Shown: piece by piece, positions 1 to 64,000 of the stretch | How positions within the stretch are numbered: the first letter of the stretch is position 1 | How the letters are laid out: each line of letters begins with the position of its first letter | Assembly: GCF_000504205.1 (NCBI RefSeq) | Contig: NZ_AZAJ01000001.1 | Location: 966,879-1,030,878 of the forward strand | Direction: 5' to 3' | From: Methanolobus tindarius DSM 2278 | Lineage (GTDB): Archaea; Halobacteriota; Methanosarcinia; Methanosarcinales; Methanosarcinaceae | DNA length: 64,000 nucleotides | The notes under the pieces: model-generated | The model's database searches: none | What the model was told of the DNA's origin: nothing | What the model saw: the letters and a program-made list of their open reading frames with translations, nothing else | Position numbers and translations under genes: made by a program

Positions 1-103
1 TATAAAAAACAAGGATCAAAAAAAGTTGTGTTGACAGATACTATCGTATCAAATCAATGATAACATTGTATCTGTCTGAAATAGACTGAAATTATACTAA
101 TAA

Positions 104-301
104 TTAGTATCTTTTAGGTCTGTGGTTCTGGAAACATTCCCTGCAATATACAGGTCTCTCACCGGATGGCTTGAAAGGAACTTCGGTCTCCTGTTTGCAG
201 TCAGAGCAGATTGCCTTGTGCATTTCTCTTGGACCGTCGTTTGATCTAAAGCCGCCACCGCCGCCGCCTCTACTGTTTCCGCCTCTGTTATTGTATCCCA
301 T
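104..301 (-). CDS. RGG-box zinc-ribbon small protein (CxxC...CxxC)
   Basis: This encodes a 65-residue basic protein. The N-terminus is an Arg/Gly-rich stretch (NNRGGNSRGGGGGGFR) of the RGG-box kind that binds RNA. The C-terminal half has two Cys pairs, CSDC and CRECF, about 20 residues apart, which suit one zinc ribbon. The open frame runs upstream to 430, but the ATG at 301 is preceded by a well-spaced AGGAG and opens the conserved-looking part, so I chose it. Similar small CxxC proteins are common in methanogens and are usually unnamed. A nucleic-acid-binding role is inferred from composition only. Confidence 0.8.
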   Translation of the reverse strand: MGYNNRGGNSRGGGGGGFRSNDGPREMHKAICSDCKQETEVPFKPSGERPVYCRECFQNHRPKRY

Positions 302-578
302 TTTATATTTCTCCTGAATTTTTACATAGTTCGCACAGCAGAACCGATACTGAGAATTATTGTATGAACAGTTAATACCTGTTAAAACCAAATCGCTCAT
401 TCCGATACGGCTACTTCTTACTGTCAGCAATTGTTAAAAGAAGCACGCAAAAATAGAGTAACCCTTTATACATCGTTGAGCAATCGAACTATTACGTAGT
501 ACCGCACCATGGTATAAATAACCGATGCTACCAATTTAGAACGTTTACTCACAAATATACCTGACACCAAAAAATATG
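302..578 (-). promoter_or_regulatory. Leader/promoter region of the zinc-ribbon gene
   Basis: This 277-bp gap lies upstream of the zinc-ribbon gene and past the stop of the next gene. Reading the minus strand, there are two TATA-like stretches, near 512-520 (TTATTTATACC) and near 470-477 (GTATAAAG). Either would give a transcript leader well over 100 nt before the start at 301. I see no convincing gene here. Long leaders are typical of cold-responsive RNA-binding protein genes, but that link is a guess. Confidence 0.35.
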
Positions 579-1439
579 TCACCAGATTTCAAGCAAATTC
601 ATAATCCCATGACAATTACAGGTTGTTGCAATAAAGAAAACACGACCTCCAATTGGACATGAATCCCTGTTTTCAGAAACTGACTTTAAATGTTCCATTA
701 AAGAGAGCATATATTCTTTGAAATCTACTCCTTTGATTCCACCGATTCCCGGTTTCATCTGGCAGCTCTCAAAAACCCAACCTTTGTGAGATGGAAGCAA
801 TTTCCGGGCATAAGACGTGATTGTTTCGGGTTTTTCTCTTTTGAAATTGTAGCAATATTCAGCAGGTCCCATGCAATTATCAGGACAAATTTCTCCTGTC
901 TTTGCATATGAGAGCATGATTGCTCCATCCTTCAGGGAACTGAACACAACAATATTTTCAGGCAAAAGTGAGAGAATGTCGTTGAAATATTCTGTCGTTT
1001 TCTCATTGTGTTCATTGTTTTCACTATTTACATCAATCTGAACAGCTGAAATGAGATTTTCTGAAGAAATTGAACTCATCATGTCAATTGCCATATTTAA
1101 AACCGCATGTGTTGGAACAGCAGGAATTATGAATTCCGGAATCCCGGCTTCAAGAATCTCAGGAACTTTTCTCACATCCATGCAGTGGAAGTAAATCTTT
1201 CCTGAATTTGATTTTGACTTGTGGAACTCCTTTATCAGACTGAAAAGCTCTTCACGGTCAACAGTTACTGAACTGTTGGTAGCATTAGCAGAATCATCGA
1301 CATCAATTATCACAACAAAAGGGAAAGACTTCTCCTTAGCATATCTGGCAAAATCACTTCCTATTTTCCCACCACCCAGTACAAGGTAATAACCTTCTAT
1401 TACAGGAAGTGAACTGAAATCTGCAATCATTTTATTCAT
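579..1439 (-). CDS. Hypothetical protein with Rossmann-like N-terminus
   Basis: This encodes about 286 residues from the ATG at 1439; the open frame extends to 1640, but that part reads into the divergent neighbour. Near the N-terminus is YLVLGGGKIGSDFARYAKEK followed about ten residues later by an acidic residue. This is the GxGxxGxxxA...D pattern of NAD-binding Rossmann folds such as TrkA-N. The C-terminal third is cysteine-rich (CPDNCMGPAEYC, SCQMKPGIGG, TTCNCHG), which could bind metal or an Fe-S cluster. I do not recognise the family. No clear ribosome binding site marks the start, so a GTG about eight codons upstream is also possible. Confidence 0.65.
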   Translation of the reverse strand: MNKMIADFSSLPVIEGYYLVLGGGKIGSDFARYAKEKSFPFVVIIDVDDSANATNSSVTVDREELFSLIKEFHKSKSNSGKIYFHCMDVRKVPEILEAGIPEFIIPAVPTHAVLNMAIDMMSSISSENLISAVQIDVNSENNEHNEKTTEYFNDILSLLPENIVVFSSLKDGAIMLSYAKTGEICPDNCMGPAEYCYNFKREKPETITSYARKLLPSHKGWVFESCQMKPGIGGIKGVDFKEYMLSLMEHLKSVSENRDSCPIGGRVFFIATTCNCHGIMNLLEIW

Positions 1440-1560
1440 TGATGAAAGGAGTTCAGGAGTCACAATAAGAGTAGGAAAGGACAGTATATAAGTGAAGCTA
1501 TTTGCAATGATTGTAAAGAAAAGGTTAATACAATCCAGACATTGTTCACATAGGGTTACT

Positions 1561-2373
1561 ATGAGTGGAAATACATCAACCAACAAAATGCCTGTACTTT
1601 TCATTGGACATGGTTCTCCAATGAACATCGTCCTTGACAATAGCTACACCCAGAGCCTTATGAAACTCGGGAAAGAACTTCCAAGGCCAAAGGCCATCAT
1701 GGTGATATCGGCTCACTGGATGACCGATGGGACATATGTAACCTGCAATGAGAAGCCAAAAACAATCTATGATTTTTATGGTTTTCCACGCAGATTATAT
1801 GAGGTGGATTATCCCAGTCCGGGAGCACCGAATGAAGCTGAACTTGCATGCAAAACCGTAAGAAAAGCAACCGTTGAGTGCAGCAATCAGTGGGGACTGG
1901 ACCATGCTTCCTGGGCTGTTCTCAAACATATGTATCCTGAAGCCGATATTCCGGTATTTGAAATGAGTATTGACTACTCATTCAACGAATGGCATCCTAA
2001 AATGATGCAATATCACTATGACCTTGCATCGGAACTCAAAGAACTTCGAAATCATGGTGTGCTTATAATTGGCAGCGGTAATATCGTTCATAATCTGGGC
2101 CTTATTGATTTCCAGAATGTAGATGCTAAGCCTTATGACTGGGCAGTTGAACTTGATGAGAAAGTAAAAGAGAATCTTCTGTCTGGCAACCACAAGGATC
2201 TCATTGAATATCTGAACATGGGTGAAGTCGCGAAACTTGGAATTCCAACTCTGGACCATTATCTACCGATGATCTATGCAATTGCATTACAGGAAGAAGA
2301 CGAGACTCTTGAGTTTACACATGAAGGATTCCAGCACGCATCTGTTTCAATGAGAGGGTTTAAGATAGGATAA
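1561..2373 (+). CDS. LigB-type extradiol ring-cleavage dioxygenase family (YgiD-like)
   Basis: This 270-residue protein has the usual length and motifs of the class III extradiol/4,5-DOPA dioxygenase family. Candidate metal ligands are the histidines of IGHGSPMN, SAHWMTDG and GNIVHNLG, and the C-terminal HEGFQHASVSMRG block is also typical. Bacterial members open catechol rings with a non-haem metal and O2. In a strict anaerobe the physiological substrate is unclear and the reaction may differ. I use the ATG at 1561 because the longer frame from 1492 has no ribosome binding site and overlaps the divergent gene's promoter space. Confidence 0.85.
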   Translation: MSGNTSTNKMPVLFIGHGSPMNIVLDNSYTQSLMKLGKELPRPKAIMVISAHWMTDGTYVTCNEKPKTIYDFYGFPRRLYEVDYPSPGAPNEAELACKTVRKATVECSNQWGLDHASWAVLKHMYPEADIPVFEMSIDYSFNEWHPKMMQYHYDLASELKELRNHGVLIIGSGNIVHNLGLIDFQNVDAKPYDWAVELDEKVKENLLSGNHKDLIEYLNMGEVAKLGIPTLDHYLPMIYAIALQEEDETLEFTHEGFQHASVSMRGFKIG

Positions 2374-2420
2374 AAAGTTCAGCCATAAATGGCTGAAATA
2401 ACAAAAAATAGTAGACCTGA

Positions 2421-2888
2421 TCACTTTACCCTATCACCATATATCTTTTTGAAATGGTCCTTCGGGTCAAAATCGGTCTTGAACTTCAGTTTACCTGAAT
2501 TGGACTGGATGTTGACCTCCCATATAATCTGAACCTGGTCATCATCTGAACTGCTCTTTTTCTTTACTTTTATTGACTTTATACTGGCATTAGGTATTGC
2601 AAAATTTGCTTCGTTCTCTGCCAGTGCTGCCTGTGCACTCATTCCAGCATACCTTTCAGCATATCTGAAAGAACCTTTTATTTGTGCACCCCACTGACCT
2701 AAGAATCCTTTTCCTTCGGCCTTTGCCTGATCACGTGATTCTTTCACGACCTGTTTCATTACATCATTTGTAACTTTAGCAAATATTGTCGTATCCGGCG
2801 TTGCAACAAGCGTGAACGCATCGTAGGACAGACCTAACATCTTGCTTTTTCTCATATTCGGAACTATTCCGATGATTTCGTCATCCAT
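2421..2888 (-). CDS. Hypothetical protein, PH-like fold candidate
   Basis: This 155-residue soluble protein has no signal peptide. The start at 2888 is fixed by a strong AGGAGG six bases upstream; an in-frame ATG at 2906 lies before that site. The pattern is alternating beta strands with a central Ala-rich helix (ERYAGMSAQAALAENEANF), a basic KKKSSSDDD linker and a last strand-rich block ending FDPKDHFKKIYGD. This suits a PH-like or lipid-sensing domain found in uncharacterised archaeal proteins, but I cannot name the family. Confidence 0.65.
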   Translation of the reverse strand: MDDEIIGIVPNMRKSKMLGLSYDAFTLVATPDTTIFAKVTNDVMKQVVKESRDQAKAEGKGFLGQWGAQIKGSFRYAERYAGMSAQAALAENEANFAIPNASIKSIKVKKKSSSDDDQVQIIWEVNIQSNSGKLKFKTDFDPKDHFKKIYGDRVK

Positions 2889-3126
2889 AAGAAACCTCCT
2901 AGCCATCTATTGAATTGAAACCACTTTTGTACCATATAATTACAACCATAGATGATAAATAGAAATTATTATGCAATAAATATATAAAGATTGTCTTTTC
3001 AACATCCTTTGAAATTACAAAGCAAAAGCAATCTAAAATGCACATTAATTGTGTCTGCAAAAGAATTATTATGCTTGGACAAATAAACGGATTCCACCAA
3101 GCAGAAAGGAAACATGTGACCAGCAG

Positions 3127-3954
3127 ATGACAGAGCAACAAAAAACCACAGAGAAAAGTAGCGAAACTATACCTGAATCTCTTGTTGAGATGAAAAATAT
3201 AGTTGTCAGAAAAAATGACAGACTTATCCTTGATTCCTTATGTTTCAACATTAAGAAAGGTGAAAATATCGCACTCATCGGACCGAATGGTTCCGGCAAG
3301 TCATCTATCATTAAAACTATTATCGGAGACTATCGCCCAATTGCAGATACTAAAGGCATGGTTTTCAGGATAATGGAAAAGGACAGATGGGTAATCTCTG
3401 ACCTGAAAAATCTCATGGGAATTGTATCAGGAGACCTTCAACTTGACTATACAAGAGACATTTCAGTGGTTGAAGTAGTCCTTTCAGGTTTTTTCAGCAG
3501 CATTGGCATCTATCCTAACATGAAAATTGAACCTTACATGCTGAAAAGAACAGCAGACATCATTGATTTCCTTGAGATAAGACACCTTGCCAGCAAGAGC
3601 ATGTCCCACCTTTCAACCGGTGAAGCAAGGAGAGTTCTCATCGGAAGGGCACTTGTCCACGACCCTATGATACTTGTTCTGGATGAACCAACAAACAGCC
3701 TTGACCTGAAAAGCAAGCATGTGTTCAGGGAAACTGTGAGCAAGGTTGCAGCTGCTGGAAAGAGCATAATCCTTGTAACCCACGACCTTGAGGATATTGT
3801 TCCTGAAATAAACCGTGCGGTTCTCCTGAAGGACGGCAGGATATTTGCAGACGGAGATATTGAGGATATTCTTACTGCTGAGAAACTGACGGAGTTATTC
3901 GGAATTCCGGTTGAGGTTGGTAAGGATAAGGGATATTATCATGCATGGTGCTGA
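3127..3954 (+). CDS. ABC transporter ATP-binding protein, orphan
   Basis: This 275-residue ATPase has all the core motifs: Walker A GPNGSGKSS at residues 52-60, a variant signature LSTGEARR, Walker B ILVLDEPTNSLDL and the H-loop in LVTHD. It resembles single-domain ATPases of the YlmA/ModF group. No permease or binding protein lies beside it, so it either serves a distant transporter or acts without one. The frame is open from a TTG at 3049, but the ATG at 3127 begins the normal family length; its ribosome binding site is weak. Confidence 0.85.
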   Translation: MTEQQKTTEKSSETIPESLVEMKNIVVRKNDRLILDSLCFNIKKGENIALIGPNGSGKSSIIKTIIGDYRPIADTKGMVFRIMEKDRWVISDLKNLMGIVSGDLQLDYTRDISVVEVVLSGFFSSIGIYPNMKIEPYMLKRTADIIDFLEIRHLASKSMSHLSTGEARRVLIGRALVHDPMILVLDEPTNSLDLKSKHVFRETVSKVAAAGKSIILVTHDLEDIVPEINRAVLLKDGRIFADGDIEDILTAEKLTELFGIPVEVGKDKGYYHAWC

Positions 3955-4120
3955 AAAAGCACTGGTATTCACTTTTTTAATGTATATTTGAATAGCATAA
4001 ACATGAAGAGTCTGCAACTAATTTTTTTATCATAATTCTTTGCTTAAACAAAATTACTTTTCCCCATTATAAAGGAAAAATCAAAATATTTAAAGTTGAT
4101 AAAAAACATTGTATAGATAG

Positions 4121-4600
4121 ATGTGTGATGGTCAGTTCCATGCTAAAATACTACAAGTTAAATCACATAGAGATGAGTTTGATAAACTCTTTGAACAGGA
4201 GATACTTGTAGAATCACAAAAAGGAGAGATTTTTTGGATTTTTGATGTTTGCCTTCTTTGTAACAAAAAAATGGAAGGTAAAGCATCTAAACTTGAATTT
4301 GATGTATGGTCCATTCCTGCACACAAAAACCTTTCTAAGCTCCATACAGCTGTGAAGAAAATAGTATCACCTCAAGAACTTTGTGTACATAATGTTCCTA
4401 ATTATTCTGCAGTATTTTATGGAGAAATTATCGGAAAAGATAAAAATAAATGGAACAAACAGTTTTCAGTAGATGTTGGTTCGGGTGTCATAAAAACCTT
4501 GGTCGATGATGTTGAGTACAATGAGTATTCTGTTGGAGATTACATCAAAATTGTAGGGAACATTGTACAATTGTCATCAATCAATGGCAAAGTAATCTGA
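4121..4600 (+). CDS. Hypothetical protein
   Basis: This is a 159-residue protein of unknown family. The first half has a CLLCNKKMEG motif with one Cys pair. The C-terminal 60 residues are predicted strands (AVFYGEIIGKD, FSVDVGSGVIKTLVDD, YSVGDYIKIVGNI) that look like an OB-fold. The gene stands alone between AT-rich spacers, its sequence is AT-rich compared with the isoprenoid operon that follows, and the start has no strong ribosome binding site. Recent acquisition is possible. Confidence 0.55.
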   Translation: MCDGQFHAKILQVKSHRDEFDKLFEQEILVESQKGEIFWIFDVCLLCNKKMEGKASKLEFDVWSIPAHKNLSKLHTAVKKIVSPQELCVHNVPNYSAVFYGEIIGKDKNKWNKQFSVDVGSGVIKTLVDDVEYNEYSVGDYIKIVGNIVQLSSINGKVI

Positions 4601-4762
4601 CAATGTATTCATTATTTCCAGCACTGCCAAATAAAAGAAAATCTTCCAACAACAAACCTACACAATTCTCTTTTAGTATATGCATTCAAATATAATTGGC
4701 TCATATTCTAGCCCAAAAATGAGATTACACTAATATATTACAACTTTTACACGGATGATACC

Positions 4763-6022
4763 ATGAGGGAATTTATCGACCAGCTCAGGAAGAACGGGAA
4801 ACTCGTAGAGGTAACAGAGCCTGTTTCAAAGGTGTTCGAAGCACCGCGTATTGCAAAGAAAACACCCGGACCGGTGCTATTCCATGACATTGATGGCAAC
4901 AAAGCCATCATGAACGTACTCGGTTCAAGGGACGAACTTGCAACAATGTTCGGTGTGGACAAAGACAAAATCATCAAGAGACTCTCAGAAGTATCACCTG
5001 ATGGTGAGGTTGTTATTGTAAAAGAATCACCAACCATGGAAGTTATCGAGGACGATGTTGACCTCACAAAACTCCCGATAATGACACACTTCGAGAAGGA
5101 TGCAGGACCATACCTTACAGCAGGAGTTGTTGTAACAGAATACGATGGCGTCATGAATGCAGCTATCCACAGGCTCCTTGTAGTCGATAAAACAAGACTT
5201 GCAGCACGTCTTGTAGCTCCAAGACACAGCTACGTCATGCACAAGAAAGCATCCGATAAAGGAGAAAAACTCCCAATTGCAATCGTACTTGGTGCAGACC
5301 CTACTGTTACCTTCGCATCAACCACACGTGTGCCTGCCGGAAAAGAATTCAACTACGCTGCAGCACTTCGTGGCAGACCTGTAGAACTTTTCGAATGCTC
5401 AAACGGAATCAAAGTCCCTCATGCAGAAATAGTGCTTGAAGGTTACATCGACCCTGAGGAAAGAGTCGATGAAGGACCATTTGTGGACATCACAGGAACC
5501 TACGACCTTGTGAGACAGGAGCCGGTCATACACATAACAAGAATACTGCACCGCAAAGACCCAATCTACCACGGAATCCTCCCGGCAGGTCCTGAACACC
5601 TGCTCATGATGGGAGTTCCATACGAACCAAGGATATTCAACGCTGTCAGCGAAGTCACAACCGTCAAGAATGTAGTACTCACAGAAGGCGGATGCTGTTA
5701 CTTGCATGCTGTTGTACAGATTGAGAAACAGACAGAAGGTGACGGAAAGAATGCCATTATGGCAGCCTTTGCAGCTCACACAAGCCTGAAGCATGTAGTT
5801 GTGGTTGATGACGATATCGACATCTTTGACCTGCATGATGTTGAATTTGCCATTGCCACCAGGGTGAAGGGTGACATGGACGTTATGATAATACCAAATG
5901 TGAGAGGAAGTTCACTTGACCCGCGTGGTGCACCTGACGGAACCACGACTAAAATGGGAATTGATGCAACCAAAGTTCTGAAAGAAGCACAGAACTTCGA
6001 ACGTGCAAAGATGCCAGAGTGA
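4763..6022 (+). CDS. Anhydromevalonate phosphate decarboxylase (UbiD family)
   Basis: This 419-residue protein belongs to the UbiD family of prenylated-FMN-dependent decarboxylases. Recognisable blocks are GADPTVTFAST, GRPVELFECSNG, PHAEIVLEGYIDPEERVDEG with its acidic residues, and GVPYEPRIFNAV. In archaea with the modified mevalonate pathway, a UbiD homologue converts trans-anhydromevalonate phosphate to isopentenyl phosphate. The next two genes encode the enzyme that makes that substrate, which strongly supports this role over ubiquinone biosynthesis. The start at 4763 follows a TATA-like stretch near 4730-4740, so the transcript may have a very short leader. Confidence 0.88.
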   Translation: MREFIDQLRKNGKLVEVTEPVSKVFEAPRIAKKTPGPVLFHDIDGNKAIMNVLGSRDELATMFGVDKDKIIKRLSEVSPDGEVVIVKESPTMEVIEDDVDLTKLPIMTHFEKDAGPYLTAGVVVTEYDGVMNAAIHRLLVVDKTRLAARLVAPRHSYVMHKKASDKGEKLPIAIVLGADPTVTFASTTRVPAGKEFNYAAALRGRPVELFECSNGIKVPHAEIVLEGYIDPEERVDEGPFVDITGTYDLVRQEPVIHITRILHRKDPIYHGILPAGPEHLLMMGVPYEPRIFNAVSEVTTVKNVVLTEGGCCYLHAVVQIEKQTEGDGKNAIMAAFAAHTSLKHVVVVDDDIDIFDLHDVEFAIATRVKGDMDVMIIPNVRGSSLDPRGAPDGTTTKMGIDATKVLKEAQNFERAKMPE

Positions 6023-6048
6023 GACTTGAACACAAACGGTGAAAAAGA

Positions 6049-7233
6049 ATGTATCTTACACCTGAAGAAGAAAAAACACTTAACGGCGAATACGGAGAGA
6101 GTCTCCAGAAAGCCATCGAGATTCTTGTCGCACTTGGAGATATTTACGGTGCTGACAAACTGATTCCTGTAAAGAGCGCACAGATAGCCGGAGTATCTTA
6201 TAAGACAATTGGCGATGCCGGTCTTGAGTGGATATCCGACCTTGAAGGAAAAGTGAAGATTCCCTCAATTCTTAACCCTGCCGGCATGGATATCGTCCGC
6301 TGGGATGAAATGGGTATTGATCCTGTTTTTGCAAAGAAGCAGCAGGAAATAATCGAAGCTTACGCAAAACTGGGAATCCAGACAAAGTGCACTTGTACTC
6401 CCTATTACCTTGAAGGATTCAACGTCACACTTGACGACCATATCGCATGGAGTGAATCATCTGCTGTATCTTATGCTAATTCTGTTATCGGTGCAAGGAC
6501 AAACCGTGAAGGCGGTCCTTCAGCACTCTCAGCAGCACTTGTGGGCAAGACTGCAAACTACGGCTATCACCTTGATGAGATGAGGGAACCTGTGGTTGCT
6601 GTGGAAGTAGACTGTGAACTTTCAGGCTCTGACCTTGGTGCTCTCGGTTACGTTGTAGGTAAGACTGTCGGAAGCAGAGTCCCAATATTCTACATGAAGA
6701 ACGAGCCTTCTAAGAACGAAATGAAAGCACTCGGAGCAGCACTTGCAGCATCCGGTGCGGTGGCACTCTATCATATAGAAGGCGTTACACCAGAAGCTAC
6801 CAGAAAGACATTTACAAGACCTGATGAAGTCATCCCTGTTGAAAGAACACAGATTGACGAGGTCTATGAAACAAATAAGGACATACTGTCAAGTGAAATT
6901 ATTACCATTGGATGTCCACACTGTTCTGTTGAGGAACTGGAAGAAATAGCAGGACTTGTCGAAGGGAAGAAACTCCAAAAGGAAATGTGGGTCTGCACTG
7001 CAAGAGAAGTTGCTGAAAGGCATCCAGACCTTGTGCAGAAAATTGAGAAAAGCGGTGCAAAGGTTGTATGTGACACATGCATGGTGGTATCACCGGCTAC
7101 AAACAAGTATGCATCCATAACCGTGAACTCAGGAAAGGCTCTTGCCTATGTTCCAAGTATGTGCAAGGTAGCTGCAAAATATGCGAGTATTGAGGACTGC
7201 ATAAATGAGGCAGGTGTTGTCGATGAAAATTAA
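6049..7233 (+). CDS. Phosphomevalonate dehydratase large subunit (aconitase X)
   Basis: This 394-residue aconitase X-type protein is the catalytic subunit that dehydrates 5-phosphomevalonate in the archaeal mevalonate pathway. Cysteines likely to hold the Fe-S cluster occur in KCTCTPYYL, TIGCPHCSVEE and VCDTCMVVSP. The blocks SSAVSYANSVIGARTNREGG and GCELSGSDLGA-like VDCELSGSDLGALGY are typical. It starts 26 bp after the decarboxylase stop with a GGTGA ribosome binding site, and its last codons overlap the small-subunit start, as expected for translational coupling. Confidence 0.9.
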   Translation: MYLTPEEEKTLNGEYGESLQKAIEILVALGDIYGADKLIPVKSAQIAGVSYKTIGDAGLEWISDLEGKVKIPSILNPAGMDIVRWDEMGIDPVFAKKQQEIIEAYAKLGIQTKCTCTPYYLEGFNVTLDDHIAWSESSAVSYANSVIGARTNREGGPSALSAALVGKTANYGYHLDEMREPVVAVEVDCELSGSDLGALGYVVGKTVGSRVPIFYMKNEPSKNEMKALGAALAASGAVALYHIEGVTPEATRKTFTRPDEVIPVERTQIDEVYETNKDILSSEIITIGCPHCSVEELEEIAGLVEGKKLQKEMWVCTAREVAERHPDLVQKIEKSGAKVVCDTCMVVSPATNKYASITVNSGKALAYVPSMCKVAAKYASIEDCINEAGVVDEN

Positions 7234-7627
7234 GTGCAGGACAATTTCCAGAGGCGTTGCGGAAGGTGAAGTGCTTCTTACAAACGATGCCATCTCATTC
7301 CTGGGAAATGTTGACCCTGAAACCGGAGAGATAGTTGAAGCCCAGCACGAACTTTACGGACAATCAATTGCCGGAAAGGTACTTGTTTTCCCTCATGGAA
7401 AAGGTTCCACTGTTGGTTCTTATGTCATCTACCAGCTTTTCAAGAATGGCGTTGCTCCTGCTGCAATGATAAACCTTGAATCCGAGCCAATCGTAGCTGT
7501 TGGAGCAATAATATCTGAAGTACCTCTTGTTGACAGGCTTGAGAAAGATCCCTATGAAGTTTTGAAGAATGGTGACAGGGTTATTGTCAACAGTACAGAA
7601 GCTTTTGTTGAGCTAAAAAAAGAATAA
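7223..7627 (+). CDS. Phosphomevalonate dehydratase small subunit (DUF126)
   Basis: This 134-residue protein is the swivel-domain partner of the aconitase X subunit. It has the family signatures ISRGVAEGEVLL, FPHGKGSTVGSYVIYQL and AVGAIISEVPLVDRL. The ATG at 7223 sits inside the end of the large-subunit gene (11-bp overlap) behind an AGGTG; the in-frame ATG at 7205 lies further inside that gene without a matching site. The two subunits form the Fe-S dehydratase upstream of the UbiD-type decarboxylase. Confidence 0.9.
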   Translation: MKIKCRTISRGVAEGEVLLTNDAISFLGNVDPETGEIVEAQHELYGQSIAGKVLVFPHGKGSTVGSYVIYQLFKNGVAPAAMINLESEPIVAVGAIISEVPLVDRLEKDPYEVLKNGDRVIVNSTEAFVELKKE

Positions 7628-7647
7628 CTGAGATAAAGAGACAAATT

Positions 7648-8754
7648 ATGGATGTCTGCTTTCGCTGGAATAAGAAGAACACATACAGTCTTGCTGCACT
7701 GGCTCCACTTGTACCGGATGCTTTGAAGGTCAAAAAGCCTCACGATGGAGTGATGATATACAGCTTTGCCACCAGGCAGAAAGATTCCATTTTCAGTGAA
7801 GTTAAAAAAGCAGACACCGAATCTATTTTTATTGCAGGTGGGCCACATCCTTCAGGTGCACCAGAAGAGACACTTGAGTATTTTGATTGTGTGGTGATTG
7901 GTGAAGGAGAGGAGACTTTACCTGAACTTGTTGATGCAATCAAATCAGGAAGGGACATTTCCACTGTAAAAGGAATTGCCTACAAGGATGATTCGGGAAA
8001 AATCATCATCACTGATAGAAGGGAACCTGTTGACCTTGATAAGTATCCATGTTTTGACCCGGACATCGTGATGTCACCTCTTGAGATAAGTAGAGGGTGT
8101 CCATTCAGGTGTAGATACTGCCAGACACCACGTCTTTTCGGGAACAAAATGAGACATCGCAGTATTGACAACATTGTGAAATATGCAAGATATTACCGGG
8201 ATCTGAGATTTACGTCTTCAAATTCAATGGCATATGGCAGTGATGGAATTCATCCACGTTTTGATAAGGTGGAAAAACTGCTATCAGCACTGAAGGATAC
8301 CGGTGCCAGAGATATTTTCTTCGGGACTTTTCCGTCAGAAGTCAGACCGGAATTCGTTACCAATGACTCACTGGAACTAATTACAAAGTATTGCACAAAC
8401 TCAAAAGTGAGTCTTGGGGCTCAGTCAGGAAGTGATCGAATCCTTAGGGAAATTCTCAGAGGGCATACCGTCGATGATGTTGTCCAGAGTCTGGAACTCT
8501 GTTTTGATCATGGAATTACCCCCATAGTAGATTTCATGGTAGGTTTTCCTGATGAAACAGAAGAAGAGCAGGACATGAGTCTGGAACTTATTCAGTGGAT
8601 TTGCAAAAAGGGAGGAAATGTGCATTCACATTACCTGACTCCACTTCCTGGAACTCCTTATGTTGATGTGAAAACATCGCCTGTAAGTAAGCGTTACAAA
8701 AAAGTTATGGGAAAGCTGGCACTTACAGGTCAGGCAACCGGTACATGGGAATAA
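7648..8754 (+). CDS. B12-binding domain/radical SAM protein, MJ1487-like
   Basis: This 368-residue protein has an N-terminal cobalamin-binding-like Rossmann domain (SIFIAGGPHPSGAPEETLEYF, VVIGEGEETLPEL), then a radical SAM core with the SAM/4Fe-4S motif in SRGCPFRCRYCQTP and later strands KVSLGAQSGSDRIL and PIVDFMVGFPDETEEEQD. It matches the methanogen family typified by MJ1487, whose substrate is not established to my knowledge. It lies 20 bp after the dehydratase small subunit, so it may be co-transcribed, although no isoprenoid role is known. Confidence 0.88.
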   Translation: MDVCFRWNKKNTYSLAALAPLVPDALKVKKPHDGVMIYSFATRQKDSIFSEVKKADTESIFIAGGPHPSGAPEETLEYFDCVVIGEGEETLPELVDAIKSGRDISTVKGIAYKDDSGKIIITDRREPVDLDKYPCFDPDIVMSPLEISRGCPFRCRYCQTPRLFGNKMRHRSIDNIVKYARYYRDLRFTSSNSMAYGSDGIHPRFDKVEKLLSALKDTGARDIFFGTFPSEVRPEFVTNDSLELITKYCTNSKVSLGAQSGSDRILREILRGHTVDDVVQSLELCFDHGITPIVDFMVGFPDETEEEQDMSLELIQWICKKGGNVHSHYLTPLPGTPYVDVKTSPVSKRYKKVMGKLALTGQATGTWE

Positions 8755-8793
8755 GTTTTAATTCTGGATTTGATTTCAGTTTCAACTCTGGTT

Positions 8794-9656
8794 TTATTCC
8801 TGGCCTTTGAATTTATGCTCTACAAATTCACCGTTATAATAGACAAATACTGCAATTTCTCCGCCTTTATTGAACTTCCGCATTTCCCTGTCATACACAC
8901 CCTGAACATGTTTCAGTTTGTTCTTGCTGAAATGTTCTTCTGCTTTTTTAAAGAACTCAGTAAGTTGCAAAAGGTAACTGGTTTCGTATGATTTTATCTG
9001 GTCTGCAATTTCACTTGCTTCTTCATCACTAATCTCAGTATGATAGCAACCGTGCTGGTTAAGGCCGCTTATCTGTCTCCAGTCTACATTGCCGTTCTCA
9101 TCCGGTTCGCGATGAAGCATGTAAGGATAAAGACTGCAAATTGTGGGGCGCTGTGAATAGATCTTGCATCGCTTTTCTTCATTTAAGAAAATACATGAAC
9201 CGTCTTCTTTTGCTTTTAGAGCATAGCCGGATACATAGAAACGACCTTGTTGATCACATAGTTCAAAATATGGTGCAGGTTCCACGCAATCAGTATCCAT
9301 CTGTTTCATTCTGATAGCATCTTCATTCAGAAGATAAACATGATCATTAAATGCCCTTGTACAGCAACGTGCACAGAAATTTTTAACCCGCGTAGACTTA
9401 TTTTGCTTTTCTATACATTAAATGCCCTTGTACAGCAACGTGCACAGAAATCGCATTCAAAACCAACTTCCTGTATAATAGATATGAGCTCTTCATTGGG
9501 ATAATCTTGTACACCCTGAAGCTCGTATTTTACTGCTTCCAGCTGTTTCTCAATTGCCGGGATTATTTTATCAACTCCTGCTTGTATGAATGCATAATCT
9601 CTGCTGTGTACAAGTAATTTTGCTCTCATATTCCCGTAAGCTTTAATACTAAGCAT
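8794..9656 (-). pseudogene. YkgJ-type cysteine-cluster protein, frame broken by 71-bp insertion
   Basis: Two adjacent minus-strand frames form one YkgJ-family gene (predicted Fe-S or zinc cysteine cluster). The N-terminal piece (9656 to 9411) ends in FECDFCARCCTRAFNV and a TAG. The C-terminal piece carries SCIFLNEEKRCKIYSQRP and TICSLYPYM. Removing 71 bp joins them as CARCCTRAFNDHVYLLNEDA with no other change. The inserted length is not a multiple of three, so the copy here cannot give the full protein without recoding. The start could also be the ATG at 9629. Loss of function, a reversible variant or an assembly artefact are all possible. Confidence 0.82.
9345..9451. repeat. 36-bp direct duplication around a 35-bp insert
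   Basis: The same 36 bases occur at 9345-9380 and 9416-9451, exactly 71 bp apart. Between them are 35 bases (9381-9415) that belong to neither flank and are AT-rich with a CCCGCG patch. The structure lies inside the cysteine-cluster gene and causes its frameshift. I see no terminal inverted repeat or open frame in the insert. Confidence 0.95.
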
Positions 9657-9772
9657 TACGTCTAGAAGTAAACTCAACGACTAGAACTATATATCTAGGT
9701 TAAACATAAAATAACTTTAAATTAACATTAATTTACAAATACTTATAAATAACAATTCAAGAGGATTTTATC

Positions 9773-9946
9773 ATGGGTAAAACAGGCAGCATTGAATGGT
9801 CAAAAGTAAAGGGACGAAAAGGAAGAACAATCAAGGTACCAAAGTGCAGGGAAGGAAAAGCTCATCCAGGACCAGCACAGAGATACACTTCATCCGGTGC
9901 TAAGAGAAGATTCCTTAGCAGATCCCCTAAGTCAATTGTAAGGTGA
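9773..9946 (+). CDS. Small basic methanogen protein (DUF5350-like)
   Basis: This 57-residue, strongly basic protein is too short for ordinary gene finders. It starts at the ATG at 9773 behind a GAGG and reads [19 protein letters not shown] at the N-terminus, with [16 protein letters not shown] and a basic tail. This looks like the small DUF5350 proteins of methanogens; the family name is from memory. The charge suggests RNA, ribosome or DNA binding. It ends in a hairpin with a T-rich tail, so it forms its own transcription unit ahead of the thermosome gene. Confidence 0.8.
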
Positions 9947-9992
9947 GGAATCCTCACTTTCACCAATCTTTTTTTCTTTATTTTTCTTTAAT
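9943..9992 (+). terminator. Hairpin plus T-rich tail after the small basic gene
   Basis: GTGAGGA at 9943-9949 pairs with TCCTCAC at 9951-9957. The hairpin overlaps the stop codon and is followed by several runs of T between 9970 and 9992. The tight turn suggests the closing pairs open in practice, but the T tracts alone suit archaeal termination. Confidence 0.6.
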
Positions 9993-10060
9993 TTTACATC
10001 TTTTTTCCAATTGTGACTAGCTTATTCTTTCTTCGTGAAGAACTCAGCCAATCCGATACG

Positions 10061-10070
10061 TTTATATAGA
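10061..10070 (+). promoter_or_regulatory. TATA box of the thermosome gene
   Basis: TTTATATAGA lies 72 bp before the thermosome start. With initiation about 25 bp downstream, the leader would be about 45-50 nt and keep the AGGAGG site just ahead of the ATG. Confidence 0.6.
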
Positions 10071-10141
10071 ACTACAAACATTAAAAAACGACTTGAGAAT
10101 AAATGTCATTCTAATTTCATAACATAGGAGGATAGACAATT

Positions 10142-11797
10142 ATGGCAGGACAGATGGCTGGACAGCCAATTTTCATATTAAGAGAAGGAAGCCAGAGAAC
10201 CAGAGGCAGAGAAGCACAGAGCAACAACATCATGGCTGCTAAAGCAGTCGCTGAAGCTGTTAGAACAACACTTGGACCAAAAGGTATGGACAAGATGCTT
10301 GTAGACAGTCTCGGAGATGTAGTAATTACAAACGATGGTGCAACCATTCTTAAAGAGATGGACATTGAGCACCCTGCAGCAAAAATGATAGTTGAAGTTT
10401 CCAAGACCCAGGACGATGAAGTTGGAGATGGAACTACAACAGCTGCTGTAATTGCCGGCGAACTCCTCAAGAAGGCAGAAGAACTTATCGAGCAGGATGT
10501 ACACCCAACAATCATTGCATCCGGTTACAGAATGGCTTCAGAGAAGGCAAGTGAAATAATTAAGACACTCGCAAAATCAGTCACCAGAGAAAACAGGGAT
10601 ATACTCCTTAACATTTCCGGAACAGCAATGACTGGAAAGGGTGCAGAAGCAACAAAGGAAGTCCTTGCAAACGTCACAGTTGATGCAATCATAAGCATTA
10701 TTGATGAAGATGGCAAGGTCGACATGGAAAACATAAAGGTTGAGAAGAAGGTCGGTGCACGTATTGAAGAGACCGAGCTCATTAAAGGCATGATCATCGA
10801 CAAAGAACGTGTACACACCAACATGCCAAAGAAGGTAGAGAACGCAAAGATCGCTCTTATCAACACAGCAATCGAACTTAAAGACACAGAAGTAGATGCT
10901 GAAATCTCAATCACATCACCTGAGATGCTCCAGTCTTTCCTTGACCAGGAAGAAAAGATGATCAAGGACCTCGTTGACAAGGTAACCAGCAGTGGTGCAA
11001 ACGTCGTATTCTGCCAGAAAGGAATCGATGACATGGCACAGCACTACCTTGCAAAGGCAGGCGTATTCGCAATCAGGCGTGTAAAGAAGAGTGACATGCA
11101 GAAACTCGCAAGAGCAACCGGTGCAAAACTCATCACAAACGTAGACGAAATCACCGATGCTGACATGGGTAAGGCAGACCTTGTAGAAGAGAAGAAGATT
11201 GGCGGCGACCCAATGACCTTCGTAACAGGCTGCGACAATCCAAAGGCAGTTTCAATCCTCCTCCGTGGCGGAACAGAGCACGTAATCGACAACATCGAGA
11301 GAGCACTCAACGACTCCCTCAGAGTAGTTGGCGTAGCAATCGAAGACGAGAAGCTCGTAGCTGGCGGCGGATCACCTGAAGTAGAGGTTGCACTCAGACT
11401 CCAGGAATACGCAGCAACACTCAGCGGAAGAGAGCAGCTTGCAGTCAAGGCATTTGCAGAGGCACTTGAAGTAATTCCAAGAACCCTTGCAGAGAACGCA
11501 GGTCTTGACCCAATAGACATGCTCATGGAGCTCCGTGCACACCACGAGAAGGGCGTAAAGACAGCAGGTCTCAACGTCTACGAAGGACAGGTAATCGACA
11601 TGTGGGAAGCTGGAGTCGTAGAGCCACTCAGAGTAAAGACCCAGGCAATCAACGCAGCAGCAGAATCCGCAGTCATGATCCTCAGGATCGACGACATCAT
11701 TGCATCCAAGCAGGGACCAGCAGGACCTTCAGCAGAAGACATGGTTCCAGGTATGCCACCTGGAGGAATGCCAGGTATGCCAGGCATGGATATGTAA
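10142..11797 (+). CDS. ths: Thermosome subunit (group II chaperonin)
   Basis: This 551-residue subunit of the archaeal group II chaperonin folds proteins inside a double-ring ATPase. It has the nucleotide-binding blocks [21 protein letters not shown] and [15 protein letters not shown], the conserved [10 protein letters not shown], and the typical Gly/Met-rich C-terminal tail ([16 protein letters not shown]). Length is normal. A strong GGAGG precedes the ATG, a TATA box lies at 10061, and a hairpin terminator follows, so the gene is monocistronic. Methanosarcinales carry several paralogues, and I cannot say which this is. Confidence 0.97.
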
Positions 11798-11828
11798 GTA
11801 TCCTGAAAACAAAGAATTAAACAACTTA

Positions 11829-11870
11829 TTTGCGCAGGTTCGTTTGAATTCTGCGCAAAACAGCTTTTTT
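11829..11870 (+). terminator. Thermosome transcription terminator
   Basis: TTTGCGCAG at 11829-11837 pairs perfectly with CTGCGCAAA at 11851-11859 across a 13-nt loop, followed by a T run at 11865-11870. It begins 31 bp after the thermosome stop. Confidence 0.8.
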
Positions 11871-12093
11871 AACTGCACTTTTCTGGCATTATCAATATTG
11901 TTTTTAAGTGGTGACTTTGGCATAGGTATTTTTATTTATTGGTTTTAACTCACTATGAAAAAACATGAAATTTGAACTATTAGGAAATTCTAAATCGTTC
12001 CAATTGATGATTTGCGTAACAGATTGATAGAAACATTTTGCTAATTTCAAATAAAACAGTTTGAACATCAATAAATTATTCTTAAGCAGGAGT

Positions 12094-12624
12094 ATGGCAA
12101 AGAAGAGACTAAATTCACTAGAAAAAGCGGAGCTGATTTCTCTGGTGAAGGATATGATGGAACTGTCTGATGATAATGAACTCTTTGTCAGATCAGTACT
12201 TATGGATAGCGAGGATATCGAAGTTGAGAAGTATAAGAGAAAAATATCCCGTGCACTGAGTTTCAATAAAAGAAGAACTAAATTGTGGGATTTTAAAGAA
12301 ACAAATCGCATTCTCCGATATCTTGCAAAGGCCACCAATGATGCAATGATTCTTGCGGATGTTTATATACATACAGTGATTGAAGGGAAGAAAATTATCG
12401 AAGAATTTGGAGATATAGAAGAACGAGATTATCTTTCAATGGAAGGTTTCTATGAAGATGCTATAAAATGGGTTATCGTTGCGGAAAAGCAGGGGCATGA
12501 CATTTCCCACCTAAAAGAGGAATTGTATCAGGTCAGGCTGGATGCCCGGCATATTGGATGGGGATACGGTGACGAACTATCTGAAATCTGGCGGGAATAT
12601 TTTGGAGACAACGATATAGAATAG
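12094..12624 (+). CDS. Hypothetical helical protein
   Basis: This 176-residue, highly charged and mostly helical protein has no signal peptide or membrane segment. Trp and acidic residues cluster at the C-terminus (GWGYGDELSEIWREYFGDND). It resembles small uncharacterised archaeal or bacterial cytosolic proteins, but I cannot name a family. The ATG at 12094 has an AGGAG only one or two bases before it, an unusually short gap; a TTG at 12061 is the other option. It ends in TAG, the codon some relatives read as pyrrolysine, and lies tail to tail with cdc6, six bases away. Confidence 0.6.
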   Translation: MAKKRLNSLEKAELISLVKDMMELSDDNELFVRSVLMDSEDIEVEKYKRKISRALSFNKRRTKLWDFKETNRILRYLAKATNDAMILADVYIHTVIEGKKIIEEFGDIEERDYLSMEGFYEDAIKWVIVAEKQGHDISHLKEELYQVRLDARHIGWGYGDELSEIWREYFGDNDIE

Positions 12625-12630
12625 ACAAAA

Positions 12631-13743
12631 TTACTCAAGACATTTGAGTATATCTTTTGAATCATAAGCAGGTGCTACATATCTGGTTCTGCCACGCATA
12701 CCTTTACCTGAGAAGTCTGCATCAATTAACCTTGAAATGTGCATTTTTTCAATAATCTCATAAAAACGAGTATAACCAAGTCCGGTTACCTCATGGAATA
12801 ACTTATAAAGCTCACCGGTTGGTAGACTGCTGTCTTTTGCAATTAAACCGAGCAATGTCTTTTCATGATCGGAAAGAGATTTGATATTGCGGCACAGGTG
12901 CAGGAGTCTTGAAGCTTCATAGGCCTTGTCAACATCTTCAACAGATACGTTCTTACTTGCCCTTCTTTCTGCATTAAGACCTGAACGTTTCAAAAGGTCA
13001 ATACCAATTCTTAAATCCCCTGTCCTGTCCACATAAGTTACAACCATATCCAGTGCTTCATCAGAAACAACATCCTTGAAAAAGGCATGTTTAACACGAC
13101 TGGAGATGATATCTGCAATTTCAGATATTTCGTATCTTGGAAATGCAATTTCTTCCGGCAGGAATACTGAACCTACACGGGGATCAAAACTGTAGGGAAT
13201 ACCAACATCACTGATGATCGCAATAACCGATATTCTTGCTCCGGGATACTGTTCATGTGCTCTTAAAAGTGAATACATTACTTCATCTGCGTGCCCTTCG
13301 GGAAAAAGGTAGTTGATATCATCAAGCGCCACAACAAGCGTCTTGTTTGAATCAAGCAGATACTTTATCACTTTCTCAAAAAGTCTGCGGAACGATATTC
13401 CGGATGAAGGCGGTGTGATGTGAACCAGTTGTTCATAAATTCTGGAAACAACAGCAAATCTGGTAGAGTCAATCTGACAATTAACTTTTACAAAAGCTAC
13501 ATCATCGGTATACTCTTTTACCTCGTTGAAAACTTTCATTACAGCAGTGGTTTTCCCGGTTCCGGGAGGACCTTTTACAAGACAATTTACCGGGCGCATT
13601 CCCCGCAGGGCGGGTTTAAGACTAAAACGAAGCGCCTGCATCTGGGAATCCCTGTGTACAAAATGCTCCGGCAGGTAATCAAATTCAAGAACCTCACCGT
13701 TGCTGAAAATTGTTTCATCCCACAAAAGAATGTCTTTGCTCAA
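12631..13743 (-). CDS. cdc6: Cdc6/Orc1-family replication initiator
   Basis: This 370-residue AAA+ protein of the archaeal origin-recognition family binds origins and loads the MCM helicase. Walker A is KGPPGTGKTT, Walker B is VVALDDINYLF, and a sensor-2-type region TGDLRIGIDLLKRSG and a C-terminal winged helix follow. The start is a TTG at 13743 with GGGGAG six bases upstream; no ATG is available nearby. Methanosarcinales usually have two Cdc6 proteins, often with one next to oriC. I see no obvious origin-recognition-box repeats in the 150 bp upstream, so this may be the copy not tied to the origin. Confidence 0.9.
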   Translation of the reverse strand: MSKDILLWDETIFSNGEVLEFDYLPEHFVHRDSQMQALRFSLKPALRGMRPVNCLVKGPPGTGKTTAVMKVFNEVKEYTDDVAFVKVNCQIDSTRFAVVSRIYEQLVHITPPSSGISFRRLFEKVIKYLLDSNKTLVVALDDINYLFPEGHADEVMYSLLRAHEQYPGARISVIAIISDVGIPYSFDPRVGSVFLPEEIAFPRYEISEIADIISSRVKHAFFKDVVSDEALDMVVTYVDRTGDLRIGIDLLKRSGLNAERRASKNVSVEDVDKAYEASRLLHLCRNIKSLSDHEKTLLGLIAKDSSLPTGELYKLFHEVTGLGYTRFYEIIEKMHISRLIDADFSGKGMRGRTRYVAPAYDSKDILKCLE

Positions 13744-13893
13744 TTGAACTCCCCTCTTGCCAGATAATTAGCTCTCATTGATGATAACCATTGTTAGTTG
13801 CCCGTTATTAGTTACGATTCTTAGCTGTCATTTTTCATAATAAGATAATCTTATGTGTTTTTAGAATACCAGTTTGCAAGACTAATATAATTA

Positions 13894-14844
13894 TTAGCGC
13901 ATAATAACTTTTTGCTTTTGTTCTGCCAAAAATGAGATACAGCAAAGAATCGGCTTTGTAGAAATCCTCATTTTGACAACAATTATAACCTTGACATACC
14001 TGTCAAGGTTATGTACAAGCAGCTTGAATTTGACTTCTTTTAGTTGATTCCAATACCTTTTTGCCCTAATTTCTTCACCATATTTCCTTTTCAGGACTGA
14101 GAACATCGTTTCAACCAGATTTCTGTTATGATACAATTCTCTGTCAAATTCCCGTACCATTTTTCTGCGGTACAATCCTTTGATTCTCTTCCTTTTTCTT
14201 TGTCTCAAAGGAATCATAGCTATGGATTCAAGTTGTTCTCTTGTTAGTGAATGTATGTCTTCTGAATCGTATCCTTTGTCCATTACATAATACTTGGATT
14301 TACGATTCTTATGACATTGCTTTAGCAATGTCATTGCATGCTTCGCATCATGAACAGGTTTACCTGAAATCTTGAAACCTGTAATTATGAACTTTTCCGT
14401 ATCAACAGAGATACTTGTTTTCAGGAAAGATCTTCGTTTCTTTCCTGTTCTCCAAGAGTAATAGTAACTACAATGACCACTAGTAAACCCACTTGAATCA
14501 ATAGCAGTAATCTCTATCTGTTCCCCATATGAATAAAACAGTTTTAATGTTTGTTGCAGTAGTCCATTGAAGTAGATCGATCTTAATCTTGTAATGAATT
14601 TATGGAGTGTAGTAAAGTGTGGAACTTGTTTAAGTCCAATTCTTGCTTTAACTTTATCCATTAATTCTACAACTTCTACTATGTCCCTATAATCTTCATC
14701 AAGATATTCTTTCAACAAAACCAATGTCAGTAGTTGGTGTTGAGTATATTTCCTTTTAGAATATTTACAACTATAAATCTGAAGGTGTGAGTTTCCTGAT
14801 ACAGCTAGCGCTGTATCAACAAACTTTAAATACTTATTAGACAA
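13894..14844 (-). CDS. IS5-family DDE transposase, reading past the element end
   Basis: This 316-residue DDE transposase has the first catalytic Asp in [11 protein letters not shown], the second in [13 protein letters not shown], and the Glu in [16 protein letters not shown]. These, with the basic region [15 protein letters not shown], place it in the IS5 group. The frame has no stop inside the element: it reads through the left inverted repeat and takes its last 19 residues (from PILCCISF onward) from host DNA. Everything catalytic lies inside the element, so it may still be active. Confidence 0.92.
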
Positions 14845-14952
14845 AACACAATCATCCCCTATGTGTTTTCTGTTGCAAGTAATACTTAGGGGACTAATTC
14901 TTTTTAAATTATGATGCTGAAATAAAATTCAAAGAAGGTTTTCTACAGAGCC
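13952..14952 (-). mobile_element. Complete IS5-type insertion sequence, 1001 bp
   Basis: The ends are imperfect inverted repeats: GGCTTTGTAGAAATCCTC at 13952 against the complement of the right end, GGCTCTGTAGAAAACCTT, finishing at 14952 (18 of the first 22 positions match). AAAGAATC is present directly outside both ends, at 13944-13951 and 14953-14960, a perfect 8-bp target duplication. An 8-bp duplication is known for the ISH1 subgroup of IS5. The single gene is the transposase. Upstream of it, TCCCCTA (14855-14861) and TAGGGGA (14887-14893) can form a hairpin that could block readthrough transcription. It landed between cdc6 and a cysteine desulfurase without breaking a gene. Confidence 0.93.
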
Positions 14953-14998
14953 AAAGAATCAGCAATATTAAAACACGTTTTAATTGTATTATATTACC

Positions 14999-16177
14999 TC
15001 ATACAAGTGCAGTGATATCTGAAACCGTCTTCACAAGAGATTCAAGTTCATCTTCTGTATTATACAATCCAAATGATGCTCTCACAGTACCATTGACACC
15101 AAGATTATCAACTCCGGGCATTGCGCAATGGTAACCGCTTCTGACACATATTCCTTTAGTCTGGTCAAGTATCATTGCAACATCGTGTGCATTCATACCA
15201 GTGACATTAAATGGTACTACACCTGCACGCTTTTTTGGACCATAGACCTCAACACCTGCGATATCTTCAAGACGTGAAGCCGCTTCTCTTGCAAGTTCAA
15301 ATTCATGTTTTTGTATTGAATCAACACCTAATTCTGCAACATATTCCACTGAACGTCCAAGACCAATGACACCGGGAATATTGGGAGTGCCTGCTTCAAA
15401 CTTTGCAGGACTTGGCTCCATCTTAAAAGATTCCCTTGTCACAGAACTTACCATCCCACCGCCAAGGAACAATGATTCAATCTCATCCGGCTCTTTGATA
15501 TAAAGAACACCTGTTCCCTGCGGCCCAAGCAAACCCTTATGTCCCGGACATACAAAAAAATCAGGATCAACAGATTTCATATCAATAGACATATTACCTG
15601 CGGACTGTGAGCCATCAACAAGTATTTTCACTCCTGCCTGTCTTGCAATACTGGATATCGTTTCAATGTCCTGTACAGAACCAAATACATTAGATACATG
15701 ATTTACAGCTATAAGCCGGGTGTTGTCTTTAATAGCATTGCGAATTTCTTCAGGATTTACAACACCTGCGACATCAACATCAACAACCGTTACTTCAACG
15801 CCTATATCCCTCAGGCGCATCCACGGAAGCAGGTTGGAATGGTGTTCTACAAGGGTTACGATTACATGATCACCTTTTTTCCATGGAAAGCCCCGTGAAA
15901 CAATGTTGATGCTTTCTGTAGCATTCTTTGTAAAAATGGTTTTTTCAGCATCAATGTTAAAGAAGGATGCCACAGATTCCCTTGCATCTTCATAGTGATT
16001 GGTAGTTTCCCTTGCAAGCCTGTGGGCACCACGGCCATGGTTTGCTGCATATTTGAAAAAATAGTCCTGCATTGCATAAACAGCCTGAACCGGAGTCTGG
16101 GTGGTGGCTGCGTTGTCAAGATAGATAACTTCTTTCAATACTGGAAAATCTTCTCTCACGCTAAGAACATCATACAT
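14999..16177 (-). CDS. Cysteine desulfurase, SufS/Csd type
   Basis: This 392-residue PLP enzyme takes sulfur from cysteine for Fe-S cluster or thiol assembly. It shows YLDNAATTQTP near the N-terminus, the PLP-lysine motif VCPGHKGLLGPQGTG, the histidine of LVEHHSNLLPW and the persulfide-forming Cys in CVRSGYHCAMP. The start at 16177 (MYDVLSVREDF) matches the family N-terminus; the 19 residues encoded upstream are probably not translated. No SufBCD genes lie beside it. Confidence 0.92.
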   Translation of the reverse strand: MYDVLSVREDFPVLKEVIYLDNAATTQTPVQAVYAMQDYFFKYAANHGRGAHRLARETTNHYEDARESVASFFNIDAEKTIFTKNATESINIVSRGFPWKKGDHVIVTLVEHHSNLLPWMRLRDIGVEVTVVDVDVAGVVNPEEIRNAIKDNTRLIAVNHVSNVFGSVQDIETISSIARQAGVKILVDGSQSAGNMSIDMKSVDPDFFVCPGHKGLLGPQGTGVLYIKEPDEIESLFLGGGMVSSVTRESFKMEPSPAKFEAGTPNIPGVIGLGRSVEYVAELGVDSIQKHEFELAREAASRLEDIAGVEVYGPKKRAGVVPFNVTGMNAHDVAMILDQTKGICVRSGYHCAMPGVDNLGVNGTVRASFGLYNTEDELESLVKTVSDITALV

Positions 16178-16204
16178 AGCAAGCACTATGCAGAGAAAAT
16201 AAAA

Positions 16205-16230
16205 ATAGTTTTGCAGGCTATTTTGCCTGC
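16205..16230 (-). terminator. Hairpin at the end of the 46-residue gene
   Basis: On the minus strand GCAGGC pairs with GCCTGC across a 6-nt loop (16213-16230), followed by a T-rich run toward 16205. It includes the stop codon of the small gene and separates it from the cysteine desulfurase. Confidence 0.55.
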
Positions 16231-16358
16231 ACACCGCCTACCATGAAGCGATAAAGCTCCATTTCCTCAGCAGTGAGTTTGTCTTTTGATATTCCGTCCA
16301 CAACTGCATGGCAGTCTCTGGAAGTATCAGTCTTTCTGTATTTTTTCGTGTCTCTCAT
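16218..16358 (-). CDS. Small 46-residue protein
   Basis: This is a short reading frame behind a perfect AGGAGG at the right distance. The product starts MRDTKKYRKTDTSRDCHAVV and ends YRFMVGGVQAK, with one Cys and an amphipathic helix (KDKLTAEEMELYRF). I do not recognise a family. The strong ribosome binding site, the hairpin at its end and the position between two transcription units support a real gene. It ends in TAG. Its role is unknown. Confidence 0.6.
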   Translation of the reverse strand: MRDTKKYRKTDTSRDCHAVVDGISKDKLTAEEMELYRFMVGGVQAK

Positions 16359-16527
16359 ATTTTGCCTCCTGTCTCTCATTTTATCTTATTAGCTGACATA
16401 CTGAAAATTGCAACAAATATTATATCTTTGAAACAATATTAATTGTATGTCTGCGAGCTAAACATAATAAATATACCACACCCTATAAAAACATACCGAT
16501 TAAAAAAGAAGAAAAGAAAAGAAAGAA

Positions 16528-17094
16528 TTAAGCATTGAAGAATACATAATCAGCATCCTGCTCATCAGAATGGCAATTTATGCAGCCTGCAACCCTGCCT
16601 TCAGCATTAACATTCCCATCCGGAGAATAAGCTGCCCAAAACCAGTCATTGTTCTCAGGATCATAATCCTCAATCTTATACATCAAATAGATTCCAGTTA
16701 GTTCTTCATCCTCATTAAAACCCTCTTTCACAACCATTGTTTCATAAGGCAGCATCTCCCCACCAACTTCAGCAGCAGAAACTGCATTGTCAGAAACATA
16801 GACGGTTACGTATTCACCATGCACTCCTGTACCATCCTCCATTGCCCCGGTGCCTGGCCAGATACTCCATTCTTTGTAGTTGTCTGCATCAGTTATTTCC
16901 AAAAAAATAGCTTCTGTATCAGGTTCCGACATTTGATCCATTTCATCATCCATAGATTCGTCCATAGAATCATCTGCCATAGGTTCTTCTTCACTACTGG
17001 AAGGCACTGTGTCATCTCCGTTGTCAGAATCGGCACAACCGGATATGCTGATGGCACATACCAAAAGTAAAAGCATGAATGCTTTAATTTTCAT
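16528..17094 (-). CDS. Cytochrome P460-like haem c lipoprotein
   Basis: This 188-residue secreted lipoprotein has a signal peptide ending in the lipobox ISGC (Cys20), then an acidic, Met-rich linker (residues 25-58), then a domain with WSIWPGTGAMEDG, HGEYVTVYVSDNA and DWFWAAYSPDGN. A CINCH haem c-binding motif at residues 171-175 lies close to the C-terminus. The layout and the WFWAAY plus C-terminal CxxCH pattern match the cytochrome P460 fold, whose bacterial members act in hydroxylamine or NO chemistry. In this methanogen the partner is unknown. It should sit on the outer face of the membrane. Confidence 0.82.
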   Translation of the reverse strand: MKIKAFMLLLLVCAISISGCADSDNGDDTVPSSSEEEPMADDSMDESMDDEMDQMSEPDTEAIFLEITDADNYKEWSIWPGTGAMEDGTGVHGEYVTVYVSDNAVSAAEVGGEMLPYETMVVKEGFNEDEELTGIYLMYKIEDYDPENNDWFWAAYSPDGNVNAEGRVAGCINCHSDEQDADYVFFNA

Positions 17095-17214
17095 ATTATA
17101 ACCCCATTTAGACTCTTATCCCACAGTATTTAACTGTTTACTTGAAATGAAGACGCAAAAACATAGTGTGCCTTGTCGTAAAAGATATAATACATGCAGA
17201 GACTCTCGCTAATC

Positions 17215-18492
17215 ATGCCAGAGATAAACATTGACAGATCGATTAGCTTCATGGACGGTACCCAGCGAGTGCTTGATGAAAACAGCACCCTTGAGAAAAC
17301 AAAAGATAATCTCAAAAGCATAGGTGTCACCAGAATAGCCAGCATTACCGATCTGGACAGACTTGGCATACCCGTTTTTTCATCAATCAGACCAAGTGCA
17401 GCAGAGGGGGCTATCTCAGTCTATTCCGGCAAAGGAAGCAATGAGACACAGGCGAGAATTTCATCCATGATGGAAGGTTTTGAACGTTGCCTTGCTGAAA
17501 AAAGCGGCATAAATGAAAACGTAAAGGATGAAATTAAAGCAATTCACGTAGTAGAGAGTTATGAAAATCTCATCAAAGAGAATCAGGTTGTAAGCCCACA
17601 GTCCCTGATCATAGCTGAAAGTTACAACCCAACCGCCCTTATAGAATGGGTACAGGGCTGGGACCTTTTGAAAAATGAAGAGCCTTTTGTTCCTGCTAAT
17701 TCAGTGTATCACCCTTATGAAGCACCCGGAAGAACATTAAAACTTTTCAGAAGCAATACTAATGGGCTTGCTGCAGGCAATACCATTGAAGAAGCAATAT
17801 TCCATGGATTGCTTGAAGTGATTGAAAGAGATGCACTGAGTATTGCGGAATTTACCAGAAACCCAGGTAAAGAGATAATTCTCACAGAAGAAGACGGAGA
17901 AAATTATGAAATTCTTCGCAAGTTCACAGATAATGAAGTTGACGTTAAAATATGGGCACTTAACCATGACACCGATATAACAACTGTTGTTGTTGCTACA
18001 GATGATGTGAGACTCAAAGATGCTGCACTTCTGGTAATGGGAGCAGGCACACATCTCAAACCTGAAATCGCAGTAAGAAGAGCACTCACAGAAGCTGCTC
18101 AATCAAGGGTTGTACAGATACACGGTGCCCGTGAAGATACAGACCGCGAAGGGTTTGTCAGGGATATAGGGTACGACAGGATAAAGCGCATGAATAAATA
18201 CTGGTACGCGGATGGAGAGAAAGTTTCAGTCTCCGAACTGAAAGACCTGTCAAAAACCACACCTGCTGAGAGTATTGATGTAATAGATGAGCAACTCAAA
18301 AAAGTTACAGACTCTGCTATTGTTGTTGACCTTTCCCGCGAAAGCATACCAGTCCCGGTTGTAAGGGTAATAATTCCTACATTTGAAATGTACACACTTG
18401 ATAGGGAAAGAGTTGGTAACAGGGTAAAGTCCGGACCAAGAAAGAAAATGGCTCCACATGAAAGACCATGGAGAAAAGGACGCAGAAAATGA
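17215..18492 (+). CDS. ycaO: YcaO-family protein, McrA thioglycine formation
   Basis: This 425-residue YcaO protein uses ATP to activate a peptide amide. In methanogens, YcaO with TfuA converts a glycine of methyl-coenzyme M reductase subunit McrA to thioglycine. The family blocks are SSIRPSAAEGAISVYSGKG, ETQARISSMMEGFERC, NTNGLAAGNTIEEAIFHGL and EVIERDALSI, and the C-terminus is proline-rich (GPRKKMAPHERPWRKG). A TATA-like stretch at 17180-17190 argues for the ATG at 17215 over the one at 17194. The tfuA start overlaps its stop codon, so the pair is translationally coupled. Confidence 0.92.
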   Translation: MPEINIDRSISFMDGTQRVLDENSTLEKTKDNLKSIGVTRIASITDLDRLGIPVFSSIRPSAAEGAISVYSGKGSNETQARISSMMEGFERCLAEKSGINENVKDEIKAIHVVESYENLIKENQVVSPQSLIIAESYNPTALIEWVQGWDLLKNEEPFVPANSVYHPYEAPGRTLKLFRSNTNGLAAGNTIEEAIFHGLLEVIERDALSIAEFTRNPGKEIILTEEDGENYEILRKFTDNEVDVKIWALNHDTDITTVVVATDDVRLKDAALLVMGAGTHLKPEIAVRRALTEAAQSRVVQIHGAREDTDREGFVRDIGYDRIKRMNKYWYADGEKVSVSELKDLSKTTPAESIDVIDEQLKKVTDSAIVVDLSRESIPVPVVRVIIPTFEMYTLDRERVGNRVKSGPRKKMAPHERPWRKGRRK

Positions 18493-19154
18493 GTGCCAGA
18501 ACAGAAGTTCTCATATTTGCAGGTTCCAGCATCAGTCATGAAGATGCAGCAAAAATCCTTGATGCCACATACTGGCCACCCATATCAAGAGGAGATATTG
18601 GTAAAGCTGCCAGTGAAGGATACAAAATAATAGGCATCATAGATGGCATCTTTTTTAGCAGGGCAGCCGCAGCCCACAAAGAGATTATAAATGTAATAAA
18701 AGATGGAGTTACCGTCATCGGTGGCTGCAGTATGGGAGCCCTGAGGGCATCAGAACTTGATATTCATGGAATGGAAGGAGTAGGGACAGTCTACGAGTGG
18801 TACAGGGATGGAGTTATCGAAGACGATGACGAGGTTGCTGTTGCCACAAATCCTGATACATTCGAATCAGTTTCCAGCCCCATGGTAAATATAAGGGAAA
18901 CACTAAAAGCTGCAAACTCTGCAGGCATCATTGATGATGATGAATGCAGGCTTATAATACAGCTTGCAAAAAAAACCCATTACACAGAAAGAAGCTATTT
19001 TGGAATCTCAAGAACAGCAGAAAAAGAAGGAATAATATCAAAAGAAAAGGCTGAAAGGCTCCTTCAGTTCTGTAAAGAAAATGAACGTGACATCAAAAGA
19101 GAAGATGCCATTCTTGTTCTTAAAAAGATAAAAGAGATCATTTCAGAGTTCTAA
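18489..19154 (+). CDS. tfuA: TfuA-like protein, YcaO partner in McrA thioamidation
   Basis: This 221-residue TfuA-domain protein has the core YWPPISRGDIGKA, KIIGIIDGIFFS, VIGGCSMGALRASEL and VYEWYRDGVIEDDDEVAV. It is thought to deliver or handle the sulfur source for the YcaO reaction on McrA. The ATG at 18489 overlaps the ycaO TGA by four bases (ATGA). At its 3' end its TAA overlaps the TAG of the convergent permease gene, so transcripts of the two units meet with no spacer. Confidence 0.93.
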   Translation: MSARTEVLIFAGSSISHEDAAKILDATYWPPISRGDIGKAASEGYKIIGIIDGIFFSRAAAAHKEIINVIKDGVTVIGGCSMGALRASELDIHGMEGVGTVYEWYRDGVIEDDDEVAVATNPDTFESVSSPMVNIRETLKAANSAGIIDDDECRLIIQLAKKTHYTERSYFGISRTAEKEGIISKEKAERLLQFCKENERDIKREDAILVLKKIKEIISEF

Positions 19155-19969
19155 TCTGAGACTATTTTTGGTTTAAGCCCATCATACAGGAAATGCAGTA
19201 TATAAACTGTTGACATTGAAAGTATAATGGTGGCTCCGGAAGGTGCATCAAACAGGTATGAAAGGAAGAGTCCTGCCAGACTGAAAAGGACACCAAAAAT
19301 AATTGCCAGGTACATCATCTTTCCAAGATTGTTAGTATAGTGCCTGCTTAGTGATGCCGGCATTGTCAGAAGTGCAATTATCAGAATGATACCAACTACT
19401 TTGATCAGAAGTACTATTGTAAGTGCTATAAGGCAAAGAAGAAGCAGATACAGCTTTTCTGCTGACAGCCCGGAGACTGTGGTGAATTCCTCATCAAAAC
19501 AAAGAGCCATGAAATGCTTATAATATGCATAGACAACAAATATAATTACGACATCCAGTCCCAGCATCAAATATATATCAGACATCGGAACTGTCAGAAT
19601 ATTACCAAAAAGGTATGTCATAAGATCCGGTGCATAGCCCGGAGTCCAGTAAATAAGAATAATACCAATGGCCATTCCAAGAGACCACAGAATGCCTATT
19701 GCAGTATCTTCGGCCACTTTTGCACGTTTGCTTACAAGACCCATAACAACTGCAGACAAAAGACTGAACGGTATCAGGCCAAATAAAGGATTAATCCCGA
19801 GATAGTAACCCAGACCAATTCCACCAAAAGAAGCATGTGTAATTCCCCCACTGATAAAAACAATCTTTTTCACAACGACATAAACACCGATTATACCACA
19901 CGCAACACTGGCAAGAATTGCGGCTAAAATTGCATTCCTCATGAAGTCATACTGGAGTATTTCAAGCAT
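19151..19969 (-). CDS. znuB: ABC metal transporter permease, ZnuB/MntB type
   Basis: This 272-residue membrane protein of the ABC-3 family has about seven or eight hydrophobic helices and the conserved GGITHASFGGIGLGYYLG block. It forms the channel of a zinc or manganese importer with the ATPase and binding protein encoded just upstream. It starts 11 bp after the ATPase stop in the same operon and ends in TAG. Confidence 0.92.
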   Translation of the reverse strand: MLEILQYDFMRNAILAAILASVACGIIGVYVVVKKIVFISGGITHASFGGIGLGYYLGINPLFGLIPFSLLSAVVMGLVSKRAKVAEDTAIGILWSLGMAIGIILIYWTPGYAPDLMTYLFGNILTVPMSDIYLMLGLDVVIIFVVYAYYKHFMALCFDEEFTTVSGLSAEKLYLLLLCLIALTIVLLIKVVGIILIIALLTMPASLSRHYTNNLGKMMYLAIIFGVLFSLAGLFLSYLFDAPSGATIILSMSTVYILHFLYDGLKPKIVSD

Positions 19970-19980
19970 AGCGTTTCACC

Positions 19981-20730
19981 TCAGTGCTCTTTCAGTACCC
20001 TGTGTGGTACACCATGTGCTATTAATTCTACAGGACACTGATATGACACTTCCAGATCATGCGGACTTATTTCCTTATCATCGTGATAATGGAACTTCCT
20101 GTTCAGACAGCCTATCTTATCCACATAGACTGAGACCGCACTGATATCATGAGTCACCATTACAATGGCAATCTGTGATTTCAGTTTATTCAGGAGCTCA
20201 TAGAATTCCTTCTGCATTCTGGAATCTATACCAGTGGACGGTTCATCCAGTATTAACAGTTTCGGTTTCGTAACAAGAGAGCGGGCAATGAAAACCCTCT
20301 GTTTCTGGCCACCTGAGAGCTCGCCTATCTGCCTGTCCTTAAAATCAAGCATACCAACTGTTTTAAGAGCTTCAAGGGCTGCATTACGATCTTCATCATT
20401 ATATCGCTGCAATGGACCTTTGTGACTCAGACGCCCCATAAGGACAACATCCCATACTGTTACGGGAAAATCAAGGTTAGAAGAGTGATATTGGGGGACA
20501 TAACCCACATCCTTTCTGGTTTTTGCGGGTCTGCCACCCAATAAAGTTACAGAACCTTTATCAGGTTTGATCAATCCAAGGATGACTTTTAGAAGAGTGC
20601 TTTTGCCTCCTCCGTTGGGACCGATGATAGCCAGGAAATCTTTATCCTTTACAGTAAGGTTCACTGACTCAAGAACCCTGACATTATCATAACTTACCCA
20701 TACATCCTTAAGATCAATCACATTTTCCAT
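19981..20730 (-). CDS. znuC: ABC metal transporter ATP-binding protein
   Basis: This 249-residue ATPase has Walker A GPNGGGKSTLLK, signature LSGGQKQRVFIARSL, Walker B LLILDEPSTGID and H-loop MVTHD. The Q-loop region YVPQYHSSNLDFPVTVWDVV is typical of the Mn/Zn/Fe chelate group. Its ATG follows the binding-protein stop codon directly with no spacer, so it is translationally coupled. Confidence 0.93.
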   Translation of the reverse strand: MENVIDLKDVWVSYDNVRVLESVNLTVKDKDFLAIIGPNGGGKSTLLKVILGLIKPDKGSVTLLGGRPAKTRKDVGYVPQYHSSNLDFPVTVWDVVLMGRLSHKGPLQRYNDEDRNAALEALKTVGMLDFKDRQIGELSGGQKQRVFIARSLVTKPKLLILDEPSTGIDSRMQKEFYELLNKLKSQIAIVMVTHDISAVSVYVDKIGCLNRKFHYHDDKEISPHDLEVSYQCPVELIAHGVPHRVLKEH

Positions 20731-21759
20731 TTAAGCCAGTCCTTTTTCAAACGCTTCTGCTACCTTTGCAAGATTATCTATATAATCCTTTGCTAGCGGA
20801 TCGACCTCAACTACCTCTCCGTCAATCTCACTTGCTATAGCTTCTGCACTGACAGTACTAAAACCTGACTGCACGAAAATGACCTTAATGCCTTCCTCAT
20901 TTGCCAGATCAATAACAGATTGCATGTCCTGGACACTTGGTTCTTTACCTTCTATCTCAACAGCAACCTGTGTTATTCCGTAGTGCCTGGCAAAGTATCC
21001 CCATGCAGGATGGTAGACCATAAAGCTGCTACCTTCTTTACCTTCTAGTGTAGACTGGATCTGCTCATCAAGCTCATGCAGCTCTTCAAGATATGCATTC
21101 TTGTTGGCAAGATAGGTTTCCTGATTAGCAGGATCGACTTCAACAAGTCCCTGATAAATGTTCTCAACCATTATTTCTACATTATCAGGTGAGGTCCATA
21201 TATGTGGATCGAGGCTTTCTTCCTCATGATCGTGTTCTTCCTCATCAGCTTCATGATCATGCTCCTCTTCTTGGGTTTCAGCTTCATGATCGTGCTCTTC
21301 CTCTTCAGTTTCACCTTCGTGGTCATGCTCTTCTTCCTCATCATGGCTGTGAGCTGCCATTTCAGTTAGAGTGATTCCTTCTGAACAATCAACAATGAGC
21401 ATATCGGAATTCAGATCTGCAAGTTTATCTATCATAGTGTCTTCCACTGTGATTCCAGAACCTACCATCGCATACATTTTTGCATTGCTGAGAGCTGTAA
21501 GTTGGCTTGGCGTTGGTTCATAAGAGTGAGGACTTGCTCCCGGAGGAACCATTACCACAACTTCTACGTTGTCACCTGCAATCTTTTCTACAAATTCCTG
21601 CTGTGGGACAATACTAACTCCCACAACAATTGGATACGTATCAGATACGGCATCCGAATCGGACACAACATCTGTAGAACTGTCTTCATCTACACACCCG
21701 GCAGTCAGAACAACTCCCATTAAAAGGAGTGTAATTAATACCATACTTATTTTCTTCAT
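20731..21759 (-). CDS. znuA: Zinc/manganese-binding lipoprotein with His/Glu-rich loop
   Basis: This 342-residue substrate-binding lipoprotein of the cluster A-I (ZnuA) family has signal peptide and lipobox LTAGC. Metal-site motifs are GASPHSYEPTPSQL, the histidine in LDPHIWTSP and YHPAWGYFA. Between them is a long acidic loop with four HDHE units (about residues 138-185), which gathers zinc and points to Zn over Mn. It is first in the znuABC-like operon, with a TATA-like element near 21784-21792 on the minus strand. Confidence 0.92.
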   Translation of the reverse strand: MKKISMVLITLLLMGVVLTAGCVDEDSSTDVVSDSDAVSDTYPIVVGVSIVPQQEFVEKIAGDNVEVVVMVPPGASPHSYEPTPSQLTALSNAKMYAMVGSGITVEDTMIDKLADLNSDMLIVDCSEGITLTEMAAHSHDEEEEHDHEGETEEEEHDHEAETQEEEHDHEADEEEHDHEEESLDPHIWTSPDNVEIMVENIYQGLVEVDPANQETYLANKNAYLEELHELDEQIQSTLEGKEGSSFMVYHPAWGYFARHYGITQVAVEIEGKEPSVQDMQSVIDLANEEGIKVIFVQSGFSTVSAEAIASEIDGEVVEVDPLAKDYIDNLAKVAEAFEKGLA

Positions 21760-21834
21760 TTAGATACTCCATTCATTGATGATAATATAAATTGAACATA
21801 AATGCACAATACATTTTGGCAGCATATGCAGATT

Positions 21835-21853
21835 ATTTGGCCATGCCCCAAAT
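21835..21853. promoter_or_regulatory. Candidate metal-regulator operator
   Basis: ATTTGG at 21835-21840 and CCAAAT at 21848-21853 form an inverted repeat with a 7-bp spacer in the 145-bp gap between the binding-protein gene and the DtxR-type regulator. It lies about 45 bp upstream of the TATA-like element. Only one copy is seen, so this is a candidate and not a proven site. Confidence 0.3.
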
Positions 21854-21904
21854 ATTGAGTGAAATCCACTTTTCTAAGAAATTAAACACGCCGACACAAA
21901 ATAA

Positions 21905-22327
21905 TTAATGCAAATTGCACGAAGAATGTTTGATTTTACCACAAACACTTACAGTAGGATGACCCATTGCACCACAAATAGTATCGATAGCATCCTTTGA
22001 AACAAATGCTTCAAAACGGGATACTTCGCTGCAGGCATCATCTGAAGAAAGACCATAATGACTCAGCATAAGACTCAGGATATTATGCCTGTTTACGAAA
22101 AATTCTGCAAATTCCCTTCCCATTTCAGTAAGACGCACACCACGATAAGGAATATGATCTACATAACCGGACCCTGAGAGATCATTTATTGTCTTTGTAG
22201 AAGTTGAAGGATCGACATTCAATTCTGTAGAAATATCCGTAGTCTTTACAAGATCACCTTTTTTTAGAAGGAATTTTAGATATTCCACTTTTTTAGGAGA
22301 TAGCTCCAAACCTGTAATTTCCTGCAT
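21905..22327 (-). CDS. DtxR/MntR-type metal-dependent regulator
   Basis: This 140-residue regulator has a winged helix (VKTTDISTELNVDPSTSTKT, then GYVDHIPYRGVRLTEMG) and a dimerisation/metal domain (RHNILSLMLSHYGLSSDDAC, GHPTVSVCGK). The arrangement is that of DtxR/MntR proteins, with a short Cys/His-rich tail (HSSCNLH) and no SH3-like third domain. It lies upstream of the znuABC-like operon on the same strand and probably represses it when metal is bound. The start at 22327 lacks a clear ribosome binding site; a TTG lies at 22342. Confidence 0.87.
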   Translation of the reverse strand: MQEITGLELSPKKVEYLKFLLKKGDLVKTTDISTELNVDPSTSTKTINDLSGSGYVDHIPYRGVRLTEMGREFAEFFVNRHNILSLMLSHYGLSSDDACSEVSRFEAFVSKDAIDTICGAMGHPTVSVCGKIKHSSCNLH

Positions 22328-22502
22328 GCTAACCCATAACAAAGAAGGAGTATATATGTGTTTTGAATTTTAGTCAAAAATAAGACCTATTTTTGCACAT
22401 ACTACAAAAATATCCAACACATACAGAATTACTAATGAGTAAAACTCCCACATGCAGCATAAAATACTAAAACAAAACTGTCACATAAATAATGGGGTTA
22501 AA

Positions 22503-23780
22503 ATGTTAATACAACAAATATTTACTGAAAAAATAGCGCATAGTTCCTACATACTGGCAGGAGACAAAACCTGTGCGATAATCGATCCAAGACGAGATAT
22601 TGACATATACATCAATATTACAAGAGAACTTGGAATTAAAATTACGCACATCCTTGAAACTCACCTGCATGCAGATTTTATTTCAGGACACATAGATCTT
22701 TCTAAAAGGACAGGTGCTCCAATATACGCTCCTGAAAAAGCAAAATGCGATTTTAAGCATATCCCCCTCTCAGAAGGAGATTCTATTGAAATAGAAGACA
22801 TAAAACTTGATATTGTAGAAACTCCAGGCCACACACCTGAACACATATCCTACATAGTTACAGACACAACGAGGGGAAAAGAACCTGTGGCAGTTTTCTG
22901 CGGCGATACGATGTTTGTAGGAGATGTAGGAAGGGCAATGGCATCAAAAAGAAGCAGCACAATGGGGTATGAAAAAAAATTCAACTACGCACTTCTGATA
23001 GATGACAGGCCGGAATTTATAGAATCGCTTACAAATAACATGCCTTCCGCACCTGATCACTTTAGCAGGTGTACGGAAATTAACCGCATAGGACCGGAAT
23101 TATTAAAGAGGCTGAAAATCCCTGAAGCCCTGAACAATGTAGAATTCAAGAATAAAATGGAAAATGCATTAGTTCTTGATGTCCGCAGCTTTGAGTCCTT
23201 TGGAGGACAGCATATCCCGAACTCCTACAATATCGATATAAATTCAAATTTCCCCACCTATGCAGGATGGCTCATACCCCCTGAAAAAAATATAATTCTT
23301 GTTTCAGACAATTATACACAGGCTTTTGATGCATGCCAGCAACTGCATCGTGTTGGACTTGACAAAATCCAGGGATACCTGGAAGAGGGAATGTACGGAT
23401 GGGTAACAGAAGGATTTAATGCAAAGCACGTCCCCCAGATATCTGCACCGGAGCTGAATGAGAGAATACACAGAGGAGAGAAAATGATAATAGTAGATGT
23501 AAGGGAAAGATCAGAATATGATGATTTCCACATCGAAGGAGCTGTGAATATCCCGGTGCACGAATTAAGAGAAAGATATACCGAACTTAACCCGGAAGCT
23601 GAAACCGTTCTCATATGCGGATCAGGCCAGAGATCAGGAATGGGATGCAGCCTCTTACTCAGGCATGGTTTTAAAAATGTCATGAATGCTGCAGGAGGAA
23701 TGACAGGCTATGCAGCAGCAGGATTTGGAAAGGAATGCCCAATGTGTGTCCTCCCCTGGGCACCTTTCAGGAATAAGTGA
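22503..23780 (+). CDS. MBL-fold hydrolase with two rhodanese domains (persulfide dioxygenase-like)
   Basis: This 425-residue protein has a metallo-beta-lactamase domain at residues 1-235 with the metal motif THLHADFISGH and ETPGHTPEHISY, as in ETHE1-type enzymes, followed by two rhodanese domains. The second has the intact loop CGSGQRS and should transfer sulfur. The first has VSDNYTQ where the Cys should be, so it is probably a structural or binding copy. The start at 22503 has a GGGG upstream. It likely handles persulfide or polysulfide, with a non-oxygenase role conceivable in an anaerobe. A hairpin terminator follows. Confidence 0.87.
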   Translation: MLIQQIFTEKIAHSSYILAGDKTCAIIDPRRDIDIYINITRELGIKITHILETHLHADFISGHIDLSKRTGAPIYAPEKAKCDFKHIPLSEGDSIEIEDIKLDIVETPGHTPEHISYIVTDTTRGKEPVAVFCGDTMFVGDVGRAMASKRSSTMGYEKKFNYALLIDDRPEFIESLTNNMPSAPDHFSRCTEINRIGPELLKRLKIPEALNNVEFKNKMENALVLDVRSFESFGGQHIPNSYNIDINSNFPTYAGWLIPPEKNIILVSDNYTQAFDACQQLHRVGLDKIQGYLEEGMYGWVTEGFNAKHVPQISAPELNERIHRGEKMIIVDVRERSEYDDFHIEGAVNIPVHELRERYTELNPEAETVLICGSGQRSGMGCSLLLRHGFKNVMNAAGGMTGYAAAGFGKECPMCVLPWAPFRNK

Positions 23781-23812
23781 CTGCCTAATACGGCAGACAC
23801 TTTTTGTTTTTT
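23781..23812 (+). terminator. Terminator after the MBL-rhodanese gene
   Basis: CTGCC at 23781-23785 pairs with GGCAG at 23792-23796 and is followed by a T-rich run from 23801 to 23812. It starts directly after the stop codon. Confidence 0.65.
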
Positions 23813-23816
23813 AGAT

Positions 23817-24002
23817 TCAGCTGAAAGGCATGCTTTTGTAAGTGAATATTTCCCTTACCATGTAGATAAAGTCCAGAATCTCATCCATTGATATAAGTAG
23901 CAATACCAGTATCATCAGAGCTATGATAAGCTCAGAATAATCAGGAAGGGATTGCACTATATGGGCAAAGGAGCCCATTGTTCCGTTTGCAGAGTGGGCC
24001 AT
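23817..24002 (-). CDS. Small single-pass membrane protein
   Basis: This 61-residue protein has one hydrophobic segment (ELIIALMILVLLLISM) in the middle, a polar N-terminus and a short basic C-terminus. The ATG at 24002 follows AGGTG at good distance; a GTG at 24011 overlaps that site. I recognise no family. It lies between two larger genes, downstream of the MinD-like pair on the same strand, so it may be a late member of that transcript. Confidence 0.55.
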   Translation of the reverse strand: MAHSANGTMGSFAHIVQSLPDYSELIIALMILVLLLISMDEILDFIYMVREIFTYKSMPFS

Positions 24003-24124
24003 AATTTTCACCTAAATAAATCTTTGATAATATAGAATAAAAATATATCGCAGATTTGTCATGGTTTATTATGATAATAAGAACCTGGCTAAAAATAGAA
24101 CAGTTACTCGAAATAATTGAAAAC

Positions 24125-24159
24125 AAGAAGAAGAAGAAGAAGAAGAAGAAGAAGAAGAA
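24125..24159. repeat. (AAG)11 trinucleotide repeat
   Basis: Eleven tandem AAG units lie just after the stop codon of the second MinD-like gene. On the coding strand of that gene this is a pyrimidine (CTT) tract that may help transcription stop. The number may vary between strains by slippage. Confidence 0.95.
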
Positions 24160-24165
24160 AACAGA

Positions 24166-25059
24166 TTATAATAATTGAACCAAACCTGCTTTATCCTGCA
24201 TCAGAAGATCCTCAAGTTTTTCCCAGACCAGCCTGATGCTTTCGGAGATTTGACCATCCGAATATTCAACAACAGATTTTCCTGCCACCATAGATTCAAT
24301 GACAACATCATCATAAGGAAGCATCCCCATAACAGGAATACCATTGTTTTTACAGTATTCGACAATAGAAACTGAAAGTTTATCGTTAATATCGCATTTA
24401 TTTATACAGACTACAACAGGTATCCTGAAATGCCGTGCAACCTGCACAACTCTTTCAAGGTCGTGCACACCGGATTTTGTAGGTTCTGTTACTACAAGCA
24501 CCAGATCAGTTCCCGTGGTTGCAGCTATAACCGCACATCCAGTCCCTGGCGGACCATCAACTACAATCAGATCCTTTCCACTTTCTTCTGCAAGCTCAGA
24601 AGCCCGACTGCGAACCTCTGAAACCAGTTTGCCGCTGGCTTCTTCACCAACACCCAGCTTTGCATGCACCAGTGGGCCGAATCGAGTATTGGAACAGTAA
24701 TATTCACCAGCCTTCTTTTTGATCATGCTGACAGCATTTTCGGGACAAACATACTCACAAACTCCACAGCCTTCGCATTTGTATACATCAATCACTTTGT
24801 CAGAACATATTGCAGCAAACCTGCAGGAAGAAACACAAATCCCACAATCAGTACACAAATTCCTGTTAACGGAAGCTACATCCAAACCATAGAAATCATG
24901 GGTTTCAAATATTTCTGGCTGCAATATCAAATGCATATCTGCAGCATCAACATCACAATCTGCAATAACCGCATTTTGTGCAAGTGCAGCAAAAGATGAG
25001 GTAAAAGTGGTCTTGCCTGTCCCGCCTTTTCCACTAATTACAGTTAACTGTTTCACCAT
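24166..25059 (-). CDS. MinD/ParA-like ATPase with inserted 2x[4Fe-4S] ferredoxin domain
   Basis: This 297-residue deviant Walker-A ATPase has SGKGGTGKTT near the N-terminus, DCDVDAADMH as switch I, and VVDGPPGTGC as switch II. Between them is a bacterial ferredoxin-type insert with CTDCGICVSSC and CEGCGVCEYVCP, which binds two 4Fe-4S clusters. It is the second of a tandem pair and its ATG shares one base with the stop of the first. Such pairs accompany NifX-like proteins in the orange-protein cluster of anaerobic bacteria, where the ATPases interact with the metal-cluster protein. Confidence 0.9.
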   Translation of the reverse strand: MVKQLTVISGKGGTGKTTFTSSFAALAQNAVIADCDVDAADMHLILQPEIFETHDFYGLDVASVNRNLCTDCGICVSSCRFAAICSDKVIDVYKCEGCGVCEYVCPENAVSMIKKKAGEYYCSNTRFGPLVHAKLGVGEEASGKLVSEVRSRASELAEESGKDLIVVDGPPGTGCAVIAATTGTDLVLVVTEPTKSGVHDLERVVQVARHFRIPVVVCINKCDINDKLSVSIVEYCKNNGIPVMGMLPYDDVVIESMVAGKSVVEYSDGQISESIRLVWEKLEDLLMQDKAGLVQLL

Positions 25060-25946
25060 TAACTGTTCACCCCTGAAACGAACTTACCCGATGAATCAGA
25101 TGCATTTTTTGAATAGATAGAACAAATATCACGATATAAAGCCCTGAAAGTTTCTTTCCACTGCGGCATTCGTTGCACAAAGGGAATGCCTTCCGAATAG
25201 AGAACTGCCATTTCCCTGTTGTAAGGAATCTTCATCAGAACAGGAATGTCCTCTGAAAGACAATAATCTTCCACACGGCTATCGCCGGAACCATGCCGAT
25301 TGATAATAACACCGAATGGAACTTCCAGTTGCCTTACAACTTCCACAGCAAGAATCAGGTCGTTTAGTCCAAATGGAGTAGGCTCAGTTACAAGCACACA
25401 GTAATCCATATCTCCCACAGTTGCTATAACAGGACATGCAGTCCCCGGAGGAGAGTCGACGACAGCAACCACACTTTTATCTATGTGTGCCTGTAACCGC
25501 TTTATAATCGGAGTAGCCATTGGTTCACCAATTTCAAGTGTTCCCTGAAAAAAACTAATTCCAGAGTCGGGATCAACTCCTTTTTCAATTACCCCTATTG
25601 GTCTTTTGATCTCTGAAATTACATTTTCAGGACAGACTATCTGGCACCCACCACAACCGTGACAAAGTTTTGGAAAAACCATGACACGTTGAGGAAGTTT
25701 TGCTATTGCATTATAGCGGCAGAATTCTGCGCAGCTTCCGCAAAGGCTACACTTTTCAGTATCAATTTCAGGAATACAGATAGTGACATCTTCCTGTTTT
25801 TCAAGATCCAGACCTAAAAAAAGATTGCAATTTGGTTCTTCAACGTCACAGTCAAAGAGCTGGGCATCGCCCATCGCAAGGGCAAAGTTCACAGCAACTG
25901 TGGTTTTTCCGGTGCCACCTTTACCGCTTGCGATAGCTATTTTCAT
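25059..25946 (-). CDS. MinD/ParA-like ATPase with ferredoxin domain (first of pair)
   Basis: This 295-residue paralogue of the next gene has ASGKGGTGKTTVAVNFA, FDCDVEEPNCNLFLG, Fe-S ligands CSLCGSCAEFC and CHGCGGCQIVC, and VVDSPPGTACPVIA. The start at 25946 has AGGTG seven bases upstream. The two ATPases probably form a heterodimer, as inferred for tandem copies in bacteria. The NifX-like gene with the His tail ends 22 bp upstream, so all four minus-strand genes appear to form one operon. Confidence 0.9.
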   Translation of the reverse strand: MKIAIASGKGGTGKTTVAVNFALAMGDAQLFDCDVEEPNCNLFLGLDLEKQEDVTICIPEIDTEKCSLCGSCAEFCRYNAIAKLPQRVMVFPKLCHGCGGCQIVCPENVISEIKRPIGVIEKGVDPDSGISFFQGTLEIGEPMATPIIKRLQAHIDKSVVAVVDSPPGTACPVIATVGDMDYCVLVTEPTPFGLNDLILAVEVVRQLEVPFGVIINRHGSGDSRVEDYCLSEDIPVLMKIPYNREMAVLYSEGIPFVQRMPQWKETFRALYRDICSIYSKNASDSSGKFVSGVNS

Positions 25947-25968
25947 GTACTATACACCTAAAATAACA

Positions 25969-26358
25969 TTAATGGCAGTGACCGTCATGATCGTGGTCAT
26001 GACCGTGACCTGCACATGAGTTGTCACGTGTTGCCTTTGAAAGCTTGCTTGCTTCCCATGCAGCAACAGCATCCTGGATACTGCCTGTAGCACCGATAAA
26101 TACATCGATACCATACTGCTCAAACATATCTACAGCCTTCTTCCCAAGACCGCCACAGAGCATTACATCAACATTTTCTTTTGCCATAATCTCAGGAGGA
26201 AGACCTGTTCCACCGTTGTGCTCGCTTGTGTTTGATATTACTGAAGATTCCCTTGTTTCCGTATCATACAATGTGTAGTAAGGTACTTTTCCAAAGTGCT
26301 GACCGACTGTATCTTCCATTCCATTTTGTCCCATTGAAGGTATACATAATTTCATCAT
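25969..26358 (-). CDS. NifX/orange-protein-like protein with His-rich metal tail
   Basis: This 129-residue protein of the dinitrogenase iron-molybdenum cofactor fold (NifX/NifB C-terminal/Orp) has DTVGQHFGKVPYYTLYD near the N-terminus and VDVMLCGGLGKKAVDMF in the core. Unlike its paralogue it ends in a metal-binding tail (GHGHDHDHDGHCH). It likely carries or buffers a metal cluster. A GAGGTG lies before two adjacent ATGs (26358 and 26355), and the second has the better spacing. Confidence 0.88.
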   Translation of the reverse strand: MMKLCIPSMGQNGMEDTVGQHFGKVPYYTLYDTETRESSVISNTSEHNGGTGLPPEIMAKENVDVMLCGGLGKKAVDMFEQYGIDVFIGATGSIQDAVAAWEASKLSKATRDNSCAGHGHDHDHDGHCH

Positions 26359-26404
26359 TCACACCTCTTATATGATTATTTGATAATTTTGAATACGGCC
26401 CCAG

Positions 26405-26767
26405 TTATCTTTTGGATTTTCCCGGGGAATTTGGCGCATCGATACTCTCCAGTGATCCTGAGTTGTAAGCTTCAATTGCTTCTTTCACAGAACCCCCGGA
26501 GACTATCTTCATCTCAATGTTCTCGGACTCCAGCAATGAGAATGCATTCGGACCTACACTACCTGTTATCAGTACGTTTATTCCGTTCCCGATAACTTGC
26601 TGGGCTGCCTGGACACCTGCACCTCCTGAAGCAGAACCCTGATCATTTCCAACGGACTGGAAGTCCATGGTCTCAGAGTCTACTACCAGAAAGTTTTTGC
26701 ATCTGCCAAAATGAGGATCAACAGAGGCATCCAGATCAGAACCTTTTGCTGTAACACATATTTTCAT
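26405..26767 (-). CDS. NifX/orange-protein-like metal-cluster protein
   Basis: This 120-residue protein of the same fold has DASVDPHFGRCKNFLVVD, SASGGAGVQAAQQV, VLITGSVGPNAF and a short tail. The single Cys in HFGRC and the histidine before it could hold a metal cluster. The ATG at 26767 follows AGGAG. It is the first gene of the minus-strand operon with the His-tailed paralogue and the two ferredoxin ATPases. It faces uppP, with a 200-bp AT-rich shared promoter region. Confidence 0.88.
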   Translation of the reverse strand: MKICVTAKGSDLDASVDPHFGRCKNFLVVDSETMDFQSVGNDQGSASGGAGVQAAQQVIGNGINVLITGSVGPNAFSLLESENIEMKIVSGGSVKEAIEAYNSGSLESIDAPNSPGKSKR

Positions 26768-26967
26768 TGATGAACTCCTGAAAACAAATAAATGATTAAT
26801 ACACACATAAGAGATAAAATATAAAAGCTTTATGGATTGTCCTTATATATTTACTCACAATTGAGTGATAAAAAGAGAAATAATACCAGAGGAGAAAAAA
26901 GAAAAAGACATCAATATACAAAAATAACCACCCCATATATATACAAATAAAGCCAAAATGGCACTGG

Positions 26968-27768
26968 ATGTTAACAGTTTTTGAGGCAATAGTACTTGGA
27001 ATCGTTCAGGGATTAGCTGAATGGCTACCAATCAGCAGTGAAGGCATGACCACGCTTGTCATGTTGAATTTTTTTGACAAAACACTTGCAGATGCACTCC
27101 CCATTGCAATCTGGCTGCACACGGGAACATTACTTTCAGCTGTTGTGTTTTTCAGAAAAGATCTAAAGGAAATAATCACAGAAATTCCACAATATATCAA
27201 AAACAGGAATTTGCAGGAGAAAAAAGACAGCCTGATAACATTCTTACTAATAACAACTGCAATAACCGGGATAATCGGACTCCCACTTATTCTCTTTGCA
27301 ACCGGGATGAATGATTTCTCCGGAAGACTTGCAACTGCAATTATCGGCGGATTGCTCATATTCACAGGCCTGCTTCAGATGTCTGCCTCAAAGAATAAAA
27401 TTCACAGAGAAAAAGCGGGAATCAGGGATTCAATAATTGTTGGTACAACACAGGGATTTGCAGCCCTGCCTGGTGTCAGCAGATCAGGAATTACTGTGTC
27501 CACATTACTGCTGAGAAACATCGAACCTGCACAGGCATTGAGACTTAGCTTCCTGATGAGCATACCGGCAGTTCTGGCTGCAGATGTTGGAATGGGAGCA
27601 ATGGGGCTGCTGGACATCAGTGCAAATTCATTGCTGGCACTTGTCTTTGCTTTTGTTTCAGGGATACTTACCATTGATCTGTTCATTAAGGCAGCCAGAA
27701 AGATAGATTTCTCTAAATTCTGCATAGCTCTTGGAATTCTCAGTATACTGGCATATTTTGTTGGATAA
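26968..27768 (+). CDS. uppP: UppP/BacA-type polyprenyl-diphosphate phosphatase
   Basis: This 266-residue membrane protein has about eight hydrophobic helices and both family signatures: QGLAEWLPISSEG near the N-terminus ((E/Q)xxxE) and PGVSRSGITVS (PGxSRSxxT). It removes phosphate from a polyprenyl diphosphate on the outer face to recycle the lipid carrier; in an archaeon the substrate would be dolichyl diphosphate used in glycan assembly. It lies between the NifX-like genes and DUF134, probably by chance. Confidence 0.88.
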   Translation: MLTVFEAIVLGIVQGLAEWLPISSEGMTTLVMLNFFDKTLADALPIAIWLHTGTLLSAVVFFRKDLKEIITEIPQYIKNRNLQEKKDSLITFLLITTAITGIIGLPLILFATGMNDFSGRLATAIIGGLLIFTGLLQMSASKNKIHREKAGIRDSIIVGTTQGFAALPGVSRSGITVSTLLLRNIEPAQALRLSFLMSIPAVLAADVGMGAMGLLDISANSLLALVFAFVSGILTIDLFIKAARKIDFSKFCIALGILSILAYFVG

Positions 27769-27862
27769 TACAGCCACAAACAGAATATCTCACAAAAGAG
27801 AATAAATATATAAGATTTTCTGCCAAGATATAAATAAGAAATCAATTATTGAGTGCATAACA

Positions 27863-28168
27863 ATGACTTGTAGAGGAAGACCCAAAGCTCCAAGAAGAAT
27901 TGAGTGCTCTCCGGACGTATTGTATTTTAAACCACGCGGAGTGCCACTGAAAGAACTTGAAACCGTAGCCCTTGCCATTGAAGAGCTGGAGGCCCTGCGT
28001 CTTGCAGACCTTGAAGGATTGCAACAGGAAGAAGCAGCCATCAGCATGGGAATTTCAAGGAGGGCATTCTGGCAGGATCTTCAAAATGCAAGGAGAAAAG
28101 TGGCTTTGGCACTTATTGAAGGCAAGGCCATTGAAATTACCGGAAAAAATTTATCGGACACTGAATAA
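27863..28168 (+). CDS. DUF134 helix-turn-helix protein
   Basis: This 101-residue DUF134 protein has the conserved opening [20 protein letters not shown] and an HTH of the sigma-70 region 4 kind ([20 protein letters not shown], then [18 protein letters not shown]). DUF134 genes are often found with NifX-like and MinD-like genes in anaerobes. The ATP-binding Mrp gene follows by 59 bp. It may regulate the divergent metal-cluster operon, which is inference from context. Confidence 0.9.
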
Positions 28169-28227
28169 CTGCCAGAACGCTATTTGTTGTCCGCTAATTA
28201 ACATATCAAAATCACAAAGGAGATCAC

Positions 28228-29061
28228 ATGACACAGAATATCCAGAGTACAGAGGACCTTTTAAAGAAGCCAGAAGTGCCAAAGCTTGTCAGGAACATGA
28301 GAGCCATTAAAAAGAAGATAATGGTTATGAGCGGCAAAGGCGGAGTAGGAAAAAGTACTGTTGCTGCAAATCTGGCTGCAAGGCTTGCTGAACGCGGAAG
28401 CAAGGTAGGACTTCTTGATGCGGACATCCACGGACCAAGCATCCCGAAGATGTTCGGTATCGAGGATGTAAAACCGGAAGTTGATGAGAACGGCATCGTA
28501 CCTATCAGCGTCACAGAAAACCTTGTTGTAATGTCCGTAGCACTCCTTCTTGAAGACAAGGATGCACCAGTCATATGGAGAGGACCTGCAAAGATGGCAG
28601 CCATTAAACAGTTCCTTGAGGACGTTTCATGGGGCAATCTTGACTACCTTATCGTTGACCTTCCACCAGGAACCGGTGACGAACCACTGAGTATCGCACA
28701 ACTCATCGAGAAAATGGAAGGTGCAGTTGTTGTGACAACCCCACAGGATGTTGCTCTTGTAAGTGTCAGGAAATCCATCAAGTTCGCCGAGATCCTGAAA
28801 GTACCTGTGATTGGTATCGTAGAGAATATGGCTGGAATAATCTGCCCACACTGCGACGAAAAGATAGATATCTTCGGCAGAGGCGGAGTAGAAAAAGCAG
28901 CCAAAGATTTCAATGTAAACGTACTTGGTGAACTCCCAATGGACCCAAAGATCGCAGAGATCGAGGACAGCGGAAAAGTCCACACCGACATCAACGAAGA
29001 AATGCTCTGGGGCAAGGAATTTGCTTCAATTGTTGATTCAGTTGAGAGTTTTAAGAAATAA
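28228..29061 (+). CDS. Mrp/ApbC/NBP35-type Fe-S carrier ATPase
   Basis: This 277-residue P-loop ATPase binds and transfers Fe-S clusters. It has MSGKGGVGKSTVAANLA, LLDADIHGPSIPKMFG, LIVDLPPGTGDEPLS and the cluster-binding pair in GIICPHCDEKI. Length and motifs are normal for archaeal homologues, which can mature Fe-S enzymes. It is preceded by AAAGGAG and followed by a hairpin terminator, and it completes the orp-like cluster, where an Mrp-type ATPase is a regular member. Confidence 0.93.
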   Translation: MTQNIQSTEDLLKKPEVPKLVRNMRAIKKKIMVMSGKGGVGKSTVAANLAARLAERGSKVGLLDADIHGPSIPKMFGIEDVKPEVDENGIVPISVTENLVVMSVALLLEDKDAPVIWRGPAKMAAIKQFLEDVSWGNLDYLIVDLPPGTGDEPLSIAQLIEKMEGAVVVTTPQDVALVSVRKSIKFAEILKVPVIGIVENMAGIICPHCDEKIDIFGRGGVEKAAKDFNVNVLGELPMDPKIAEIEDSGKVHTDINEEMLWGKEFASIVDSVESFKK

Positions 29062-29070
29062 GATTATTCG

Positions 29071-29102
29071 GGAAGAGTTATTCTTCCTCAACTTCTTTTT
29101 TT
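29071..29102 (+). terminator. Terminator after the Mrp gene
   Basis: GGAAGA at 29071-29076 pairs with TCTTCC at 29082-29087 and a T run follows at 29096-29102. Confidence 0.65.
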
Positions 29103-29207
29103 AGTTTAATGCCCAACTTGGCGGTCAAGGCTGAGTAAAACATAAACATAAGAGAAATAATAAATTAAAAAGTAGGAAAGGAAAAATAGAGGTTTTACGT
29201 GGCAACA

Positions 29208-29387
29208 ATAGAGTTAACCTTCCCCAAAAACAATATCATTCAACTGTTCTTCACTATATCTATCTGCTATATGTGATGTAAAAACTACATCAAAATTCTC
29301 ATACATCTTCCTCAAGAAGTTCCTCAGTCGGTTTCTATTTGTCAACCCGATTTCAGTATCCTCAAACCACATATTGGTCCATGTCCA
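29208..29387. repeat. Duplicated 3' gene segment, copy A
   Basis: This segment holds the 3' end of the 29214-29999 gene and is nearly identical to 31146-31325. About the first 130 bp match perfectly, and only two substitutions occur before the two copies diverge sharply. Confidence 0.9.
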
Positions 29388-29999
29388 AAAAACGACTTTG
29401 TAATATGCAGGGTCAGATATTTCAACGTGCTGATTTTCACTCTTTAATCCGTCATGAAATATGGATATATAAAAAGAATTGCTTAAAGGCAGTGAATCTC
29501 TAACCTGTTGGGGACTCAAAACCTCTTTATAATCGGGGTCTGCATACAACCCTTTTGAGCTGCAATCGATGTACATATCCTTTTCTTTAAGATTAAATCT
29601 AGTTTTCCCTGATATTTCTATTCTTCGTATATCAGCACCAACAATGTCCGAAGTTTTAAAATTCTGAACATCTTCCTTTAAATCCTGAAAGAATATTCCC
29701 TCCTCTGACTCAATCTTCCTTTCAAGGTATTCTAAATGGTTAACAGAAGCTTCGGATGAGCTGAAAGCAGTATTAACTGGGAAGTCTTCAGAATAGGTTA
29801 GTAAGCTATACTCAACCGTTGTCGGAATAAAAAATCCTTTCCCACCATCTAGTACTTTACCAACCACATCTAACATTTCATCTACAAATTCGGAAATTTT
29901 CATGGCTTTTCCTCTTACGTGGAAATTCCATCTGCTTTCATATTGAGGAGTATAAGCTAAAAAATCAATATTTGGTATTATGATATCACGTCCATTCAA
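29214..29999 (-). CDS. Unknown protein, candidate immunity partner of a toxin-like gene
   Basis: This encodes 261 residues from a TTG at 29999 with AGGA upstream; no ATG start exists in the first part. It has no signal peptide or membrane segment. Recognisable blocks are FLAYTPQYESRWNFHVRGK, RRIEISGKTRFNLKEKDMYI and RNRLRNFLRKMYENFDVVF near the end. It starts 30 bp after a polymorphic-toxin-like frame on the same strand, the usual place for an immunity gene, and has a decayed paralogue at 31153-31944. I do not recognise a named family; the immunity role is inferred from context. Confidence 0.55.
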   Translation of the reverse strand: MNGRDIIIPNIDFLAYTPQYESRWNFHVRGKAMKISEFVDEMLDVVGKVLDGGKGFFIPTTVEYSLLTYSEDFPVNTAFSSSEASVNHLEYLERKIESEEGIFFQDLKEDVQNFKTSDIVGADIRRIEISGKTRFNLKEKDMYIDCSSKGLYADPDYKEVLSPQQVRDSLPLSNSFYISIFHDGLKSENQHVEISDPAYYKVVFWTWTNMWFEDTEIGLTNRNRLRNFLRKMYENFDVVFTSHIADRYSEEQLNDIVFGEG

Positions 30000-30029
30000 A
30001 CAATCCTGTGCTTATATTCTTAACACCTT

Positions 30030-31103
30030 TCAGTGAACTCCATCTGCAAAGAATATCTCTACCTCTTCAATAAGATTATTAGCAGGACTTTCATCTACTT
30101 TATATGCTAGATTCATATACTGATTAATCGTATCACCAATATCATTCTTATCAATTCCCAAGCCTTCCCTTGCATCAATCTCAAGCCTAGTTTTGCTACC
30201 GGTTTCTATTTGATGTCCAAACTTGCTTTGCCCTGAGTCCATGTAATCCCACAATTTACTCTCTGTCAAGTCTCCAATTGATTTTTTCTGATCAATATAT
30301 TTAGTTACTTCGACACCGTTTTCATTTATTTTTACCTTTAAGTCAATTTGCTTAATCGGCTCTATTTCTATGTCAGAAGTTATTTGTCTATAGTAAGATG
30401 TCCTCTCTGCTTCCTAAGCTAAACCCTTAAAGCTATTTTCATTAGCATTATTTATTAAATCTGTAGTAAACTTGCCTGATCTCTCAATATCAGAAATATC
30501 TGAGACATCACTGAGATATGCCCTTATAGCATCATCAGACACTCCATTTTGTTGCAAGGTTTCAAGTGACTCCTTGACCTTAAATTTTTTTGCATCCGAA
30601 GAGATTTTGCCAAACACTTCTGGAAAGTCTAGAAGTCCAAGTGATCCTGAATCATCAACAAGAAACACAGCAAATGAATCAATCTTTCGGGATACTTTCA
30701 TAAATTCCTTAACTTTGTCAATCTTTGTAGCTAGCCCAGCTGTAGCTTGACCAAACTGTTCCGATGTCTTTATGCTCTTTGTTGCCTCGCCACCCATGTA
30801 CATGGTGGCAAATGACATTGAAACATAACCTGAATACCAGCCACTTTCAAAATCATCATAGAGTTCATTATTCGAATCATAAGGGTTTTCCATTTCCTGA
30901 AGAACGGTTATAGTTCCAGGAAGATTTGCTGCAATATCTGCGATAAGAGTCGGGTCAGACAATATAGAACTAAAAAGATCTGTGATTGCTGTAATATATC
31001 CTAAAGAGTCCTTAAGTTCAATTGTTGTTGAGGGGTTTTTCTCCAGAACTATTGAAGCACCAGCAATGAAAATAACAAATAGATTAAAAAGAGATTTAAA
31101 AAA
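30030..31103 (-). pseudogene. 5'-truncated polymorphic-toxin-like gene with in-frame TAG
   Basis: One minus-strand frame is open from 31103 to the TGA at 30030, interrupted only by a TAG at 30414-30416. It begins without a start codon at a hydrophobic segment (LFVIFIAGASIVL), passes a YDDFESGWYSGYVS region like the pre-toxin part of secreted polymorphic toxins, reads SFKGLA-TAG-EAERTSYYRQ, and ends in a charged domain (GIDKNDIGDTINQYMNLAYK). The missing 5' end and the stop suggest a decayed gene. However, TAG can encode pyrrolysine in this lineage and the frame after it is fully open for 128 codons. Confidence 0.6.
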
Positions 31104-31145
31104 TCAAAGGGAGATAAAATATAATAGTCGCCTTTATTAACAATC

Positions 31146-31325
31146 AATAGAGTTAACCTTCCCCAAAAACAATATCATTCAACTGTTCTTCACTATATCT
31201 ATCTGCTATATGTGATGTAAAAACTACATCAAAATTCTCATACATCTTCCTCAAGAAGTTCCTCAGTCGGTTTCTATTTGTCAACCCGATTTCAGTACCC
31301 TCAAACCATATATTGGTCCATGTCC
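31146..31325. repeat. Duplicated 3' gene segment, copy B
   Basis: This is the second copy of 29208-29387, holding the 3' end of the 31153-31944 gene. Identity with copy A falls abruptly beyond about 31325. Confidence 0.9.
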
Positions 31326-31944
31326 AAAATAGGATTTTGTAAAAGGCTGGATCAGAGCTTTCAACATGTTGATTTTTATTCTTTAATCCATCATGAGAAA
31401 TTGTAATCTCAAATGGATTGCTTGAAGGCAATGAATCTACAACCTGTTGTGGGCTCAAAACCTCTTCATAGTTAGGGTAAGCGTATAAACCTGTTGAACT
31501 GCAATCGATGTACATGTCCTTTCCTTTAAGATTGAATCTGGTCTTCCCGGAAATTTCTATTCTTCGTATTTCGCCTCCAACCAGGTCTAGAGATTTCACA
31601 CTCTGGACATCTTCTTTGAAATCCTGAAACGAAAGTCCTTCCTCCGATTCTAGTTTCCTTTCAAGGAAGTTTAAACATTTTGTATGGACTTCTGATGAAC
31701 TAAAAACATCATTAGCTGGAAAGTCTTTTGAATACGTCCGCAAATTGTATTCAATCATTGTCGGAATAAAAAAATCCTTCCCGGCCTCTAATACTTTCTC
31801 TGTAATGGCCAGTATTTCATCGATTATTCCCAAGGCGTTCCTTGTTTTTCCTCTTATATGAAAGTCCCACAGACTTTCATACTGAGGAGTATATGCTAAA
31901 AAATCAATATTGGGTATTATAGTATCACGTCCAGTCCATTTGCA
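31153..31944 (-). pseudogene. Paralogue of the 29214-29999 gene, start codon missing
   Basis: This frame is homologous along its whole length to the gene at 29214-29999 (NIDFLAYTPQYESLWDFHIR, RRIEISGKTRFNLKGKDMYI, and an almost identical last 60 residues). The reading frame is open back to a TGA at 31945-31947. It has no ATG, GTG or TTG in the region matching the partner's start; the first usable start is a TTG at 31833, which would cut off 37 residues. The transposed-looking 3' end and the missing start suggest an orphan copy. Confidence 0.55.
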
Positions 31945-31958
31945 TCAGTTATAAGTAA

Positions 31959-32651
31959 TTAATATCCCAAATGTTCCCTAACTCTATCCATTTCATCTGA
32001 ACACCACAATACATCAGTGCATACAATGAGCATCACCCCGCCATTCTCCAGTTCCTCAACTTTAAATGCAGGAGAGGAAAGCAGAATATCACGCCCTATT
32101 TGATCTACAAAAGGTTTGGAATAGAAGCTTACTATGTTGGGTTTTTCTTTGAGGAAATCTTTTTTGTTGGAAGGCACAGAATCCTCATACTCGTTTCGGA
32201 AAGCTCCATGAGATAAATTAAATCTGACAAATAATTCCTTACATAAATCCATGAAGACTAAGAAAGTATTTTCATCGGGGACGAGATGCTCACCTGCTTT
32301 AAGTGAAATGAATGAATCATTATCCTTTACCTGAAGAATGTCAATACCAAAGCGGAAGTTAACTTCATTAAGATAGTCTAACCAAATACTAAAAGACGTG
32401 GTTTTCAGGTCAAACTTGGAGTATGTTTCAATGATTTCAGCTAGTTTTTCAGTAGATTCCTTCCTTTCTTCCTCATCATGTCCTATATCATTTTCCGGTT
32501 TATCGGTTAAGATTAGATAGTATGCTTTATATCGACTGCAGGCGTTGTATTTCACACCTCGTGAAACTAAAAAATAAAAAAGTTTGTGGATAAAGACCTG
32601 ATCAAGGTTTTTATCATACTGAAATTGAATCTCCCATTCCATTTGTATCAT
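31959..32651 (-). CDS. Imm52-like candidate immunity protein
   Basis: This is a 230-residue soluble protein. The C-terminal part runs DQIGRDILLSSPAFKVEELE, then GGVMLIVCTDVLWCSDE and REHLGY. That order recalls the Imm52 immunity family, in which a final acidic strand region is followed by a VREHLG helix. The assignment is from memory of the pattern, so it is tentative. It sits beside the toxin-like remnant and its two partner-gene copies, which supports an immunity role. Confidence 0.45.
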   Translation of the reverse strand: MIQMEWEIQFQYDKNLDQVFIHKLFYFLVSRGVKYNACSRYKAYYLILTDKPENDIGHDEEERKESTEKLAEIIETYSKFDLKTTSFSIWLDYLNEVNFRFGIDILQVKDNDSFISLKAGEHLVPDENTFLVFMDLCKELFVRFNLSHGAFRNEYEDSVPSNKKDFLKEKPNIVSFYSKPFVDQIGRDILLSSPAFKVEELENGGVMLIVCTDVLWCSDEMDRVREHLGY

Positions 32652-32800
32652 TAATTAAAGGATTTTAATCTTATATCCCAATTATCACCATATATTACCA
32701 AATCTATTGAGACTATTCAATTTTACATAAAATTTCATTGCAAGAATAATATTTAACAATGGTACATAGCATTCCAAGAATACAAATTGAGCATAGTACA

Positions 32801-32810
32801 TATTTATACT
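32801..32810 (+). promoter_or_regulatory. TATA box of the orphan nrdD
   Basis: TATTTATACT lies 21-30 bp before the ATG at 32831, and there is no ribosome binding site before that ATG. The transcript is probably leaderless or nearly so. Confidence 0.5.
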
Positions 32811-32830
32811 AAAAACACAGACTTTTCTTT

Positions 32831-34645
32831 ATGGGAAGGGGGAGCCCTGAGAATATTGACAGGCTTGACTTCATAGATCCGACAGAACTCATCGAAGATG
32901 TCCTGCTGGACAGAAGCTGGCTGCTAAAGGAAAACTCGAACACACGTCTGAGTCCGTCTGTTATAGACCTGCACATTGCATCCCAGATCAAGAAACAGTA
33001 CGCTCTGGAGAAACTCTACTCACCGGAAAGTTCCCGGGCACACAGGGAAGGACTGATCCATATACATGACCTGCATGATCCTTTCAAAGCATATTGTAAC
33101 GGAATCGATGCAAGAGTATTCCTGAAAGACGGACTGAGGTTTCCGGATACTACAAGTCTTCCAGCAAAGCGATTTCAGTCTGCGCTCTTCCATTCAATGT
33201 CCTTTATGCTGCACTCTCAGCAATTTTTCGCCGGGGCGCAGGCAATAGATATGCTGAACTGGATGCTTGCACCACATCTCCATTACGATAATATCACTGA
33301 TGAACAGCTCAGGCAAATGATACAGGGATTCATGTTCCAGATGAACCAGTCCAACCGTCCCGGAGCCCAGAGCGCTTTTACCAATATCGGACTGAGAATA
33401 ACATGCCCTCCGCTCATTGCTGACCAGAAAGCCATATTCGCAGGAAAGAAGCTTGATGAAACTTATTATTCATTTGAAAAAGAAGCGAGAACAATTTACA
33501 GGGAGTTTATGGAAGTCGCTGCCGAAGGTGACGGACAGGGATTCCCATTTACATTCCCGTTGCTGACAACTGCCATAACCAAAGACCTTGACCCGGATGA
33601 TCCGCTCTGGAAACTTACAATGCATGCAACAGCTTCAACCGGAGCACCTTATTTCCTGAATCTAAAAACTGACTACCTTTCCGACGAAACAGTGCATGCA
33701 ATGTGCTGCCGGCTCTTTGCAAGACATACAGGCGGAATCTGGAGTGCCGGAGGAATGGGCAATGGTTCCAACAAAGTTGTTTCAATAAATCTTCCCGGTG
33801 TTGCACTTCGAGCTAAACAGCCGGACGATTTTTTTTCAGAACTTGACAGAGTTCTGGAAATTAGCAGGCAGGCACTTATTGAAGGTAACGAAATCATCAG
33901 AAAGTCTCTTAATGAATGGAAAATTCTGCCGTGGCTTCTGAAATCAACTGATGATGGAATGCCATATTACGAATTTGAGAAAAGACACCTGACATTTGGA
34001 GTCGTTGGACTGAATGAGTGCCTCATGAACCTCACAGGCGAAGGCATTCTTGGGAAAAAGAAAGAAGGCATGGAAATAATACGATACATGGCAGACAGGA
34101 TACAGGAATTTGCCATTGATGACAATGTAGAGTATACTCTGGAACAGACACCTGCTGAAAGTACTGCCCATCGTTTTGCGCTGCTGGATAAAGAACGATA
34201 CGATGGCAAAGCAAACATTCAGGGCAGCGATGAGGTTCCATATTACACCAATTCCACTCATGTTCCTTACAAAACTGAGACATCTCTTGTCAATCGCATA
34301 GCAACCGAAGCGGAGTTTCATCCGTATTTTACAGGTGGTACAATCTGTCATATCTGGATGGGTGAAAGTTTTCCGGACCCGGGAGGACTTTCAGATTTTG
34401 TTGAGCGGTTAACAGGGACAGAACTTGCATACTTCTGTTTTTCACCGGATTTCTCCATATGCAAAAATGGCCATAGCTCCAGAGGAATACAGGAAAGATG
34501 CCCTCATTGTCAGGCAGAAATAGTTGACCACATTTCCAGAGTTACCGGCTACTATGGCCATGTAAACAACTGGAATCCCGGAAAGGTTATGGAATACAAA
34601 GAACGCCACAGGTACAGAATGGACTGCACGCAGAAAGATAAATAA
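32831..34645 (+). CDS. nrdD: Anaerobic ribonucleoside-triphosphate reductase, short form
   Basis: This 604-residue class III ribonucleotide reductase has MNQSNRPGAQSAFTNIGLR and ITCPPL in the barrel, TEFHPYFTGGT-like EAEFHPYFTGGTICHIWMGE, a Cys4 zinc site (CKNGHSSRGIQERCPHC) and the glycyl-radical motif SRVTGYYGHVNNWN near the end. It lacks the N-terminal ATP-cone found in the other copy here (48274-50673), so it would not have that allosteric site. No activase lies beside it; it may use the NrdG at 47477. The next gene encodes a toroid-repeat protein. Confidence 0.93.
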   Translation: MGRGSPENIDRLDFIDPTELIEDVLLDRSWLLKENSNTRLSPSVIDLHIASQIKKQYALEKLYSPESSRAHREGLIHIHDLHDPFKAYCNGIDARVFLKDGLRFPDTTSLPAKRFQSALFHSMSFMLHSQQFFAGAQAIDMLNWMLAPHLHYDNITDEQLRQMIQGFMFQMNQSNRPGAQSAFTNIGLRITCPPLIADQKAIFAGKKLDETYYSFEKEARTIYREFMEVAAEGDGQGFPFTFPLLTTAITKDLDPDDPLWKLTMHATASTGAPYFLNLKTDYLSDETVHAMCCRLFARHTGGIWSAGGMGNGSNKVVSINLPGVALRAKQPDDFFSELDRVLEISRQALIEGNEIIRKSLNEWKILPWLLKSTDDGMPYYEFEKRHLTFGVVGLNECLMNLTGEGILGKKKEGMEIIRYMADRIQEFAIDDNVEYTLEQTPAESTAHRFALLDKERYDGKANIQGSDEVPYYTNSTHVPYKTETSLVNRIATEAEFHPYFTGGTICHIWMGESFPDPGGLSDFVERLTGTELAYFCFSPDFSICKNGHSSRGIQERCPHCQAEIVDHISRVTGYYGHVNNWNPGKVMEYKERHRYRMDCTQKDK

Positions 34646-34668
34646 GTCCGCAAGCCGTCTGAAACATT

Positions 34669-35373
34669 ATGATTTTTACGAGTGAAGCATCGTTCAAATG
34701 GCTTTATTCCCAGGAGATTACGAAAGTAAAAGACCTTGCACGCGTGGTACAGGCAAGTTATCTCTGGAATGAGGAAAACAATTTCGCAGAACAGCTTATG
34801 GGCCTGCGTACAGGAGACTGCTGGAATAGTGACCTGAGAGATACTTCACGTGCTGTGTCTGTTCTTGCGTTGACAGGAACCGCGTTTACTGAAACTGGTA
34901 AATGGATCCTTGAAAAACAAAATAATGGCTCCTGGAATGAGGACGTATATGACAGTACGTACGCCCTTGCATCACTTGCAGACCTTGGATTATTCAACCC
35001 TGAAGGATGCCAGTGGCTTATTGAAAATTACGTGGGAAAATGGCAACATCCCGGAACAACAGCACTTGTAATTACAGCCCTGATGAAGCAAGACAGACTT
35101 GGAAACACGAACGACTATGACATGTTCATTGAAGAAAAGGCAAGATGGATAATCTCAAGAAAAGAAGTGAACAATTCATGGAAGACGCCTGCAACCACCA
35201 ATCTTGTTATCCAGTCACTTATGCTTGCAGGACATAGAGATGAAGTCACTGAATCTGTAAAATGGATTCTTGACCAGATGAACGATAACGGTTCATGGGG
35301 AAAGGAGAACGGAGATATCAATACGACTTCCCTGTCGCTTATAACATTGCATGAATACATAGACAGCCAGTAA
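34669..35373 (+). CDS. Terpenoid-cyclase/prenyltransferase-type alpha-toroid repeat protein
   Basis: This 234-residue protein is built of repeats with the QxxxGSW pattern (KQNNGSWNEDVYDSTYALASL, DQMNDNGSWGKENGDINTTS) and paired helices, as in squalene cyclases and protein prenyltransferases. At this length it is a half-barrel without an obvious catalytic DxDD motif, so it is more likely a binding or partner protein than a cyclase. It starts 23 bp after the orphan nrdD. Co-transcription is likely, and its stop touches that of the convergent kinase gene. Confidence 0.75.
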   Translation: MIFTSEASFKWLYSQEITKVKDLARVVQASYLWNEENNFAEQLMGLRTGDCWNSDLRDTSRAVSVLALTGTAFTETGKWILEKQNNGSWNEDVYDSTYALASLADLGLFNPEGCQWLIENYVGKWQHPGTTALVITALMKQDRLGNTNDYDMFIEEKARWIISRKEVNNSWKTPATTNLVIQSLMLAGHRDEVTESVKWILDQMNDNGSWGKENGDINTTSLSLITLHEYIDSQ

Positions 35374-37368
35374 TCACTTGGCCGGAAGAAGAACGTGAAT
35401 AGTTGTGCCTGAACCTTCCTCACTCTCAGCCCATATAGAACCATTGTGGGCTTCTATTATCTTCTTGCAAATATAGAGTCCAAGGCCGTTACCGCCATAT
35501 TTGCGTGTTGATGAACCGTCCACCTGATAGAATCTGTTGAAGATATCAGGAAGGTCAGCTTCGGAAATACCAATACCCTCATCAGCTATTTTGATATGGA
35601 TATTGTTGTCATCCTGAAGTGAGCATGTTATTGAAATTTTACCTCCATCATGCATGAATTTGATGGAGTTGTCTATAATATTGATAAAAACTTCTTCAAG
35701 GTAATCCAGATCACCGTTAATTAATGGAACATCGCATGGAATTGACCGTTCCACAACATGGTTCTTGCGTTTGATCTCAGGATCCCTGTCATGCAATGCA
35801 GAATCTATGACCTCACAGATCCTCAGAGGCAAGAATGTGTATTCAACATTACCGCCTTCGGTGATACTGACGTACAATAATGAATCGATAAGTCTTCTGA
35901 GCCTTTCAGAACTGAACATCATCTTTTCAACTGCATCTTTCTGTTTCTGACTTAATTCCCCCAAAGCTCCTTCATACATCAACTCACTATATCCTTTAAT
36001 AGGAATTAGTGGTGTTTTTAATTCGTGCCTGAGGTTAGAAATAAACTCATCCTTCATCTTGTCAAGAGATTTCAATTCCTCATTTGCCCTGGCCAGATCT
36101 TCAGCATACTGTTTGAGTTTTTCTTCCGCTTCCTTGCGCTCGGTGAAATCCTCAACAACGCAGACTCCACCCATGAATTTACCTTCATCAGATATTACCG
36201 GGCTAAATTCTGCTTTTATAGGAATTACTTTGTCTGAGAAAGGAGACTGGAAATTATCCTCATATCTTGCAGGAATACCAGCAAGAACCTGTATTATTGC
36301 TTTTTTAAGGTCATTATCATCACTGAAGGAATTAATTATATTAAACCCTATAATCTTTGAAATCACCTGCTCCTCAGGAATTCCAAGTATCCGGACAAGA
36401 ATCTCATTGCACTGCGTGATTACACCGTTTTCGTCAAAGTGGAAAATACCGAGAGGTGATTTTTCAAACATCATGCGATATTTGTTCTTTGCAATGCTTG
36501 TGAGCCTCTCTTTCATCTTCCTTTGTGAAATATCATTAATGATTGCCCCGTGGAAAATATCACCCTTATATCTGGTAGTTGTAATAGCCAGTTCTATAGG
36601 GAACTCAGTATCATCCTTACGCAAGCCAGCAACTTCAATGATTTTACCAACAACAGGAGATTTTCCAATGGATATTATTTCGCCCCAGCCTTCGTGAGCC
36701 TTACGATATCGTTTTGGCATGATATGCGTAATATTTTTACCAATAATCTCATCTTTAGTAAAGCCAAAAAGCGCGGTTGCTTTCTTGTTCCAGAACGTGA
36801 TGTCACCTGTATTATCTGAAAAAACCAGTGCATAAGGAATTGAATCAAGATGCTTGAATAGTTTTTCAATATCCCTTAACATTTCATTTTCAAAATCATT
36901 TTTGTTCTGGATACTTGCACATGAAAGAAGAACTGCTTTTCTGGGTGAGTCTTTGTCTATTAAAAGGCTGACATTGATAAGAAAAGTTGATATTAAACCG
37001 CCTGAATCTTTGAACAGAAGCTCAGTAGAACAGAATAATTCAGTATCTTCTGTGTTTTCCTGGAAAAAAGATGAGAGAAAAGATGTTGCATAGTCTTTTT
37101 CTTCTTCTGGAAGACAAAGCCTGGTGAAATCTTCTTTTGATGTACTATTTTTAAGACCAAAATATTCCTGCGCTTTTTTATTAGCAATTAAGATGCAATT
37201 GTCCTCATCAACTATAAGCATAAGCTGGTCGACCATATCATAATATGCCTGTGACTGTTCCATATCTGAAAAGTTAATTTCAGTCACCCGCAACAGAGAT
37301 TCCTCTATATCGGGTGAATGACTGTCATTGTCATTCTCAAGTTCAGGCATTTTTTTGTTTGCGACCAT
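35374..37368 (-). CDS. Soluble sensor histidine kinase with three PAS domains
   Basis: This 664-residue kinase has three PAS domains (about residues 40-160, 165-280 and 285-405; SIPYALVFSDNTGDITFWNK and SPLGIFHFDENGVITQCNE are typical), a coiled linker, the HisKA domain with the phosphorylated His in RHELKTPLIP, and an HATPase domain with NIIDNSIKF, DEGIGISEADL and GGNGLGLYICKK. No membrane segments are seen, so it senses a cytosolic signal such as redox state or a small ligand. No response regulator lies beside it. A good AGGTG precedes the ATG. Confidence 0.93.
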   Translation of the reverse strand: MVANKKMPELENDNDSHSPDIEESLLRVTEINFSDMEQSQAYYDMVDQLMLIVDEDNCILIANKKAQEYFGLKNSTSKEDFTRLCLPEEEKDYATSFLSSFFQENTEDTELFCSTELLFKDSGGLISTFLINVSLLIDKDSPRKAVLLSCASIQNKNDFENEMLRDIEKLFKHLDSIPYALVFSDNTGDITFWNKKATALFGFTKDEIIGKNITHIMPKRYRKAHEGWGEIISIGKSPVVGKIIEVAGLRKDDTEFPIELAITTTRYKGDIFHGAIINDISQRKMKERLTSIAKNKYRMMFEKSPLGIFHFDENGVITQCNEILVRILGIPEEQVISKIIGFNIINSFSDDNDLKKAIIQVLAGIPARYEDNFQSPFSDKVIPIKAEFSPVISDEGKFMGGVCVVEDFTERKEAEEKLKQYAEDLARANEELKSLDKMKDEFISNLRHELKTPLIPIKGYSELMYEGALGELSQKQKDAVEKMMFSSERLRRLIDSLLYVSITEGGNVEYTFLPLRICEVIDSALHDRDPEIKRKNHVVERSIPCDVPLINGDLDYLEEVFINIIDNSIKFMHDGGKISITCSLQDDNNIHIKIADEGIGISEADLPDIFNRFYQVDGSSTRKYGGNGLGLYICKKIIEAHNGSIWAESEEGSGTTIHVLLPAK

Positions 37369-37655
37369 CTATACACCTTTGTATCCGACAAACAAGTTAT
37401 GAAAACTAAATCAACAGGTCTCAGATATTATGTAATTGTATTGAGAATATAATATATAATAGTTAGTATCCATTGCTTATTGTATATAAATGCTAATAAA
37501 ATATAGGAACTGATCCTACATATATTTTGTATATACAAACATTGATATCAAACAAAATATAAGAAAAGAGAAAACAGGTAAGAATCAAGGATACATGCAG
37601 CTAGAAGAGCATTTATAATCTGAAAAACCTATTGAAGTATACATGGTGACCTTAG

Positions 37656-38087
37656 ATGAGTGAAAATCCAATAAAATATCATGAGGACTCTAACACTTAC
37701 ATTACCCGAAAAAACAGCTATTTTGAAAAGGACATCAATATAGACGGGAACCTTATAGTCGGACAGGGTTCTAATTTCTGGAAAGATATCAATGTCAAAG
37801 GAGTACTGAAACTTGGAAAAGGTACTTTTGTAAAAGGCAATGTCAGAGCAGATGAAGCTATCATAGGTGCCAGATCTGAGATTAATGGAGACGTTGAAGT
37901 TGCCGGAGACTTAAAAATATTTGATTCCGTAAAAATAGACGGTTCAGCAATTGCCGGAGATGATATGCATGTACGTCCCGGATCGAAAATAGGCTTTGCA
38001 AAAGCCAGCAGCATAATGGAACTTGTGGGCAAGGTCAGTATTAAAGAAATAGAGTCGGGAACAAAAGTGATTGTGCGTTCTGAGTGA
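37656..38087 (+). CDS. Bactofilin-like beta-helix protein
   Basis: This 143-residue protein is made of short repeated strands (GNLIVGQGSNFWKDINVKG, GVLKLGKGTFVKGNVRADEA, DVEVAGDLKIFDSVKIDGSA). It folds as a right-handed beta-helix of the polymer-forming bactofilin (DUF583) type. Bactofilins polymerise without nucleotides and act as scaffolds; archaeal members are little studied. It stands alone behind a GGTGA and runs convergent to the ABC transporter genes. Confidence 0.78.
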   Translation: MSENPIKYHEDSNTYITRKNSYFEKDINIDGNLIVGQGSNFWKDINVKGVLKLGKGTFVKGNVRADEAIIGARSEINGDVEVAGDLKIFDSVKIDGSAIAGDDMHVRPGSKIGFAKASSIMELVGKVSIKEIESGTKVIVRSE

Positions 38088-38095
38088 ACGCATCT

Positions 38096-38854
38096 TTAAT
38101 GACCCTGTTCTTTCAGAAGAGATTTCAATATATGGTCACGAAGCCTGTTTGCTTCGGGACTAGTCCTGTCTCTGGGCCTTGGAAGATCTACATTGATTAT
38201 TTCCTTGATCTTTCCTGGACGGGCACTCATCATTACTATTTTGTCGGCAAGGAAAACTGCTTCGTCAACACTGTGTGTTACAAAAAGAATTGTTATGTTC
38301 TTTTTCTGCCATATTTCCAGTAATTCCTGCTGGAGTATGTTACGTGTCTGGGCATCCAGCGCACCAAAAGGTTCGTCCATTAAAAGCACTGCAGGTTCAT
38401 TTGCAAGAGCCCTTGCAATAGCAACTCTCTGCTTCATACCACCTGAAAGTTCGTATGGATAGCTGTCCCTGAATTGCTGAAGACCGACAAGTTCAAGATA
38501 TTTTTCACCTCTGACGATGGCATCTTTCTTTTTTACACCACTCATCTGGGGACCAAATATGATGTTATCTATAACCGTTTTCCACGGGAAAAGTGAGTAT
38601 TCCTGGAAAACCATGCCCCTGTCAGGTCCGGGAGAATCTATCTTAGTGCCGTCCAGATAAACTTCACCGCTATCTGGTTTATCAAGACCTGAGATTATCC
38701 TCAAAAGTGTAGTCTTACCACATCCGGAAGGACCGATAAAACAGATAAAATCCTTGTCATCAACTTCAAGGCTTACATTGTCCAGCGCCAATGTCGATTT
38801 ATCTTCATCCTTTGTGAACTTACGGGATACATTCTTTACGTTTACACTACCCAT
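38096..38854 (-). CDS. SsuB/TauB-type ABC transporter ATP-binding protein
   Basis: This 252-residue ATPase has GPSGCGKTTLLR, the Q-loop region MVFQEYSLFPWKTV, signature LSGGMKQRVAIARAL, Walker B LLMDEPFGALD and H-loop FVTHS. It is the nitrate/sulfonate/taurine class. It follows the permease gene without a gap, with GGTGAT before its ATG. Confidence 0.92.
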   Translation of the reverse strand: MGSVNVKNVSRKFTKDEDKSTLALDNVSLEVDDKDFICFIGPSGCGKTTLLRIISGLDKPDSGEVYLDGTKIDSPGPDRGMVFQEYSLFPWKTVIDNIIFGPQMSGVKKKDAIVRGEKYLELVGLQQFRDSYPYELSGGMKQRVAIARALANEPAVLLMDEPFGALDAQTRNILQQELLEIWQKKNITILFVTHSVDEAVFLADKIVMMSARPGKIKEIINVDLPRPRDRTSPEANRLRDHILKSLLKEQGH

Positions 38855-39682
38855 TCAGATCACCACTCCTTTACGCCATTTAAGGAGTTTACCATCAATA
38901 TAATACCTCAACAGGCGATCAATAAAAAGTCCAAGGAAACCAAGAATCAGCATATAGACAAGAACAAACTCCATCCTGTGAAGATCATAAAAATGCCACA
39001 TCTGATAACCAAGACCGTTACTGCTGACTCCAAACATCTCAGCAGCAACAAGACACATCCATCCAACACCCATTGCGATTCTGATTCCGGCCGCAATGGA
39101 AGGAAGAGCTGATGGAAGAGCCACATAGCGTATTAATTCAACATTGGTATTGCAACCCAACACTTTTGCTGCTTCAACATACACCCTGGATACGCTTTTA
39201 AAACCTGTGAAAGTGTTGATCATAATCGGAAAAACTGCGCCAACGAATATCAGAAAACCTGCTGCAAACGGATTCAGACCAATCCAGATGATAGCAAAAG
39301 GAATCCATGCAAGAGGAGGGATAGGACGTATTATCTCAATAATAGGGTCAACGATACGGTCAATTGTACGGAACCAGCCCATTATCATGCCAATTGGAAT
39401 TCCTATTATAAGAGCTGCAATAATACCTATGCTAAAATGCATCATACTGTAAAGAAAATCAACTACTAACATTGGAAGCTGTAAGTCTAAACCCACAATA
39501 GTCAGACTTGAATCCCTTGATATAATTTCAACCAATGCACCGGCCACATCCGTAAAACTTGGCAGATAGAATTTATTCCCTACAACATAAACTGCTATTA
39601 TCTGCCAGAGAACTATTGTAGAAAATATAGATATGATTTCTACACTTTTCTCTTTTAATGCCTGGATGTGTTTTTTTACCAT
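38855..39682 (-). CDS. SsuC/TauC-type ABC transporter permease
   Basis: This is a 275-residue permease with about six membrane helices and the EAA loop region (EAAKVLGCNTNVELIRYVAL, PSALPSIAAGIRIAMGVG). The ATG at 39682 (MVKKHIQALKEK) follows GGAGG at good distance, so the 13 codons upstream are excluded. It belongs to the same operon as the binding protein and ATPase. Confidence 0.92.
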   Translation of the reverse strand: MVKKHIQALKEKSVEIISIFSTIVLWQIIAVYVVGNKFYLPSFTDVAGALVEIISRDSSLTIVGLDLQLPMLVVDFLYSMMHFSIGIIAALIIGIPIGMIMGWFRTIDRIVDPIIEIIRPIPPLAWIPFAIIWIGLNPFAAGFLIFVGAVFPIMINTFTGFKSVSRVYVEAAKVLGCNTNVELIRYVALPSALPSIAAGIRIAMGVGWMCLVAAEMFGVSSNGLGYQMWHFYDLHRMEFVLVYMLILGFLGLFIDRLLRYYIDGKLLKWRKGVVI

Positions 39683-39773
39683 GGGTCCTCCAATATGCGA
39701 AGATAGTGAGACTCCGAACAAAGATAGAAATGTCTACTTATTATTTAAGTTATATCAAAAAAAAGAAAAAAGA

Positions 39774-40802
39774 TTATTGATCCAGAGCATCATAGAAGCT
39801 CAGATCAAATATATCTTCCTGAGTGAGAGGTGCACTTATGTATCCAAGTTCGTATTGAACCTGTGCATAATCAACGGTTGAATTGACTATGAGGTTTGGA
39901 TCTGCTATCCATGAACCATCCCAATCTGTAAGTGATTTGTTTACCAGTTCAAGACCCAGGTCCGGATAAGCATCAGCATAGATCTGTGCTGCTTCATCAA
40001 GGTTCTCTGAGTTATATTCAGTTGCATGAACATGGGTTTCAACTATTTGCTGTACAATTTCTGGGTGCTCTCTTATGAGTTCTCCGCTCACAGCAACCAC
40101 ACAGCATGCATGATCCTGAAGCATTTCGCCAGAGGATACAACTGACCTGCCAATACCTTCACTTTCAACTATTGTTGGTGATGGGTGAGGAAGGAATACT
40201 GCATCCACTTCATCTGCTGTAAGAGCGGTTATTGCCGGTCCGGAACCCATTCCTTTGATTACTACATCATTTTCAGGATCAATTCCGTTCTCGTTCAGCC
40301 AGTTCCTTAGCAGAGTATCCTGAATGGTTCCTGCAGGGAATGTTGCTATAGTAAGTCCTCTGAGATCTTCCGGACTCTCATATGGAAGATCGGTTTTGAG
40401 CACAAGGTCTGAGCCTTGAATCTGAACAGCAGCTACTATCTTTGCATCAAGACCGTTTGCAAGGGCAGCGATAACAGGAGCTGCACCAACATATGCAACA
40501 TCGATTTTATCTGCAAGCATGGCCTGCATCTCAGGTGCACCTGTTGCAAATTCATTGTCATCGATAGAGACTATTCCGTAAGGTTCAAGGTCTTCAAGCC
40601 ACCAGCCTTTTTCCCTGGCTGTCATATATGCAATCTGATGTGTACTTGGCTGATAACCAAAAGTTAATTCAGTAATGGCATCTGCCTGCTCTTCCTGCTG
40701 ATCATCTGTGTCTTCTGCGCATCCTGATACGAATACTGCAAGGACAAGTGCGATCACAAGAAATAAAGTAGAAGCTAATTTGAATGTCTTTGTGTGATTC
40801 AC
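39774..40802 (-). CDS. SsuA-type substrate-binding lipoprotein
   Basis: This is a 342-residue lipoprotein with signal peptide and lipobox VSGC, an NMT1/SsuA-type periplasmic-binding fold (LTFGYQPSTHQIAYMTAREK, then GAPEMQAMLADKIDVAYVGA) and a second lobe (DEVDAVFLPHPSPTIVESEG). Relatives bind sulfonates, nitrate, taurine or thiamine precursors; the sequence alone does not decide. A divergent HTH regulator gene suggests substrate-dependent control. A GGTGG precedes the ATG. Confidence 0.9.
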   Translation of the reverse strand: MNHTKTFKLASTLFLVIALVLAVFVSGCAEDTDDQQEEQADAITELTFGYQPSTHQIAYMTAREKGWWLEDLEPYGIVSIDDNEFATGAPEMQAMLADKIDVAYVGAAPVIAALANGLDAKIVAAVQIQGSDLVLKTDLPYESPEDLRGLTIATFPAGTIQDTLLRNWLNENGIDPENDVVIKGMGSGPAITALTADEVDAVFLPHPSPTIVESEGIGRSVVSSGEMLQDHACCVVAVSGELIREHPEIVQQIVETHVHATEYNSENLDEAAQIYADAYPDLGLELVNKSLTDWDGSWIADPNLIVNSTVDYAQVQYELGYISAPLTQEDIFDLSFYDALDQ

Positions 40803-40951
40803 ATTACCACCTATAATAATATTAGATAATTTGTTTGCACGAGCCTATATATTATATATATTTCTACAATTCGTAAGCACTATATCCTAAAAAGATTAAT
40901 TTGAAATACGTATTTACCTTTATAGGACATTAATAAAGTAGGTGTGTGGAG

Positions 40952-41473
40952 ATGAGCACTGTAGAAAAAATAATAGATGCTGTTTTTGAATCTGATGAAG
41001 ACTTCAGGAGAATCCTTTCTATTACAATAAAGGAAGACCTGAACATGAATATGGCAGAATTTGCCGTGGAGGCCGGTGTCCCTGCCAGTACGCTTTACAA
41101 GATAATGTCTGGAAAAAGGGAACCCAACGTTAAGACACTAAGGCAAATCATAAAAACGATTAAAAGACTGGAAGGTTCTGAAAAGGGAGAATTCATTGCT
41201 GTAATAGCTGCAAGACCGGTACTGGATAATATCAGTGAAACTAAAAAAAAGATATGTGGGAATCTGTGCACCATCAGGGAATACTCTGCAACTTCCATGG
41301 AAGAAGCCATTATTGCTGCGGTGCGTGCTGAGAGAGAAGGAGCTAAAGCCCTTGTATGCGCCCCAATAGTCAGCCCTACGGTAGAAAAAATACTGAGAAT
41401 TCCTGTTGCAACCATTATGCCAAAGAACAGTCTCTTTGAAGCTATTGAACTTGTAGCCAGGAAAATAAGTTAA
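40952..41473 (+). CDS. XRE-type HTH regulator divergent from the ABC transporter
   Basis: This 173-residue protein has a helix-turn-helix in the middle (MAEFAVEAGVPASTLYKIMS, KREPNVKTLRQIIKTI) and a C-terminal sensor-like domain (EGAKALVCAPIVSPTVEKIL, RIPVATIMPKNS) resembling the N-terminal domain of PrpR-type proteins. Methanogens carry several such proteins. The ATG at 40952 is favoured over the GTG at 40946 by the AGGTG seven bases before it. It likely controls the transporter across the 150-bp spacer. Confidence 0.85.
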   Translation: MSTVEKIIDAVFESDEDFRRILSITIKEDLNMNMAEFAVEAGVPASTLYKIMSGKREPNVKTLRQIIKTIKRLEGSEKGEFIAVIAARPVLDNISETKKKICGNLCTIREYSATSMEEAIIAAVRAEREGAKALVCAPIVSPTVEKILRIPVATIMPKNSLFEAIELVARKIS

Positions 41474-41530
41474 TTTTGATTCAAAACAAGATTTTAAGTA
41501 AAAATAAAAAGAGAAAAAGAGAGTTATCGG

Positions 41531-44500
41531 TTATTTTCCGATCAACTCTTTGATTGCTTCTACTGCTTCTGCAGCCTTTGCCTGTGCGATTTCTACTGTC
41601 CATCCACCTGCCGTAAACAGATATGCGACTCCTCCAATTGCAGCAAGACCAATTGCTCCGAGAACATAGAGAATGGTTCCTGATTTCTCGAAGACCTCAT
41701 AAGTTGTTGTAAGATCTCCAAGCTGTACTTCATAAGTACCAGGTTCTTCTTCTTCGTGGGTAAATTCAACTGTTGTTGAATTACCAACTGAGAGTGTTAT
41801 GGTCTGTGAATCTACAATTACATCATTGACCTTGAGCTCAACATTGTAGGAACCTTCTGCAGTACCTGTGTTTACCACATCTGCAGTAATTGTTGCTTCC
41901 TGACCCTGCTTGATCTCAAGAGGACTTATTTCCAGATTGCTGAATTCAAACTCTGCAGCAAGCTCATTGACTTTAAGATCAAGTTCAGCATCGTTCATAC
42001 CGGACTTGGTGGCTTCAATTGAGTGAGTACCTGCCTCTGTTACTGTGTAGGTTACAGTACCATCACTGCCAGTTGTACCAATTGATTTTCCGTCAAAGGT
42101 GACAGTTACTCCGGAAATTTCATCGCCGCCAATTGCCTGCAAGACATAGATGGTGATGGAACTTCCTTCATATACCTCATCAGGTGATACTTCGATACTC
42201 ATCTTTCTGGTTTCATCATCCTTATCAATGATTTCAAGGTCTTCGGAAGCTGATGTGTAACCATCCTTTTCGGCAGTTATCTCAAAGGTACCTGCCTCGT
42301 CAGCATCATAATCGATTGTACCTTCATCATCAGTGGTTCCGATAGTTGTATCTTCCACCTTGACTGTGGCATCTGCAATGTTTTTACCACCTGATTTTAC
42401 AGTGATAGTTACCTCATCGCCTTCTGTTACAGTTGATTCACTGAAACTGATACTCAATGCCTGTGAAGCTGCTGTTGTGACTTCAACATATGGATAATAC
42501 CTGACATCACTTGAATCTGCTACCCTTATACCAACCTCTCCCATGAGAGTGATATCTTTGTCTTTTGAAAGGGTGATTGAATCCTCATTCTTCATGACAA
42601 TGGAATCTTCGCTATAGCTGGTAATCTCCATTTCATCATAAGATTCTCCATCCTCCAGTTCGATGTAATCCTCTGATATCTGGAAAATACCCTTTACGAA
42701 TACAGCATTTGATTCACTACCAGCAAATACCTCATTGAAGTGTATTATTATGATAGGTACATCATCTGCATCGCCAAGATCTTTCTTATAGACATAATCA
42801 TTGTTCGCAGATACTATTCCTGTGTCAACCTCATCGCCATCCTGATAAAGTTCAATCAGTACATCATCACCATCTGTGTCAACCTCCACTATATCCAGAG
42901 TGTAACCTTCCTCAAGGATAAGTGATGCACCTGAATATACTGATGCTTTGTCATCATCGTCCAGCAGAACTTCTGAGAGCTGACCATTTGATATGAGACT
43001 TACTTCATCAACATCGTCAATATCTGTGTCATCTGTGTAACCTGCGAAATATTTCTCTGCCATAAAGCCGATTACCTGGAATTCTCCCCAGTCTGAGTGC
43101 TCGAACTCTACGGATGCAGGAGTACTTGTGTAAACAAGGTCACCATCATCTATAGTTCTGCCTGATATGGCAGTCAGTTCAAGAGTTTCGGTCTGTATAC
43201 CCTCGTCAATATCATAATAGAACCCTTCGAAGTTAAGTGGGGTCCATGTGAGAAGGTCGTCGTCTTCTGCGACTGTACCACGGAGCTCGTATGTTCCCGG
43301 GTCGGACATATCAACATAAGGAGCAAACCTAAGATCATCGTTGTCAGCAACTACGATATTGATACTGCCCATGAGAGTAATTGTTTTTCCTTTTGAAAGA
43401 GAAACAGTTCCATCATTCTCCATTTCGATGAGATCTTCACTTATGGAAGTAACCTCCATCTCACCAACAGATTCACCATCATCAAGTTCAGTGTAGGCAT
43501 CTGATATCTGGAAGACACCTTTTACGATAACGGCATCTGATTCTGAACCACTGAATACATCGCTGACGTGGACAGCTACTAATACGACATCATCAGCATC
43601 ACCAAGATCAGTCTTATAAATAAAGTCCTCTCCACTGGAGACTACACCACTTTCAATGTCATCACCATCTTTTGTGAGAGTCATATAAACATCGTCGCCA
43701 CTCACATCAACTTCAACAATGTTCAATTCATAACCATCTTCAAGGATAAGTGAAGAACCGGCATAAACAGACTCTTTATCATCAACATCAAGAAGTATTT
43801 TTGAAAGCTGGCCTGAAGACATCAGACTTACTTCATCAACATCATTGATCTCCGTTTCGTCAGTGTATGCAGCGAAGTATTTCTCTGCCATAAAACCGAT
43901 AACCTGATAGGAACCCCAATCGGAGTGTTCAAAGTCAGTTTCTACCGGTCTTGTCTGGTAAACAATGTCACCATCTGAAAGTGAGCGGTCTATACTGGAG
44001 ATAGTCATGTTCTCAGAACTTAAACCTGATTCAAGATCATAGAAGAATCCTGAGAAAGACTTTGCATCCCATATATAATAATCATCTGACTGATCTGCGT
44101 TCACATCCCATATCCTGTCACCGGTGTAATAGGTCTTTGGATAAACCGTTATTGTTACTGCATCAGATGTGTCATCTCCGTCACCATTTGTAGCTTTCAG
44201 AGTTACATTGTAAGTTCCGGTTGATGTGAATGTGTGTGTTATGGTGTCATTTGTTGTAGTTGTAGTATTACCATCATCAAAGTCCCATTCCAATGATGTA
44301 GGACTGTTTGTGGATGTATCTGTGAAAGTTATAGTGAGAGGAAGAGCACCGGATGTTGCACTTGTATCAAAAGATGCAACCGGTGGGTTGGATGAAGAAG
44401 ATGTTGTGAAAGTAGCTATTGTGGAATTAGAAAATACACTTGCATTACTGGAATTGTAAGCAAAAACACTATAATAATAAATAGTGCTTGAACTTAGACT

Positions 44501-45340
44501 GGAAAGTGTTTTACTGTAGCTAGAATCACCACTGAAAGGACCAATGGAAGAACCCAAAGAGGAAGTGGTTCCATACTCTACATAAGTATTTGCATCGCTT
44601 TGGTCGACATCATAACTGATTACAGCACTATCCGAAGTGATACTACCAGAACCTACACCAGAGAGAATAGGAGCAGTGGCAGTAATGGTAGCACTACTAG
44701 TAGTAAAACTGTCTATTGAAGAATTGGAGAATTCACTTGCATTACTGGAATTGTAAGCAAAAACACTATAATAATAAGTAGTGTCTGGACTTAGACTAGA
44801 AAGTGTTTTACTGTAGCTAGAATCACCACTGAAAGGACCAATGGAAGAACCCAAAGAGGAAGTGGTTCCATACTCTACATAAGTATTTGCATCGCTTTGG
44901 TCGACATCATAACTGATTACAGCACTATCCGAAGTGATACTACCAGAACCTACACCAGAGAGAATAGGAGCAGTGGCAGTAATGGTAGCACTACTAGTAG
45001 TAAAACTGTCTATTGAAGAATTGGAGAATTCACTTGCATTACTGGAATTGTAAGCAAAAACACTATAATAATAAGTAGTGTCTGGACTTAGACTAGAAAG
45101 TGTTTTACTGTAGCTAGAATCACCACTGAAAGGACCAATGGAAGAACCCAAAGAAGAAGTGGTTCCATACTCTACATAAGTATTTGCATCACTTAAGTCT
45201 ACATCATAACTGATTAAAGCACTGTCCGAAGTAATATCACTAGAACCTACACCAGAGAGGATAGGAGCAGAACCTAATGCCAGTCCTGTGAATAATATAA
45301 GAGATAATCCAATTAATAGTAATTTAAACTTATTTCGCAT
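41531..45340 (-). CDS. Large S-layer-type surface protein with FN3-like repeats and PKD domain
   Basis: This 1269-residue exported protein has a signal peptide (residues 1-23), then three 99-residue FN3-like repeats (about 25-321), a PKD domain (about 323-402, with SLEWDFDDGNTTTT), two Methanosarcina-type S-layer domains (about 403-680 and 683-955; each has KYFA, DLGDADDV and SDAVIVKGVFQIS-type blocks), two Ig-like domains and a CARDB-like domain (about 960-1215), a membrane helix (1218-1240, YVLGAIGLAAIGGVAYLF) and a short cytoplasmic helix. This fits a cell-envelope S-layer or adhesion protein. AAGGAAGG precedes the ATG. Confidence 0.93.
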   Translation of the reverse strand: MRNKFKLLLIGLSLILFTGLALGSAPILSGVGSSDITSDSALISYDVDLSDANTYVEYGTTSSLGSSIGPFSGDSSYSKTLSSLSPDTTYYYSVFAYNSSNASEFSNSSIDSFTTSSATITATAPILSGVGSGSITSDSAVISYDVDQSDANTYVEYGTTSSLGSSIGPFSGDSSYSKTLSSLSPDTTYYYSVFAYNSSNASEFSNSSIDSFTTSSATITATAPILSGVGSGSITSDSAVISYDVDQSDANTYVEYGTTSSLGSSIGPFSGDSSYSKTLSSLSSSTIYYYSVFAYNSSNASVFSNSTIATFTTSSSSNPPVASFDTSATSGALPLTITFTDTSTNSPTSLEWDFDDGNTTTTTNDTITHTFTSTGTYNVTLKATNGDGDDTSDAVTITVYPKTYYTGDRIWDVNADQSDDYYIWDAKSFSGFFYDLESGLSSENMTISSIDRSLSDGDIVYQTRPVETDFEHSDWGSYQVIGFMAEKYFAAYTDETEINDVDEVSLMSSGQLSKILLDVDDKESVYAGSSLILEDGYELNIVEVDVSGDDVYMTLTKDGDDIESGVVSSGEDFIYKTDLGDADDVVLVAVHVSDVFSGSESDAVIVKGVFQISDAYTELDDGESVGEMEVTSISEDLIEMENDGTVSLSKGKTITLMGSINIVVADNDDLRFAPYVDMSDPGTYELRGTVAEDDDLLTWTPLNFEGFYYDIDEGIQTETLELTAISGRTIDDGDLVYTSTPASVEFEHSDWGEFQVIGFMAEKYFAGYTDDTDIDDVDEVSLISNGQLSEVLLDDDDKASVYSGASLILEEGYTLDIVEVDTDGDDVLIELYQDGDEVDTGIVSANNDYVYKKDLGDADDVPIIIIHFNEVFAGSESNAVFVKGIFQISEDYIELEDGESYDEMEITSYSEDSIVMKNEDSITLSKDKDITLMGEVGIRVADSSDVRYYPYVEVTTAASQALSISFSESTVTEGDEVTITVKSGGKNIADATVKVEDTTIGTTDDEGTIDYDADEAGTFEITAEKDGYTSASEDLEIIDKDDETRKMSIEVSPDEVYEGSSITIYVLQAIGGDEISGVTVTFDGKSIGTTGSDGTVTYTVTEAGTHSIEATKSGMNDAELDLKVNELAAEFEFSNLEISPLEIKQGQEATITADVVNTGTAEGSYNVELKVNDVIVDSQTITLSVGNSTTVEFTHEEEEPGTYEVQLGDLTTTYEVFEKSGTILYVLGAIGLAAIGGVAYLFTAGGWTVEIAQAKAAEAVEAIKELIGK
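44378..45268 (-). repeat. Three tandem 297-bp repeats in the S-layer gene
   Basis: Units are approximately 45268-44972, 44971-44675 and 44674-44378. They encode 99-residue FN3-like modules and are nearly identical at DNA level, especially units 1 and 2 and the first two-thirds of unit 3. The high identity suggests recent expansion or ongoing homogenisation, and copy number may vary. Confidence 0.9.
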
Positions 45341-45400
45341 TCTAAACCTTCCTTAAATTAAAGTGTATAATTAAATATCGTAAACTAATCCTGCCTAATC

Positions 45401-46393
45401 TTAATTCCCCAATTGTAGATAACCTTTTCGATTTATCGTCAGGTTTTCTCCGTTACGGCACCTAAGGGTAGTACCAACTTCCCGGTCAACTACTTCTCCT
45501 ATAACATTTAAATAACATGCGCTTTGAGCCGCTTCCAGCATATCCGGGGAAACTGTGCAAAGTAGCTCAAAATCACCGCCTGTGTAAAGTGCAAAATCAG
45601 CAAGAACAGAGCTTTCTGAGCTTACAAAATCTACAATTTCCTGCTGTATTGGAAGAGATTTCTCATCAATCTTAAAACCCACATTATTCAGGTCTGCAAG
45701 GTCATGAAGTGACATTGCAAGCCCGTCACTTGTGTCCATCATACTGGTTAGGGCACCCGTACGGGCAAGTTCCTGAGATTCATTTACCCGCGGAATCGGT
45801 TCAAGAAGAGTATTAAGAAGACTATCCGGGATATCAATATCATTTTCAAGAGCATGAAGCGCGGCTCCGGCAGAACCTGCAAAACCGGTTACACAGATAA
45901 TGTCGCCGGGTTTTGCACCTCTACGGGTCAGAAGCTCCGACTTGTTTACTTTTCCAAGAGCTGTGCCGGTAATTGTAAGTTCATCATGGGTGTCAATATC
46001 ACCACCTATGACAGAGGTCCCACAGAATTTAGCACAATCATTCATTCCTCTTGAAATTTCATCAATAAATGAAAGATCAGTATCTTTAGAAAAACCCATG
46101 GCTGAAAGGAAACCTATTGGCCTGGCACCCATTGATGCAACATCACTGAAGTTTACCGCAGCAGACATCCATCCAATCTGCCAGGGAGTCATACAAAGAG
46201 GAAAATCTGTCTTGCGGTGTAACATGTCTGTTGTTATCACCATATACTCATTTTCAGAAATATCAATAACTGCACAATCATCAGGTCCTGCACCCAATGT
46301 AACATCCGGATTATGGACAGAAGAAAAAATACCGGATAAACGACTAATCAGAGGACGTTCACCGAGTTCGGATACGGAAATAGAATCATTCAT
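45401..46393 (-). CDS. thiL: Thiamine-monophosphate kinase
   Basis: This 330-residue kinase makes thiamine diphosphate from the monophosphate. It has GAGPDDCAVIDI, the metal-binding TTDMLHRKTDF, NFSDVASMGARPIGFL, GGDIDTHDELTITGTALG and the C-terminal TSDGLAMSLHDLA block. Length is normal. It stands alone between the S-layer gene and a pair of hairpins. Confidence 0.95.
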   Translation of the reverse strand: MNDSISVSELGERPLISRLSGIFSSVHNPDVTLGAGPDDCAVIDISENEYMVITTDMLHRKTDFPLCMTPWQIGWMSAAVNFSDVASMGARPIGFLSAMGFSKDTDLSFIDEISRGMNDCAKFCGTSVIGGDIDTHDELTITGTALGKVNKSELLTRRGAKPGDIICVTGFAGSAGAALHALENDIDIPDSLLNTLLEPIPRVNESQELARTGALTSMMDTSDGLAMSLHDLADLNNVGFKIDEKSLPIQQEIVDFVSSESSVLADFALYTGGDFELLCTVSPDMLEAAQSACYLNVIGEVVDREVGTTLRCRNGENLTINRKGYLQLGN

Positions 46394-46482
46394 AGTATCT
46401 GCTATTTTAATATGCTATATATAATAACTTACTGAGATTAACTGTTACTAAAAACCAGAACACAATAGCTGAAAATAAATTT

Positions 46483-46533
46483 GCTGGCATCAGGATGCCA
46501 GCTTAAATCAAAGACCAGACTCAAAAGTCTGGT
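46483..46533 (-). terminator. Tandem hairpins after the DUF4349 gene
   Basis: GCTGGCAT (46483-46490) pairs with ATGCCAGC (46495-46502), and ACCAGAC (46514-46520) pairs with GTCTGGT (46527-46533). Both are perfect, and on the minus strand each is followed by a T-rich stretch. They lie just downstream of the DUF4349 gene stop. Confidence 0.75.
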
Positions 46534-46546
46534 TAAGTCTGTATAA

Positions 46547-47410
46547 TCATCTCCTGAGTCTTCTCCTGATCAACACACCAGCTCCGCCAAAGAATATTAA
46601 AACAATTACAAGTGGCAGAAGGTATCCGACAAGAATTATCAGTGCATTGACCATTGATATGAAACCATTCACGGATTCAGAGAGTGCATCTCGAATACCC
46701 CATGAATGAGTAATTGGTCTTGGTTCAGTCACACGAATATTGATAGTTGAAAAATCAATTCTGTCATCAAGATAGTTCAACCTTCCAGTCAGACTTTCAA
46801 TCTCACCACGAACCCTTTCAAGTTCCTTTTCAACCGCAAGGACATCCTCTACAGTTTCAGTCATATTGAGAATCTCCTGAAGGCGGGCTTCCTGCCTTTC
46901 AAGATTATCCAGACGCGCACTTACATCTATGTACTCTTCCGTAACATCCTGGGCACTTACACTTTTACTTGTCACTTCACCCAGTTCACCCAGATCCTCA
47001 AGGAAAGAAGGGTATTCTGATTCCGGAATCCTGACAGTTATATATCCGTTTTTGCCCTCGTAGGAATCATAATGAGAGTCATAGACAGAGGAACTGGAAA
47101 CATATCCACCTGAAGCAACCGCCATTTTTGAGATTGAATCAAGACCTTCTGCAGCATCGCTGACCTGTACAGTCATGTCCACAGTAGTTATTGTCTTGCG
47201 GTCCACAGAAGCAGTTGAAGCTCCGCCAGAACCTCCATATCCAGACTCCTCCATAACTGCATTTCTTGCATAAGAGTCATCATAATCTTCAACAACAATG
47301 TAATCGGCAGACTGCACGGAGGATTCCTTATAGCTACTTACACAGCCCGATACAAAAGTAGCTGCCAATAAAATGATTAATACTGCAATGCTACTAAATT
47401 TTGCTTTCAT
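46547..47410 (-). CDS. DUF4349 lipoprotein
   Basis: This 287-residue protein has signal peptide and lipobox VSGC, the DUF4349 core (KTITTVDMTVQVSDAAEG, GYITVRIPESEYPSFLED), a coiled coil with EYIDVSARLDNLERQEARL and RVRGEIESLTGRLNYLDDRI, and a C-terminal membrane helix followed by basic residues (LIRRRLRR). It is anchored at both ends of its outer domain. The function is unknown; it is a probable envelope protein. Tandem hairpins terminate the gene. Confidence 0.88.
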   Translation of the reverse strand: MKAKFSSIAVLIILLAATFVSGCVSSYKESSVQSADYIVVEDYDDSYARNAVMEESGYGGSGGASTASVDRKTITTVDMTVQVSDAAEGLDSISKMAVASGGYVSSSSVYDSHYDSYEGKNGYITVRIPESEYPSFLEDLGELGEVTSKSVSAQDVTEEYIDVSARLDNLERQEARLQEILNMTETVEDVLAVEKELERVRGEIESLTGRLNYLDDRIDFSTINIRVTEPRPITHSWGIRDALSESVNGFISMVNALIILVGYLLPLVIVLIFFGGAGVLIRRRLRR

Positions 47411-47476
47411 TTAATCACACCCATTTAAAGTATAATTAAATGATTGACAGGAAAGTATTAAAAAATTGTTTAAACT

Positions 47477-48265
47477 TCAAATCGATTCGAAGTTAACTTT
47501 TTCGTTGCCTTTTTCCTTAGTCCTGACATAGATGTTATCAAGAAACTCATGAGCAACGTGGGCCAGTTCAACAAGTTCATCGTGATTAAGGGGTTTTCTG
47601 TCCCTTAAAGATTCAAGCATAGCTCTCTCGGCAAATCCCTGCTGAAGCACATACGTAACATCCTTTCTACCGGTCAGTTCATTGATTGAACGTGCAATAT
47701 TGCGCACATCATCCGAATTTCCCATGAAGTCACGAATAGTAGTTGTCCTTAATTCAAGTTCAATATTATTTTCAATAACCAGATTAATAGATTGAGATAC
47801 TCTATCCACAGCAGCTTCCGGATCAATACGAATGTCAGAAAAATCCATACAACCTATTGATTTTGCATAGCTTCCGGAATCATCCAGTGGAGCTTTTACA
47901 TCGATGAAGAATTTGTCCACAAGCCCTTCTTTGATTAGTTCAGCCATTACGTGAGGATAATGGCCATTGGTATGAATGCCAACAAGCAGACCAATCTTTT
48001 TTGCATATTTTGCAAGATTGATAACAGCATCCTTCTGCATCAGGGGCTCTCCTCCTGAGAAAACCACACTGCTGACAAAAGGCCGGGACTTCTTCATCTC
48101 TGCTTCAAGTACGGAAGCTTCCACCATGTTGCTTTCAAAAAGAAGTTCATGGTTCTGGCAATAAGGACACCTGTAAGGACATCCCCGTAAAAAGAAGACG
48201 ATTGACACCTTTCCGTGCCAATCTACAGTTGATATGGGAACAGTGTTCCCATAATTTACTTTCAT
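47477..48265 (-). CDS. nrdG: Anaerobic ribonucleotide reductase activating protein
   Basis: This 262-residue radical SAM activase has the cluster motif CPYRCPYCQNHE near the N-terminus and the VVFSGGEPLMQKDAV block. It generates the glycyl radical in NrdD. It starts 8 bp after the nrdD stop on the same strand, so the pair is co-transcribed. It is longer than the bacterial NrdG and belongs to the methanogen type. It may also activate the orphan NrdD at 32831. Confidence 0.92.
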   Translation of the reverse strand: MKVNYGNTVPISTVDWHGKVSIVFFLRGCPYRCPYCQNHELLFESNMVEASVLEAEMKKSRPFVSSVVFSGGEPLMQKDAVINLAKYAKKIGLLVGIHTNGHYPHVMAELIKEGLVDKFFIDVKAPLDDSGSYAKSIGCMDFSDIRIDPEAAVDRVSQSINLVIENNIELELRTTTIRDFMGNSDDVRNIARSINELTGRKDVTYVLQQGFAERAMLESLRDRKPLNHDELVELAHVAHEFLDNIYVRTKEKGNEKVNFESI

Positions 48266-48273
48266 GTTCTTGT

Positions 48274-50673
48274 TCAGATCATGTCTGAGGAACCGTAGCG
48301 CATCCTGTCTGCAAGCTCCTGTCTCTTACCATTGTTCCAGCCACCTACAGCCTGCACATATCCGGTTACCCTGGACATCTGCTCTACATTGGTGGAACCA
48401 CAGTTTTCACATGTGCACTTAAGACCGGACATCATGTGGAAGTCATTGAGACACACAGTCATATCCTTTGTAAATGCAAAGTAACCGATCTGAGTGTTCT
48501 TTGCAATGTTCATTGCAAATTCCTTAAGACCCTTTGCATCAGGTGAACCCTCACCCATCCAGATATGACAGATGTTTCCTCCGTCAACAATCGGGAAGAA
48601 TACATGTTCAAGATTTATCCTGTCAATAAGTGAGACATTAGCTCCTGGTGGTACATGTGTACCATTAGTGTAGTAAACAGGCAGATCTGTAGTCTTTCTG
48701 AGATTTGCAAGAGCAGCTTCCTTGTCACCCTTTACAACTTCAAGGACACAGTCCCTGTACTCATCATGGAGCATATCGGATACTGAGAATCTCTGACCTG
48801 TGGTTTCAGCAGGCGTACGTGCAAGAGCGATCTCAAGGCCATGCTTCTGACTGAGCTCATGTGCATACATTTCCATCTCAGTCATTACCCTGATGGCAAA
48901 CTTGAACGCATCTTTAGATTCATGCAACTGTGAACCGGTGTGGTACTGGACCATCTCATTGATGCCTATTACACCGATAGTGCATACAAGTGCATCAATA
49001 TCCACTGCAACGCATCCCTTCTCACCTGTCACAGGATCCTTTGGTCTCTGTGTTGCAAATGGCATTCTGTTGTTCTCGATGATGTTTTCCATCCAGTTGC
49101 GCTTTGTCTTGAAGAGCTGAATACACTGATCCATCAATTGTTTGAGGTCAGCAAAAAGAGCAGAATCGTCCCCATTAGCCCTGTATGCTGCTCTTGGGCA
49201 GTTAAGAGATACTACCTGCCAGGAACCCATTGAGAAATGTTTTCCATCCTTGAACAGGAGCTTATCATCAAAACTGTCATCTGCATCAGCATTTGCTGAG
49301 AACTGGTATGCACAGCACTGATAGCAGGATATGCCCTCACCTGCACCCCTGTATTCTGGTAACTGATTATCGAAATATGGAGTTCCGAACTTTGCTGCAA
49401 GTTCGAAGGTCATATCATAGAGTTCTTCATATGTTGGCAGTTCAGGATGTGCCTTGTTGAAGAATTCGTCCTCTTCCATAAAGTCAGGCTCAATTGAGAT
49501 CTCAGGCTTAGGGAAGTTAAACGGCTTGCCCCAGTTGTCACCCTCAATCATTACGTCCATGAGTGCCTTAAATGCAAGACGGACCTCACGCTCAAACTCA
49601 CCATATGTACGTGTCTGGGTACCATTCTCACCATTGTGGACACGTCCCTTGTAAACAGCTGGCTTGTCCCTCCAGAGCTTTGGTACACCGGGGGAGAGCT
49701 GGACTGAAGAGAATACTACTTGTCCACCACGGGCTACCATCATCTGGGTCATCTCATACACGAACATCTGCATGAGCTGTTTTACATCACTGTAAGTTTT
49801 ACCTTCTAGGTATGGAGCAAGGAATGTAAGGAAGTTGTAAAATCCCTGACCACCTGCAAAGTTTGTCTGGGCACTTCCCAGAGCCTTTACTGCGTGGAGG
49901 ATTGCGACCTCTGCCTTCATTGCAGGACCAGCTACACTTGCCTTGGCACCTGAACCGTCTGGCATAAGTCCATAGTAGAAGAAATACCTCAGGTCCCAAT
50001 CCTGGCAGAAAGCACGGGTTCCAAGATATTCAAGATCGTGAATATGAAGGTCACCATTAAGGTGCAGGTCAGCAAGCTTTGGTGGCAACAGTAGAAGGTA
50101 CTGTTCCTTTGATATCTTGTCTGCCTTCTTCTTGTGAGATGTTTCGGCATTTTCCTGAAGGTTTGCATTATCGTTTGCCTCAAAACCGCTTCCAAGGTCT
50201 ATCTCACATGCATCGTATACAGGAGTACCTATTCTGGTAGAAATATTCCTCCATTCAACATGACCTCTCTGCAGGAGTTCCATGTTGACCATTTCTCTGA
50301 TAAGCGGACCTGAAAGGAACTTGAGGTCAAGACTTCTGATACGGCGCTCTACATCCTTTGCAATGTCAAGTGCTGCATCTTTCTCAATGCCAGGCTTACC
50401 ATGGAATCTTTCAGCAAGTTTTGTTTCCTTTAACAACTGGTTCACAATTATACTGCGATCCCAGTCCACCATATGGCCAGCGGTGGTACGTACCTTTGGC
50501 ATTATGGATATATCATGACCATCGAGCGTCTTCTGTATAGCATGTTGTTTTGTGAGTGTTGTCATACTGGTATCTGTCCTCTCATCTTCCTCTGCGTGAA
50601 CCTGCATGTCAGTTCCCAAATCTGCATCTTCAAGTTCGATCTTTCCCTTAATATTAGTAGCACATACGTCCAT
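48274..50673 (-). CDS. nrdD: Anaerobic ribonucleoside-triphosphate reductase with ATP-cone
   Basis: This is a 799-residue class III RNR. An ATP-cone lies near residues 45-140 (DISIMPKVRTTAGHMVDWDR, NMELLQRGHVEWRN), then the catalytic barrel with GEGISCYQCCAYQFSAN, GSWQVVSLNCPRAAYRANGD, a Cys4 zinc site (CLNDFHMMSGLKCTCENCGS) and the glycyl-radical motif SRVTGYVQAVGGWNN. The start at 50673 has GAGGTG six bases upstream; other starts at 50676 and 50682 are close. It forms a nrdH-nrdD-nrdG operon, the arrangement studied in Methanosarcina barkeri, where a NrdH-like glutaredoxin supplies electrons. Confidence 0.95.
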   Translation of the reverse strand: MDVCATNIKGKIELEDADLGTDMQVHAEEDERTDTSMTTLTKQHAIQKTLDGHDISIMPKVRTTAGHMVDWDRSIIVNQLLKETKLAERFHGKPGIEKDAALDIAKDVERRIRSLDLKFLSGPLIREMVNMELLQRGHVEWRNISTRIGTPVYDACEIDLGSGFEANDNANLQENAETSHKKKADKISKEQYLLLLPPKLADLHLNGDLHIHDLEYLGTRAFCQDWDLRYFFYYGLMPDGSGAKASVAGPAMKAEVAILHAVKALGSAQTNFAGGQGFYNFLTFLAPYLEGKTYSDVKQLMQMFVYEMTQMMVARGGQVVFSSVQLSPGVPKLWRDKPAVYKGRVHNGENGTQTRTYGEFEREVRLAFKALMDVMIEGDNWGKPFNFPKPEISIEPDFMEEDEFFNKAHPELPTYEELYDMTFELAAKFGTPYFDNQLPEYRGAGEGISCYQCCAYQFSANADADDSFDDKLLFKDGKHFSMGSWQVVSLNCPRAAYRANGDDSALFADLKQLMDQCIQLFKTKRNWMENIIENNRMPFATQRPKDPVTGEKGCVAVDIDALVCTIGVIGINEMVQYHTGSQLHESKDAFKFAIRVMTEMEMYAHELSQKHGLEIALARTPAETTGQRFSVSDMLHDEYRDCVLEVVKGDKEAALANLRKTTDLPVYYTNGTHVPPGANVSLIDRINLEHVFFPIVDGGNICHIWMGEGSPDAKGLKEFAMNIAKNTQIGYFAFTKDMTVCLNDFHMMSGLKCTCENCGSTNVEQMSRVTGYVQAVGGWNNGKRQELADRMRYGSSDMI

Positions 50674-50698
50674 CATTCCCACCTCAGTTTGATTGCAC

Positions 50699-50950
50699 TT
50701 AGAGTATGCTGCCCAATGCTTCCAGGTTCACGTCAGGACCACTGAACAGTTCCTTATGAGTTAAAAACTCATCGCCGATCTGGAGTACCGGGGCAGTCAT
50801 GGTGAAAACACCATTGAATTTTAGTTCGGTCAAAGCTTCAGGAGTAGACATATCTGCTGTTGCAAATGCAACTCCTTTTGAAGTAAGTACCTTTTTTAAT
50901 TGCTCGCATTTCGGGCAAGTCTGTGTTGTATATATAACCACTTCAACCAT
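50699..50950 (-). CDS. nrdH: NrdH-like glutaredoxin for class III RNR
   Basis: This 83-residue thioredoxin-fold protein has the redox motif TCPKCEQLKK at the N-terminus and TAPVLQIGDEFLTHKEL in the usual cis-Pro position. It passes electrons to the NrdD encoded 25 bp downstream; in M. barkeri a ferredoxin:disulfide reductase reduces such a protein. The ATG at 50950 has GAGGG upstream, and the TATA-like TATTTATATA lies at 50971-50980 on the minus strand. Confidence 0.9.
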   Translation of the reverse strand: MVEVVIYTTQTCPKCEQLKKVLTSKGVAFATADMSTPEALTELKFNGVFTMTAPVLQIGDEFLTHKELFSGPDVNLEALGSIL

Positions 50951-50980
50951 TTTCTCGCGTCCCTCGATTGTATATAAATA

Positions 50981-51584
50981 AACTATTATATTAGTCACAT
51001 TCTGGAGAGGAACCACAATGCCATATTGAAAAAAGCAATCAACCGGCATTGCAGTCATTAGAACCTCTGTTTCCAGAAGGTAAATTATACAAATGGCTTT
51101 TAGCTTAATAATGGTTTTTCAAACTGCATTTGAATATACAGTGAAGTATCGCACACCATGTTTGTTATCAAATATGAAACATATAATAAACATAATTGAT
51201 AATAAGAATGAAACATACACGATCATAGACAAGTTACCCCAAGAATAAAGAAACTATTTTAGAAACATTTACAAACATATTTCCCATGAGTCATGAATAA
51301 CTAGAGCGATACCGAAGATTCCGGCGAAGCCAGCGTTTTCCAATCAAAAGAAAAACAATATGCATATACTCGAAAATCTTTTCTTTGCAGATCTTCTGTA
51401 GTATTCTAAGCATTACCATAATTACAGTTTGAATTACATCCCATACCACATTATTGGAATGTGCTGCCTTCGGTGGATGGTTGCTTTGTTTTTTAGAATA
51501 CATAAAATAAAACACACTACCAGTGCCAAAAGATGTATATTATAAACCCTATTATAGCAGATAATCCCAGCAAGAGGTGTAAAG
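50981..51584. other. Long AT-rich gap between the nrdHDG and radB units
   Basis: About 600 bp without a gene I can support. The left end is the nrdH promoter. ATGAAACATA is repeated twice between about 51170 and 51215 in an AT-rich patch. A minus-strand frame near 51291-51515 lacks a ribosome binding site and a recognisable product. At the right end are a TATA-like element (51535-51546) and the GAGGTG site at 51574-51579 that belong to radB. Confidence 0.5.
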
Positions 51585-52250
51585 ATAACTGAACAATTAA
51601 GTTCCGGCTGCAAGCCTATTGATGATCTTTTAGGCGGAGGATTTGAAGCAGGTGTAGTCACACAGATATTTGGAGAACCAGGAAGCGGAAAGACAAATCT
51701 GTGTCTTCAGCTTGCAGTGGAATGTGTCAAAAACGGAAAAAAAGCCATCTATATAGACACCGAAGCTATTTCGCCGAACAGGTTCAGGCAGATTGCAGGA
51801 GAAAATGCAAAAGAGATAGCTCAGCAGATAATTATCTTTGAACCTCATAATTTTGAAGAACAATATGCAGCAGTAAAAGAGATAGAGAAGCTCATATCAG
51901 ATAAAGTAGGGCTGATACTCATAGACTCTGCAACCGCTTTTTACAGATTCGAACTTGACCAGGAAGAATCCGGCATAAGGACAAGAAGAGAGCTTGCAAA
52001 CCAGATAGGACTGATACATGCCATTGCACGCAAACACAGAATAGTTGCTGTTATGACAAATCAGGTTTACAGCGACATGGCAGGTGGAGTAAGACCCATA
52101 GGAGGCAGCGGGATAGAGCACATCTCAAAAACTATAATTCAGCTTGAAAAAACCGGAGACGGGAAAAGACGCGCAAAGCTCTGGAAACACCGCTCACTTC
52201 CAGAAGGTGGCACATGTGAATTTATCATCACCAATGAAGGGGTAAGGTAA
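51585..52250 (+). CDS. radB: RadB recombinase paralogue, non-canonical ATA start
   Basis: This is a 221-residue RecA-fold protein: LSSGCKPIDDLLGGGFEAG, Walker A FGEPGSGKTNLC, Walker B LILIDSATAFYRF, and HRIVAVMTNQVYSDMAGGVR. RadB is the short archaeal RadA paralogue in recombinational repair. The Walker A and the first 44 residues lie upstream of the first GTG (51717), and the frame is open back to a TAG before 51555 with no ATG, GTG or TTG. GAGGTG at 51574-51579 lies five bases before ATA (51585), which gives the expected N-terminus ITEQLSSGCKPID. I take ATA as the start, with a sequencing error as the alternative. Confidence 0.88.
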   Translation: MTEQLSSGCKPIDDLLGGGFEAGVVTQIFGEPGSGKTNLCLQLAVECVKNGKKAIYIDTEAISPNRFRQIAGENAKEIAQQIIIFEPHNFEEQYAAVKEIEKLISDKVGLILIDSATAFYRFELDQEESGIRTRRELANQIGLIHAIARKHRIVAVMTNQVYSDMAGGVRPIGGSGIEHISKTIIQLEKTGDGKRRAKLWKHRSLPEGGTCEFIITNEGVR

Positions 52251-52293
52251 ATTCAAAACCAGCCGAGAATAGAAGATATTTTGAAAAAAAGAT

Positions 52294-53046
52294 TCATGCT
52301 CTTGCAATTGTTATGAAGCCCGTATGACCTACTTTTGATGTAGAAGGACGAGTTCCTCTTGAAGAAAATGAGATTTCACGTTCAGTGAATTCCATTGTCA
52401 TGACTTCATCAAAGCCTTCAGCATCAAGTGCGTCACGAATTTCCTTTGTCTGCTCAAAGAACGGAGAATACGTTGCAATGAAGCCACCAGGATAAAGTAC
52501 ATTCTTTACATTTGGAATGACATCTTTGGTGTTCTGAGTATCAAGAGTAATGACGTCGAACTTTTCATCAATGTTCTTAATTTCATCAACAATATTACCA
52601 CAGCGAAGTTCCACATTATCAAGGTCAGCACTTTGCACATTCTTGGCTGCAACCTTCATGAATTCTTCATTCACTTCATATGTAACAACTCGTTTTGCAA
52701 TTGAACCAAGGTACATTGTAAGAATTCCGGAACCTGTCCCTGCATCGAGCACTACGTCATTCTTGTTAAGACCGGTATAAGCAATAATCATGCCAATATC
52801 CTTTGGCATCATAGGAGCCCCGGTTCTTTTTGCATGCCTGAAGAAATCCGGCATTTTTGGACGTTGAATTGTGAACTCCTGACCCATATGAGAGACAACT
52901 ATATCCCCGAGTTCCTTGTCCACAAGAGATGATAGCTCAATTATTCCAAAATTCGTGTGCAGCTGATCATCGGATACTTTTGCGATGAACTCTTTGACCC
53001 TGTCCCTATGGGAAGTCTTCAGCAAAACCAACTCACCTATTAACAT
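52294..53046 (-). CDS. trmI: tRNA (adenine-N1)-methyltransferase, archaeal TrmI
   Basis: This 250-residue SAM-dependent enzyme methylates adenines 57 and 58 in the T-loop of tRNA. It has the linker IQRPKMPDFFRHAKRTGAP, SAM motif VLDAGTGSGILTMYLG, EVNEEFMKVAAKN, the catalytic-site Asp in VITLDTQN, and the C-terminal RPSTSKVGHTGFITIARA typical of this family. Its ATG shares one base with the stop of the HD gene, so they are coupled. Confidence 0.95.
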   Translation of the reverse strand: MLIGELVLLKTSHRDRVKEFIAKVSDDQLHTNFGIIELSSLVDKELGDIVVSHMGQEFTIQRPKMPDFFRHAKRTGAPMMPKDIGMIIAYTGLNKNDVVLDAGTGSGILTMYLGSIAKRVVTYEVNEEFMKVAAKNVQSADLDNVELRCGNIVDEIKNIDEKFDVITLDTQNTKDVIPNVKNVLYPGGFIATYSPFFEQTKEIRDALDAEGFDEVMTMEFTEREISFSSRGTRPSTSKVGHTGFITIARA

Positions 53047-54890
53047 TATTTTACACCTATGGACCGTTTTTTAGCTACGTACCTGTTTGACGGGATAGTA
53101 ACTATATCCCTTTTGATAGAATGTTTGATCATTGAAAGATGAGACATCATTTCCTCAAATTCCGGACGATATGCATCTGCTAGTGTGCCTGCATATTCAA
53201 CTCCTTCCCATGTAAGCACATATTCATAACTCTGCCGGAACCTTCCATCTTTTTCATAATAACGAAGGTCCTCATCAACTATACCCATGGCAACAAGAAC
53301 TTGAATATCCTCAAAGACCTTTTCAGAATACGGGAATCTATAACGTTCATGGAAAGAATAATCAAATAGATTTTTGAGTCTTGGGAAAGTACCAAGTTTC
53401 TGAATAGTGCGATAAAGCCATGTAATGTGCCTTAACCTTGGAATTGAAACAAATCCCGGTTTTTCATCTACGAAAATACTGTGAACGGCATAGAATAACA
53501 GAATTATACCCTCTATTGGAAGATATTGATCCTCCCTTGTATAATGCAGAAGTCTTGGAGAAAGATCGTCCACAATCCTGCGAAGTTCTGAGAGTACAGC
53601 AGACGAATCTTTATTGATGACAGCATCTGGATGTGAAAATGCTGTAAGTGAGAGCTGGCGCGATATTGCACGAACCAGACCATTGGCAAGTGCAGACTCA
53701 TCATAGAAGAAGCCATCCTCATCATCCATTGCAATGCGCATACTTTTTGGAACACCTGAAGCAACAGTCAGATCCACAAGCACGTCACCAAGTTCCTTTG
53801 CAAGCCTTGTTTCAAGTCTCTTAGTAGCCACGCCATGACGGGCAATTGTTGAAAGTGACATCCGGGTCGATGGTCGGAGTATCTTCTGACTGAGCCTTGC
53901 AACAGGTTCGTACAACCTGCCTTCACGAAGATTATCAAGTAAAATAAGTGATTTTTCAGACGCATTTGACCTTATGAAATTGAGAAGGTCGCCGTCATCA
54001 TATTCTGTGAAAAAGCGGACAATTTCATCTTTTGCTGCATCCATTCCGGATTTATTTTTGAATTGTTCAAGTGCATCTTCGAGTGCATAGAGAAGCATTA
54101 CCCTTGCAGCCTGGGTTTTAGGATTATGGATAATGGCTGTATAGTGATGAGCACGGGATATAAGCATGGATTCTGCAGCAGTTAAAGCCATATCATTTCC
54201 ATAACTTGAACCATCCGTGCTTCCCAGAACGATATTTTCATCCTTTATTATTAGACTGCTGATTATCTGATCTACATCAATAAGTCCGAATGAGACACCC
54301 GTATGATATGAGTCACGCAGCAGGAAATCTATCCTGTCTGCGTCCACATCACCTGCAATGACCTGTGCCAGATATGGTTTTGAAATAGAAATGGAATCAC
54401 CGGTTGCAATTTTTGAGATCTCATCAAAAAAGTCGAACGCATCTGTCCCAAATTCCGACTCTACATATCCTGCAATATAAGTATCCTCCGGCAGTATCCG
54501 GGAAATAATGTCTTTTGAAAAAGCTTCGTGTTTAATGAATTTCTTCTCTTCAATTACAGGCTGTAACTGAGGGTTACGTTTAAGCACATTCTCCACAGCA
54601 TGTGAGAATGCAGAATGACCTACGTCATGCAGAAGACCTGCAAGTCTTATTTTACGAATATCCTCATCTTCAAGTGAGAGTGAACGACCTATGACAGATG
54701 CCATGTGCATTGTGCCGATGCTGTGTTCAAAACGAGTGTGATTGGCACCAGGGTAGACATGATCCACGAGTCCAAGCTGCTGAATATTCCTGAGCCTCTG
54801 GACATGTTTTGTGTTCAGCACCATCTGCTCGAACTCATCGAGTATGATGGTCTTGTGTACAGGGTCATGGATAATCATGGGTTTTCGCAT
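53046..54890 (-). CDS. HD-domain phosphohydrolase (SAMHD1/dGTPase-like)
   Basis: This 614-residue metal-dependent phosphohydrolase has H...HD...D ligands in ANHTRFEHSIGTMHMASV, RLAGLLHDVGHSAFSHAVE and GDVDADRIDFLLRDSYHTG. The rest is helical, with a long C-terminal region of unknown fold. Homologues hydrolyse dNTPs or other nucleotides; the archaeal substrate is unproven. A TATA-like element near 54920 lies so close to the ATG at 54890 that the transcript is probably leaderless. It is coupled with trmI downstream. Confidence 0.85.
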   Translation of the reverse strand: MRKPMIIHDPVHKTIILDEFEQMVLNTKHVQRLRNIQQLGLVDHVYPGANHTRFEHSIGTMHMASVIGRSLSLEDEDIRKIRLAGLLHDVGHSAFSHAVENVLKRNPQLQPVIEEKKFIKHEAFSKDIISRILPEDTYIAGYVESEFGTDAFDFFDEISKIATGDSISISKPYLAQVIAGDVDADRIDFLLRDSYHTGVSFGLIDVDQIISSLIIKDENIVLGSTDGSSYGNDMALTAAESMLISRAHHYTAIIHNPKTQAARVMLLYALEDALEQFKNKSGMDAAKDEIVRFFTEYDDGDLLNFIRSNASEKSLILLDNLREGRLYEPVARLSQKILRPSTRMSLSTIARHGVATKRLETRLAKELGDVLVDLTVASGVPKSMRIAMDDEDGFFYDESALANGLVRAISRQLSLTAFSHPDAVINKDSSAVLSELRRIVDDLSPRLLHYTREDQYLPIEGIILLFYAVHSIFVDEKPGFVSIPRLRHITWLYRTIQKLGTFPRLKNLFDYSFHERYRFPYSEKVFEDIQVLVAMGIVDEDLRYYEKDGRFRQSYEYVLTWEGVEYAGTLADAYRPEFEEMMSHLSMIKHSIKRDIVTIPSNRYVAKKRSIGVK

Positions 54891-54953
54891 TGGAAAATAA
54901 TAAGGAGTATTGCAATATATAAACTTTTAAAAATCATAAGGATATTGTGAACA

Positions 54954-55919
54954 ATGAAAGGAACTCCATATCACTATCCACCCGAATTGCTGAAAGTACT
55001 AATCGATGTAATTCCAAAACTTTGTAAATCTAAGAATGACTTAATTTTATTTTTCAAAGGAGCAGGAGTTTCAAAACAGATATTAAAACCACATGAAGAT
55101 TTATTGAAAAACAACAGAAATGAGTTCAATAAATATCATGCCTCACGTGAAATTCTTTCTGCAATAAATGAACAGGGAGATAAATCCCTTGCTGCAAGAA
55201 GAGAAGTGATTAAGCGCGTCACAGAATTTGAAGATTTCAGCGTTTGTTGGCCCAACGATCAAGCAGCTGCAAGAGGATTAGTTGTACAAGTACGCGACAT
55301 GGTTAATGTAAAAGATGCATTCACAAGAATGAAGATAGAAAAAGATGAAGAGAAACGCAAGCGTATACAACAACAACAGCAAACGATAGTATATGAGAAA
55401 GAAAAAAGAAGAAATCAAATTCAAGCTGTAAAAAAAGAGTTGTTTTCTTTATTTAAAGAAGAAAATGCTCAAAAAAGAGGAAAAGCCCTTGAAAATGTAC
55501 TAAATAACCTATTTGTCTGCTATGATATGTCCGTGAGAGAAGCCTTCACAATAAAAGGAAAGTGTGGCGAAGGAATTATTGAACAAATTGACGGACTCGT
55601 TGAGCTTGAAGGACATCTATACCTAGTAGAAATGAAGTGGTGGAACTCACCTATTGGCACAGCAGAGATATCCCCACATTTAGTACGCCTGTTTAATAGA
55701 GGAGGACAAACAAGAGGACTCTTTATATCCTACTCTAATTATACGCAACCTGCAATTACCACATGTAGAGATGCACTTAGTGGAGGTGCTGCCATAACAT
55801 TATCCACGGTAAAAGAAATTGTAAAATTATTGGAAGACGAAAAAGATCTTAAAGTGTGGCTAAAAACAAAAATAAACGCTGCAATAATTGATAAAGAACC
55901 ACACATCATTGTAGAGTAA
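54954..55919 (+). CDS. PD-(D/E)XK nuclease, Mrr-like restriction endonuclease
   Basis: This is a 321-residue protein. The N-terminal half is helical with a Gln-rich coiled coil (residues about 120-165). The C-terminal domain has a PD-(D/E)XK-type site: Glu in KRGKALENVLNNLF, Asp in EQIDGLVELEGHL and the E-x-K of LYLVEMKWW. Then GGQTRGLFISYSNYTQPA recalls the Mrr/restriction_cat fold. No methyltransferase lies beside it, so it may be a type IV or solitary defence nuclease. The high A+T content supports horizontal transfer. It starts 63 bp from the divergent HD gene. Confidence 0.8.
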   Translation: MKGTPYHYPPELLKVLIDVIPKLCKSKNDLILFFKGAGVSKQILKPHEDLLKNNRNEFNKYHASREILSAINEQGDKSLAARREVIKRVTEFEDFSVCWPNDQAAARGLVVQVRDMVNVKDAFTRMKIEKDEEKRKRIQQQQQTIVYEKEKRRNQIQAVKKELFSLFKEENAQKRGKALENVLNNLFVCYDMSVREAFTIKGKCGEGIIEQIDGLVELEGHLYLVEMKWWNSPIGTAEISPHLVRLFNRGGQTRGLFISYSNYTQPAITTCRDALSGGAAITLSTVKEIVKLLEDEKDLKVWLKTKINAAIIDKEPHIIVE

Positions 55920-55984
55920 ACTATTCTAGCTAAAATAACCTTTACATTTTTATCCCGGTTCTGACATTTAGAGAGGCAGATAGC

Positions 55985-57004
55985 ATGAGAACCATAGACT
56001 GGAATGATGACTCTAATTCAATTGTAATGATAGACCAGACACTCCTCCCAATGGAGTACAAGGTCATTGAATGCAAAACGCTCGCTTCCCTTTGTGAAGC
56101 AATAAAGTCCCTGCGTGTGCGAGGAGCTCCTGCACTTGGAGCTGCCGGTGCCTATGGTATCGCACTTGCCGCAATCCTGAGCAGTGCAAGTGATATGGAA
56201 GCACTCATAAAAGATCTGAATGTTGCTGCAAAAATCATCATAGCAACAAGACCCACAGCAGTTAATCTTGCATGGGGTGTTGAAAGAACCATAAGTGCAA
56301 TTTCAGATGCATACGACCTCAATGGAATCAAAGATGTGGTACTGGCAGAAGCTAAGAACATTGCTGATGAAGACGTTGCAACCAACAAGAAACTCGGAAA
56401 GCATGGGGCAAAATTGCTTGAAGATGGCGATACTGTTATGACACACTGCAACGCCGGAAAGATGGCATGTGTTGACTGGGGAACCGCACTTGGAGTTATT
56501 CGCTCTGCTGTAGAAGCAGGTAAAGATATCAAGGTCATTGCCTGTGAGACAAGACCGCTTAACCAGGGCGGCAGGATAACAACATGGGAACTCATACAGG
56601 ACAATATTGACGTGACACTCATTTCTGACTCAATGTCAGGGCATGTTATGAGCAAAGGAATGGTAGACAAAGTAATTGTTGGAGCTGACAGGATTACAGG
56701 AGATGCAGTGTTCAACAAAATAGGAACCTATACGCATTCAGTCCTTGCAAGAGAACATGAGATTCCATTTTTTGTTGCAGCACCGATATCAACATTTGAC
56801 CCGAACAACTGGGAAGACACTGTCACCATCGAACAGAGAGATGCAGACGAACTCCGCTTCTTTAAAGATGTGCAGATAGCACCAGCAGATGTTAAGGTTT
56901 ACAATCCTGCATTTGATGCAACTCCTATGGAAAATGTCACTGCAGTAATTACAGAGAAAGGAGTATTTTACCCACCATTCCTGCTGGATGAACTCCTGGC
57001 ATGA
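55985..57004 (+). CDS. mtnA: S-methyl-5-thioribose-1-phosphate isomerase (aIF2B-like family)
   Basis: This 339-residue isomerase has RVRGAPALGAAGAYG, the catalytic Cys in MTHCNAGKMA, ETRPLNQGGRITTWEL, DSMSGHVMSKG and the catalytic Asp in VIVGADRITGDAVFNKIGTY. These suit MtnA of the methionine salvage route. The close archaeal relative ribose-1,5-bisphosphate isomerase has the same fold, but the RGAPA and HCNAG blocks fit MtnA better. A GAGAGG precedes the ATG. Confidence 0.9.
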   Translation: MRTIDWNDDSNSIVMIDQTLLPMEYKVIECKTLASLCEAIKSLRVRGAPALGAAGAYGIALAAILSSASDMEALIKDLNVAAKIIIATRPTAVNLAWGVERTISAISDAYDLNGIKDVVLAEAKNIADEDVATNKKLGKHGAKLLEDGDTVMTHCNAGKMACVDWGTALGVIRSAVEAGKDIKVIACETRPLNQGGRITTWELIQDNIDVTLISDSMSGHVMSKGMVDKVIVGADRITGDAVFNKIGTYTHSVLAREHEIPFFVAAPISTFDPNNWEDTVTIEQRDADELRFFKDVQIAPADVKVYNPAFDATPMENVTAVITEKGVFYPPFLLDELLA

Positions 57005-57130
57005 ATGCACAATCTTTTAAATCATTAAAGACATGAAAGGGTCAGGTAAATTAATAATGACCACCATAGATGGTTAATATAAAGTTTATAATTACTAACT
57101 AAACACTCATTAACGCTAAATGGAGATATT

Positions 57131-57310
57131 ATGGCACAAAAGAAATCCAGTGGCAATGGCTTGATGTCATCTGCCGGTCTTATGAGATATTACGAAGCCG
57201 ACAAAAGAGCAATACATGTAGACCCAAAGACAGTTGTTGCTGTCGGTATTGTCGTTGGTCTTGCTATCCTTATACTTGATGCAAACTTTGGAATGTGGCC
57301 AGTAGTATAA
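57131..57310 (+). CDS. secG: Preprotein translocase Sec61-beta/SecG subunit
   Basis: This 59-residue tail-anchored protein is too short for most gene finders. It has the archaeal SecG/Sec61-beta features: a Ser/Gly-rich start (KKSSGNGLMSSAGLMRYYEA), the IHVDPKTVVAVGIVVGLAI block and one membrane helix near the C-terminus. It belongs to the SecYEG channel. GGAG precedes the ATG and a hairpin terminator follows. Confidence 0.93.
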   Translation: MAQKKSSGNGLMSSAGLMRYYEADKRAIHVDPKTVVAVGIVVGLAILILDANFGMWPVV

Positions 57311-57312
57311 TC

Positions 57313-57353
57313 TGCCTGAAATAAAGGCATATAGCCACATTACATTCTTTTTT
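57313..57353 (+). terminator. Terminator after secG
   Basis: TGCCT (57313-57317) pairs with AGGCA a few bases later, and a T run follows at 57348-57353. It starts just after the stop codon. Confidence 0.45.
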
Positions 57354-57400
57354 ACAAATTCAAATTAGTATAAATTAAATATCAAAAATAGAGTTTGCTA

Positions 57401-57685
57401 TCAGGAACGCATTTCCTTGATAGCTGCGCATATTCTTCTACAGTGATGAGTTTTGGGTGCAGTATTATCAATAAGTACCCTGCCCTTATTCTCCCACCAG
57501 CTACGAGGATAGGCTTTGTCTGCTTCAACTTCAGGATTCATTCCAAGCTTTGCTGCGGCCTGGTTTATTTCAGTAATTGTAGGGGATTCCACAGAGGTCT
57601 TTCTGGAAACAATACGACCGTCCTTCCTGGATTTGGTCTTATCGATGTATGCCGGCCAGATGACCAGTTTACCCCTGTCTTTCAT
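57401..57685 (-). CDS. srp19: Signal recognition particle 19 kDa subunit
   Basis: This is a 94-residue SRP19: MKDRGKLVIWPAYIDKTKSR at the N-terminus, then KAYPRSWWENKGRVLID, both hallmarks. It binds SRP RNA and promotes SRP54 assembly. Three ATGs in a row (57691, 57688, 57685) precede KDRGKL; I chose the last to match the family. The convergent neighbour is secG, so two protein-targeting components lie together. Confidence 0.92.
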   Translation of the reverse strand: MKDRGKLVIWPAYIDKTKSRKDGRIVSRKTSVESPTITEINQAAAKLGMNPEVEADKAYPRSWWENKGRVLIDNTAPKTHHCRRICAAIKEMRS

Positions 57686-57932
57686 CATCATGGGTTTTAC
57701 AATACAACTCATTCGATTTAAATTTGACCTGAAAATGAGACAGCGATTATTCCTGTGAAGCCAAACTCGGGTGTCGAGATCAAAATAGAAAATAGTTCAC
57801 AAAAAGCAATAATGATAAGTAAGAAAAATGCAGATTTTTTAAGGTGGGCAAAATGGGAGACAGATAATATTCTGAAAACTTGATAGAGCTATTGCTAAAA
57901 TAATGAAGCCGAAATAAAAAGAGGAGATAGAT

Positions 57933-58199
57933 ATGGGGAGTGTAAAAAAAAGCAAAGATAATTTAAGTAAATGCATATGCATTAAATGTCCAAGTTATTC
58001 ATTTGCATGCAAAGTGAAAGCTATACCTGAAAGTGCCATTAATATTTTAAAAGGTGATATAGAAAATGCAGAACACATTGAAGGACTATTCTGCGCTTTT
58101 GGAAAGAGTAAATGTATTGAAGAGAAAAAAGGCTGTATATGCCCTGATTGTGAAGTTTACAAGGAGAATATGCTGAATGAAATGTATTTCTGCCTTTAA
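57933..58199 (+). CDS. DUF2769 cysteine-rich protein
   Basis: This is an 88-residue protein with ten cysteines: CICIKCPSYSFACKVK, then GLFCAFGKSKC, then CICPDCEVYKENM. The layout matches DUF2769, a small methanogen family of likely metal- or Fe-S-binding proteins with no known function. A GAGGAG precedes the ATG. Confidence 0.85.
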   Translation: MGSVKKSKDNLSKCICIKCPSYSFACKVKAIPESAINILKGDIENAEHIEGLFCAFGKSKCIEEKKGCICPDCEVYKENMLNEMYFCL

Positions 58200-58312
58200 C
58201 ACGGATTAAAATGAAATACATTTAGGAATCAGCTAATCTGCAATAACTCTATTACCCCCAGCCTTACAAATCTTGCATTAATTCCATGAGGTAAAGCAGG
58301 AATTACAATTTT

Positions 58313-58633
58313 TTAAACCTCATCGAATTCAATGCTAAGTCCACCTGATTTTTTAACAAGGGATTTTGCAAGGAAACCTGCTTCCATTCTGCAGAGATTA
58401 ATTACTGCACAGGGAACAAGACAATTTGCAGAACATCCGGCTTCATGTGCCCTGTCAATTACATAATTATTTTTTATGTCCAGAATTTCCATCATCGGAA
58501 CTTCCATATGAGAGATCTTTTTTATTTTTTCACACGGAGTTTCAATATCAACAATGATTGTTTTTCCATCTTTAACACCGCGCACCTTGTGCACAAAATC
58601 ACAAACTGTGGAATTTACTGTAAATTCAGACAA
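58313..58633 (-). CDS. Small Cys-rich methanogen protein (DUF6951-like)
   Basis: This is a 106-residue protein from a TTG at 58633 with AGGTGA upstream. It has TVCDFVHKV, VDIETPCEKIKKIS and GCSANCLVPCAVINLCRME. The order of one Cys in each of two strands and then a Cys-rich loop resembles DUF6951 proteins of methanogens and clostridia; the name is from memory. The function is unknown, with metal binding likely. Confidence 0.72.
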   Translation of the reverse strand: MSEFTVNSTVCDFVHKVRGVKDGKTIIVDIETPCEKIKKISHMEVPMMEILDIKNNYVIDRAHEAGCSANCLVPCAVINLCRMEAGFLAKSLVKKSGGLSIEFDEV

Positions 58634-58756
58634 ATTATCACCTTTTTAATAGTAAGTTCAGTTCAGGAATAAAATAATGGAGTAATGAGTATGTAATCCA
58701 TTATAAATGAAGTAATGGATAAGACTTAAGTATAATTATGCTACTGCCTAATATCC

Positions 58757-59029
58757 ATGATAGATACACCCAGAGAAATAAAAGTAGAAACTGAAGTAGA
58801 GGATTTCATCCGCAAGGCAAAGAAAGACTACAGGCTTTGCACAACCTGCGGAGGGCCTGCAATTGTCCCTGCTGATATGAGTATGCCAAAGGATTCCGAC
58901 ATAAAAATAAAAATCGGCGAGAATAGCCTGCACGTATCCAAAGTACAGGCAAGGTACATCAGGCAGATAGAAATGAGAATGCTTCTTGGATATCTCAACT
59001 ACTGCGACAGAAATGGAATTGAACCCTGA
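58757..59029 (+). CDS. Small conserved methanogen protein with CxxC
   Basis: This is a 90-residue protein with CTTCGGPAIVPADMSMP in the middle and a helical C-terminus (HVSKVQARYIRQIEMRMLLG). One Cys pair and the following proline-rich loop could form half of a zinc site. I do not recognise the family. It sits between other small methanogen genes. Confidence 0.6.
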   Translation: MIDTPREIKVETEVEDFIRKAKKDYRLCTTCGGPAIVPADMSMPKDSDIKIKIGENSLHVSKVQARYIRQIEMRMLLGYLNYCDRNGIEP

Positions 59030-59065
59030 GATTGCATAATTGAAATCTCACTTTTTTGTGCAAAC

Positions 59066-59536
59066 TTAATAATAGTCTTCATCCAGAGATTCATTGATAT
59101 TTCTCAGCACTTCGGCAACAAGCATCTGAACTTCAGTTGCATGTTCCTCAGGAACTTCACTGCCTTCGGTGTCCATTAGCTTTTTGATATCTTTTACCAT
59201 CTGATGAATTATCTGCAGCATTTCTTCCTGTGTTATAAGTCCGGCATAATAAGCATAAAAGAATGTTGTACCGCTACGCTGGACTTTTTTCTTGAATGAT
59301 GCACGTGCGTTTGAGACTTCCTGCCTGGAATACTGCTCATCCATGAAAGGAACAAGTTCGGGGAGGTTCTCGCCTATCCATGTCATTTCCGAGTGATTGG
59401 AGATATTCTTGAAATCCGCACACATTCGGGAGATTACCCATTCACGTGCTGTAAGATGAGTTGTTTCTTTTAAAAAACGAGTTACATCGGAATAACTTTT
59501 GTTATTCATCTTTTTGAATTTCTGGTACTTATTCAT
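59066..59536 (-). CDS. DUF5806 archaeal helical protein
   Basis: This is a 156-residue all-helical protein with the block FLKETTHLTAREWVISRMCA, then ENLPELVPFM and FKKKVQRSGTTFFYAYYAGL. These match DUF5806, also present in haloarchaea, with no known function. A GGTGA lies seven bases before the ATG. Confidence 0.8.
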   Translation of the reverse strand: MNKYQKFKKMNNKSYSDVTRFLKETTHLTAREWVISRMCADFKNISNHSEMTWIGENLPELVPFMDEQYSRQEVSNARASFKKKVQRSGTTFFYAYYAGLITQEEMLQIIHQMVKDIKKLMDTEGSEVPEEHATEVQMLVAEVLRNINESLDEDYY

Positions 59537-59651
59537 CTCTATTCACCCATGTAAAACTTATTTGCATCAAACAAATAATGCGTATTGCAGCCACTGTACT
59601 ACATAGGGACTCCAATATATTTAATTATAACCTGCACAATTCAACTTTTGA

Positions 59652-60062
59652 ATGAAACTACTCATCCCAACTGACGGTTCAGTGTATTCATCAAATGCCG
59701 CGAAGGTGGCTGCAGAGATAGCTTTGAACCATGATTATAAACTTGTAGTCCTCCACGTTGTCCCTGACAAGGGATTTTCCAGAAAGACCTGGCAAAATAA
59801 AGGAGCTGATAGTGTAATTTCCATTATCACAGACATCCTCATTGAAGCAGGATGTGATGAAAATAGAATCGAGAGTATAATAGAAGATGGAAACGCACCT
59901 GAAAAAATAGTTGAAATTGCCAGAAATGAGAGTGTAGACCGAATAGTCATCGGAACACAGGGAAAGAGCGGGATTAAAAAAATAGTAGGATCAGTAACCG
60001 AAAAAGTGCTTCAGACATCTGACGCACTTGTTCTTGTGGTACCACCTAACTATAATGTGTAA
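59652..60062 (+). CDS. Universal stress protein (UspA family)
   Basis: This is a 136-residue UspA-type protein with LIPTDGSVYSSNAAKVAA at the N-terminus and the ATP-binding loop GTQGKSGIKKIVGSVTEKV near the C-terminus, so it probably binds ATP. A TATA-like stretch near 59612-59622 and the lack of a ribosome binding site suggest a leaderless transcript. Confidence 0.92.
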   Translation: MKLLIPTDGSVYSSNAAKVAAEIALNHDYKLVVLHVVPDKGFSRKTWQNKGADSVISIITDILIEAGCDENRIESIIEDGNAPEKIVEIARNESVDRIVIGTQGKSGIKKIVGSVTEKVLQTSDALVLVVPPNYNV

Positions 60063-60080
60063 GCTGTTGTTTTTAGAGGA

Positions 60081-60899
60081 TTACTTCAGAGCTTCCATTA
60101 TTGTAGTTTTTCCAGTGCGCACATCATCCATGGAGAAAACCTCCATATTGAATATTCCTTTATAATTCTCATTTTTCAATTCCTTTAAGACAGTATAATC
60201 TATAGTACCTTCCCCGGGAGCCAGATGCTGATCACCATCATATTCATCAGTCCAGACTCCACCGTTATCGTGCACATGAACATGAATAACATATGGGGCC
60301 AGAGTGTTAGCAAACTCCCTGAGCTTGTTACTGTCCCCGCCGCATGTAAGATTCGCATGACCTATGTCAAAAGTGGCGCCAAGATTGTCAGAATTCACAG
60401 CCTCAACTGCACGTACCAGTTCTTCGGCATTGCAACACAAATTTCCGGTTGATGTTCCTTCCTTATTTTCAAGACCGAGCATTACCCCAGAATCTTGCGC
60501 GTCTGATGCAAGAGTTTTCAGGTTATCTATCATTTTGTTGAAACATGATTCACGGTCATCCTCACATCCAAATCTACCGGGATGTAATACTATTGCGCCG
60601 GAACCTAATCTGGATGCCAGATCAATGGATTCACGTATAAGACGGAATTCTCTTTCGCCCATTGACGCCATGTCAACTACTACATCCTTCGGATAGGTTG
60701 GCACGTCTGCAAAATAAGGAGCATGAAGAGAGGTTTTAAGGTCACAGACTGAAAGCTCGTCAAGTAATGATTCAAGAATATCCTTCTGGAGGATTGAGTC
60801 CTTATACACTCCAAGTTTTGGCATGTAAAGCTCAACTGACTGCAATTCAGAAGCGATTTCAGAAAAACTGCCTGCAAAAGAAGATGCACCAAGTATCAT
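60081..60899 (-). CDS. TIM-barrel sugar isomerase/endonuclease IV-like protein
   Basis: This is a 272-residue AP-endonuclease family 2 protein. Metal ligands are expected in TSLHAPYFADVP, AIVLHPGRFG, MLGLENKEGTSTGN, ATFDIGHANLTCGG and VIHVHVHDNGG, ending in EVFSMDD. This matches sugar phosphate isomerases and epimerases; the substrate is not visible. The start at 60899 has only a close AGGT. It is convergent with uspA. Confidence 0.85.
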   Translation of the reverse strand: MILGASSFAGSFSEIASELQSVELYMPKLGVYKDSILQKDILESLLDELSVCDLKTSLHAPYFADVPTYPKDVVVDMASMGEREFRLIRESIDLASRLGSGAIVLHPGRFGCEDDRESCFNKMIDNLKTLASDAQDSGVMLGLENKEGTSTGNLCCNAEELVRAVEAVNSDNLGATFDIGHANLTCGGDSNKLREFANTLAPYVIHVHVHDNGGVWTDEYDGDQHLAPGEGTIDYTVLKELKNENYKGIFNMEVFSMDDVRTGKTTIMEALK

Positions 60900-60995
60900 A
60901 CCTGAATTGTTATAGTAGTAAGTGATAAGAGTTTTGCTTTTTAGGCAATACAATAACCAAAATACTTATCTAAATTAAAGAGTACCAGCAAAGCG

Positions 60996-62027
60996 ATGAA
61001 ACTATATGCCCCCCATGTGGGACACCTTGAAGGACTGGAGGAACTGCTTACCGGTTCCAATGATATTTACGGCATTTATATGGCGGGCACACCTGACTAT
61101 GTTGGTACCGGAAGGACAAACTTAAGCTCACCAGGACTGGAGGAGATAGCAGAGCAAACTGCCTATGCCCATGAAAAAGGCATGAAGATGGAAGTTGTCC
61201 TGAACAGTTCATGCATGGGCGGACAGCACCTTACAGCTGAAGGGTACAACCGTATTAACTGGTATTTCACTCAGCTACATAATATAGGCGTAGATGCAGT
61301 AACTGTTGCAGAGCCTTATTTTGTGGAAATGCTTTCCAGGGACTTTGATATGGAAGTTGTGGTTTCAGTCCTTTCATTTGTGGATTCGCCACAGAAGGCA
61401 GAGTTCTATGAAGGACTTGGTGCAGACACTATAGTAATAGATCCTGTTGTTAACAGGGACTTCGACAAACTTGAGGCAATCAGGGATTCCGTTTCATGTG
61501 ACCTGAAACTTCTTGTGAACGAAGGCTGCCTTTACCAGTGTCCTCTGAGATATGCTCATTTCAATTTCTTCTCCCATGCAAACGGACCGGGGCCAAAACT
61601 GAATGTTCTGGATGATTACTACTATTATAAGTGTCTCTCACTCAGAATTAAAGATCCCCAGCAATTAATCAAATCCCCATGGATTAGGCCAGAGGATCTT
61701 AAGGAATACAAACATATTACTGATACATTCAAGATCGGAGGAAGAACTCACTTCCCCAACTGGATACTGAACAATGTGCAGGCATATGCAAATGAGTCAT
61801 ATGACGGAAATCTTATGGATCTGCTTGATTGTCCAAGAGACATAAGGGATCTTTTTTACATACCAAACAAAGAACTGGACGGCGCCATCAACCAGTGGAA
61901 ACAGTGCAGTAAAGTTTGCAGTAAATGCGGATACTGTAAGAGACTTGCCGAAAAGATACTTAAAGTGTATTCCACAGAAGATGGAGAAAATATACTCAAG
62001 CCCCTGAAATGCGATGGAGGGCAATAA
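60996..62027 (+). CDS. U32-family peptidase
   Basis: This is a 343-residue U32 family protein with the signature MEVVLNSSCMGGQHL-like region, VNEGCLYQCPLRYAHF, and a C-terminal Cys-rich tail CSKVCSKCGYCKRLAE. U32 members include collagenase-like peptidases and tRNA or cofactor modification enzymes, so proteolysis is not certain; several relatives carry an Fe-S cluster. Its TAA shares one base with the ATG of the next gene, so the pair is translated together. Confidence 0.88.
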   Translation: MKLYAPHVGHLEGLEELLTGSNDIYGIYMAGTPDYVGTGRTNLSSPGLEEIAEQTAYAHEKGMKMEVVLNSSCMGGQHLTAEGYNRINWYFTQLHNIGVDAVTVAEPYFVEMLSRDFDMEVVVSVLSFVDSPQKAEFYEGLGADTIVIDPVVNRDFDKLEAIRDSVSCDLKLLVNEGCLYQCPLRYAHFNFFSHANGPGPKLNVLDDYYYYKCLSLRIKDPQQLIKSPWIRPEDLKEYKHITDTFKIGGRTHFPNWILNNVQAYANESYDGNLMDLLDCPRDIRDLFYIPNKELDGAINQWKQCSKVCSKCGYCKRLAEKILKVYSTEDGENILKPLKCDGGQ

Positions 62028-62413
62028 TGACAATAACAGAAACATTAGCAAAGAACCGCGGTGATCTTGAGAACAAACTGAGAAACCTGCTGGCAAAACC
62101 TGTCTTTATATTAGAGCTGGATGCTTTTGCTCTTCCATGTGGTTGCAAGGGAGCTACAATAAACACAAGAGGGCTTCAAATTGATGACCTTGAAATTTTC
62201 GAGGAACACATTAATGAATACCTGAAAAATACTTCAGAGAATCTCGAAGTTGAACCATCATTTCTCTTTGCAAGACTTGTGCCTGGTACGGCAGAAGTAG
62301 CATCCCTTAACAGTAGAGTTCTTTGCAACAGATGCTACATGGATTTTGCATGCGGAACCGGCAAACAACCAAGACCAGACATATATATACTTAACTTCTC
62401 ACGCAGGGAATAA
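62027..62413 (+). CDS. Cysteine-rich protein coupled to the U32 peptidase
   Basis: This is a 128-residue protein starting at the ATG overlapping the U32 stop (TAATG). It has ALPCGCKGATINTRG, then VLCNRCYMDFACGTGK, so five Cys and a CxxC pair that could hold a cluster. I do not recognise a family. Tight coupling points to a partner of the U32 protein. It is followed by a gap leading to the mtr promoter region. Confidence 0.65.
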   Translation: MTITETLAKNRGDLENKLRNLLAKPVFILELDAFALPCGCKGATINTRGLQIDDLEIFEEHINEYLKNTSENLEVEPSFLFARLVPGTAEVASLNSRVLCNRCYMDFACGTGKQPRPDIYILNFSRRE

Positions 62414-62481
62414 AATCCTGCTTTTCAGTATTTTTTGAAATATATATTTCTACCGTTGGTTGCTATCGTTATTTTTTGAGC

Positions 62482-62511
62482 AGCCAAAATAGAAAGACCC
62501 GTATTTTGGCT
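62482..62511. repeat. Perfect 10-bp inverted repeat upstream of mtr
   Basis: AGCCAAAATA (62482-62491) and TATTTTGGCT (62502-62511) are perfect complements around GAAAGACCCG. It lies 70 bp after the previous gene and 160 bp before mtrE. It could be a terminator hairpin or a regulator site; the half-site TATTTTGGC recurs at about 62616-62624. Confidence 0.6.
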
Positions 62512-62590
62512 TGTTCCATTCGAAAGGTTTAAGAAGTATTTAATATAATGCAAACCACCTGACGTTAGTCTACGCCATATTAGTTATGAT

Positions 62591-62615
62591 AAAATATTCG
62601 AAGTTAGAATATTTT
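62591..62615. repeat. 9-bp inverted repeat in the mtr leader
   Basis: AAAATATTC (62591-62599) and GAATATTTT (62607-62615) pair around a 7-base loop. A box A-like TTTAATATA at 62538-62546 would make this part of a leader of about 100 nt. An alternative TATA-like element, TTTTTATTTT, lies at 62610-62620, so the hairpin could instead be promoter DNA. Confidence 0.5.
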
Positions 62616-62669
62616 TATTTTGGCACGATTTACGCTTAATTTATACAATACAAAAAGGAGGAAATGTGA

Positions 62670-63584
62670 ATGGAACCGCTCACAGGTATGGGCGTACTGG
62701 CACTTATGGGAGCCGCTGCAACTATTGCAGGAGCCTCTGAAGACCTTGAATCAGATGTTGGGTCACAGAGTAACCCAAACTCCCAGGTACAGTTAGCCCC
62801 TCAGATGATGTATCCACACAGGATACACAGTAAAGCTGTTTCTGGTGAACCACCATCAAATGCACTTATATGCGCTGTTGGTGGAACAACCGCATCCGTA
62901 CTGATCAGCACTGGTGCATCTGCTGCCCTAGCACTTGTTATTGGAGCAATTGTGGCTGCAGCAATACACGGCACTTATTCAACTACTGCTTACATGGGCA
63001 GATCAGCAAGTCAGAAACGTTTCAAACAACCAGTTTATCTTGATGTGATTAGAAGTCACTTGCCAGTTATCATGGGATATGCATTCATCACTACATTCTG
63101 TATATTAGTGGTATCTTATCTTATGGCAACCGTTCTGGCACACCCATTCCCACTGCCACTTCTGGCATTCATTTGGGGAATTACAGTTGGTGCAATTGGA
63201 TCATCAACAGGTGATGTACACTACGGTGCAGAAAGACAATTCCAGAATGTCGAATATGGATCAGGCCTTAACGCTGCAAACTCCGGTAACATCGTGAGAA
63301 AAGCAGAATCCGGTCTTAGAAATGGTATCGACAATTCATGGTTCTGTGCAAAATTCGGTGGACCTGTTACAGGTCTTGCTTTTGGTATGACCGTATTCCT
63401 CAGTGGTTGGGTCACAGCAGTCTTTGATCCAAGCAGAGGAGATGCAATTGGCTGGGTTTCAGTCCTTGCAGGTGTAATTATTGTACTTATTCTTATATTG
63501 TGGAACAGAAACATGGAAGTTGCTGCCCGCGCTGCATATGGAACATACAAAGAAGATGAAGCAGAAGCAGAGGTGGCTGCATGA
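62670..63584 (+). CDS. mtrE: Tetrahydromethanopterin S-methyltransferase subunit E
   Basis: This 304-residue subunit of the membrane complex transfers the methyl group from methyl-tetrahydromethanopterin to coenzyme M with sodium export. It starts [16 protein letters not shown] and has several hydrophobic helices and [20 protein letters not shown], all typical of MtrE. GGAGG precedes the ATG. mtrE is the first gene of the mtrEDCBAFGH operon. Confidence 0.97.
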
Positions 63585-64000
63585 TTGATGTTGCAGGAAT
63601 TTTAATGGCAAACATCACCTACGTAATTTTAATTACATTAGGTGGAGCACTTATTTCATGGAGTGTTCACTTCGTACCAGTAGGTGGTGCTCCAGCAGCT
63701 ATGGCACAGGCAACAGGTATCGGTACAGGTACCGTACAGCTCGCAGCTGGTGCAGGTCTTACAGGTCTTGTTACAGCTGGTGCAATGATGCAAGTATCAA
63801 ACAGCCCGGCACTTGTAATTGCATCCGGTGCAGTCGGTGCAATGATCATGATATCAGCAACAATGATCGTAGGAACATGGGTTTACGTATATGGTGTCGG
63901 ATGTCCTCCAGCATCAGCAAAAGTAAAGTACGACCCAATTACAAAGGACAGGCAGGATCTTTATGTCTCACAGGGAACTGAAGGTCATGGACTTCCAACA
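63581..64000 (+). CDS. mtrD: Tetrahydromethanopterin S-methyltransferase subunit D, cut by window end
   Basis: This is a partial MtrD: 140 codons are seen before the window edge, with no stop. The start [20 protein letters not shown] overlaps the mtrE stop by four bases (ATGA), and [37 protein letters not shown] and [15 protein letters not shown] are typical. It is a multi-spanning subunit of the same sodium-translocating methyltransferase. Confidence 0.95.

What the first reader, a model, noticed from the sequence alone, without database searches (positions are those of the whole stretch)
30030..31103. In-frame TAG inside a toxin-like gene: decay or pyrrolysine/readthrough?
The frame is open on both sides of the single TAG at 30414-30416, and the 128 codons after it read as a plausible domain followed directly by a partner gene. 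Methanosarcinaceae can insert pyrrolysine at TAG. The gene also lacks a start codon at its 5' end, which argues for decay. The same codon ends several nearby genes.
Basis: partly seen in the sequence, partly recalled or inferred. Interest (0 to 1): 0.62.

Follow-up and report, generated by a model that had tools for sequence, protein, structure and literature searches.

The report
Broken orphan toxin cassette with TAG
In a methane-making archaeon that can read TAG as pyrrolysine, this TAG most likely is an ordinary disabling mutation in a left-over toxin fragment kept beside intact immunity genes, so it is not good evidence of a new pyrrolysine protein.

Summary
In detail: on the minus strand, a frame open from 31106 to 30030 is broken once, by TAG at 30416-30414. 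Both halves have gene-like codon usage, and no start codon lies in the first 48 codons. The claim that TAG ends "several nearby genes" is not borne out. The organism has a complete pyrrolysine system (pylS, B, C, D, tRNA-Pyl), and its methylamine methyltransferase genes carry in-frame TAG. TAG also ends about 7% of genes.

The gene is a 5'-truncated piece of a polymorphic toxin: a pre-toxin domain shared with haloarchaeal TSP3 proteins of 1,200-1,780 residues, then a variable C-terminal domain and an immunity-like gene. It lies in a 3.7-kb island between mrp and nrdD that relatives lack. The one congener with a similar island carries a homologous fragment broken by two in-frame TAA, which pyrrolysine cannot explain. 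Five related toxin domains have Phe where the TAG appears to stand; that alignment is suggestive only.

Best reading: an orphan toxin/immunity cassette, as in bacterial CDI loci, with immunity genes under purifying selection and an unexpressed toxin fragment that took a nonsense mutation. Incidental read-through is possible; a functional pyrrolysine is unlikely.

The parts
30030..31106 (-). 5'-truncated polymorphic-toxin fragment (pre-toxin region, linker, C-terminal domain), one in-frame TAG
   Evidence: frame and codon scores; homology to haloarchaeal toxin-like proteins and to G060
30741..31010 (-). conserved pre-toxin domain (KDSLGYITAITDLF...NPYDSNNELYDDFESGWYSGYVSM...)
   Evidence: 81% amino-acid identity to G060, 23-26% to haloarchaeal proteins; invariant N-P, Y, W, G-Y columns; SW score 143 against at most 63 in 300 shuffles; dN/dS 0.22 to G060
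30414..30416 (-). in-frame TAG, at the place where five related toxin domains have Phe in KGxxFEAE (alignment suggestive)
   Evidence: motif comparison
30030..30413 (-). variable C-terminal domain, possibly restriction-endonuclease-like (inferred), 127 codons
   Evidence: coding score 0.308 in frame; no family match; no homologue in 393 genomes of the phylum
29214..29999 (-). immunity-like gene copy 1, directly after the toxin fragment (TTG start)
   Evidence: position; 75% amino-acid identity to copy 2, dN/dS 0.18
31153..31932 (-). immunity-like gene copy 2; no in-frame start codon at its conserved 5' end (first TTG at 31833)
31959..32651 (-). immunity-like gene of a second family, which elsewhere follows restriction-endonuclease-like toxin domains
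   Evidence: 55-65% identity to three tandem G060 copies; homologue directly after toxin genes in Halorussus (E 7e-41), related in G351 and Haloarcula
28228..29061 (+). flank: Mrp/ApbC-like ATPase gene, left boundary of the island
   Evidence: orthologue in 26 of 27 genus genomes; in many the next gene is nrdD
32831..34645 (+). flank: anaerobic ribonucleotide reductase-like gene (nrdD, named from its sequence), right boundary of the island
   Evidence: directly next to mrp in relatives without the island

Best explanation
This is an orphan toxin/immunity cassette of an archaeal polymorphic toxin, and the TAG is a nonsense mutation in its unexpressed toxin fragment. Shown: the fragment begins inside a pre-toxin domain that in haloarchaea lies hundreds of residues into much longer proteins; it has no start codon; it is followed by an immunity-like gene and sits in an island of immunity-like genes that relatives lack. 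Inferred: recombination left this toxin tail behind without the front half of its gene. The immunity-like genes are retained because they protect against toxins of neighbours. The tail is not translated, so a stop codon in it costs nothing. The TAG probably replaced a conserved hydrophobic, probably aromatic, residue just before the conserved Glu of a nuclease-like toxin domain. Because the cell charges tRNA-Pyl, any ribosome that did reach the TAG might sometimes insert pyrrolysine, but as a by-product.
For: No start codon in frame and 5' truncation relative to 1,226-1,778-residue proteins: the alignment starts at residue 610, 1,218 or 1,486 of those proteins. The orthologous island in congener G060 holds a homologous fragment with two in-frame TAA, a further broken toxin-domain copy and three immunity genes, with an IS transposase gene just upstream. 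Empty site mrp-nrdD in G046, G061, G062, G063 and others. Immunity-like genes under purifying selection: dN/dS 0.18 within the window, 0.17-0.26 against G060. The second immunity family follows toxin domains in Halorussus and G351. Five related toxin domains all have Phe at the position matched by the TAG. Orphan CDI toxin tails lack initiation signals and are not made while their immunity genes are, and they can be disrupted by IS elements (PMC3150448). Single in-frame amber codons by neutral mutation are discussed for Pyl organisms (PMC3639795).
Against: Apart from the TAG the fragment has no frameshift or second stop in 357 codons and keeps good codon usage, so it is either recently broken or still maintained. 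The stop is the one that this cell can read as pyrrolysine. TAG is the rarest stop here (25 of 335), so a random nonsense mutation would more often be TAA or TGA. No transcript or protein data exist. The Phe alignment rests on a nine-residue motif (7 of 9 identical, reached in 2 of 150 shuffles); a profile of the five domains does not find the window domain significantly.
Confidence: 0.85

Rival explanations
1. Functional pyrrolysine protein: the TAG is read as pyrrolysine and the toxin domain is made only when pyrrolysine is available, for example during growth on methylamines.
For: Complete pyl gene set and tRNA-Pyl. mtmB and mtbB with in-frame TAG show that TAG is read in this genome. Coding quality is equal on both sides of the TAG. 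Literature: no cis element is needed for UAG decoding (PMC8211752).
Against: No start codon and no front half of the protein. TAG not conserved in any homologue; the G060 homologue is broken by TAA instead. Related domains have Phe, not a Lys-like or catalytic residue, at the likely position. TAG also serves as an ordinary stop (25 of 335 ORFs; for example ksgA ends in TAG with another methyltransferase gene in frame after it).
Confidence: 0.04
2. Reservoir cassette: the toxin tail is kept silent but under selection as a donor for recombination onto a full-length toxin, and pyrrolysine read-through makes the TAG nearly neutral, so it would still work after transfer in Pyl-decoding relatives.
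For: Frame intact apart from the TAG; pre-toxin dN/dS 0.22 to G060; CDI orphan tails are functional when joined to a full-length toxin (PMC3150448).
Against: No full-length acceptor toxin in this genome: only this copy is found. In G060 the stops are TAA, and another copy is frameshifted. dN/dS may reflect a time when the gene was whole.
Confidence: 0.08
3. Two genes: the TAG is a true stop and the downstream 127 codons belong to a separate protein.
For: Downstream TTG at 30269 opens a 79-codon ORF. In-frame gene neighbours split by TAG exist elsewhere (L021:6598).
Against: Codon usage is coding immediately after the TAG with no start codon for 48 codons. The congener and haloarchaeal architectures have the toxin domain continuous with the pre-toxin region.
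Confidence: 0.02
4. Sequencing error at the TAG.
For: Single interruption, no other damage in the frame.
Against: Single-contig genome of 99.95% completeness; the 5' truncation and the sister locus show real decay regardless of this base.
Confidence: 0.01

Closest known systems
Orphan cdiA-CT/cdiI modules of bacterial CDI and Rhs loci (Poole et al. 2011, PMC3150448)
   Same: Toxin-tail fragment without start codon, followed by an immunity gene; tandem arrays; tails of different kinds share the upstream region; disruption by IS in a congener; immunity genes intact.
   Different: Archaeal; no CdiA/CdiB, VENN motif or RHS repeats; no full-length parent toxin found in the genome; toxin and immunity activity untested; one TAG in the tail.
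Archaeal polymorphic toxins (Zhang et al. 2012, PMC3482391)
   Same: Large secreted-type proteins with variable C-terminal toxin domains, restriction-endonuclease-like folds among them, and adjacent immunity genes; known in Methanosarcina acetivorans and haloarchaea.
   Different: The pre-toxin domain and both immunity families match no Pfam or NCBIfam model; in the window only the tail survives.
Pyrrolysine-containing methylamine methyltransferases (mtmB, mtbB, mttB)
   Same: One in-frame TAG in a Pyl-decoding methanogen with coding sequence on both sides.
   Different: There the TAG is conserved at one active-site position and the genes are intact; here it is unique, in a truncated gene, at a position occupied by Phe in relatives.

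Membership tests
Pyrrolysine-encoding gene | Organism has pylT, pylS and pylBCD | tested here: met
Pyrrolysine-encoding gene | In-frame TAG conserved among homologues | tested here: not met
   G060 homologue has two TAA and no TAG there; no other homologue of the downstream domain
Pyrrolysine-encoding gene | Intact gene with start codon | tested here: not met
Pyrrolysine-encoding gene | Pyrrolysine found in the protein | not testable with these tools
   needs mass spectrometry
Orphan toxin/immunity module | Toxin tail homologous to the C-terminal part of a larger protein | tested here: met
Orphan toxin/immunity module | Tail lacks translation start | tested here: met
Orphan toxin/immunity module | Followed by an immunity gene that is kept intact | tested here: met
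   29999-29214 open; dN/dS 0.18 against its paralogue; immunity function itself untested
Orphan toxin/immunity module | Lies downstream of a full-length toxin gene | tested here: not met
   no full-length copy in the genome
Restriction-endonuclease-like toxin domain | Helix Glu, Asp, (D/E)xK motif and core fold | tested here: inconclusive
   motif-like E, QID, IDQK in order, but profile not significant; AlphaFold model unusable, pLDDT 34

The most novel reading that the evidence does not exclude
Pyrrolysine supply gates a toxin: the amber codon at the start of the catalytic domain lets the tail be made only in cells with charged tRNA-Pyl, so an orphan toxin cassette would be functional only in methylamine-using methanogens.
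Probability: 0.03. Interest if true: 0.8.

Novelty: new member of a known kind. Interest (0 to 1): 0.27.

Why it matters
It shows how to judge an in-frame TAG in a pyrrolysine-decoding genome: pyl genes and a clean frame are not enough, because TAA- and TGA-broken frames occur at a similar rate (in about 480 kb: two TAA and three TGA cases without a nearby ATG) and a sister locus is broken by TAA. The locus also adds an orphan toxin/immunity island in a methanogen, with a pre-toxin domain and an immunity family shared with haloarchaea that match no Pfam or NCBIfam model.

Tried and rejected
Homologues of the downstream domain: none in 393 genomes of the phylum, viral contigs or phages; Pfam, NCBIfam and PADLOC gave nothing significant and the solved structures gave no match. 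The hits L006 and L007 are chance matches: they lie in long genes of other kinds and vanish with the profile search. The genome-contig scan with the upstream half found nothing; the profile scan gave one haloarchaeal locus. AlphaFold of the tail and of the immunity pair had pLDDT 34 and 33 and was not used, so no fold search was run. An alignment of the window tail with single related tails is no better than shuffles. L068 is a chance hit.

Full report
Observation. The feature lies on the minus strand. The frame is open from 31106 to 30030 with one internal stop, TAG at 30416-30414, 229 codons before and 127 after it, and ends in TGA. In-frame codon scores are 0.283 and 0.308 bits per codon for the two halves, with all other frames tested at 0.04 or below, and a gene median of 0.318; one of 5,000 shuffles leaves the downstream stretch open. 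The frame starts right after a stop and has no start codon for 48 codons. The remark that TAG ends several nearby genes is not supported: in the window two other ORFs end in TAG, both more than 10 kb away.

Pyrrolysine capacity. The window lies in a 3.15-Mb single-contig genome. It has pylS, with pylB, pylC and pylD beside it (named from their sequences and order), and a tRNA-Pyl with anticodon CTA. The mtmB next to the pyl genes carries an in-frame TAG and a PYLIS element; a second mtmB and an mtbB elsewhere also have one TAG each. So the cell reads TAG as pyrrolysine. TAG also ends 25 of 335 sampled ORFs, and ksgA ends in TAG with another methyltransferase gene in the same frame after it. 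A complete pyl set therefore permits read-through here but does not point to this TAG.

What the gene is. The first part of the fragment is a pre-toxin domain: 81% identical to a congener (G060) and 23-26% to haloarchaeal plasmid-encoded proteins of 1,226 to 1,778 residues; the best local alignment scores 143 against at most 63 in 300 shuffles. In those proteins the matched region starts 610 to 1,486 residues from the N-terminus, and two of them have TSP3 repeats. The window fragment is thus the tail of such a protein without its front. A Halorussus protein joins the same pre-toxin domain (E 5.5e-8) to a C-terminal domain with a restriction-endonuclease-like motif order and is followed by an immunity-like gene.

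The island. Between mrp (28228-29061) and nrdD (32831-34645) lie three immunity-like genes and the fragment, all on the minus strand. Two of the immunity-like genes are paralogues (75% identical; 80% at DNA level) that flank the fragment; no homologue of them was found elsewhere in 112 genomes of the family. The third (32651-31959) belongs to a family that follows toxin domains in Halorussus (E 7e-41), with weaker matches after toxin genes in G351 and Haloarcula. In G046, G061, G062, G063, G042 and others nrdD follows mrp directly: the island is absent there. G060 has a similar island next to mrp: transposase gene, toxin fragment with a different C-terminal domain and two in-frame TAA, immunity gene, another broken toxin-domain copy, and two more immunity genes. 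G046 and G061 are closer to the window in Mrp (97% and 96%) than G060 (95%) yet lack the island, so it was lost or moved more than once.

Which residue stands at the TAG. Five related C-terminal domains (two in G060, two in G351, one in Halorussus) have a KGxxFEAE-like motif with Phe at the fifth place; the window reads FKGLA-TAG-EAE. Seven of nine residues agree with G060; 2 of 150 shuffles reach that. A profile of the five domains does not detect the window domain significantly beyond this motif. The alignment is therefore suggestive. If right, the TAG replaced a conserved aromatic residue, not a lysine-like one.

Selection. The two window immunity-like genes differ with dN/dS 0.18, the third against G060 copies with 0.17-0.26, and the pre-toxin domain with 0.22. 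The immunity-like genes are open; copy 2 lacks an in-frame start codon at its conserved 5' end. The toxin fragments are broken in both genomes.

Mechanism. The picture matches orphan CDI modules, whose toxin tails lack start signals and are not made, while the immunity genes are expressed and protect the cell (PMC3150448). Truncation, gene order, empty site and selection are shown here; immunity function, toxicity and lack of expression are inferred. A stop codon in an untranslated tail is neutral. In a pyrrolysine organism such amber mutations may be partly read, and in-frame UAG by neutral evolution has been proposed (PMC3639795); UAG decoding needs no special context (PMC8211752).

Base rate. 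In about 480 kb of this genome, interrupted frames with coding on both sides and no nearby ATG number three with TAG (two mtmB and this one), three with TGA and two with TAA. The mtbB case falls just outside that filter because an ATG lies near. Apart from the methyltransferases, this case is one of several interruptions and not an excess of TAG.

Verdict. Observation largely real, pyl genes real, pyrrolysine function unlikely (about 4%); orphan-cassette decay most likely (85%).

Noticed in passing
window 29206-29505 and 31145-31444: The 3' 300 bases of the two immunity-like paralogues are 90% identical while the rest is about 75%, which suggests recent gene conversion or recombination at the 3' end.
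   Followed up: partly
window 31915-31985: Immunity-like copy 2 lacks an in-frame start codon; an out-of-frame ATGCAAATGGACTGG resembles the start (MQMDW) of the other immunity family, as if two immunity genes were joined there.
   Followed up: partly
L010 12797-16597 (G060): Congener island at the same place next to mrp with one toxin fragment, a broken second toxin-domain copy and three tandem immunity genes of the family of window 32651-31959.
   Followed up: yes
L072 1-4078 (Halorussus caseinilyticus plasmid NZ_CP119812.1), L070 and L067 (G351): Apparently intact archaeal toxin-like genes with KGxxFEAE/ELK or ECK C-terminal domains, followed by immunity-like genes related to window 32651-31959; the window and G060 members match no Pfam model.
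   Followed up: partly
L009 14770-15654 and 13892-14740: Two regulator-like ORFs between the pyl genes and mtmCB are open only when a TAG is read through or a later start is used; not examined.
   Followed up: no
L027:11777 (TGA), L021:10853 (TGA), L030:16844 (TAA): Other frames in this genome with coding-like halves and a single non-TAG stop, possible pseudogenes or in-frame neighbours.
   Followed up: no
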